From Geobacter sp. (GTDB lineage Bacteria; Desulfobacterota; Desulfuromonadia; Geobacterales; Pseudopelobacteraceae), in NCBI GenBank assembly GCA_025360785.1, contig JANYBN010000104.1, positions 1 to 33,076 of the forward strand: a stretch of DNA of 33,076 nucleotides, in the 5' to 3' direction. Positions within the stretch are counted from its first letter, which is position 1, and every line of letters starts with the position of its first letter. The notes under the pieces are model-generated. The model saw only the letters and a list, made by a program, of their open reading frames with translations, had not been told where the DNA came from and made no database searches. Position numbers and translations under genes: made by a program. Below, piece after piece: positions 1 to 33,076 of this stretch.

Positions 1-1
1 C

Positions 2-409
2 TCTGGTCTTGATGCTGGTGCTGATGATTATCTGGCTAAACCATTTGCTTTTGCAGAACTACAGGCCAGAGTGAGAGCTCTTATCAGACGCAGTGAGCAG
101 GATCGTGGCGCTGAAATCCGTTTTGCCGACTTGAGGCTTGATCCGGTTAACCATAAAGTCTGGAGAGGTCAAGTTGAGATAGTTCTTACTGCAAAGGAAT
201 ATAATCTGCTGGCATATATGGTGCGAAATGCTGGAAACGTTCTTTCACGTGCGAATATTGCCGATAACTGCTGGGAATATCCGTTCGAAACCTTCACAAA
301 TATTATTGACGTATATATAAACTATCTACGTAAAAAAGTTGACGGTAAGTTCCCTACCAAGCTTATTCATACTGTCCGCGGTCAAGGCTACATTCTGAAA
401 GAAGGGTAG
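2..409 (+). CDS. OmpR-family response regulator, 3' part (5' end outside window)
   Basis: The reading frame is open from the left edge, so the gene starts upstream of the window. The visible 135 residues begin in the end of a receiver domain, with the DDYLAKPF motif that contains the conserved lysine of the phosphoacceptor pocket, then a linker and a winged-helix output domain (LTAKEYNLLAYMVRNAG, then a recognition helix near TNIIDVYINYLRKKV, then the wing VRGQGYIL). OmpR/PhoB-type regulators bind DNA as dimers after phosphorylation by a partner histidine kinase. No kinase follows; an intrinsic terminator lies 47 bases downstream, so a partner kinase would have to be upstream or elsewhere. 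The family call is firm. The signal sensed cannot be deduced. Confidence 0.93.
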   Translation, partial: SGLDAGADDYLAKPFAFAELQARVRALIRRSEQDRGAEIRFADLRLDPVNHKVWRGQVEIVLTAKEYNLLAYMVRNAGNVLSRANIADNCWEYPFETFTNIIDVYINYLRKKVDGKFPTKLIHTVRGQGYILKEG

Positions 410-428
410 TTGGATTTATTTCCGGATT

Positions 429-490
429 GATTGTTTTTTATGTTGGAACAATCAGGGGCGGTGTCGTGACTCATGCGATACCGCCCTTTT
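429..490 (+). terminator. Intrinsic terminator after the response regulator
   Basis: A stem of 11 pairs with one G-U (456-466 with 476-486, core GGGCGGT/ACCGCCC) is followed by TTTT at 487-490. A second 7-bp inverted repeat, GATTGTT/AACAATC (429-435 with 447-453), sits just before it. It separates the regulator from the next gene. Confidence 0.8.
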
Positions 491-513
491 CCGGTTGAAA
501 CATCTATTAGAAA

Positions 514-542
514 TTGTTGAGGCAACCGTAGCAGTATATAAT
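514..542 (+). promoter_or_regulatory. Candidate sigma-70 promoter for the polyferredoxin gene
   Basis: TTGTTG at 514-519 and TATAAT at 537-542 are separated by 17 bases, about 57 bases before the ATG at 599. The -10 box is perfect and the -35 box matches 4 of 6 positions. It lies downstream of the preceding terminator, as expected for a new transcription unit. Confidence 0.55.
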
Positions 543-598
543 ACGCAGGACAAATCTAGTCGTACTGGTTTGAAATCTACCTTTTTTTGGTGATCACT

Positions 599-1576
599 AT
601 GTCTGCCCGATATGTGCAACCACTTCGAATTATGATACAATATTGCTTTTTCGGATTTATGGTCTGGCTTGGATATAACTTTTACCTCTTTGTACAGGCA
701 GTTAGTTCGGTCACGAAGGAATCCATATCTGCCCGGCCAGATGCAATTGATGGGTTTCTTCCTATTTCCGGCTTAATGGGAACCGCTTCCTGGTTAAAGG
801 GTGCTGCCGGTATAAATTCTATTCACCCGGCGGCTGTTATCATTTTTGTGACGGTGATTCTGGTTTCACTACTGCTGAGACGTTCCTTTTGTTCCTGGAT
901 CTGTCCAGTAGCTACGATTTCGGAGATTGCCTGGAAGGGTGGCTTCCGCTTTTTGCGATGTAACTGGTGTCTGCCGACCTGGTTAGATACAGCGTTAAGG
1001 GGTGTGAAATATCTGCTGATGGCTATGTTTGTCTATTTTATTGTTATAGCCATGTCTTCAGATGCATTATTGAAATTCATTCAGTCAGACTATCATAAAA
1101 TAGCTGATGTTCGATTGATGAATTTTTTTCTGCATATATCCCCTTTGGCTGCGATAATTATTTTAGTGCTTGTGGCACTTTCTTTTGTGCTGCGAAATCC
1201 ATTTTGTCGTTATCTCTGCCCATACGGGGCTCTGTTGGGGCTGGTTGCTACGCTTTCACCATTACGTGTCACTCGAAACAGTGAACGTTGTGTGTCCTGC
1301 GGCGTTTGCAGCAAGGTCTGCCCGACATATATTGATGTTATGCACAAAACAAGTGTTACTTCTCCCGAATGTATTGCCTGTTGGCGATGTATCAGTCACT
1401 GTCGATTCAATGAAGCTCTTTCGATGCGTGCGTTTTATCGCTTCGTAGTGCCTGGCATTGTCTTTGCTGTTCTGGTCGTGATGTTCTTTTGGGGTGGTTC
1501 ACAGATCGGTAAGTTGAGCGGGCATTGGCACAACTCCATATCTATACAAGAATATGTCCGACTGTTGGGCAAGTAA
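599..1576 (+). CDS. NapH/CcoG-type membrane 4Fe-4S polyferredoxin
   Basis: This 325-residue membrane protein probably passes electrons between the quinone pool and a partner through two [4Fe-4S] clusters. It shows several hydrophobic segments, two CxxxCP loops characteristic of the NapH/CcoG/RdxA group (FCSWICP near residue 100 and FCRYLCPYG near 205), then two ferredoxin motifs, CVSCGVCSKVCP and CIACWRCISHC, then a last hydrophobic segment. The family includes NapH (quinol oxidation for periplasmic nitrate reductase) and CcoG. No nap, nos or cco genes are adjacent, so the partner is unknown. I prefer the ATG at 599 because GGTGAT lies just upstream; the frame is also open from GTG 590 and TTG 587. 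The next gene starts 18 bases after the stop, so cotranscription is likely. Confidence 0.85.
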   Translation: MSARYVQPLRIMIQYCFFGFMVWLGYNFYLFVQAVSSVTKESISARPDAIDGFLPISGLMGTASWLKGAAGINSIHPAAVIIFVTVILVSLLLRRSFCSWICPVATISEIAWKGGFRFLRCNWCLPTWLDTALRGVKYLLMAMFVYFIVIAMSSDALLKFIQSDYHKIADVRLMNFFLHISPLAAIIILVLVALSFVLRNPFCRYLCPYGALLGLVATLSPLRVTRNSERCVSCGVCSKVCPTYIDVMHKTSVTSPECIACWRCISHCRFNEALSMRAFYRFVVPGIVFAVLVVMFFWGGSQIGKLSGHWHNSISIQEYVRLLGK

Positions 1577-1594
1577 TCGAAAGGAAACAATATT

Positions 1595-2764
1595 ATGGGC
1601 GTATATGCCAACACTGTTAGTATTACCCAGTTCTCTGTAACGGGTGAATTTCCAATTACAGATCAATTCGAGTGGTTTTCAAAAAAACTGAGTGATCGCG
1701 GATTTCAGTCTATAGAAAACTCCACTGAAGAGTCAGCTGAAGGATGGGCTCTGGTAGATAAACCTGATGATGTTTCGTTTGATGTGCCTTCTGATTTTTG
1801 GCGCGATAATTATCTCGTATTTTCTCTTCGCAGAGATCAGCGTAAAATTCCCGCTGCTGTTCTTAAATCACATACTGCGCGGGAGGAGGGTGCTTTTCTG
1901 GCGCAAAACTCCAATTTACGACGTACTCCCAAGCATAAGCGTGAAGAAATTAAGGAACAGGTTCAGTTGCGCCTTATGACCAGATGTCTTCCAGTGCCTT
2001 CAACCGTTGATATTGTGTGGGATCAGAAAAGTGGAATACTTACACTCTACAGTCTTGGAACCAAAGTTATTGAGCGTTTTGAAGATATCTTTCGTAAAAC
2101 ATTTGAAGGATTCAGTCCTGTTATTATTCATCCGTTTGCGCGCGCTCGCAAATTACTTAATGGGCAGTTACTCGACTCTTTGGAGGCCGCCAATCAGGCC
2201 GGCTCTGCCGCAGTGGTCGCATTAATTCGTGACAATCAGTGGCTTGGATGCGAATTCATGTTATGGCTGCTGCAGCGCGGGGTTAACGGAGAGGGCGAGT
2301 TCTCAGTCTGTTGTCCTGGTTACTTGAATTCCGGTGAAAAATTCTCTGCCTGGATCGATGATAAAATCCAGTTTCAAGGTGGGGGCGAAGAGGGTGGGAT
2401 TCAGAAAGTCACTGTATCGGGTTCCCAGGATAGTTATCTGGAGGCCATATCTGCTCTCAAGGGTGGCAAACGGATTACCAGTGCAACTATCTGCATGGAA
2501 AAGGACGATAACCCCTGGAAATTGACACTTAAAGGCGATACCTTCGGTTTTTCATCTTTAAAATGTCCTCAAGTACGTATTGAAAAAGATTCTACTGTTG
2601 ATCAGATGAGTGAAAGGGAAGCGGTTTTTTATGAGCGAATGTTCCTGATGGATCAGGGGCTACAGCTGTTTGATAGTCTATTTACGGCATTTCTTAAAGA
2701 GCGGCTGACTGAAGCATGGAACGACCGCCTAGTGGTGATTCAAGCATGGCTGAACGGGGAGTAG
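1595..2764 (+). CDS. rdgC: RdgC-like recombination-associated protein
   Basis: This 389-residue protein fits the RdgC family: an N-terminal antiparallel sheet region, a block with RRDQRKIPAAVL followed by KHKREEIKEQVQLRLMTR and CLPVPSTVDIVWD, and a long C-terminal part. In E. coli RdgC is a ring-shaped dimer that binds DNA without sequence preference and restrains RecA loading and strand exchange. That function is carried over from the family. The protein is longer than E. coli RdgC (about 300 residues) and the C-terminal third is less recognisable. AAAGGAAA lies upstream of the ATG. The gene is followed after 4 bases by obgE, so the two are probably one operon. Confidence 0.75.
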   Translation: MGVYANTVSITQFSVTGEFPITDQFEWFSKKLSDRGFQSIENSTEESAEGWALVDKPDDVSFDVPSDFWRDNYLVFSLRRDQRKIPAAVLKSHTAREEGAFLAQNSNLRRTPKHKREEIKEQVQLRLMTRCLPVPSTVDIVWDQKSGILTLYSLGTKVIERFEDIFRKTFEGFSPVIIHPFARARKLLNGQLLDSLEAANQAGSAAVVALIRDNQWLGCEFMLWLLQRGVNGEGEFSVCCPGYLNSGEKFSAWIDDKIQFQGGGEEGGIQKVTVSGSQDSYLEAISALKGGKRITSATICMEKDDNPWKLTLKGDTFGFSSLKCPQVRIEKDSTVDQMSEREAVFYERMFLMDQGLQLFDSLFTAFLKERLTEAWNDRLVVIQAWLNGE

Positions 2765-2768
2765 TTAG

Positions 2769-3785
2769 ATGAAATTTATTGATGAAGTAACGTTATTTGC
2801 AACTTCAGGGCATGGTGGCGCTGGTTGTGTCGCCTTTCGTCACGAAAAATTTATTGAATTCGGTGGCCCAAGCGGCGGTGATGGAGGTAAAGGTGGCGAT
2901 GTAATATTTGAAGCAACTTCAGGGCATTCAACATTATTGGAGTTGCGCCACAGGCCGCATCAAAAAGCTGAAAATGGTCATAACGGCATGGGCAAAAACA
3001 GGCATGGTGCCGGAGGCGACGATCTGCTGATCAGGGTACCGGTTGGTACTATTGTCAAGGACGCTGAGACCGATGATGTCCTGGCGGACCTGACTGAGAA
3101 CGGCCAGAGAGTGATATTGCTCAAAGGAGGCCGGGGAGGTCAGGGGAATGCTCGTTTTGCGTCCGCTACCAACAAAGCACCAAAATTTGCACAGCCGGGC
3201 GAAGAGCATGAAGAACGTAAACTGCGGCTGGAGCTGAAACTGATGGCTGATGTCGGACTTCTTGGCCTGCCAAATGCCGGTAAATCATCGCTTATCAGTA
3301 AGGTGTCTGCAGCTCGGCCCAAGATTGCGGATTATCCCTTTACCACGATAGTCCCATCACTTGGGGTTGTACCGTATAAAGGATTCCGTTCCTTTGTAAT
3401 GGCGGATATTCCTGGCATTATAGAAGGAGCTAATGAAGGTGCGGGGCTTGGACATCGTTTTCTCAAACATCTGGAGCGTTCCGGTATCCTTCTGCACTTG
3501 GTTGATATCTCCTGGATGCCGGAGCGAGATCCACTGGCGGAATATGAGACAATTAATAATGAATTATCGCTATTTAGCCCCGAATTAGCTTCAAAAGGGC
3601 AGATTGTGGTAATTACCAAAATTGATTTGCCGCAGACAAAAGCTGAGCTCCCAGCGATAAAAGCCTGGTTCGAAGAGAAGGGAGTCAAGGTGTTTCCGAT
3701 CTCCTCTGCAACTGGAGAAGGAATTGAACCATTACTTGATGAAATTGCACGTTGCCTATGGAGTAAGCCTGAAGAGGTATGGTGA
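2769..3785 (+). CDS. obgE: GTPase ObgE/CgtA
   Basis: Obg is an essential GTPase associated with the 50S ribosomal subunit, the stringent response and replication control. The 338-residue protein has the glycine-rich N-terminal Obg fold ([14 protein letters not shown] near residue 32 and [11 protein letters not shown] near 120) and a G domain with G1 GLPNAGKSS (about 165), G3 DIPGIIEGA (about 212), G4 TKID (about 281) and G5 SSATGEG. Length is normal for the short form, which lacks a long C-terminal tail. GGGGAG precedes the ATG. Its stop overlaps the likely proB start as TGATG (3783-3787), which indicates translational coupling; obgE-proB is a common pairing in this lineage. Confidence 0.97.
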
Positions 3786-4906
3786 TGCGGAAAGAAATAC
3801 TCAAATCAGTCAAGCGAGTTGTAATAAAAATAGGCAGCAGAGTGCTAACCGATTCAGAGGGTGCTCTGGATATGGCTGTCATCGGCAACATATGTTATGA
3901 AATTGCTGGCCTGCGCCAACAGGGACTGGAAGTCATAGTTGTATCATCAGGTGCTGTAGCAGCGGGTAGAAGCGAACTCGGTCTAACGGATAGACCACGA
4001 ACTATCCCGCATAAACAGGCGGCTGCCGCAGTAGGTCAGACGCGTCTGATGCATGCATATGAAAGGTCTTTAGCACCACATAATCTCAAGGTCGCACAGG
4101 TGCTTTTAACCAGCGAAGACCTTGGAAGCCGTCAACGTTTTCTTAATGCCAGGGCGACACTGGATGCGTTGCTTGGTTTTGGTATAATCCCGATAATCAA
4201 TGAAAACGATACGGTTGTGGTAGACGAGATCAAGTTCGGTGATAATGATAATCTCTCAGCTCTGGTTACTAACGTTGCCGAAGCTCATCTACTGCTGATC
4301 CTTACCGATATTGATGGGTTTTATAGTGCAGACCCTAACACTCATCCGGACGCAACTTTGATTCCACTTATCAAGGTGATCACTCGCGAGGTGGAGCGCG
4401 CTGCCGGAGGTTCCGGTTCGACTGTCGGTACAGGAGGTATGGCAACCAAGGTTGCCGCAGCCAAGAAATCCGGTAAAAATGGTGTTGCGACCATCATTGT
4501 GCCCGGTAAGCGGAGCGGAGTAATTGTTGCGGCCTTGCAGGGCGAGGAGGTCGGGACTATGTTTCTGCCTTCAGCAATTGGGCTGAATCGCCGGAAACAT
4601 TGGATTGCCTATACTCTAAAACCTTCAGGCAAATTAATAGTGGATGATGGTGCACGTAATGCGCTGCTTAAAAAAGGGAAAAGTCTGCTTCCATCCGGAG
4701 TTATGCGTGTGGAAGGGCGATTCGAACGGGGAGCGTGTGTAAGGCTGTGTGGATTGGATGGCGTCGAATTTGCGCGGGGAGTGTCTGATTATTCAAGTAG
4801 TGAATCAATTCGTCTGGTTGGCTGTAAGAGTTCGGACATTGAGGATATACTTGGTTATCGCTACGGTGATGTAATTATTCATCGGGACAATCTTGCATTG
4901 CTTTAG
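3785..4906 (+). CDS. proB: Glutamate 5-kinase (proline biosynthesis)
   Basis: ProB phosphorylates glutamate with ATP, the first and feedback-controlled step of proline synthesis. The roughly 373-residue protein starts with the amino-acid kinase fold ([12 protein letters not shown], then [16 protein letters not shown]), continues with INENDTV and [11 protein letters not shown] for substrate binding and [13 protein letters not shown] for nucleotide binding, and ends in a PUA domain (from about residue 275). I choose the ATG at 3785 because it overlaps the obgE stop as TGATG and has GAAGAGG eight bases upstream; an in-frame ATG at 3779 adds two residues. proA is not in the window. A hairpin follows. 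Confidence 0.96.
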
Positions 4907-4915
4907 ATATGGTGA

Positions 4916-4944
4916 GGCCTCAGAGAAATGTTGTCTCTGAGGCC
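4916..4944 (+). terminator. Hairpin between convergent genes (likely bidirectional terminator)
   Basis: A perfect 11-bp stem (4916-4926 with 4934-4944, GGCCTCAGAGA and its complement) with a 7-base loop lies between proB on the + strand and the convergent gene ending at 4967. An AT-rich tract follows on the + side. It probably ends both transcripts; the U tracts are modest. Confidence 0.7.
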
Positions 4945-4966
4945 GTATATTTTATATTTGAATAGT

Positions 4967-6259
4967 TTACTTTGCCTGTACGACAGAAGCGCTTGCAGTA
5001 AAAATATCTTTCCTTTGCAGACTGCCGTTAACGATCTCTACCTGCCCCCGTAAATCCTGACCGACAACGCTATCTTCGCGTACTTTCACATCCAGATTAA
5101 TTTCCGTCAGTCTACCGATCTCTACCTGGTCAATTTTGAATACAAGTGTTCCGTTGGGCTCCTGCTTGAATGAAACGTCTGGAATGCCCTGGAAATCGAT
5201 CTGAGGCGGTAGTTGGAGCCGGACTGTCAAATTCTGGGCAGGCAATGAACCTACATTTAGAACAGTTACACGGTAGCGAAGGGTTTCGCCCGGAGTTACT
5301 TTTTGCTTGGCAAGTTTAGCTACAACTCGCACGAGTGGCGCAGAGCTAATGACAGTGGTCTCTTTCTGGAAACTGATGTCACTGAATTTGGCTGATACCA
5401 TTGTTACTGTCATGGCGGAACGATGGCCATCAACCATTTCGGCCGGCATTCTGAACGCAACAGTTCCTTTGAAGGTTTCACCCGCAGCCAGTTGAATTCG
5501 AGTTATCGGTTCGTCAGCTTTTTCCGCTCTGGCCAATATGGCGTCATATTCCTTGGCCGCTGATATTGTCAGTAAAAACTCTTCGCTGTTTTTTCCTTTG
5601 TTGGAAATTTCGATCGGCATCCTGCCATTGCCTCCAACAGGAACCTTCCAAGCGCCTTCATGCAGCGTTATTGCGGCTTTTATACTAGCCCTGGCAAGTT
5701 TCTCCGCTAGCAGGCGCTCCTTTTCACGACGCTCTTCGTCCAGTTTGATACGTGCAAGGCGTTCTTGTTCTGCCTTTGCTTTAGCTGCGCGCTCCATCTC
5801 CGACTTCAGTTTTGCAGCACGATCACGAGCCAGTGCGTCAGAGCGGACTTTAGCTGCAGCGATTTGCAACGTTTTGTCTGCCGCAAGAACTTCCCCTTTT
5901 TGAAGGCGATTCGCAAGTACATTCAACTCATCTTCTAACGACGTTTTCAGACTGCTCTCAGGAAATTCGGTTGAAAAAAGAGCAGTGGATTTTGCCGCGC
6001 GTTCATTATTACCGGATTTAAGACTGGCCCGAGCTAAAAGAAGAATGGTTACATCCCTGAGGGGGGAATCAGGGAAAACCTGATTCAATTGATCACATTT
6101 TTCAATCGCCAACAGGTAATCTTTCTGTTGATAGGCGTTAAAGGCTTCTACAAAAACTGTGGAATCATCAATCTCTGCGGAGTTTCCGGGAGTGAAAGAA
6201 ACAAAAACGATGAGCAGCGACAGAATGAGCTGAGTTATGTGTCTGGTTAAGTATTTCAT
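4967..6259 (-). CDS. Exported protein with TPR-like N-terminus, charged coiled coil and DUF11-like C-terminal domains
   Basis: A hydrophobic signal-like segment (residues about 8-25, ILSLLIVFVSFTPGNSA) predicts export. Residues 35-105 resemble tetratricopeptide helices (AFNAYQQKDYLLAIEKCDQL). Residues about 125-195 are a strongly charged Ala/Lys/Glu/Arg coiled coil. The rest is beta-rich, with a final repeat resembling DUF11/CARDB-type domains (VTPGETLRYRVTVLNVGS). Such proteins often act in the cell envelope, but no function is known to me. It overlaps or abuts rpoD and may be its last cotranscribed partner. I prefer ATG 6259; a TTG at 6274 would overlap the rpoD stop and add five residues. 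Confidence 0.7.
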   Translation of the reverse strand: MKYLTRHITQLILSLLIVFVSFTPGNSAEIDDSTVFVEAFNAYQQKDYLLAIEKCDQLNQVFPDSPLRDVTILLLARASLKSGNNERAAKSTALFSTEFPESSLKTSLEDELNVLANRLQKGEVLAADKTLQIAAAKVRSDALARDRAAKLKSEMERAAKAKAEQERLARIKLDEERREKERLLAEKLARASIKAAITLHEGAWKVPVGGNGRMPIEISNKGKNSEEFLLTISAAKEYDAILARAEKADEPITRIQLAAGETFKGTVAFRMPAEMVDGHRSAMTVTMVSAKFSDISFQKETTVISSAPLVRVVAKLAKQKVTPGETLRYRVTVLNVGSLPAQNLTVRLQLPPQIDFQGIPDVSFKQEPNGTLVFKIDQVEIGRLTEINLDVKVREDSVVGQDLRGQVEIVNGSLQRKDIFTASASVVQAK

Positions 6260-6263
6260 TGTT

Positions 6264-8012
6264 TTAGTCCACAAAGCTCTTTAGTTTTTTACTTCGGCTG
6301 GGGTGACGCAATTTACGTAAGGCTTTCGCTTCAATCTGGCGGATACGTTCGCGTGTAACTTCAAAATCCTGGCCGACTTCTTCAAGGGTGTGGTCACTTT
6401 TTTCGCCAATGCCAAACCTCATTCTGAGGACTTTTTCTTCGCGCGGTGTTAATGTCGCCAGCACTTTGGCAGTGCTTTCCGAGAGATTGTTCTTTATGAC
6501 CGCTTCAATAGGTGAGATGACACCTTTATCCTCGATGAAGTCTCCAAGATGCGAATCCTCTTCCTCTCCAATGGGGGTTTCCAGCGAGATCGGCTCTTTC
6601 GCGATCTTCAGAACCTTGCGTACCTTGTCGAGTGGCAGCTGCATACGTTCTGCAATCTCTTCAGGGGATGGTTCCCGCCCGTTTTCCTGTACCAATTGGC
6701 GGCTGGTACGTATCAGTTTGTTGATAGTCTCAATCATATGTACAGGGATTCTAATGGTTCGCGCCTGATCGGCAATGGCACGGGTAATAGCCTGACGGAT
6801 CCACCATGTGGCATAGGTAGAAAATTTGTAGCCACGCTGATATTCAAACTTGTCTACCGCCTTCATAAGGCCGATATTCCCCTCCTGGATGAGGTCAAGG
6901 AATTGCAGGCCGCGGTTGGTATATTTTTTTGCGATAGATACAACAAGACGTAAGTTTGCCTCAATAAGTTCGCTTTTAGCGATGCGGGCCTTGCACTCCC
7001 CCTCTTCGATAGCTTTGAGCGCAGCTGCGAGGTCGCGAGCCTTGAAACCGGATTCCTGCTCTACTTTTTGAATCTTACGAGCTGCAGTACGAAGCCGCTT
7101 CTCCATTTTTATGGTTTCTTCTTCGTCTAATTTGAGTTTGTTTAGTTCGGTCGTGCATTTTTCATCTTCATTTTGCATTTTATCAAGCAGTGCCTTCAGT
7201 TTATCTAAAGGAATTATCTTCTCTAGATCGGATAATTCGGCTTGTAATTTGTCTACTTTACCGGATAATTCCTTAAGACGCTCGGCAACTTTGTTGGTGT
7301 GCCGATCTTTTAGGCGCAGTGATTTCAGAAGATCTGCCTGATGATCTTTACCTTCAAGTAACTTCTTTTCAAGCTCTTTTTTCTTTGCAGGAGTTTTAGC
7401 TGATGCCGCTGTTTCAGAAATCTCAATCAATAATTGATCCTGCGCTACAATAGCATCAATAATCTCAAGTATTCTGGTCTTCTGAACATCTTCTTCATCT
7501 TCCTCAAGCTCTTCTTCTTCAACTTCCTTGCTTACTTCAGATGGGTTCATCTGGAATTTACGAAGCCGTTCACCCAGGGAGAGGACTTCCTTGACAGTTA
7601 TAGGCGTATTAAGGATTACGCCTGCAACGTCACGCTCGCCATCTTCAATTCTTTTAGCGATCTCAACTTCACCTTCCCGGGTGAGAAGAGAAACCGAACC
7701 CATTTCACGCAGATACATGCGGACAGGATCACTGGTTCGTCCAATGGAGCCGGGCTCAAATTCCACCTCTTCAGATTCGCCCTCGGCTTCTTCATCTTCG
7801 TCCAGATCGCTCTTCATTTTAGGTATTTTAATTTTCTGTGAGGAGTCAACAATTTCTATGTCCAGATCCCCAAACATACCCATAACGTCATCAATTTGAT
7901 CAGTTGCGATGTCGGGGGGGAGGATGTCATTGACCTCATCATAAGTAAGAAAACCCTTTTCCTTGCCGATATCGATCAGTTGTTTAACGTCATCCATGTT
8001 TTTCTTAGCCAT
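6264..8012 (-). CDS. rpoD: Primary sigma factor RpoD (sigma-70)
   Basis: The housekeeping sigma factor directs RNA polymerase to -35/-10 promoters. This 582-residue protein has region 1.1 at the start ([19 protein letters not shown]), an acidic stretch near 70-85, region 1.2 ([20 protein letters not shown]), a long charged non-conserved insertion (about 150-330), then region 2 ([33 protein letters not shown]), region 3 and region 4.2 with its helix-turn-helix ([20 protein letters not shown]). It lies 33 bases after dnaG, in the classical rpsU-dnaG-rpoD order. Confidence 0.98.
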
Positions 8013-8045
8013 GTGTACTCACCTCAAAGAAATTGCAGTTATTGT

Positions 8046-9797
8046 TTATAGTTTCGATTTTCGTGTGCGCAAGCTGTCGGCCTGCTTAAGTAGCAGTCCA
8101 TATTCATCACTGTTTGAATCCAGTATTGCCAGGCGTGCGGCAATATCTTTGATTGATGCGAGCTGTTTTTTTTCATGAGTTCGCGTACACTGATCAAATA
8201 CGGCGCGCCATTCGATGCCGGCCAGATGGCCATCAGACACCATTATCCTGGAAAAGAGTGTTTTTTGTTCAAGTTTTTCCAGCGTTTCAGCCAGTTGACT
8301 CAATATCCGGCTGCCATCTGAACCGTTCAGGCTGTTAAGAACTAATTGAGCAAGTTCAAGATAATCATCGCTGAAAAGAGTATCAAGGCCGGTTCGTACA
8401 ATTTCTTCGCGTGCATCAGGGTAATGCAGTAATAACGCCAGCAGTGTGTCCTGAATATTGTCTGCCGATTTTGCTGGAATTCCCTGGATTACCGGAGTGT
8501 CCTGATGAACGGTATTCCCGCCCCCCATGCGTTTGCGAAATGCATGGACAGGAATTCCCAGTAGTCTGCATATTTCCTTCTCATATAAATCACGTTCAAC
8601 AGAGTCAGCAATTTTGCGAAAACGGGGAACAATATCGTCGATTATCCGGACTTTACTGTCAACGCTATCTGGTGGTGTTTCCGTCATAAGAGAGCGTACA
8701 AAATATTCGAAGGCTGGCCGTGCCTTGTCACGGAGGGCAATAAACTCTTCAGACGAGTGTGCAACCAAAAAACTGTCCGGATCATCTCCTGCCGGTAATG
8801 AAATTACATAGGCAGGAAGGCGCTGTTCTAGAAAAAGCTCCATAGAGCGAATGGTCGCTTTTTTCCCAGCGCTGTCACTGTCAAAAAGAGTATAGACACG
8901 TTCTGCATGGCGCTTGATCAGCCCCGCGTGAATGCTGGTTAGAGCCGTTCCGCAGGTCGCGACAACGTTATGGACTCCGGCACGGTACAATGCCAGGTGA
9001 TCGAAGTAACCCTCAACTATAATGACAGAACTTCCGGTTCTGATGGAGGGTAATGCCATGTTCAGCCCGAAAAGAACGGAGCTCTTGTGATAGAGCGGCG
9101 ATTCGGGAGAGTTGATATACTTCGGCAGTGATGCATCCAGTACCCGTCCGGCAAAAGCAATAATTTGACCACGTGCATCGCGGATCGGAAAGATCAATCG
9201 GTTTCTGAACAGATCGTACCAGCCGGAATCGGATTTGCGGACTATGCCGAGCTTAAGTGCACTATCTAGATTTACGCCGTTATATTTTAGATGTTTTACC
9301 AGGCCATCGCGCCGGTCTGGCGCAAAGCCAAGGTGGTAGGCCTCTGAGATATCGGACTCGACCGAGCGACTGGCAAGGTACTGACGCGCCGATCCCCCTT
9401 CCTGTCCATTTAGAAGAACTGAGCGGTAATAGGATGTCGTAAGTTCATTAATCCGTAGAAACTGGACATGTTCATCCTGTGTTTTTATTTCCGACGGGGT
9501 GAGCTGCCGCTCCTCAATTTCAATGCCGGTTTTTCTGGCGAGCAGTTTAACCGCTTCGGGAAAGCTGACGCTCTCTATCTTCATGATAAAAGAGAATGCG
9601 TTACCGCCCGCACCACACCCGAAACAATGGAAAATTTCTCGCGCAGGATTCACATTAAATGAAGGACTTTTCTCGGCATGAAACGGGCAAAGTCCAACGA
9701 AATTGCTGCCAGCGCGTCGCAAAGGGACATAATCTGAAACGACTTCAACAATTGAAAGCCGTTCTGCAACTTCACGTACTTTTTCCTCAGGTATCAT
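8046..9797 (-). CDS. dnaG: DNA primase DnaG
   Basis: DnaG makes the RNA primers for replication. The roughly 583-residue protein shows the N-terminal zinc-binding domain (LCPFHAEKSPSF, then FHCFGCGAGG), the RNA-polymerase core, a TOPRIM domain (VIIVEGYFDHLAL, then FDSDSAGKKA) and a C-terminal helicase-interaction region ending in many charged residues. I place the start at ATG 9797 rather than an upstream codon at 9824: it gives the family-typical MIPEEKVREV opening, overlaps the cvpA stop as ATGA, and has GGAAGAA just before it. Coupling to cvpA is therefore likely. rpoD follows. Confidence 0.97.
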   Translation of the reverse strand: MIPEEKVREVAERLSIVEVVSDYVPLRRAGSNFVGLCPFHAEKSPSFNVNPAREIFHCFGCGAGGNAFSFIMKIESVSFPEAVKLLARKTGIEIEERQLTPSEIKTQDEHVQFLRINELTTSYYRSVLLNGQEGGSARQYLASRSVESDISEAYHLGFAPDRRDGLVKHLKYNGVNLDSALKLGIVRKSDSGWYDLFRNRLIFPIRDARGQIIAFAGRVLDASLPKYINSPESPLYHKSSVLFGLNMALPSIRTGSSVIIVEGYFDHLALYRAGVHNVVATCGTALTSIHAGLIKRHAERVYTLFDSDSAGKKATIRSMELFLEQRLPAYVISLPAGDDPDSFLVAHSSEEFIALRDKARPAFEYFVRSLMTETPPDSVDSKVRIIDDIVPRFRKIADSVERDLYEKEICRLLGIPVHAFRKRMGGGNTVHQDTPVIQGIPAKSADNIQDTLLALLLHYPDAREEIVRTGLDTLFSDDYLELAQLVLNSLNGSDGSRILSQLAETLEKLEQKTLFSRIMVSDGHLAGIEWRAVFDQCTRTHEKKQLASIKDIAARLAILDSNSDEYGLLLKQADSLRTRKSKL

Positions 9798-10285
9798 TTC
9801 TTCCGACCATTGGCATCGCGCCATTCCAAGAGAAAACGATCTCCAGTATGTGCCAGCATGTTGGCAGACTCTGTTAAACGAACTTTGTTGCGGATTTGCT
9901 CCGGCATGAATGCCGAGGTGGCAATACTAAAAATCATGCAGAGCAATAGTACTCCCTCTGCAACACCGATAAGTAATCCGCCCAGCCGATTCAGGCTGCC
10001 TAGCATGACAAGCCGCAGGGCAGCTGTAATGACATTGCCGATAATATGAGCACAGATTCCAACAAGCAGCAGTATGATGATAAAACCAAGGAACGAAGAA
10101 AGATGCGCAGGAAGATGAAGCGCACTTTTTATCGGTGCAGCGAGCACAGGATGAAATCGGTATGCCAGCCATCCGCCAGCCAGAAGTCCAGTCAGGGAAG
10201 ATGCCTCATTGACTAGTCCTCTCATCAGGCCCTTGACGGCAAAGAAACAGAGAACCGATAAAATGATGATGTCAATAAGATTCAT
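9794..10285 (-). CDS. CvpA family membrane protein
   Basis: This 163-residue protein has the CvpA layout: a first helix (IIILSVLCFFAVKGLMRG), conserved glycine-rich segment, then three further hydrophobic helices and a short polar tail. E. coli CvpA was named for colicin V production and is linked to envelope function; the exact activity is unsettled. It sits between yqeY and dnaG and overlaps the dnaG start by four bases, which makes it an insert into the classical macromolecular-synthesis operon. The family call is good and the role is inferred only from homology. Confidence 0.85.
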   Translation of the reverse strand: MNLIDIIILSVLCFFAVKGLMRGLVNEASSLTGLLAGGWLAYRFHPVLAAPIKSALHLPAHLSSFLGFIIILLLVGICAHIIGNVITAALRLVMLGSLNRLGGLLIGVAEGVLLLCMIFSIATSAFMPEQIRNKVRLTESANMLAHTGDRFLLEWRDANGRKK

Positions 10286-10313
10286 TGTAGCGCCACGACC
10301 GATTTACAAAGAA

Positions 10314-10336
10314 GGGGCTATCTCAATGAAAGCCCC
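10314..10336 (-). terminator. Possible attenuating hairpin between yqeY and cvpA
   Basis: GGGGCT (10314-10319) and AGCCCC (10331-10336) can pair in the 90-base gap between the two genes. On the - strand the hairpin is followed by CTTCTTTGT, a weak U tract. It may lower transcription of cvpA-dnaG-rpoD relative to rpsU, as internal terminators do in the E. coli operon. This is inference from structure only. Confidence 0.35.
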
Positions 10337-10375
10337 CTTGACCGAGTGATTATTACTGAACATTCTTTCAGTGCT

Positions 10376-10819
10376 TCAAGCAAGTAGCCTGCGGACAGCA
10401 TCGCTTACAACCTTGCCATCAGCTTTGCCGGCTGTAAGGGGTGTGACGGCCTTCATTACCCGTCCCATATCTTTGGCTCCGGCTGCAGAAATGTCGGAAA
10501 TGGCCTGCCTGACTAGCGTATCAATTTCATCTGTACTCAACTGGATTGGAAGGAATTCAAGCAGAACAGCAAGCTCCAATTCCTCTTTCTCGGCCAGTTC
10601 AAGCCGATTTCCTTCACGATACATCCGGATAGATTCACGACGTTGTTTGGCCATGGTTGATATGACGTCAGTAACGGCCTTGTCGTCAAGTTCTGCGCCG
10701 CCATCAATCTCACGATTTTTAATCGCTGCACGCACCATGCGAACAGCCGAAAGGCGCAGGGTGTCCCGCGCCTTCATGGCTGCTTTCATCGCATCGTTTA
10801 ACTGTTCTTTTAATGTCAT
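10376..10819 (-). CDS. yqeY: YqeY/GatB-like domain protein
   Basis: This 147-residue protein matches the YqeY family: a helical N-terminal half (MTLKEQLNDAMKAAMKARD, then LSAVRMVRAAIKNREID) and a GatB-tail-like C-terminal half (MGRVMKAVTPLTAGKADGKV). The C-terminal fold is shared with the tRNA-binding tail of amidotransferase subunit GatB, but free-standing YqeY has no firmly known role. Placement between rpsU and the primase gene is common in several phyla and suggests cotranscription with rpsU, 34 bases upstream. Confidence 0.92.
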   Translation of the reverse strand: MTLKEQLNDAMKAAMKARDTLRLSAVRMVRAAIKNREIDGGAELDDKAVTDVISTMAKQRRESIRMYREGNRLELAEKEELELAVLLEFLPIQLSTDEIDTLVRQAISDISAAGAKDMGRVMKAVTPLTAGKADGKVVSDAVRRLLA

Positions 10820-10853
10820 ACTGTTGTTCCTGACCCCTGAAATTAGCGGGAAA

Positions 10854-11051
10854 CTAGTCGATCATTTTACGCTGTTTCTTGAGGGCGCGTTTGCGAGCTG
10901 CGATTGCCTTCTTCTTGCGTTTGATACTTGGCTTTTCAAAATGCTCACGTTTACGGACTTCTGAGAGAATGCCCGCTTTCTCGCACTGCTTTTTAAACTT
11001 TTTCAGTGCCATTTCAAACGGTTCGCTATCCTTTATTTTTACTCCCGGCAT
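10854..11051 (-). CDS. rpsU: 30S ribosomal protein S21
   Basis: S21 is a small basic protein of the 30S subunit that helps initiation. The 65-residue sequence has the expected features: a central REHFEKPS block and a Lys/Arg-rich C-terminus ([20 protein letters not shown]). It opens the macromolecular-synthesis operon. The ribosome-binding region is notable: a run of seven G bases followed by TGA (GGGGGGGTGA) lies 6-15 bases before the ATG, in a leader of about 70 bases. Confidence 0.97.
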
Positions 11052-11127
11052 GTAAAATCACCCCCCCGTTTTTTATTATCCTAGTAAATTAATATGTTGT
11101 CATCAATAGAAAAATTGAGAGTTGTGT

Positions 11128-11155
11128 ACAATAGCATATTGGGCAACATTGTCAA
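11128..11155 (-). promoter_or_regulatory. Sigma-70 promoter for rpsU-yqeY-cvpA-dnaG-rpoD
   Basis: On the - strand, a perfect -35 TTGACA (11155-11150) and -10 TATTGT (11133-11128) are separated by 16 bases. The expected start is about 70 bases before rpsU. It lies only 28 bases downstream of the hisE stop, with no hairpin between, so transcripts from the his genes may also enter this operon. Confidence 0.75.
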
Positions 11156-11182
11156 TAACCAAATGTTTGAGAAGGTCAAGGA

Positions 11183-11515
11183 CTAAGTTGTTTCGATGCG
11201 GGCAGCCTTCTCTATAATGCCTGACGTACCAAATCTTCGTCGCAACTCATTGTATACCGCATCTGGCGGAATGTTCTGATGCCCGAGTAGAACAAGGAGA
11301 TGAAAGATAAGATCGGCTGATTCATAGACAATTTCATCATGGATGCCACCTTTGCCGGCAATGACTACTTCTGTAGCTTCCTCGCCTATTTTTTTGAGGA
11401 TCTTGTCAATTCCACCGCGCATAAGGGAAGATGTATAGGAACTGTCAGTTGGATTGCTCTTGCGGTCTAGTATGACCTGATAGACAGCCTGGAGAATGTC
11501 GCTTTCGTTTGTCAT
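11183..11515 (-). CDS. hisE: Phosphoribosyl-ATP pyrophosphatase (histidine biosynthesis)
   Basis: HisE hydrolyses phosphoribosyl-ATP to phosphoribosyl-AMP, the second step of histidine synthesis. The 110-residue all-helical protein shows the MazG-like metal-binding pattern: [13 protein letters not shown], then [18 protein letters not shown]. It is free-standing rather than fused to HisI; hisI is not in the window. The ATG overlaps the hisF stop as ATGA, so translation is coupled. It is the last his gene before the rpsU promoter. Confidence 0.95.
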
Positions 11516-12273
11516 AATCGAACCTCTACACCTTTATCCCGGAGATATTCCTTTGCCTGTCCTATAGTGTATTCCCGATAGTGAAAAATCGAAGCAGCCA
11601 GACAGGCACTGGCCCCTGCTGTCGTAAAACCGTCATAGAGATGCTCCAGATTGCCAACGCCGCCGGAAGCGATAACCGGTATTGAAACTGCGTCCACTAC
11701 GGCACGAGTCAGTTCCAGATCATAGCCGTCCTTGGTGCCGTCGCAATCCATGCTTGTCAAGAGAATCTCGCCTGATCCGTACGCTTCCATCCTGACAGCC
11801 CACTCGACGACATCAAGCCCGGTTGGTTTGCGGCCACCATGTGTATACACCTCCCACCGTATTTCGCCAGGTACCCGACGAGCGTCGATTGCCACTACAG
11901 TGCACTGCGAGCCGAAACGTTCGGCGGCTTCACGGACAAAGTCGGGCCGGTCAACCGCAGCAGTGTTAATGGAGGTTTTATCCGCGCCGGCATTGAGCAG
12001 GCGGCGGATATCATCAACACAGCGGATTCCGCCACCGACGGTTAACGGCATGAATACCCGCTCAGCGGTACGTCGTACGACATCAACTATGGTATCCCGC
12101 TGATCGGAGGAAGCAGTAATGTCCAAAAAGGTCAGTTCATCTGCCCCCTCCAGATCGTAGCGCTCAGCAATCTCGACCGGATCTCCGGCATCACGCAATT
12201 CCAGAAACTGAACCCCCTTGACGACGCGGCCACCTTTTACATCCAGACAGGGAATAATACGTTTAGTAAGCAT
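11512..12273 (-). CDS. hisF: Imidazole glycerol phosphate synthase, cyclase subunit
   Basis: HisF uses ammonia from HisH to convert PRFAR into imidazole glycerol phosphate and AICAR, linking histidine and purine synthesis. The 253-residue (beta/alpha)8 barrel has the catalytic aspartates in [14 protein letters not shown] (about residue 11) and [13 protein letters not shown] (about 130), and phosphate-binding loops VGGGIR and ASGGVG. It starts two bases after the hisA stop and its partner hisH lies upstream in the same run. Confidence 0.97.
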
Positions 12274-12275
12274 TT

Positions 12276-13007
12276 CTAGCTTCGTCCCTTTGTGAGCGCT
12301 ATCGCTTCGCTCAACTTGATTGCACCTGTATAGACGGCTTTACCGGTGATGACGCCGGATATTCCACAGGACTCAATTGCCATCAGATTTTCAATGTCCT
12401 TCAGGCTTGAGACGCCACCGGAAGCTATCACAGGGATCGAAACAGCCTCAGCCAGTGCTTTGGTCGCCTCCAGATTTGGCCCTTGCAGCATACCGTCCCG
12501 GGCAATGTCGGTGTAGATAAGTGCTGTGACACCAAAATCCTCAAATTTACGGGCCAGTTCAACGGCTGTGATGTCGGTCAGTTCGGCCCACCCCTGAACC
12601 GCCACCATTCCGTTTTTGGCATCAATGCCGACCACGATCCGCCCTGGGAATTTTGCACAAGCTTCGCGGACCAGTTCAGGGTTCCGCTGCGCTGCAGTGC
12701 CGATGATGACGCGGGAAAGTCCCAGCGACAGATACGCCTCAATTGTGGCTATATCACGGATACCGCCTCCCAGTTGTGCCGGAATAGTGATGGACTTCAG
12801 AATTGCCTCAATGGCTCCCCGGTTCTTCGGCTGGCCGGCAAAGGCACCGTCAAGGTCGACGATATGCAGCAGTTCGGCGCCCTCGTCCTGCCAGGCAAGA
12901 GCCTGTGCCCCGGGGTTGTCGTTGAATACTGTATCTTTATCCATCAGCCCCTGTTCCAGGCGGACGCATTTTCCTTCTTTCAAATCTATGGCAGGAATTA
13001 CGATCAT
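12276..13007 (-). CDS. hisA: ProFAR isomerase HisA
   Basis: HisA isomerises ProFAR to PRFAR by an Amadori rearrangement. The 243-residue barrel is a paralogue of HisF and has its signature [15 protein letters not shown] with catalytic Asp8, the half-barrel repeats LGGGIRD and ASGGVSSL, and [14 protein letters not shown] with the second catalytic Asp near residue 129. The start overlaps the hisH stop as ATGA. Confidence 0.97.
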
Positions 13008-13627
13008 TTTAGCTCCGCAAAATTCTTCAGGATCTGCAGGCCGATTGCCTGCGATTTTTCCGGGTGAAACTGGGTGGCGACAACATTGTCCTTCCAGACT
13101 GATGAGCAGAATTCGATGCCGTAGTCGGTAGTTGTTGCGATCACACTGCTGTCATCCGGCTTGGCGTAATAGGAGTGGACAAAATAGACGTTGCTGCCGT
13201 CAGCGACCCCCTCAAAAATCGGCGGGCGCCGTTTGAACGAAAGTTGGTTCCAGCCCATCTGCGGAACTTTCAACTTTTCGCCCGCCACCGTCATCTGGTC
13301 CGGAAAGCGAAGCACATGACCGGGGATGACATTCAAGCCGCTATACAGACCAAACTCCACACTGTCACTGAACAGCAGCTGCATTCCGACGCAGATTCCC
13401 AGAAACGGCCTTCCCTCGGCAATGACCTTCAGGATCGGCTCGACAAACCCTCCCTGTTCCAGGTTGTGCATGCAGTCGCGAAACGCGCCGACACCAGGCA
13501 ATACGACCCGTTCGGCCTGAAGTACAACCTGCGGGTCGTCGGTAATAATCGCCTCGCTGCCGATCTTCTCAAACCCTTTTTGCACGGAGCGGAGGTTGCC
13601 CATGCCGTAGTCGATAATAGCTATCAT
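13004..13627 (-). CDS. hisH: Imidazole glycerol phosphate synthase, glutaminase subunit
   Basis: HisH is the class I glutamine amidotransferase that supplies ammonia to HisF. The 207-residue protein has [12 protein letters not shown] at the start, the nucleophile loop [10 protein letters not shown] (Cys about 79) and the His-Glu of the triad in [10 protein letters not shown] near the end. Its start overlaps the stop of the upstream chemoreceptor gene as ATGA, an unusual partner for a histidine gene. hisB, hisC, hisD and hisG are not in the window. Confidence 0.97.
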
Positions 13628-15180
13628 TTTATACCGCTCTTGTTAAGGTGCGGACCATAGCGCCTGTCGGCTCCCTTGATATGATTGATCAGCCAATCCT
13701 GCAGGAAATTAATTACATCCTGGGCTATGAGAGGTTCGCCAGCATTGAACTTCCCGATCAGATCGGTGACCTGATCAAGCAGCTTCTTGTGCAGGGCCTT
13801 GTGCTGGGTCTCTTCAGGATAATGAGTCTGAGCGAAGTTGCGCTCTTCATCGGCAAAGTGATTGATTGTGTACTCCGCCAAACCGTTCAGCACACGACCA
13901 ACAGCCTCTTTGCTCTTTTTTTGCTGCATGGCATCGGCCAGATCATTGACCATATTGAAGAGAACTTTGTGCTGCTCATCGAATTTCGAAACGCCGGTCG
14001 CAAACGATGCGTCCCACTCCAGTGCCTTTGACAGGCGGAAATGACCGACCAATTCATGCAGGCTGTCAACCTCTCTGGCCAGGGTGGTGGTGGCCTGTGT
14101 TGTGCTGCGGGAGTTTTCTACATTGCGATTCACAACATCGGTGATCATCTGGATATTGTTGGTGATCTCCTGCGTCGTAGCCGTCTGTTCTTCGGCGGCG
14201 GTTGCCACCTGGCTGATCTGCATGGTCAGGTCATTGATCTTGTTGAGAATGTCCTCCAGAGCTTCACCGGAACGGGTCGTTTCAGCCGTACCCCGTTTGA
14301 CTTCATCAACACCTTCGGACATGGAGCTGACAGCACTCTGTGTTTCATTCTGAATTGTTTTGATCATGGCGGCGATCTCTTTTGTCGCCTTGGTCGTGCG
14401 CTCTGCAAGAGCTCGAACCTCGTCGGCAACTACCGCGAACCCACGCCCCTGTTCGCCGGCCCTTGCAGCTTCGATAGCTGCGTTCAGCGCCAGAAGATTG
14501 GTTTGATCAGCAATGTCCTGAATCGTGTTGACGATCGCACCGATTTGATCCGAGCGTTGTCCCAGACCTTCAACCGTTTGGGATGATACATTTACGCGCT
14601 GCGCGATATTCTCCATCAGACGGGAGCTGCTCTGAACCAGTTGAGAACCGCTGTGAGTCTGGTCTGTCGCTTTCTGGGCGCTTTCAGCGGCATAGAGACA
14701 GTTGCGGGCAATGTCGCCGGAGGTGGCCGACATCTCTTCACTGGCTGTGGCGATAGTGCTGGCCTGAATGGCGACATCTTCGGCAGCTGAAGCCATGGCA
14801 TCGGTTGTGGACCGGACCAGCACCACGGAGTCGCGCACCGTATCAGCAACTGCAAAGAACTGGCGCATGGCTTTGTTCATATCGGTCATCATGGTGTTGA
14901 AGGCGGTGGCCAAGCGTGCAAATTCACCGCCGCCGGTTACGTCGGCCCGGATGGACAGATCGCCGGCAGCAGCCTTTTCGAGTGCCGTCACAATGCCGGC
15001 CAACGGCCTGAAGGCGCTGCTGCTGAGCAAACCGAGAATGACAGATGTTGCAATCAGCAGTACTGTGCCGATAGCAATTGAAATAAGAAGATCTCCCTTG
15101 GGATTGAGGAGTGCCATGGATGCGACGGTCAAAACTATTCCCAGGGCATTCCCGAAGATGATACGAACGGTAAACGACAT
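13624..15180 (-). CDS. Methyl-accepting chemotaxis protein with C-terminal bacteriohemerythrin domain
   Basis: This 518-residue receptor has two hydrophobic segments (about 7-25 and 31-53) with almost nothing between, so there is no periplasmic sensor domain. A HAMP region follows ([20 protein letters not shown]), then a long coiled-coil signalling domain with the hairpin tip [20 protein letters not shown] and [16 protein letters not shown]. The C-terminal 130 residues are a hemerythrin domain with the diiron ligands in FDEQHK, HFADEE, HKALHKK and HIKGAD. Hemerythrin-tipped receptors such as Desulfovibrio DcrH sense oxygen or redox state, so a cytoplasmic oxygen/redox sensor is inferred. It lies 24 bases after glyS and overlaps hisH by four bases. 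Housekeeping-operon placement of a chemoreceptor is odd. Confidence 0.93.
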
Positions 15181-15204
15181 TTGTAGCTCCTGTAAGGTCG
15201 GTGG

Positions 15205-17268
15205 TTAAGCAAGCCTTGAAAAATCGGCAATTTTGCCGAACATGCGGGCGATGGTAGTCAGCAAAGCCAGGCGGTTTGTTCTCACCCGTTGATCTTCAGC
15301 CATGACCATTACTTTATCGAAGAAGCTGTCTACCGGTCCGCGCAATGTTGCGATCTCGGTCAGGGCATCCAGCCATGCACCGGACGATATTAATCCCTCT
15401 GCCGCACTCTTTACTCTCTGTGTCGCTTCGTACAATCCGCCTTCCGCATCATCCTGGAAGAGCGCTGGGTCAACCGGAGCGTCGATACCATCTTTGATGA
15501 TGTTGCCGACGCGTTTGAATGCCACTGTTAACGGTTCAAAGTCCGGGTGCGTCTTAAATTCTGCCAGTGCAACAATACGGGCCTTTACGTCGACCAGGTC
15601 AACGAAACCGGCAGCGATAGCGGCATCAACAGCATCAGGCGCATAAGAACTTCCCAGCAGATTGACAAACCGGGCCCGGAAAAATTCCAGCACATCGCCT
15701 GCAACCTGCTCTTTCGGGCGGGTTAATTTAGCGGACAGAAGCGTCAATGACTCGTCTATCAGCGAACTCAACGACAGGCGGTATCCCTCTTCAAGAATGA
15801 TGGCAATAATGCCGATGGTTGCGCGCCGCAGGGCGTACGGGTCTGCGGCGCCGGTAGGGATCAGCCCGACTCCGAAGCAGCCGCAGATCGTATCCAGTTT
15901 GTCGGCTATGGAGACAAAAGCACCACAATCTGATGCGGGAAGCTCTCCACCTGCCTGAGTAGGCAGGTAATGTTCGGCAATGGCATTGGCAACTTCAGTA
16001 CTTTCACCTTCCAGCAGGGCATACTCACGCCCCATGATCCCTTGTACCTCGGGGAATTCGCCCACCATACCCGAAACCAGGTCGGCTTTGCAGAGCCATG
16101 CAGCGCGTGAGGCCTGGCTCTTGATGGCTGGATTTATCTGGTCGGCCAATCCTTCAGCCAGCGACCTGAAGCGCTCCATCTTCTCAAAGGAGGTACCCAG
16201 CTTCTGCTGGTAGACGACCTTTTTGAGCGATTCCACCCGTTCGTCCAGGCGTACTTTTTTATCCTCTTCAAAGAAAAAGCGGGCATCGGATAAACGGGCA
16301 CGCAGAACACGCTCGTTCCCTTTGACGACAACCGAGGGATCTTCGGTCAGAGTGTTGTTGATGGTAATAAAGCCGGGCAGCAATCCTCCGTCGGCGTCAA
16401 CAATGGAAAAATAGCGCTGATGGCTACGCATCGAGGTAATCAGAACCTCTTTGGGAACCTTCAGGAATTCGGAGGAGAAGGTGCCATGAACGGCACTTGG
16501 ATATTCAACCAGATACGTTACCTGTTCCAGCAGCTCTTCATCGGGCAGCAGATGACCACCGGCAGCGACAGCGACCCGGTGTGTTTCACGCCTAATGATC
16601 TCTTTGCGCTTTTCCGGATCCGGGATGACAAAATGCCGCTCACATTCATCCAGATAATGGACAAAATTGTTTACCGGGAAGGGGGTGTTGGCCATAAAAC
16701 GGTGCCCGCGTGAGACTTTGCCGCTCTCAACCGTACCGAAAGAGAACGGTACAATTGTGCCGTCGAACAGCGCCACGATCCAGTGAATCGGCCGGGCGAA
16801 CCGCACCTCCTGGTCTCCCCAGCGCATTGACTTTTTGAAGGGGATGTTTGCGACCAACGCCGGAAGCAACTCAGTCAGCAGCTCATAGGTAGGCCGGCCG
16901 GTTACCTGTTTGCTGACGAACAGATATTCGCCCTTATCAGTAGTAATTGTCTGCAGGGCAGCAACATCAACTCCCTGGCCACGGGCAAAGCCTTCGGCGG
17001 CCTTGGTCGGCTTGCCTTCAGCATCGTAGGCAGCTTTAATTGACGGCCCGGTAGCCGTGAGCTCAGCGTCCGGCTGAATTGCCGGGATACCCTTTACTAC
17101 CAGCACCAGTCGTCGTGGTGTTGCCAGCGTTTTTATCTCGGTAAACGAGAGGCGGGCAAGAGCAAGTTCTTTGGTTATGATTGCTTCCATATCCGCAGTG
17201 GCGCGCGGTATGAATCCGGCCGGAATCTCTTCGCAACCGATTTCAAGAAAAAGTTCTTTGGTGTTCAT
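15205..17268 (-). CDS. glyS: Glycyl-tRNA synthetase, beta subunit
   Basis: The beta subunit binds tRNA-Gly and is needed for aminoacylation in the alpha2beta2 enzyme. The 687-residue length is normal. Recognisable blocks include LFLEIGCEEIPAGFIPRA at the start, FKKSMRWGD and ARPIHWIVALFDG, GFITINNT, an HD-like part (about 430-600) with GGELPASDCGAFVSIADKLD, and an anticodon-binding C-terminus with DSFFDKVMVMAED. Its ATG shares one base with the glyQ stop (TGATG), so the subunits are translationally coupled. Confidence 0.97.
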   Translation of the reverse strand: MNTKELFLEIGCEEIPAGFIPRATADMEAIITKELALARLSFTEIKTLATPRRLVLVVKGIPAIQPDAELTATGPSIKAAYDAEGKPTKAAEGFARGQGVDVAALQTITTDKGEYLFVSKQVTGRPTYELLTELLPALVANIPFKKSMRWGDQEVRFARPIHWIVALFDGTIVPFSFGTVESGKVSRGHRFMANTPFPVNNFVHYLDECERHFVIPDPEKRKEIIRRETHRVAVAAGGHLLPDEELLEQVTYLVEYPSAVHGTFSSEFLKVPKEVLITSMRSHQRYFSIVDADGGLLPGFITINNTLTEDPSVVVKGNERVLRARLSDARFFFEEDKKVRLDERVESLKKVVYQQKLGTSFEKMERFRSLAEGLADQINPAIKSQASRAAWLCKADLVSGMVGEFPEVQGIMGREYALLEGESTEVANAIAEHYLPTQAGGELPASDCGAFVSIADKLDTICGCFGVGLIPTGAADPYALRRATIGIIAIILEEGYRLSLSSLIDESLTLLSAKLTRPKEQVAGDVLEFFRARFVNLLGSSYAPDAVDAAIAAGFVDLVDVKARIVALAEFKTHPDFEPLTVAFKRVGNIIKDGIDAPVDPALFQDDAEGGLYEATQRVKSAAEGLISSGAWLDALTEIATLRGPVDSFFDKVMVMAEDQRVRTNRLALLTTIARMFGKIADFSRLA

Positions 17269-18146
17269 CAGGCAATACCTCCTTTCAGCAGTGGGAAGCC
17301 CAGACGTTCACGCATCCGCAGATATCCCTCTGCACAGACACGGGCTACGCCGCGAACGCGACCGATGTAGGAAGCGCGTTCGGTGACTGAAATCGCCCCG
17401 CGGGCATCAAGAAGGTTGAAAGTGTGGGAACACTTCATGACGTAATCGTATGCCGGCAGCACCAGCTCCTTCTCAACCAGGCGCAGGCACTCTTTTTCGT
17501 ACATGGTGAAGAGCTGCAGCAGCATGTCAACATCCGCCTCTTCGAAGTTGTGTCGCGAGAACTCGACTTCGCTTTCATGATGGATGTCGCCGTATTTTAT
17601 CCCCTTGACCCACTCCAGGTCATAGACGTTGTCTACCCCCTGCAGGTACATGGCGATGCGTTCGCAGCCATAGGTGATTTCCGATGGAATCGGTTTCAGG
17701 TCGATCCCGCCGGCCTGCTGGAAGTAGGTAAACTGGGTGATTTCCATCCCGTCCAGCCAGACTTCCCACCCCAGTCCCCAGGCGCCCAGAGTCGGCGATT
17801 CCCAGTCGTCTTCGACAAAGCGGATATCATGCTTGGCAGGATCAAGCCCGAAAGAGCGGAGCGAATCCAGGTACAGGTCAAGAATATTGAGTGGCGATGG
17901 CTTCATGATGACCTGAAACTGATAGTAATGCTGCAGCCGGTTGGGGTTTTCACCGTAACGCCCGTCGGTGGGGCGTCGTGACGGTTCCACGTAGGCTACG
18001 TTCCATGGTTCCGGGCCTAGTACGCGCAGAAATGTGGCCGGATTGAATGTGCCGGCACCCTTTTCCGTGTCATATGGCTGCTGGATGATGCAGCCCTGTT
18101 TGGCCCAATAGCCCTGTAGGGAAAGGATAAGATCTTGAAATGTCAC
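17268..18146 (-). CDS. glyQ: Glycyl-tRNA synthetase, alpha subunit
   Basis: The alpha subunit carries the class II catalytic core that activates glycine. The open frame runs much further upstream, but the real start is the GTG at 18146: it gives the family-typical [18 protein letters not shown] opening, has GGAGG seven bases before it, and yields 292 residues, the usual size. Motifs include [39 protein letters not shown] and the conserved [15 protein letters not shown]. The upstream extension overlaps a promoter and the HAD gene and is not coding. Confidence 0.97.
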
Positions 18147-18197
18147 GCATGTACCTCCGGATGGGGAGTCTGATTGTTTGGTGCCAAAGAAATGTAA

Positions 18198-18226
18198 GTA
18201 ATAACAGGAATAGCGGCTTCGGTCAA
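18198..18226 (-). promoter_or_regulatory. Sigma-70 promoter for the glyQ-glyS-chemoreceptor-his unit
   Basis: On the - strand, -35 TTGACC (18226-18221) and -10 TATTAC (18203-18198) are 17 bases apart. The predicted start lies about 45 bases before the glyQ GTG, in the 149-base gap after the HAD gene. No T-box or glycine riboswitch structure is apparent in this short leader. Confidence 0.65.
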
Positions 18227-18295
18227 GGTTGCGAAGATGACGAACTGCAAATTCGGAAGCAGTAATGAGATAAAACGATCTGTCTGCGTATGAGA

Positions 18296-18970
18296 TTAGA
18301 TGAGCGACGACAGTGAGTCCGTGACAAATGTAGCCTGGTCGAGTCTGTCGGCGGGATAGCTGTTGGTTACGGCACACACCATTAATCCTGCCGCCTTGGC
18401 AGCGGATATCCCGGCAGGAGTATCTTCTATAGCAATAGTTGCGTTTTTTGAGATGGAATTGTGAGCAGACTGCAGCCGCTGGAAAGCAAGTTGGTAACAT
18501 TCAGGATCAGGCTTGCTTACTGCGACATCGTCGGCAGTTACAATAACGTCAAAATAGTCTGAGATGCCGAGCATTGCCAGGATTGGATCAATATCAGACC
18601 TGAGAGCGCCGCTGCATATTGCCAACGGAATTTTTTGCGCATGCAGAAAAAAAATCAGCTCCAATACACCTGGATATGCAGAGACGTCCGACCGGATGAT
18701 TTCCTGAAAGAAGGATGCTTTTTGTTCAATAAGAGAGTGTAATTTGTCCGGAATGAGCATCGTCCCTTTCGAGGAAAAGGCGTGTCTGAATGCGTCCCTG
18801 TCATCGAAGCCTATATAGGTCTCAACGTATTCCTGCCAGGTGAAATGAAGACCTAGCGGCTCCAATGTCCGCTGGAAAGCCGCATAGTGAAGCGGCTCCG
18901 TATCTACAATAACCCCGTCAAAGTCGAAAATGACGGTCTCTGTCTGTATTCCATTTGGAAAAATAACCAT
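18296..18970 (-). CDS. HAD-superfamily hydrolase (beta-phosphoglucomutase / phosphatase-like)
   Basis: The 224-residue protein has the HAD motifs in order: nucleophile loop [17 protein letters not shown] (catalytic Asp about 16), a helical cap (residues about 25-95), motif II serine in ICSGAL, motif III lysine in SKPDPECY, and motif IV acidic residues in [16 protein letters not shown]. This arrangement fits the subfamily that includes beta-phosphoglucomutase and small sugar-phosphate phosphatases. The substrate cannot be told from sequence. It stands alone, separated from glyQ by 149 bases that hold the glyQ promoter, and divergent from gap. Confidence 0.9.
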
Positions 18971-19049
18971 GGATTAAGTTGCCTATTCCTTCATTTTGAA
19001 ATTCAATTCAGGTTGCTAAAATAGCATTTCTTATGTTCGTAAAACAATG

Positions 19050-19076
19050 AAAAAGCCCCCGAAAGGATGGCTCTTT
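19050..19076 (-). terminator. Weak hairpin in the HAD-gap divergent region
   Basis: AAAAAGCC (19050-19057) and GGCTCTTT (19069-19076) can pair with one mismatch, and the - strand reads into TTTTT. It looks like a terminator, but no gene on the - strand precedes it. It may be a relic or may reduce antisense transcription from the gap promoter region. Nothing else recognisable is seen in 18971-19140. Confidence 0.3.
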
Positions 19077-19142
19077 ATATGCTTTTCCAAAAATTAAGTT
19101 GTATGTACATAATTCTTTTTTTTAAATCATACTGAAATATGG

Positions 19143-19198
19143 TTGACGATTTGTTATTATGCTCTATTATTTGGAAAAGATTTTACCGTATACACGGT
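19143..19198 (+). promoter_or_regulatory. gap promoter with a downstream palindrome
   Basis: TTGACG (19143-19148) and TATTAT (19165-19170) are 16 bases apart, about 65 bases before gap. The inverted repeat ACCGT-ATAC-ACGGT (19185-19198) falls just after the predicted start, where a repressor would block elongation. The promoter is convincing. The operator is a guess based on symmetry only. Confidence 0.6.
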
Positions 19199-19225
19199 GA
19201 GAGTGCAGGACATCTTTCAATCTAG

Positions 19226-20239
<1,014 letters not shown>

Positions 20240-20257
20240 CAAATAATTTTTAGAAGG

Positions 20258-20286
20258 AGAGGGGGATTATTCCCCCTCTTTTTTTT
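20258..20286 (+). terminator. Strong intrinsic terminator between gap and pgk
   Basis: A perfect 9-bp stem, AGAGGGGGA (20258-20266) with TCCCCCTCT (20271-20279), has a four-base loop and is followed by seven T bases (20280-20286). It lies 19 bases after the gap stop. pgk starts 41 bases later, so either some readthrough or a promoter hidden in this short gap must drive pgk. Confidence 0.9.
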
Positions 20287-20326
20287 GCCACTTACTTGAG
20301 ATTAAATATTTGACAGGAGGTAAACT

Positions 20327-21523
20327 GTGTCGATTCGTTATATCGATGAAATTAAGGATCTGAAGGGGAAAAAGGTTTTCATTCGCGTGGATTTTAACGT
20401 GCCCCAGGATGATAAGGGCGTTATTACCGAAGATACCCGTATAGTTGGGGCCGTTCCTACAATAAAATACGCCTTGGAGCAGGGGGCCAAGGTCGTTCTG
20501 GCTTCCCATCTCGGTCGCCCTAAGGGCGAAAAAAAGGCCAAATACAGCATGGCTCCCGCCACAGCCCGTCTCTCTGAATTACTTGGCAAGCCGGTGGTCC
20601 AGGCTCCTGACTGTTTCGGGTCTGAAGTGGATAAGCTAGTAAATGCCATGAAACCTGGTGAGGCGGTCATGCTTGAGAATGTCCGTTTTTATCCCGGTGA
20701 GGAAAAAAATGATGACGACTTTGCTGCAAAGCTTGCCAACAGCTTTGATGTTTACGTCAATGATGCTTTTGCCGTGTCACATCGCGCTCATGCGTCAGTC
20801 GAAGCCATAACCAAGCATATACCTGTTATAGCCGCCGGCTTTCTGATGAGAAATGAAATGACTTTCTTTGACAAGGCCATGCAGAATCCTGTCAGGCCGC
20901 TGGTAGCAATACTTGGCGGCGCCAAGGTGTCCGGGAAGCTTGAAGTCCTTGAAACGCTTATTAACAAGGTTGATAAGGTCGTTATCGGCGGCGGAATGGC
21001 ATTTACTTTCCTGAAGGCCATGGGGTACAACGTAGGTAAATCACTGGTAGAGGACGAACTGATACCGACGGCTCGTACCATTATGGAAACTGCGCGTAAA
21101 AAGGGCGTCATGTTCTATCTGCCGGTGGATTGTGTCGTTGCCAACGCTTTTGAAGCCACTGCAACCAACTTTATCACTACTGCCCAGGAAATCCCGGCAG
21201 GGTGGATGGCACTTGATATTGGACCGGCAACAACCACCCTGTTCGCAGAAACCTTGCGTGACGCAAAAACCGTCATCTGGAACGGTCCGATGGGCGTTTT
21301 TGAAATGGATGCCTTTTGCCGCGGTACATTTGCGATGGCGGAGGCGGTTGCCAACTGTTTTGCCACAACCATCATCGGCGGGGGCGATACCGATTCTGCC
21401 GTACGCAAGGCAGGAGTTGAAAACAGGGTCAGCTATATTTCAACCGGCGGAGGTGCCTTCCTGGAGCTGTTGGAAGGGAAAACTCTGCCCGGAGTCAACG
21501 CGCTCGAAGTTAATAATAAATAA
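20327..21523 (+). CDS. pgk: Phosphoglycerate kinase
   Basis: Pgk transfers phosphate between 1,3-bisphosphoglycerate and ADP. The 398-residue protein starts with GTG, preceded by CAGGAGGT. Motifs: [13 protein letters not shown] (residues about 17-29), [18 protein letters not shown], the nucleotide-binding LGGAKVSGK (about 200) and [13 protein letters not shown] (about 355). tpiA begins 13 bases after the stop, giving a pgk-tpiA pair. Confidence 0.98.
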
Positions 21524-21536
21524 AAAGGGGAATCAG

Positions 21537-22292
21537 ATGCGAATGCCGGTTATTGCTGGAAACTGGAAACTCTTTAAAACTATCGGTGAATCTGTTGCGC
21601 TGGTAAATGAGCTTAAGCCGCTTGTGGCTAACAATAAGGGTGTAGAAGTCGTTGTAGCACCGGTCTTCACGGCATTGAGCCGCGTTTCCGATGCTATTGC
21701 AGGTTCAAATATCAAACTGGCCGCCCAGGACTGTTTCTGGGAAGAAGAGGGCGCTTTTACAGGTGAAGTTGCACCTGGGCTGTTGAAAGACGCCGGCTGC
21801 AGTCACGTGATTATCGGACATTCAGAGCGTCGTCAGTATTTCGGTGAGACAGATCTGACTGTCAACAAGAAAGCCAAAGCTGCCATCGCCGCCGGGCTAA
21901 GTGCTATCGTCTGTGTCGGGGAGTTGCTGGCCGAACGGGAATCGAATCAAACATTTTCAGTCATTGAAACTCAGATTAAAGGCAGCTTGGCGGGGCTTAC
22001 GGCAGATGACTTTGCTAAAATTGTTATCGCATACGAGCCGGTATGGGCAATTGGAACCGGTAAGACCGCCAGTGATGCTCAGGCCCAGGAGGTACACATC
22101 TTTATCCGTCAATTAATTGCCCGACTGTTCAATCAGTCAGTGGCTGATGCCGTACGCATTCTCTATGGCGGCAGCGTAAAGCCGGATAACGTTAAAGGCT
22201 TGATGGCTCAGCCGGATATAGACGGCGCGCTCGTTGGCGGAGCAAGCCTTAAAGCAGAACCCTTTGCAGCAATAGCTGCTTTTAACGTCTGA
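21537..22292 (+). CDS. tpiA: Triosephosphate isomerase
   Basis: TpiA interconverts glyceraldehyde-3-phosphate and dihydroxyacetone phosphate. The start at 21537 gives 251 residues and the normal N-terminus MRMPVIAGNWKLFKT, with AAAAGGGGA just upstream; the frame is accidentally open far into pgk, but that extension is not coding. Catalytic residues: Lys in GNWKLF, His in IIGHSERRQYFGE (about 97) and Glu in AYEPVWAIGTGKTA (about 168), with the phosphate loop YGGSVKPDN. Confidence 0.98.
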   Translation: MRMPVIAGNWKLFKTIGESVALVNELKPLVANNKGVEVVVAPVFTALSRVSDAIAGSNIKLAAQDCFWEEEGAFTGEVAPGLLKDAGCSHVIIGHSERRQYFGETDLTVNKKAKAAIAAGLSAIVCVGELLAERESNQTFSVIETQIKGSLAGLTADDFAKIVIAYEPVWAIGTGKTASDAQAQEVHIFIRQLIARLFNQSVADAVRILYGGSVKPDNVKGLMAQPDIDGALVGGASLKAEPFAAIAAFNV

Positions 22293-22338
22293 GTTCAGCC
22301 CTGTGCACTCCGGAATTATGCTCATCTTCATTTAGAAC

Positions 22339-22368
22339 TTTACAGTATGTAAATCGCTGTGCTATAAA
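22339..22368 (+). promoter_or_regulatory. Candidate promoter for secG
   Basis: TTTACA (22339-22344) and TATAAA (22363-22368) are separated by 18 bases in the 109-base gap after tpiA. A shine-dalgarno AGGGGAT follows before the ATG at 22402. No terminator is seen after tpiA, so secG may also be read from pgk-tpiA. Confidence 0.45.
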
Positions 22369-22401
22369 TTTTCTCTTTAAAACGTTGCTAGGGGATCTGG
22401 T

Positions 22402-22764
22402 ATGACAATTGCTCTTACAATTTTACATGTACTCGTTAGTCTGTTTTTGATTGGTGTCGTACTGCTGCAATCTGGAAAAGGCGCTGAAATGGGAGCCTCT
22501 TTCGGTAGCAGTGGCAGCCAGTCTGTTTTTGGTGCAGGCGGCGGAACGTCTTTCCTGAGTAAATTAACTACCAGCGCCGCTGTTATCTTTATGCTGACTT
22601 CATTGACTTTAGCGTATGTTTCCGGACAGCCCTCGTCTTCATCAATGATGTCCGGCAAAGGGAAGGCCGCTCCTGTTCAGGCACCGGCTGCAGCACCAGT
22701 TCAACAGAAGACGGATTCGGTTCCTGCACCTGTTTCTCCTTCAGTTCCCGTACAGAAAAAATAA
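22402..22764 (+). CDS. secG: Preprotein translocase subunit SecG
   Basis: SecG is the small membrane partner of SecYE in protein export. The 120-residue protein has two hydrophobic helices (LTILHVLVSLFLIGVVLLQS and a second at about residues 53-73) with the conserved loop GKGAEMGASFGSS then GAGGGTSFLSK between them, and a Pro/Ala/Val-rich tail typical of the group. The following tRNA-Leu(GAG) gene reproduces the secG-leuU order of E. coli. Confidence 0.95.
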   Translation: MTIALTILHVLVSLFLIGVVLLQSGKGAEMGASFGSSGSQSVFGAGGGTSFLSKLTTSAAVIFMLTSLTLAYVSGQPSSSSMMSGKGKAAPVQAPAAAPVQQKTDSVPAPVSPSVPVQKK

Positions 22765-22864
22765 TATTTTCACTTGATAAAACCGGACAGCTGTGTTAGA
22801 AACACCGTCTGTCGTATAGTTAAAAAATAATATGTTCGTACACAGTATTTTGTGTACTCTGCTT

Positions 22865-22951
22865 GCGGTGGTGGCGGAACTGGTAGACGCACCAGCTTGA
22901 GGGGCTGGCGGGGGCAACTCCGTGATGGTTCGATTCCATTCCACCGCACCA
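22865..22951 (+). tRNA. tRNA-Leu (anticodon GAG), CCA encoded
   Basis: The acceptor stem GCGGTGG (22865-22871) pairs with CCACCGC (22941-22947), followed by discriminator A and an encoded CCA (22949-22951). The D arm GCG...CGC, the anticodon stem CCAGC/GCTGG with loop TTGAGGG (anticodon GAG, reading CUC/CUU), a long class II variable arm typical of leucine tRNAs, and a T arm with TTCGATT are all visible. It is located 100 bases after secG, with no strong promoter of its own. Confidence 0.97.
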
Positions 22952-22981
22952 GTTAAATATCCGGCACAACCCGGATTTATC

Positions 22982-23011
22982 AAAAAGGCCCTGAGAAATC
23001 AGGGCCTTTTT
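22982..23011 (+). terminator. Strong intrinsic terminator after tRNA-Leu
   Basis: GGCCCTGA (22987-22994) pairs with TCAGGGCC (22999-23006) around a GAAA loop, extended by A5/T5 flanks (22982-22986, 23007-23011). It closes the secG-tRNA unit. The 129 bases after it hold nothing recognisable. Confidence 0.92.
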
Positions 23012-23140
23012 GATTGACGGTTGAATGCCGGATCGCTAAGCCGCATGCGCAATACCTCCCGCAAATTGCCGCAACTCCCTGAACTTTGCCGTAGTCCACT
23101 CTCCAAACAGAATCTACGAAGTTGATACACCAATAGCATT

Positions 23141-23443
23141 TTAGTCGATTTTAAACATTGCTCCAGTAGGTAACCCAATCACCCCGCTGGATATATTGTC
23201 GGCTCTAATTGCTTTGGCTTTTTTATCCGATTCATCATCGGAAAACGTTACGATCAACCCGTATTTATCCTCAAATTCACGTATTATTTCTTCTCTGGTT
23301 GCGACGTCCTTATTCCCGACCTCAAGAATTGCCTTCCGCAGCATTACTTCATCTCGTAGGTAATCCATAACCTTCTGCAGTTCTTTTGGCCTGTCTATCA
23401 GGAGTCGTAACATCAGCATGGCTACTTCTGCTTCAGTTGACAT
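23141..23443 (-). CDS. Small protein of unknown function (100 aa)
   Basis: I do not recognise this protein. GCAGGAGG lies a few bases before the ATG, which supports a real gene. The first 75 residues are charged and mainly helical (ELQKVMDYLRDEV, TREEIIREFEDKYG), followed by an acidic patch FSDDESDKK and a short less charged tail (ISSGVIGLPTGAMFKID). There is no signal peptide or membrane segment. The helical part loosely recalls Nif11-type leader peptides, but no GG or GA cleavage site is present, so I do not call it one. It is the last gene before the ssrA remnant, downstream of that remnant's terminator. Confidence 0.6.
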   Translation of the reverse strand: MSTEAEVAMLMLRLLIDRPKELQKVMDYLRDEVMLRKAILEVGNKDVATREEIIREFEDKYGLIVTFSDDESDKKAKAIRADNISSGVIGLPTGAMFKID

Positions 23444-23615
23444 GGCATTAATCCTCCTGCTTCATTTTACCATAACAAACCAGGTATTAAAGAATACGTA
23501 TTTCAATATGCGATTCCCGTATTTTCTGTGTTTTCTGGTGAACAAGCACCAGCGTGAAGAATGATAGGGCGATAGGCGATCAGCAGGTTCGATAAAACGA
23601 TGAGGATCAAAAGAA

Positions 23616-23641
23616 AAAGCCCTTGATTTCTCAAGGGCTTT
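23616..23641 (-). terminator. Terminator downstream of the ssrA 3' remnant
   Basis: A perfect 11-bp stem, AAAGCCCTTGA (23616-23626) with its complement (23631-23641) around a four-base loop, reads into TTCTTTT on the - strand. It lies 32 bases beyond the tmRNA-like 3' end, the position of a normal ssrA terminator, and it resembles the tRNA-Leu terminator in loop and composition. Confidence 0.8.
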
Positions 23642-23673
23642 CGGTTTTATCCGGATGATGCCGGACTGTTAAA

Positions 23674-23710
23674 TGGTGGAGGTGGCGGGAAATTAAACCG
23701 TGTCCGGACC
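23674..23710 (-). pseudogene. ssrA: Degenerate 3' end of tmRNA (ssrA), probable island attachment site
   Basis: Read on the - strand, the segment ends CCCGCCACCTCCACCA, as tmRNA genes do, preceded by GGACACGGTTTAATTT, which resembles the tmRNA T arm (canonical GGACACGGGTTCAATT) with a lost G and other changes. No tmRNA body, 5' acceptor strand or tag reading frame is found to the right; that space holds protein-gene fragments. Islands that integrate into ssrA rebuild an intact gene at one end and leave a displaced 3' end with the old terminator at the other. This segment fits the displaced copy, so the island would extend rightward. The match is by eye. Confidence 0.6.
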
Positions 23711-23788
23711 ACATTTTTTAGCCACATAACTATATGAATTAGTTATCCTTTTCAGCTCAGCTCCCTAAGCTCTGGAGCATTTTAGTAC

Positions 23789-23817
23789 AAAACCTTGTAC
23801 CGAAATTTGTACCGCGC
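23789..23817. repeat. Repeated TTGTAC/GTACAA motifs near the ssrA remnant
   Basis: GTACAA-AACC-TTGTAC forms a perfect 6-bp inverted repeat, and a further TTTGTACC follows 13 bases later. Such short repeated sites beside an attachment site could be integrase arm sites. No integrase gene is visible in 23711-23984, which otherwise holds no recognisable gene. Confidence 0.35.
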
Positions 23818-23984
23818 GATGTGCGGCTTGAGTGAATATGGCTGAAATGTATCAGTTTACCCTGGTCATGTACAGTTCGATTGTTGAAAGTAGGAATCGA
23901 GTAGAACTGGCGGTCGTTAAGTTTAGCTCAACACCTCAGCAACCAGTCTTTTTTTTGCAAGCACCGAGCAACCACTCTTTACGA

Positions 23985-24310
23985 CTAGGCTGCTATGATC
24001 TCAGCCCCTGCCACCCGTTGCCCCAACTCAAAGGCACGTTGACATTCCAGCGGTAATACCTCTGTGCGACGTTTAGCTTTATAAATCGGATCGAAGCTTT
24101 CGATCACTACTTATTGAATAATCGTCAACCTGACAAGTGTCAAAAGCACACAATGTATCGGCAGAACCAAGGAGCATCTCCACATAGCGCTCATTGGTAT
24201 TGAAGATCTGTTCGTAGCCAAACTCCTAGCTCCATTCTTCCGGAACATTCATGGTGTAGATGAAACCGGTCTTGTTTTTTTTAGGGAACAACGTTCCGTA
24301 AGGTATCGTG
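23985..24310 (-). pseudogene. Flavodoxin / NADPH-dependent FMN reductase family, C-terminal fragment
   Basis: Translated on the - strand, two frames give one family. The first reads LFPKKNKTGFIYTMNVPEE, then a TAG stop, then EFGYEQIFNTNERYVEMLLG and FDTCQVDDYS. After a frameshift near 24110 it continues SFDPIYKAKRRTEVLPLEC and AFELGQRVAGAEIIAA to a TAG at 23985. This is the C-terminal half of iron-sulfur-flavin/flavodoxin-like proteins common in anaerobes; the FMN-binding N-terminal half is missing. It directly abuts the 5' fragment of an OYE-type gene, so a deletion joined the two. Not functional. Confidence 0.75.
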
Positions 24311-24492
24311 TAAATAGGCATGGCCAGTTATGATCAAACCGACTTCGCCTCGAGCGAGCGCGCAAAAAAGTCTGTCAGTTGTGGTGTGCAGGCTCCGCAA
24401 TCATCAGCCATGCCTTCCCAGGTTGCAGATCTGATAAAGCGGTTTCTGAGATTTAGACTTTTTATGGTGGTAGATTCAAACAGGTTAGCCAT
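24308..24492 (-). pseudogene. Old yellow enzyme-type NADH:flavin oxidoreductase, N-terminal fragment
   Basis: The - strand from ATG 24492, preceded by GGGAGAA, reads MANLFESTTIKSLNLRNRF, then IRSATWEGMADDCGACTP. The frame is lost near 24370, and the neighbouring frame continues LARGEVGLIITGHAYLHDT, the expected next block of the TIM-barrel oxidoreductase family. The remaining roughly 280 residues are gone, replaced by the flavodoxin fragment. The start and ribosome-binding site survive, so a short peptide might still be made. Confidence 0.8.
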
Positions 24493-24520
24493 ATGTTCTC
24501 CCGTATATTAAACTGGATGA

Positions 24521-24904
24521 TCAGCTTTTTTGCTGAGCCGCCAGAATTTGCGGCAAATTTGTTTCTATCCAGTCAGCCAGAGCCTCGACTTTCTGGCCGA
24601 TATCCATTCCAAGTGGTGTCAAAGTATATTCAACATGGGGCGGTACGACGGGAAAGGACACCCGGCTGATGAAACCGTCCTTTTCAAGGCACTGAAGTGT
24701 TTGTGCCAGCATCTTCTCGCTTACTTCACCAACCTTGCGGCGTAAATCACTGAACCGATGCGTGCCTTCCATTAAGGCAACTAACACGAGTACCCCCCAG
24801 CGGCTGGTGACATGTTGCAGAATTTTTCGTGACGGGCATTGAACGGCAAATAATTCTCCACGCCGCATCTGCTCGGATAATATTGTGGTTTCAGAATTTT
24901 TCAT
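24521..24904 (-). CDS. qorR: HxlR-family regulator, QorR/YtfH-like
   Basis: This 127-residue winged-helix protein closely resembles E. coli YtfH (QorR) as I remember it: QCPSRKILQHVTSRWGVLVL with the conserved CPSR cysteine near residue 25, then THRFSDLRRKVGEVSEKMLA (recognition helix), then FPVVPPHVEYTLTPLG (wing) and a C-terminal ALADWIETNLPQIL. HxlR regulators often sense quinones, aldehydes or other electrophiles through cysteines. It is divergent from the QorB-like gene with a 95-base gap, the same arrangement as qorR/qorB in enterobacteria. Regulation of its neighbour is inferred. Confidence 0.88.
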   Translation of the reverse strand: MKNSETTILSEQMRRGELFAVQCPSRKILQHVTSRWGVLVLVALMEGTHRFSDLRRKVGEVSEKMLAQTLQCLEKDGFISRVSFPVVPPHVEYTLTPLGMDIGQKVEALADWIETNLPQILAAQQKS

Positions 24905-24907
24905 GAC

Positions 24908-24940
24908 ACTTACCTTTTTGTGCGTACTTACTTTTAGTAA
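24908..24940. promoter_or_regulatory. Candidate HxlR operator between qorR and qorB
   Basis: ACTTACCT (24908-24915) and ACTTACTT (24926-24933) are direct repeats 18 bases apart, and TTAC-TTTTA-GTAA (24928-24931 with 24937-24940) is palindromic. They lie in the divergent gap next to the regulator start, where the regulator could control both genes. Symmetry only; no binding data. Confidence 0.45.
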
Positions 24941-24999
24941 TCATAGCTGATATGGTTTGTCTGTACAACAAATCAATCACCGCTGAAAGGAGTATCATT

Positions 25000-25848
25000 A
25001 TGTTAGTCGTAACTGGAGCTACCGGGCAATTAGGTCGTTTGGTCGTGGAGTCACTTGTGAAAAAAGTACCTGCATCCGGCATCGTTGCTGCCGTGCGCAA
25101 TATTGACAAAGCCATGGATCTGGCGAACCTGGGTGTGCAGCTGCGCCACGCTGATTATTCATTGCCTGAAACATGGGATGAAGCCCTCAAAGGCGCTGAC
25201 AAACTTTTGTTGATTTCATCCAGCGAGCTTGGGCAGCGATTTGCGCAACATAAAACTGTCATTGAGGCGGCAAAACGGTCGGGTGTGAAGTTATTGGTTT
25301 ACACGAGTGTTCTCCATGCAGATTCGTCTTCACTCGGGCTTGCCGAAGAACACAGAGCAACGGAAGCATTTATCAGGGCATCCGGAATTCCCTATGTGCT
25401 GCTGCGTAACGGTTGGTATACCGAAAATTATGCTGCCGGAGCCCCCTCGGCACTGGAGCACGGAAATGTGTATGGCTGTGCCGGCGCCGGCAGAATTTCG
25501 TCAGCTGCACGTGCTGATTATGCCGAAGCAGCAGCCACGGTGTTGACTGCCGAGAACCAGGCTGGCCGCATCTATGAGCTGGCTGGCGACACACACTACA
25601 CCCTGACGGAGTTTGCAGCGGAAATCGCCCGTCAGTCCGGGAAAAATACCGGTTATGTAAACCTGCCGGAGTCCGAATATAAACAACTGCTTTTAACAGT
25701 GGGATTGCCTGAACCGGTCGCTGAATTGCTTGCGAATTCAGATACAGACGCCTCAAATGGAGCGTTATTTGACGAAAGCCATCAACTCAGCGCACTGATT
25801 GGGCGGCCAACGACACCGCTGGCAACTACAATTGCAGAAGTAATTTAG
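25000..25848 (+). CDS. qorB: NAD(P)H:quinone oxidoreductase, QorB/YtfG-like
   Basis: The 282-residue protein belongs to the NmrA/atypical SDR group: Rossmann motif VTGATGQLGRLVVESL (residues about 4-19), LLISSSELGQRFAQH, YTSVLHADSSSLGLAEEH and LLRNGWYTENY, all nearly as in E. coli QorB, which reduces quinones with NADPH. I start it at ATG 25000, which has AAAGGAGT upstream and a normal N-terminus; the frame is open 48 bases further. It is divergent from the HxlR regulator. The close likeness to the gammaproteobacterial pair suggests horizontal transfer. Confidence 0.9.
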   Translation: MLVVTGATGQLGRLVVESLVKKVPASGIVAAVRNIDKAMDLANLGVQLRHADYSLPETWDEALKGADKLLLISSSELGQRFAQHKTVIEAAKRSGVKLLVYTSVLHADSSSLGLAEEHRATEAFIRASGIPYVLLRNGWYTENYAAGAPSALEHGNVYGCAGAGRISSAARADYAEAAATVLTAENQAGRIYELAGDTHYTLTEFAAEIARQSGKNTGYVNLPESEYKQLLLTVGLPEPVAELLANSDTDASNGALFDESHQLSALIGRPTTPLATTIAEVI

Positions 25849-25856
25849 ATGACCAT

Positions 25857-26579
25857 TCATGGTTCTTGCTTGCATGCCGACAAAGTCTTGTGCAAATTGC
25901 GCACCTGCTGCCAGACCAGCGCTTTCGGCAGAGTCATGGACATCGCCTGCATGCAGCGCTCAAGCCATCCCTGCCGCTCTAGAATCTGGTGAATGGCTTT
26001 ATCCAGATCAACACGGACCGATTGTCCGTAAGCTTTTTCTGCTTTTGCTATTGCCTGGCGCAACAAGGGTAACCTGGGCTGCATCATGGCAATGTCAATC
26101 AGATCCCGGCTAAAAACTCCATCGTCAGCCCAACGGTCGGAGTTCGCCAGGAGTTTGCTTGCCAGCATATCCATAACCGTCAGGGTGGCAATGCCACAGA
26201 TAGCATCTTTTGCAGTTGGTGCAGCCAGCTCGATACGCGCTTCCAATATGATCTCGAATTTGATGGGCTGCCCATCCACCGAGAGAATTGTTCTGATGCC
26301 GTATTGATCAGCCCGAATATCGCGCATCTGCGACAATGACGGTTGCCCGGGCAGCAAGATGGCATTGACACCATTGGCCCCCATCAGTAATTGACGCAAG
26401 CTTCGGTAGTGGCTCACGTCCGACAGTATAAAGTCGATGTCAACTGATTCGCGATATTCACCGAAACGTAGCGCGATTGCTGTTCCGCCACCGAACAGGC
26501 AGCAGTGCTCCTTCAGCAGATTTCCGTTCAGGGCGCCGAGAACCCTGGCGATAAGTTTGTGGAGGGGACGCTCAAACAT
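25857..26579 (-). CDS. AbiEii/AbiGii-type nucleotidyltransferase toxin
   Basis: The roughly 240-residue protein carries the nucleotidyltransferase signature of the AbiEii family: FGGGTAIALRFGEYRESVDI followed by DFIL, with the GG and DxD metal-binding aspartates near residues 30-50, then a helical C-terminal half with LVWQQVRNLHKTL. Members act as toxins of type IV or related toxin-antitoxin systems by modifying RNA or other targets. I choose ATG 26579 because it overlaps the stop of the upstream HTH gene (ATGTTTGA), which indicates coupling; an in-frame codon at 26615 would lie deep in that gene. It converges on qorB with 8 bases between stops. Confidence 0.85.
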   Translation of the reverse strand: MFERPLHKLIARVLGALNGNLLKEHCCLFGGGTAIALRFGEYRESVDIDFILSDVSHYRSLRQLLMGANGVNAILLPGQPSLSQMRDIRADQYGIRTILSVDGQPIKFEIILEARIELAAPTAKDAICGIATLTVMDMLASKLLANSDRWADDGVFSRDLIDIAMMQPRLPLLRQAIAKAEKAYGQSVRVDLDKAIHQILERQGWLERCMQAMSMTLPKALVWQQVRNLHKTLSACKQEP

Positions 26580-27063
26580 GGCTGTTGCCACCGCCAAATG
26601 CCACGCGCAACGCATCGATCAGCTGCTGCTCGTTCACTGTCAGGGCCGGCTCATCCAGATGCCGCCAATTGCGCTCGTAGATGTCCCAGGCCTCTTTTGG
26701 CGACAGGGTCTCTGTTCCTTGAAGTTGCCAGGCAAGTTGCTTGAGCTGCGGATAGTCAATCAGGCGAATCCGTGCCGGTATCCAGCCTTCCCGGTGCTCG
26801 GCAGGATGCGCCTCGATCGGCTCTGTAGCCGTAATCAGTCCGAAGTTCAAGCCCAACGCAGCCATGGTATTCATGTAGGCCCCCATGGTCACCGCCGGTT
26901 CTCCTTTTTCAATGCGGTGCAACGTCACCCGCGACATGCCCGCAGCTTCTGCCGCCGTAGTTGCGCTGATCCGCAGAGCCTTGCGATGGGCACGAATCTG
27001 CTGCCCCAAGGCAATCAGATGCTCTGCTGCAACACTGGCTATGATAGGTGGTTTTGATGGCAT
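26572..27063 (-). CDS. HTH (XRE-type) antitoxin/regulator paired with the AbiEii toxin
   Basis: The 163-residue protein has an XRE helix-turn-helix at about residues 15-70 (LGQQIRAHRKALRISATTAA, then MSRVTLHRIEKGEPAVTMGA) and a C-terminal part with LSPKEAWDIYERNWRHLDE followed by a short tail. HTH proteins of this type commonly precede AbiEii nucleotidyltransferases and serve as antitoxin and autorepressor; that role is inferred. I start at ATG 27063: the upstream in-frame codons overlap the promoter -10 box at 27079-27074. Coupled to the toxin by an 8-base overlap. Confidence 0.8.
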   Translation of the reverse strand: MPSKPPIIASVAAEHLIALGQQIRAHRKALRISATTAAEAAGMSRVTLHRIEKGEPAVTMGAYMNTMAALGLNFGLITATEPIEAHPAEHREGWIPARIRLIDYPQLKQLAWQLQGTETLSPKEAWDIYERNWRHLDEPALTVNEQQLIDALRVAFGGGNSHV

Positions 27064-27073
27064 AGTGTAACTC

Positions 27074-27101
27074 ATTATATACAATTAGATTGTGTTGTCA
27101 A
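27074..27101 (-). promoter_or_regulatory. Near-consensus promoter of the toxin-antitoxin pair with palindromic operator
   Basis: On the - strand, perfect TTGACA (27101-27096) and perfect TATAAT (27079-27074) are 16 bases apart. The spacer contains the inverted repeat ACAAT-TAG-ATTGT (27081-27093), placed to block polymerase if bound. The ATG at 27063 lies about four bases after the predicted start, so the message would have almost no leader. Confidence 0.75.
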
Positions 27102-27116
27102 TAATAAGAAATATAA

Positions 27117-27347
27117 TATGCAGAAAAAAGCAGGCAGCGGCAAGGTGCCTACGATGAGCTGTCCCTTGAGTATGCCCTGTCGCAGATGTTTTCTCCCAAG
27201 CAGAAAGAGCTGTTCCGCAAGAAACTGGACGGCCTGCCGCTGACTAAAACCGAAAAGGAGTACTATTCGCGGGCGGTCAAAAAGAAGGTCGCGGCGCTGG
27301 CCAACGCAGAGCTGCATCGCCAAGCGCGGATGTTGCTGGAGTTGTGA
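27117..27347 (+). pseudogene. Orphan C-terminal fragment of an unrecognised protein
   Basis: The + frame is open from 27117 to the TGA at 27345 and has protein-like composition (YDELSLEYALSQMFSPKQ, LDGLPLTKTEKEYYSRAVKK, LANAELHRQARMLLEL), but no convincing start codon or ribosome-binding site. I do not recognise the family. It reads opposite to the genes on both sides and probably is what remains after a rearrangement brought in the truncated transposase and toxin-antitoxin pair. Confidence 0.5.
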
Positions 27348-27412
27348 AGAGTGGCGCGGAGGATTCATAGGAGGTCGAGTGCGTTTAATATGGGGAGTGT
27401 CCCGCATTTTCT

Positions 27413-27422
27413 CCCGTGTCCC
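27413..27422 (+). repeat. 10-bp repeat flanking the transposase remnant, left copy
   Basis: CCCGTGTCCC here and at 27772-27781. GGGAGTGTCCC, itself partly palindromic, lies 11 bases to its left (27394-27404). GGGACA-type repeats next to a REP-associated transposase look like REP-like target or end sequences. Confidence 0.5.
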
Positions 27423-27425
27423 CCG

Positions 27426-27713
27426 ATGCCCATTGCGGTTGTGTTTCCGGTTGAAATAGGCAGCATAACCGGTGAGCAGGCGCCGCATTGTTTCGGAAAG
27501 GGATACTCCGGTCGGCATGAGCAGCAGGTGAAAGTGGTTCGACATGAGCGCCCAGGCATAACACTTGGTGGCGCTTTTGGTGAGCAGTGCTGACATGCTT
27601 GCCACAAAGCGCAGCTTGTCAGCGTCATCAGCGAAAATATCACGGCGCTCAATCCCGCGAACTATGACGTGATGCAGGACGTGTGGTATGTCAAGACGTG
27701 GTTGGCGTGGCAT
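27426..27713 (-). pseudogene. REP-associated tyrosine transposase (Y1_Tnp/RAYT), truncated
   Basis: From ATG 27713 the frame reads a clear RAYT N-terminal domain: MPRQPRLDIPHVLHHVIVRG, IFADDADKLRFV, AWALMSNHFHLLLMP with the HUH motif (HFH), and LSETMRRLLTGYAAYFNRKH. After NGH (27426) homology stops; the expected block around the LF..RYK region is missing, and the frame runs on through REP-like and unrelated sequence. These proteins cut single-stranded DNA at REP hairpins. The truncated copy probably is inactive. Confidence 0.8.
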
Positions 27714-27751
27714 GTGTGGATGATAGTAGCAGAGTGGATTGGAGGCAATAG

Positions 27752-28579
27752 TTGATTAGTGAGCAACGTCCCCCGTGTCCCGCGCTGATGCTGGATGACT
27801 TTCATACCGACAACCCGGCGGAGTATTTGGCTGGCTTCCCATGGCATCCACACCGGGGCATAGAGACGATAACCTATGTTCTCAATGGTCTTGTCGAGCA
27901 TGCTGACAGCATGGGCAACAAAGGAGTGATCAGCTCCGGCGATGTCCAGTGGATGACGGCCGGCAGCGGCATCATTCACCAGGAAATGCCTCAAAAAAGC
28001 CCGACAGGGATGATGTGGGGCTTCCAGTTCTGGGCTAACCTGCCCGCTGAAAAGAAAATGATGGCGCCGCGCTATCGTGACGTGAAGGCGGCTGATATAC
28101 CGGAAGTGTTGCTTGAGGATGGGGTAAAGATAAAGGTCGTTTCAGGCCATATTAACGGTGTTCAGGGGCCGGTGAGGGATATCGTGATCGACCCGGAAAT
28201 GCTCGATGTCACTGTTCCTGCCGGCGCAACCTTTCGTCACTCTGTTAAAGATGGGCATACTGCCATAGCCTATGTACTTGACGGCAAGGGGCATTTTGAT
28301 GATCGGCGTGATGCGTTTGCCTACGAAATGGTCGGATCGGGATGGATGGATCTCGACCGGAGCTGTCTCTGCGGAGCTGAAACGGTTATTCTTTACAACA
28401 GGGAAGGAAGCGACGTTGAGGTCAAAGCCGGGGAGCTTCCGGTCCGTTTTCTGTTTATCTCAGGAAGACCGCTTAACGAGCGGATCGCATGGTACGGTCC
28501 TATTGTCATGAATACACAGGAAGAGCTGCGGATCGCCTTTGAAGAATATCAAAACGGGACTTTCATCAAAAACGGATAG
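27752..28579 (+). CDS. Pirin family protein, N-terminally truncated
   Basis: Pirins are double-cupin iron proteins with quercetinase or redox-regulatory roles. This one joins the family at LMLDDFHTDNPAEYLAGFPW and keeps the metal ligands: two His in WHPHRGIET, and His and Glu in GSGIIHQEMP. The C-terminal cupin and the usual ending EEYQNGTFI are intact. The usual first 35-40 residues are replaced by a short stretch containing the REP-like CCCGTGTCCC. The only start with a ribosome-binding site is TTG 27752 (GGAGG upstream); ATG 27788 has none. It may be made as a shortened protein or be a pseudogene; I cannot tell which. Confidence 0.75.
   Translation: MISEQRPPCPALMLDDFHTDNPAEYLAGFPWHPHRGIETITYVLNGLVEHADSMGNKGVISSGDVQWMTAGSGIIHQEMPQKSPTGMMWGFQFWANLPAEKKMMAPRYRDVKAADIPEVLLEDGVKIKVVSGHINGVQGPVRDIVIDPEMLDVTVPAGATFRHSVKDGHTAIAYVLDGKGHFDDRRDAFAYEMVGSGWMDLDRSCLCGAETVILYNREGSDVEVKAGELPVRFLFISGRPLNERIAWYGPIVMNTQEELRIAFEEYQNGTFIKNG
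27772..27781 (+). repeat. 10-bp repeat flanking the transposase remnant, right copy
   Basis: Second copy of CCCGTGTCCC, inside the pirin reading frame near its start. Its position marks where pirin homology begins, so the element boundary probably lies here. Confidence 0.5.
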
Positions 28580-28684
28580 CATTGTCAGGTAACAATGGGA
28601 CCGGCATGCCTCAAATATGCGCTACGGTTACCACTTGTAAGGCGTATAATGGTGATGTAGATGATCAAGATGTCGGAGCGATTC

Positions 28685-29284
28685 ATGCGATACCTGATCT
28701 GGTTGACATCGCTATTTATTCTTGCCGCAAGCATCCCGGCCCGAGGGGCGGATTTGCTGCCTTTGGCTGATTGCTCTATAAAAGTCTTCAGGGACATCAA
28801 CCGGAGCCATGTCTGGTCAGGTAAGCCGCCGGTCGGATGTTTGGCGGATGTTTATGTCGATAAACGTCCGGCAGGGATTTTTGTCACCACATGGAGTAAC
28901 GATCGTTCTGAACAACGCTGGGTAAGAGTGTCATTGTCGGCAGCAATGGGCTTTTTCGAGGTTGCCGACAGGAAAGCGCTTGATAAAGCCGGACGTGATA
29001 TCAAGGTACGCGCCGCGCGTATCGGCCGTTGCCTCGATTCGATTATCCGGTTGAATGACCCGCTGGAATGCCGCGACTATGCGACTAAAACGTACTCTGC
29101 CGGTGAAGAGCTTGGCGTTGAGTACAAGAGGAGTATCTGGCTGGATGACGGCGGACGTCACATCGTCGCCGGATATGCCTACGGCGATACCGAGGTTGCA
29201 GTCAGCCCACCGGCCGATCTTTTCGGCGGAACGGCGCTTCCCCCGGGAATGAACCTGAATATCTTATTTTCAGACAAACCATAA
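28685..29284 (+). CDS. Exported protein of unknown function (about 199 aa)
   Basis: I do not recognise this family. The ATG at 28685 gives a typical signal peptide, MRYLIWLTSLFILAASIPARG then A, and has GGAG six bases upstream; an earlier in-frame ATG at 28661 would put polar residues before it. The mature part of about 178 residues has four cysteines (in ADCSIK, PVGCLAD, IGRCLDS and LECRDY), which could form two disulfides, and otherwise mixed beta/alpha composition. A possible -10 TATAAT lies at 28645-28650. It is not a lipoprotein. The downstream gene is 60 bases away on the same strand. Confidence 0.6.
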   Translation: MRYLIWLTSLFILAASIPARGADLLPLADCSIKVFRDINRSHVWSGKPPVGCLADVYVDKRPAGIFVTTWSNDRSEQRWVRVSLSAAMGFFEVADRKALDKAGRDIKVRAARIGRCLDSIIRLNDPLECRDYATKTYSAGEELGVEYKRSIWLDDGGRHIVAGYAYGDTEVAVSPPADLFGGTALPPGMNLNILFSDKP

Positions 29285-29344
29285 GGAGGGAGTGAGCTTA
29301 TTGTTATTTGATGGAGGCAAGGCGGAAGCGCCCTTGATGAACAT

Positions 29345-30082
29345 ATGAACAATGAAGACCTGAGAGATTATTACGGTTTACTTAAAGTTTCACGAAATGC
29401 GACGGTAAGCGAAATACACAAGGCCTATTGGCAGCAGGCATCCAGTTGCCATCCGGACAAAGGCGGTAGCCACGAGTTGATGGTCCAGTTGGTTGAGGCA
29501 TGGAAGATCCTTTCCGATCCGGAAAAAAGAGCCCGGTACGATCAGGAGTTAAAATACCGGAAAGAAGGATGGCGCAGCAGAAGGTTCAACGAAGATGTGC
29601 AGGACGCCAGGAAACGGGCGCGCGGCGATGCCGCCGGTTCGTGGGCGGAATTCGAGGCAATTTACCAGAAGGCTTTCTACACGTTCAACCAGGATTTTTA
29701 TGGCGAGGATATTGACGTAAAAGCCGCAGGCCCCTACTCTCCACTGGTGGGCTCCACCAGGAGCGCGGATACATCTGAAAGCAAGCCGGTGCGCAAAACT
29801 TCAAACAGCGCTTTAAACATTGTAAATGGGGCCATATTTGCCTACATCGTAAAAACCGTCATCATGTTTTCAGCGATTGTGGGCGCGCTGTTCGTATATC
29901 GAAATTATAGCGGCATAGGCAGGTATGTACCGCTGTGGCAGCCGGATGTCTCCTACCAGATGATGCTGGACACGACCAACGGCGCCGTCTATTTCGTGGA
30001 AAAACGGGACGGCTCCCTCTCATCCACATGGAAGCAATCAGTCTCTCCATTTCCCCGCGAAAATATGAAGTCCGTTAAATAG
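29345..30082 (+). CDS. Membrane-anchored J-domain (DnaJ-like) protein
   Basis: Residues 7-70 form a J domain: DYYGLLKVSRNATVSEIHKA, then the HPD motif in CHPDKGGSHELM, then EAWKILSDPEKRARYDQEL. Type III J proteins recruit and stimulate DnaK for a specific client. There is no Gly/Phe region, zinc finger or DnaJ C-terminal domain. Residues about 165-190 form one hydrophobic helix (IFAYIVKTVIMFSAIVGALF), so the J domain would face the cytoplasm with a short tail outside. The ribosome-binding site is weak. The neighbouring exported protein might be a functional partner, but this is only proximity. Confidence 0.8.
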   Translation: MNNEDLRDYYGLLKVSRNATVSEIHKAYWQQASSCHPDKGGSHELMVQLVEAWKILSDPEKRARYDQELKYRKEGWRSRRFNEDVQDARKRARGDAAGSWAEFEAIYQKAFYTFNQDFYGEDIDVKAAGPYSPLVGSTRSADTSESKPVRKTSNSALNIVNGAIFAYIVKTVIMFSAIVGALFVYRNYSGIGRYVPLWQPDVSYQMMLDTTNGAVYFVEKRDGSLSSTWKQSVSPFPRENMKSVK

Positions 30083-30149
30083 TACATTTCCCCTGGAAGT
30101 TGCCTCGATATTGATAAAATGAGTTACCCCCTCTTTTTCGGAGCAGGAG

Positions 30150-30202
30150 TATAATGAATCTGTGGAACCGGACATCCGGGTTAGAACGTAGGAGATGTCC
30201 GG
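30150..30202 (+). promoter_or_regulatory. Promoter-like -10 box and 9-bp inverted repeat before the NmrA-like gene
   Basis: TATAAT is at 30150-30155; TTACCC at 30124-30129 would be its -35 with a 20-base spacer, a length typical of MerR-type activated promoters. CCGGACATC (30168-30176) and GATGTCCGG (30194-30202) form a perfect inverted repeat with a 17-base spacer in the leader, which could be a hairpin in RNA or a protein-binding site. No MerR gene is in the window. Confidence 0.4.
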
Positions 30203-30227
30203 ATTTCGGAGTATAAGGAGGTTGGTT

Positions 30228-31133
30228 ATGTTAGCCATTATTGGAGCATCAGGAAATATAGGAAGCAAGGCAACCGAGATCCTGCTGGCAAAAGGTGAAA
30301 AGGTGCGGGTGATCGGCAGGGATACCTTCAGGTTGCAACAGTTTGTCAGAAAAGGAGCCGAGTCGGTGGTAGGGGATGTGAAGGATACGGATTTTCTGGC
30401 CGGTGCCTTTAGTGATGTTGACGCAGTATTCGCCATGATTCCCCCAAATTATACGGCCCCCGATTTCCGAGCCTATCAGAACGAGATCGGCAGAAGCATT
30501 GCAAATGCCATCACCAAAGCGAAGGTAAAGTACGTGGTTAACCTGAGCAGTCAGGGGGCTGAGTTGACGACCGGAACCGGGCCGGTTGTCGGGTTGCACG
30601 ACCAGGAAGAACGGCTTAACAGGCTGGTAGGAGTGAATGTTCTTCATTTGCGCTGTGCCTATTTCATGGAGAATCTGTTGATGAATATTCCGCTGATTAA
30701 CGAAAAAGGTATTGCAGGTTCCGCGATTCGGGGCGACTTGAAGTTTTCCATTGTCGCCACGAAGGACATTGCCGCGGAGGTTGCCGAACATTTGGTCAAG
30801 AGGGATTTCAAAGGCAAGGAAGTGAAAGATCTGCTCGGTCAGCGCGCTCTCTCGCTTGATGAGGCTATCGGCGTTCTGGGGCGCAAGATAGGTTGGCCGG
30901 ATCTGAAGTACGTGCAGTTCCCGTACGACGAGGCAACCAAAGGGCTGGTGGAAATCGGGCTGACTCTCGACTTCAGCAAGCTCATCGTCGAAATGAGCGC
31001 GGGGATCAACAAGGGGTTGTTTGGGGTGAATCGGCCGCGAACGGCAGAGAATACGACCCCCACATCGATCGAGGAGTTTGCCGGGGTCTTTGCTGCGGCA
31101 TTCGAGGCTACGCAGTTGAAAAAAGCCGCCTGA
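30228..31133 (+). CDS. NmrA-like NAD(P)-binding oxidoreductase/regulator
   Basis: The 301-residue protein has an N-terminal Rossmann fold with MLAIIGASGNIGSKATEILL (GxxGxxG at residues 6-12), a second glycine-free strand FAMIPPNY, VKYVVNLSSQGAEL and HLRCAYFMENLLMN, the order seen in NmrA/HSCARG-type atypical short-chain dehydrogenases. These lack the standard YxxxK catalytic pair and may sense NAD(P) or reduce quinones. The substrate is unknown. ATG 30228 has AAGGAGGT upstream; the longer frame from 30195 is unlikely. It is the second NmrA-type gene in this accessory region, and is only distantly similar to the QorB-like one. Confidence 0.85.
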   Translation: MLAIIGASGNIGSKATEILLAKGEKVRVIGRDTFRLQQFVRKGAESVVGDVKDTDFLAGAFSDVDAVFAMIPPNYTAPDFRAYQNEIGRSIANAITKAKVKYVVNLSSQGAELTTGTGPVVGLHDQEERLNRLVGVNVLHLRCAYFMENLLMNIPLINEKGIAGSAIRGDLKFSIVATKDIAAEVAEHLVKRDFKGKEVKDLLGQRALSLDEAIGVLGRKIGWPDLKYVQFPYDEATKGLVEIGLTLDFSKLIVEMSAGINKGLFGVNRPRTAENTTPTSIEEFAGVFAAAFEATQLKKAA

Positions 31134-31153
31134 CCGGCGTGCTGATGTATTCG

Positions 31154-31181
31154 AAAAAGCCCGCCTGGCGCGGGCTTTTTT
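31154..31181 (+). terminator. Strong intrinsic terminator after the NmrA-like gene
   Basis: AAAAAGCCCGC (31154-31164) pairs with GCGGGCTTTTT (31170-31180) around a five-base loop, ending in six T bases. It lies 20 bases after the stop. Confidence 0.9.
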
Positions 31182-31213
31182 GTTTGCTGATTCTGTCCGG
31201 GGAGAGTTTTTTG

Positions 31214-31363
31214 ACTAGAATTCAAATGTGGAAATGTGAAGGGCGTACCTTCGGCATTATTCATGCCGACGATGTGATACGGAACTGGCTGCGGAACAGG
31301 AATTCCTTGGCGTCTGGGAGCGTTTGAATAGCCCCGATTTTAATCCCGCGAATTCGACCGGTA
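31214..31363 (+). pseudogene. KilA-N domain protein remnant
   Basis: Two adjacent + frames read one KilA-N domain: GRTFGIIHADDVIRNWLRNR followed after a frameshift near 31302 by EFLGVWERLNSPDFNPANST. The block D(D)xIRNWLRNRN...EFLG.WE.LN.PDFNP is typical of KilA-N proteins of phages, plasmids and bacterial genomes, which bind DNA. Only about 50 residues remain; no start or full domain is left. It fills most of the 345-base gap between the NmrA-like gene and the araC gene; the rest of that gap shows nothing recognisable. Confidence 0.75.
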
Positions 31364-31478
31364 TATTCACAGTATTTATCGACCTTGACTTCTGTCACGC
31401 CTCACATTAGCGTTGGGTGCTGATTGGGCGGTTATTTCCTTAACGCCTTTCATACCGGTCTGTTGCTGATCCTCTCTG

Positions 31479-32387
31479 TTATCCTTTAGCAGTCATCATA
31501 CGAAGCTTCGTAATGTCCCGTAATGGCGGTGCACCGAACATGCGGTTATATTCGCGACTGAACTGTGAAGGGCTTTCGTAACCGACCTGGAACGCAGCAT
31601 TTGCAGCATCAAGTGACTCCGCCAGCATTAAACGCCTGGCTTCGTACATGCGCAGGTGCTTTTGGTATTGCAGTGGACTGAGCGCGGTCATAGACCGAAA
31701 ATGGTTATGAAATGAAGAAGTGCTCATGCGGGCCCGGGCAGCCAGATCATCAACACGCAGCGGCTGTGAGAAGTTGTTTTTCAGCCATTCGATCGCCCGT
31801 GCTATCTGTTGACTCTGACTTCCCGCCGACGCAATCTGGCGTAGACGCGCCCCCTGTTCACCCACAAGTAAGCGGTAAATGATCTCCTTCCGGATGATCG
31901 GTGCCAGGATAGGTATCTCCTGCTCTTCATCAAGCAGGTCGATCAGGCGCTGAAAGGCAGTGAGCAGTGGCAGTGTTACCTCACTCGTCGCCATACCATG
32001 ACCGGATTGTTGCGAACGATGATGGGGGAAATTACCATCAACCAGCAACTGAGAAACCTCTTGTATGTCAAAGGTCAATTTGAGCCCCAGTAACGGCCTT
32101 TCTTTGCTTGCTTCGAGGGCCTGGACGAATGTAGGCAGGTTCACGGACGTGATCAGATAATGATTCTCGTCATACAGATACGGTTCATTCCCCAGCAGCA
32201 CACGCTTGGAACCCTGCACGACCATACAGATACTTGGTTCATAGACGACGCTCATCGGTTCGGTCATTTCGTCCTGTCTGAAAAAAAATAACCCCTGAAT
32301 TGCGCTTGCATACAGATCACTGTTATTCGTCCATCGGGCAATGCTCTCCCGCAAGGCTTCTCGCGACGATTTTATTTTGTCGTCCAT
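31479..32387 (-). CDS. AraC-family transcriptional regulator (AraC_N type, YqhC-like)
   Basis: The 302-residue protein has an N-terminal AraC_N cupin-like domain (YEPSICMVVQGSKRVLLGNE, ENHYLITSVNLP) and two C-terminal helix-turn-helix units (RVDDLAARARMSTSSFHNHF and NAAFQVGYESPSQFSREYNR). I start it at ATG 32387, with AGGAG just upstream; the frame extends 114 bases further into the promoter. It is divergent from an iron-containing alcohol dehydrogenase, as yqhC is from yqhD in E. coli, where YqhC activates yqhD in response to aldehydes. The same role is inferred here. Confidence 0.9.
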   Translation of the reverse strand: MDDKIKSSREALRESIARWTNNSDLYASAIQGLFFFRQDEMTEPMSVVYEPSICMVVQGSKRVLLGNEPYLYDENHYLITSVNLPTFVQALEASKERPLLGLKLTFDIQEVSQLLVDGNFPHHRSQQSGHGMATSEVTLPLLTAFQRLIDLLDEEQEIPILAPIIRKEIIYRLLVGEQGARLRQIASAGSQSQQIARAIEWLKNNFSQPLRVDDLAARARMSTSSFHNHFRSMTALSPLQYQKHLRMYEARRLMLAESLDAANAAFQVGYESPSQFSREYNRMFGAPPLRDITKLRMMTAKG

Positions 32388-32441
32388 AAAATCTCCTAAT
32401 TCTCTGTTTATACAGTGCTTTGCCGAAGCAATTCTGATTGA

Positions 32442-32470
32442 ATCATAGCAAGTCGTTTTTTCTATTACAA
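32442..32470 (-). promoter_or_regulatory. Candidate promoter for the AraC-family gene
   Basis: On the - strand TTGTAA (32470-32465) and TATGAT (32447-32442) are 17 bases apart, about 55 bases before the ATG. Confidence 0.5.
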
Positions 32471-32486
32471 TGTTTTTGGAACACTT

Positions 32487-32545
32487 TGTAGGATCAGGCA
32501 ATAAATGTGTAGGATCGTTCTACCGCCTTATACCGTTAAGCGGTA
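32487..32545 (+). promoter_or_regulatory. Candidate AraC-type operator: TGTAGGATC direct repeats plus inverted repeat
   Basis: TGTAGGATC occurs perfectly twice (32487-32495 and 32508-32516), 21 bases apart, two helical turns, as expected for half-sites of an AraC-family activator. Just downstream TACCGCCTTA (32521-32530) and TAAGCGGTA (32537-32545) form an inverted repeat with one bulged base. Both lie between the divergent genes, upstream of the dehydrogenase. No clear -10 for the dehydrogenase was identified. Confidence 0.6.
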
Positions 32546-32605
32546 CGATAAAAACCATCAGGATCAAATATTTCAAACCAAAAGACTTATTTCAGGGAGA
32601 ATCAC

Positions 32606-33076
32606 ATGGAATTTGAGTACTACAACCCAACCCGCCTCATCTTTGCTGCCGGAGCACTCGCACGTCTGGGAGAGGTTGCCAGCCAGCATGGCAAACGCGC
32701 TCTGCTGGTTACCGGCGGCGGCAGTGTCAAGCGCAGTGGTGTTTTTGATCGCGCAGTCGCCAGCCTGAAGCGTGCCGGCGTCTCAACGGTGGAATGCTCC
32801 GGCATCGAGCCCAACCCGAGAATCACCACCGTCAGACGAGGTGCCAAGATCGCTCGGGACGAAGGCTGCGATGTGATAATCGCCTTGGGCGGCGGCAGCG
32901 CCATGGATGCAGCGAAGGTTATGGCAGCCGCGTTTTACTATGACGGCGATCCCTGGGATATGATCTTTCACGGTCAGCCCGCGCCGTATGTCCCGACTCG
33001 TGCGCTGCCTGTCATAACCGTGCCGACCCTGGCGGCTACCGGTTCGGAGATGAACATGGGTGCGGTTATATCCAAC
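32606..33076 (+). CDS. Iron-containing alcohol dehydrogenase, YqhD/butanol dehydrogenase-like, 5' part (continues past window)
   Basis: The 157 visible residues match the N-terminal nucleotide-binding domain of group III alcohol dehydrogenases: PTRLIFAAGALARL, LLVTGGGSVKRSGVFD, GIEPNPR, the NAD(P)-binding GGGSAMDAAK (about residue 95) and PTLAATGSEMNMGAVIS at the edge. GGGSVK, GIEPNP and ATGSE.N.GAVIS are also in E. coli YqhD, an NADPH-dependent aldehyde reductase. The metal-binding histidines would lie beyond the window. AGGGAGA precedes the ATG. Divergent from the AraC gene with operator-like repeats between, consistent with aldehyde-induced expression. Confidence 0.93.
   Translation, partial: MEFEYYNPTRLIFAAGALARLGEVASQHGKRALLVTGGGSVKRSGVFDRAVASLKRAGVSTVECSGIEPNPRITTVRRGAKIARDEGCDVIIALGGGSAMDAAKVMAAAFYYDGDPWDMIFHGQPAPYVPTRALPVITVPTLAATGSEMNMGAVISN

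What the first reader, a model, noticed from the sequence alone, without database searches (positions are those of the whole stretch)
13624..15180. Hemerythrin chemoreceptor inserted between glyS and hisH with translational coupling to hisH
A receptor lacking a periplasmic sensor but carrying a C-terminal diiron hemerythrin domain shares a 4-base stop/start overlap with hisH and follows glyS by 24 bases. Its synthesis is thus tied to amino-acid and translation genes. Whether oxygen sensing is linked with biosynthetic state or the gene is just a passenger is open.
Basis: partly seen in the sequence, partly recalled or inferred. Interest (0 to 1): 0.55.

Follow-up and report, generated by a model that had tools for sequence, protein, structure and literature searches.

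The report
Oxygen-type chemoreceptor inside a histidine operon
A motility receptor with an iron-based, probably oxygen- or redox-sensing tail sits between a protein-synthesis gene and a histidine gene in a family of sediment bacteria; lineages that lost swimming have dropped it, so it looks like a lodger in that operon rather than a link between oxygen and histidine.

Summary
Window 13624-15180 encodes a 518-aa receptor: two membrane helices with almost no loop, HAMP, MCP signalling domain, C-terminal hemerythrin domain with all seven diiron ligands. It follows glyS by 24 nt and overlaps hisH by ATGA. Of 72 genomes of the window's family, 54 carry it in the glyS-hisH slot, 14 have glyS next to hisH without it, 4 are unresolved. 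The receptor has a strong ribosome site; hisH does not exceed background, so hisH is probably translated by coupling to the gene before it. The receptor is under purifying selection. Its absence tends to follow motility: all 6 flagellin-less genomes among 30 examined have an empty slot, but so do 8 with flagellin. In the sister family, where glyS and hisH lie apart, the orthologue sits beside cytochrome oxidase genes in 14 of 17 genomes and beside nrfA in 2. Best reading: a DcrH-like oxygen/redox chemoreceptor for flagellar taxis, lodged in a housekeeping operon and repeatedly lost from that slot, perhaps also exchanged into it. A functional link to histidine or translation is not supported. 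It is a known kind of protein; none of the papers found describes this location.

The parts
13624..15180 (-). chemoreceptor, 518 aa: 2 TM - HAMP - MCPsignal - C-terminal hemerythrin
13627..14025 (-). hemerythrin domain (residues 386-518), seven diiron ligands
   Evidence: AlphaFold2 pLDDT 95.2; Foldseek DcrH-Hr 3waq E 1.1e-6, TM 0.83, and hemerythrin 4xpw/4xpx TM 0.85
13004..13627 (-). hisH, start codon overlaps receptor stop (ATGA 13624-13627)
15181..15204 (-). 24-nt gap glyS to receptor with a Shine-Dalgarno match (-6.6 kcal/mol)
15205..17268 (-). glyS (glycine--tRNA ligase beta)
15224..15239 (-). terminator-like hairpin (-8.0 kcal/mol) inside the last glyS codons; possibly a by-product of the FGKIADFS codons
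17268..18500 (-). glyQ (glycine--tRNA ligase alpha); the family model starts at residue 120, so the real start is probably near 18140
12276..13007 (-). hisA
11512..12273 (-). hisF
11183..11515 (-). hisE (phosphoribosyl-ATP diphosphatase)

Best explanation
The gene encodes a membrane-anchored chemoreceptor that senses inside the cell. The C-terminal hemerythrin domain carries a diiron site that binds O2 or is oxidised by it, and passes this directly to the adjoining methylation helices and so to CheA and the flagellar motor, most likely to move these bacteria away from oxygen. The gene is the third of glyQ-glyS-mcp-hisH-hisA-hisF-hisE. It is read from the operon transcript with its own ribosome site, and hisH is translated by coupling to its end. 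The location is a lodging: receptor function belongs to the motility system and the his genes do not need it. Shown here: domains, ligands, predicted fold, conserved location, purifying selection, repeated absence from the slot, association of absence with missing flagellin and few receptors. Inferred: O2 as ligand, signalling through CheA, direction of taxis, a single transcript, translational coupling.
For: Domains and ligands. Fold like DcrH-Hr. Slot: 54 of 72 family genomes carry it, 14 empty, 4 unresolved. Ribosome-site energy at or below -4 kcal/mol: receptor starts 51 of 51 (median -7.9; two of the 51 are contigs of one genome, G036); hisH after the receptor 10 of 53 (median -3.2); control of 590 internal glyS ATGs 30%. 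Coupling kept in a loss scar: G062 has a 37-codon remnant resembling the receptor's first and last codons that still ends in the ATGA overlap. Purifying selection: dN/dS 0.016-0.207 in 12 of 12 chosen pairs. Motility link: flagellin absent in 6 of 30 genomes searched, all 6 with an empty slot; present in 16 of 16 slot genomes searched (of 54) and in 8 of 14 empty ones. Genomes with 10 or fewer MCP matches: 8 of 8 empty, against 6 of 60 of the rest (Fisher 4e-7; threshold chosen after seeing the counts). Two second copies (G012, G037) lie beside a CheW gene. Sister-family orthologues lie beside COX1 and COX3 in 14 of 17 genomes, as printed for Gbem_0040 of G. bemidjiensis near its caa3 oxidase (PMC2996986, passages read).
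Against: With phylogeny taken into account the receptor-number link is weak: of 9 independent pairs, 4-5 go the same way and 0 the other at a threshold of 10 (median p 0.06); 5-6 and 0-1 at 15 (median p 0.03); 5-7 and 0-2 at 20 (median p 0.07). Eight of 14 empty genomes still have flagellin. COX1 does not follow the receptor in the window's family: 11 of 16 slot and 12 of 14 empty genomes have it. The window's own hisH site (-4.4) is one of the 10 above the threshold. The hairpin at the glyS end could attenuate the transcript. No metal, O2 or taxis data exist for this protein. In Magnetospirillum gryphiswaldense two hemerythrin MCPs were among 11 deleted receptor genes or pairs, most of which gave only small changes in swim halos (PMC12442639, passages read).
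Confidence: 0.7

Rival explanations
1. Functional coupling: placing the receptor in a glycyl-tRNA synthetase/histidine operon ties receptor dose, and hence oxygen avoidance, to translation or amino-acid state.
For: The order is held in 54 of 72 family genomes, with hisH overlapping the receptor's stop codon.
Against: Fourteen genomes keep glyS-hisH without the receptor; absence tends to follow flagellin loss; sister-family orthologues lie elsewhere, mostly beside an oxidase; the receptor has its own ribosome site and so need not follow glyS translation.
Confidence: 0.07
2. The receptor has its own promoter inside glyS or the gap, and the operon is transcribed separately upstream and downstream.
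For: Some relatives have long leaders: 134-177 nt in four Oryzomonas-type genomes (G043, G050, G055, G064) and 284 nt in G046. A terminator-like hairpin ends glyS in the window; over 66 glyS ends such hairpins are slightly stronger than synonymous shuffles (mean -2.5 against -1.9 kcal/mol, not tested further), and 8 of 100 shuffles reach the window's value.
Against: The window gap is 24 nt, and 9 nt in G004 and G014. Promoter-like sites in 12500-19300 are no more than chance (6 against 5.3 expected), with none on the minus strand just upstream. Sigma-54 and sigma-28 patterns: 0 of 52 upstream regions. The hairpin occurs in only 22 of 66 glyS ends and also in 5 of 14 empty slots.
Confidence: 0.2
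3. The hemerythrin domain senses something other than O2, for example nitric oxide, peroxide or general redox state.
For: Two sister-family orthologues sit beside nrfA (cytochrome c552 nitrite reductase). The review PMC9388753 (passages read) notes that fast autoxidation may make bacterial hemerythrin sensors more redox sensors.
Against: Fourteen of 17 sister orthologues lie beside COX1/COX3; DcrH binds O2.
Confidence: 0.2
4. The gene is a decaying passenger.
For: Repeated absence: the glyS+hisH trees need 9-10 changes of slot state; one copy (G040) is frameshifted, which may be an assembly error.
Against: Seven of seven ligands invariant in 71 of 71; dN/dS 0.016-0.207. The location may be neutral, the gene is not.
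Confidence: 0.04

Closest known systems
Gbem_0040 (mcp040) of Geobacter bemidjiensis, MCP with hemerythrin-like domain
   Same: Described as an MCP with hemerythrin, much smaller than DcrH, near the caa3 oxidase (PMC2996986, passages). Relatives of the window protein at 61-64% identity sit beside COX1/COX3 in 14 of 17 sister-family genomes. That one of these (G101, contig of 4,615,150 bases) is G. bemidjiensis itself is my recollection of its genome size, not a look-up; I did not fetch Gbem_0040 by name.
   Different: Lies beside oxidase genes, not between glyS and hisH.
DcrH of Desulfovibrio vulgaris
   Same: HAMP - MCP - C-terminal hemerythrin; hemerythrin domain 32% identical and the same fold.
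   Different: DcrH has a periplasmic domain; the window protein has only a few residues between its two membrane helices.
Long hemerythrin MCPs of Geobacterales (open frames mostly about 680-730 aa)
   Same: 41-52% identical from HAMP to hemerythrin.
   Different: Open frames about 165 or more residues longer; not in the slot. In the window's own genome no other match ran past residue 388 from the MCP part into a hemerythrin domain.
Single-domain bacteriohemerythrin (4xpx)
   Same: 40% identical, ligand positions aligned.
   Different: No receptor domains.

Membership tests
Methyl-accepting chemotaxis protein | MCP signalling domain with conserved tip, HAMP, membrane anchor | tested here: met
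   MCPsignal 164 bits, HAMP 39 bits; tip nearly all invariant in 29 aligned sequences; two N-terminal helices
Methyl-accepting chemotaxis protein | Signals through CheW/CheA | not testable with these tools
   Context only: two second copies (G012, G037) lie beside a CheW gene
Hemerythrin-domain chemoreceptor (DcrH kind) | C-terminal hemerythrin domain with five His, one Glu, one Asp | tested here: met
   71 of 71; NCBIfam bact_hemeryth 148 bits against cut-off 84
Hemerythrin-domain chemoreceptor (DcrH kind) | Four-helix hemerythrin fold | tested here: met
   Predicted model:
Hemerythrin-domain chemoreceptor (DcrH kind) | Diiron centre that binds O2 or changes redox state | not testable with these tools
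   Needs purified protein
DcrH orthologue in the strict sense | Periplasmic domain between the two membrane helices | tested here: not met
   Loop of about 5 residues, so not filed as DcrH itself
Class 40H receptor | About 40 heptads between HAMP and end of the hairpin | tested here: inconclusive
   Model hairpin turns at residues 240-242 with helix to 378; about 280 residues after HAMP would fit 40H, but no heptad alignment was made

The most novel reading that the evidence does not exclude
The glyS-hisH junction is an exchange slot: a chemoreceptor gene enters and leaves a housekeeping operon repeatedly, partly by homologous exchange through its conserved neighbours, while hisH translation is re-coupled each time to whatever gene lies upstream. 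G009 and G016 look mosaic (glyS 88-90% to the empty genomes G044/G056 but 82-83% to the window; hisH 93% to the window but 83-86% to G044/G056), and the receptor of G052 branches among receptors of another genus.
Probability: 0.33. Interest if true: 0.5.

Novelty: new member of a known kind. Interest (0 to 1): 0.36.

Why it matters
It is a good example of operon membership that does not report function: the gene's presence goes with flagella more than with its operon partners. It also makes hemerythrin chemotaxis testable in cultured anaerobes (Oryzomonas japonica and Pelotalea chapellei carry the arrangement), since what the diiron site of DcrH-type receptors senses in the cell and how it signals is still open in the reviews seen (passages). 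The short form, with no periplasmic domain, is a simpler protein for that work.

Tried and rejected
Set aside: a receptor-specific terminator (hairpin at 15224-15239): found in 22 of 66 glyS ends, including 5 of 14 empty slots, and only slightly stronger than synonymous shuffles. Not found: sigma-54 or sigma-28 promoters just upstream (0 of 52; simple patterns typed from recall). Rejected: association of the receptor with COX1 inside the window's family. Rejected: the empty slots whose glyS ends in IAG as one clade (7 of the 8 tested, AU p 8e-59); why scattered genomes share that ending is unexplained. Of four empty-slot leaders compared with a chosen relative's leader, only G066 keeps it (0 of 500 shuffles as good); G023, G033 and G008 do not (192, 349 and 396 of 500). 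Searches for papers: methyl-accepting chemotaxis with hisH and glyS, 0; Geomonas with hemerythrin, 0; hemerythrin with chemotaxis and Geobacter, 7 listed, of which I read passages of one (read). Tran et al. on Geobacter chemotaxis (PMC2577667) was seen in passages only and gave no lead on hemerythrin.

Many genomes are fragmented metagenome assemblies. Trees are quick ones and warn of long branches (G046, G072 and others); one search left out G046 and six of the eight outgroups, and in it two outgroup genomes fall between genus g2 and the rest, so the root is unsure and gain and loss cannot be told apart by the tree alone. The 17 sister genomes are related and show three contexts. The 12 dN/dS pairs and the 30 genomes (14 empty, 16 of 54 slot) were my choice; one dN/dS pair (G000/G037) has saturated dS. 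Coordinates and counts were copied by hand. Raw coordinates gave a 4-base overlap in 45 of 51; reading the codons gave 51 of 53, two of them GTGA.

Full report
What is there. On the minus strand the window reads HAD-family gene, glyQ, glyS, receptor, hisH, hisA, hisF, hisE (names by NCBIfam). The receptor (13624-15180, 518 aa) has two membrane helices separated by about five residues, a HAMP domain, an MCP signalling domain and a C-terminal hemerythrin domain. It follows glyS by 24 nt and its stop codon overlaps the hisH start as ATGA.

The hemerythrin domain is intact. All seven diiron ligands are invariant in 71 of 71 full-length relatives (49 in the slot, 5 second copies, 17 from the sister family; 8 partial or frameshifted rows were left out). 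The domain model has pLDDT 95.2 and matches DcrH-Hr (TM 0.83, 32% identity) and a single-domain hemerythrin (TM 0.85, 39-40%) best. Metal and O2 binding are inferred.

The arrangement is a family trait. Among 117 genomes, the 72 of the window's family split as follows: 54 with the receptor in the slot (48 with both neighbours on one contig; 6 at contig edges: G022, G024, G026, G036, G065, G070), 14 with glyS next to hisH and no receptor, and 4 unresolved (G002, G059, G061, G063). None of the 45 genomes of the other three families has the arrangement. Two cultured strains carry it: Oryzomonas japonica Red96 (L093) and Pelotalea chapellei DSM 13688 (L098). A class-wide search (277 genomes, E <= 1e-110) matched 87, all in the same order. 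In one outgroup locus read in full (L214) hisG, hisD, an aminotransferase (hisC), hisB, hisH and hisA run in one row, and in another (L211) glyS is followed by pyruvate phosphate dikinase; two more outgroup loci (L207, L215) look the same behind glyS by eye. In the window's genome hisB and hisC lie on another contig. So the his operon appears to have been split in this family, with its second half behind glyQS.

How it is expressed. The receptor has a Shine-Dalgarno match at or below -4 kcal/mol in 51 of 51 starts measured; hisH behind it does not exceed background (10 of 53, against 30% of 590 internal ATGs), and the overlap is 4 bases in 51 of 53 junctions. I infer that hisH is translated by coupling. 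The window's own hisH site is marginal (-4.4). In 9 of 14 empty slots hisH starts 1-5 nt after the glyS stop codon, so it can be coupled to glyS instead. One genome, G062, keeps a 37-codon remnant resembling the receptor's two ends, still ending in the overlap with hisH. No internal promoter or receptor-specific terminator was found with simple scans. A single transcript is likely but not shown.

What it is for. The receptor gene is under purifying selection: dN/dS 0.016-0.207 in 12 chosen pairs, in the range of glyS (0.032-0.193) and in several pairs above hisH (0.029-0.087). Its absence tends to go with loss of motility: of 30 genomes searched for flagellin (all 14 empty ones and 16 of the 54 slot genomes), 6 lack it and all 6 are empty-slot genomes; 16 of 16 slot genomes have it, and so do 8 of 14 empty ones. 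All 8 genomes with 10 or fewer MCP matches are empty, against 6 of 60 others. CheW counts differ in the same direction (p 0.02). With relatedness allowed for, the receptor-number link is 4-5 of 9 independent pairs in one direction and none in the other (median p 0.06; 0.03 and 0.07 at two other thresholds). It is suggestive, not firm. In the sister family the orthologue lies beside COX1 and COX3 (with a weak Sco1 match below Pfam's cut-off) in 14 of 17 genomes, beside a cytochrome c552 nitrite reductase in 2 and beside ferrochelatase without the oxidase in 1. The G. bemidjiensis genome paper already described such a receptor near its caa3 oxidase and suggested a response to oxygen (PMC2996986, passages). 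COX1 does not follow the receptor in the window's family (11 of 16 slot, 12 of 14 empty).

History of the slot. The glyS+hisH trees need 9 or 10 changes of slot state. The most distant genus of the family (g2) carries the receptor in 10 of 11 genomes and a remnant in the eleventh, so early presence followed by losses is the simplest reading, though the root is unsure. G066 keeps the receptor's leader without the receptor. Eight empties share a glyS ending IAG and 2-5 nt to hisH although the seven tested do not form one clade, and the receptor tree disagrees with the glyS+hisH tree for G052, G009 and G016. Exchange through the flanking genes would explain this, but it was not tested against a genome-wide tree.

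Verdict. A real, conserved and apparently functional receptor of a known kind (hemerythrin chemoreceptor, short form), in an unexpected and lasting location. The oxygen-to-biosynthesis link is not supported.

Noticed in passing
window 11183-13627 and G000:C39 (L220): The his operon is split in this genome: hisH-A-F-E behind glyQS, hisB and hisC on another contig; an outgroup locus (L214) has hisG-D-C-B-H-A in one run.
   Followed up: partly
L169 (G062): A 37-codon remnant between glyS and hisH that resembles the receptor's two ends and still overlaps hisH.
   Followed up: partly
L039, L041, L057, L064, L148, L155, L165, L178: Eight empty slots share a glyS ending IAG with 2-5 nt to hisH; seven were tested and are not one clade.
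   Followed up: partly
L156, L161, L164 leaders between glyS and receptor: Three Oryzomonas-type genomes have 134-177 nt leaders with short repeats containing CCCATG or CCTATG; no function assigned.
   Followed up: no
window 25857-27713, minus: AbiEii-family nucleotidyltransferase (25857-26615) near an IS200-like Y1 transposase (27075-27713): possible mobile or type IV toxin-antitoxin remnant; partner not sought.
   Followed up: no
window 19235-22951, plus: Glyceraldehyde-3-phosphate dehydrogenase, pgk, triosephosphate isomerase, secG and tRNA-Leu(GAG) in a row; the TIM ORF 21132-22292 has about 138 extra N-terminal residues overlapping pgk, probably a start-codon artefact.
   Followed up: no
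window 17268-18970, minus: The listed glyQ ORF has about 119 residues before the family model begins and overlaps the HAD-family ORF; probably a start-codon artefact.
   Followed up: no
L153 (G040): Receptor gene frameshifted in this genome; assembly error or decay not told apart.
   Followed up: no
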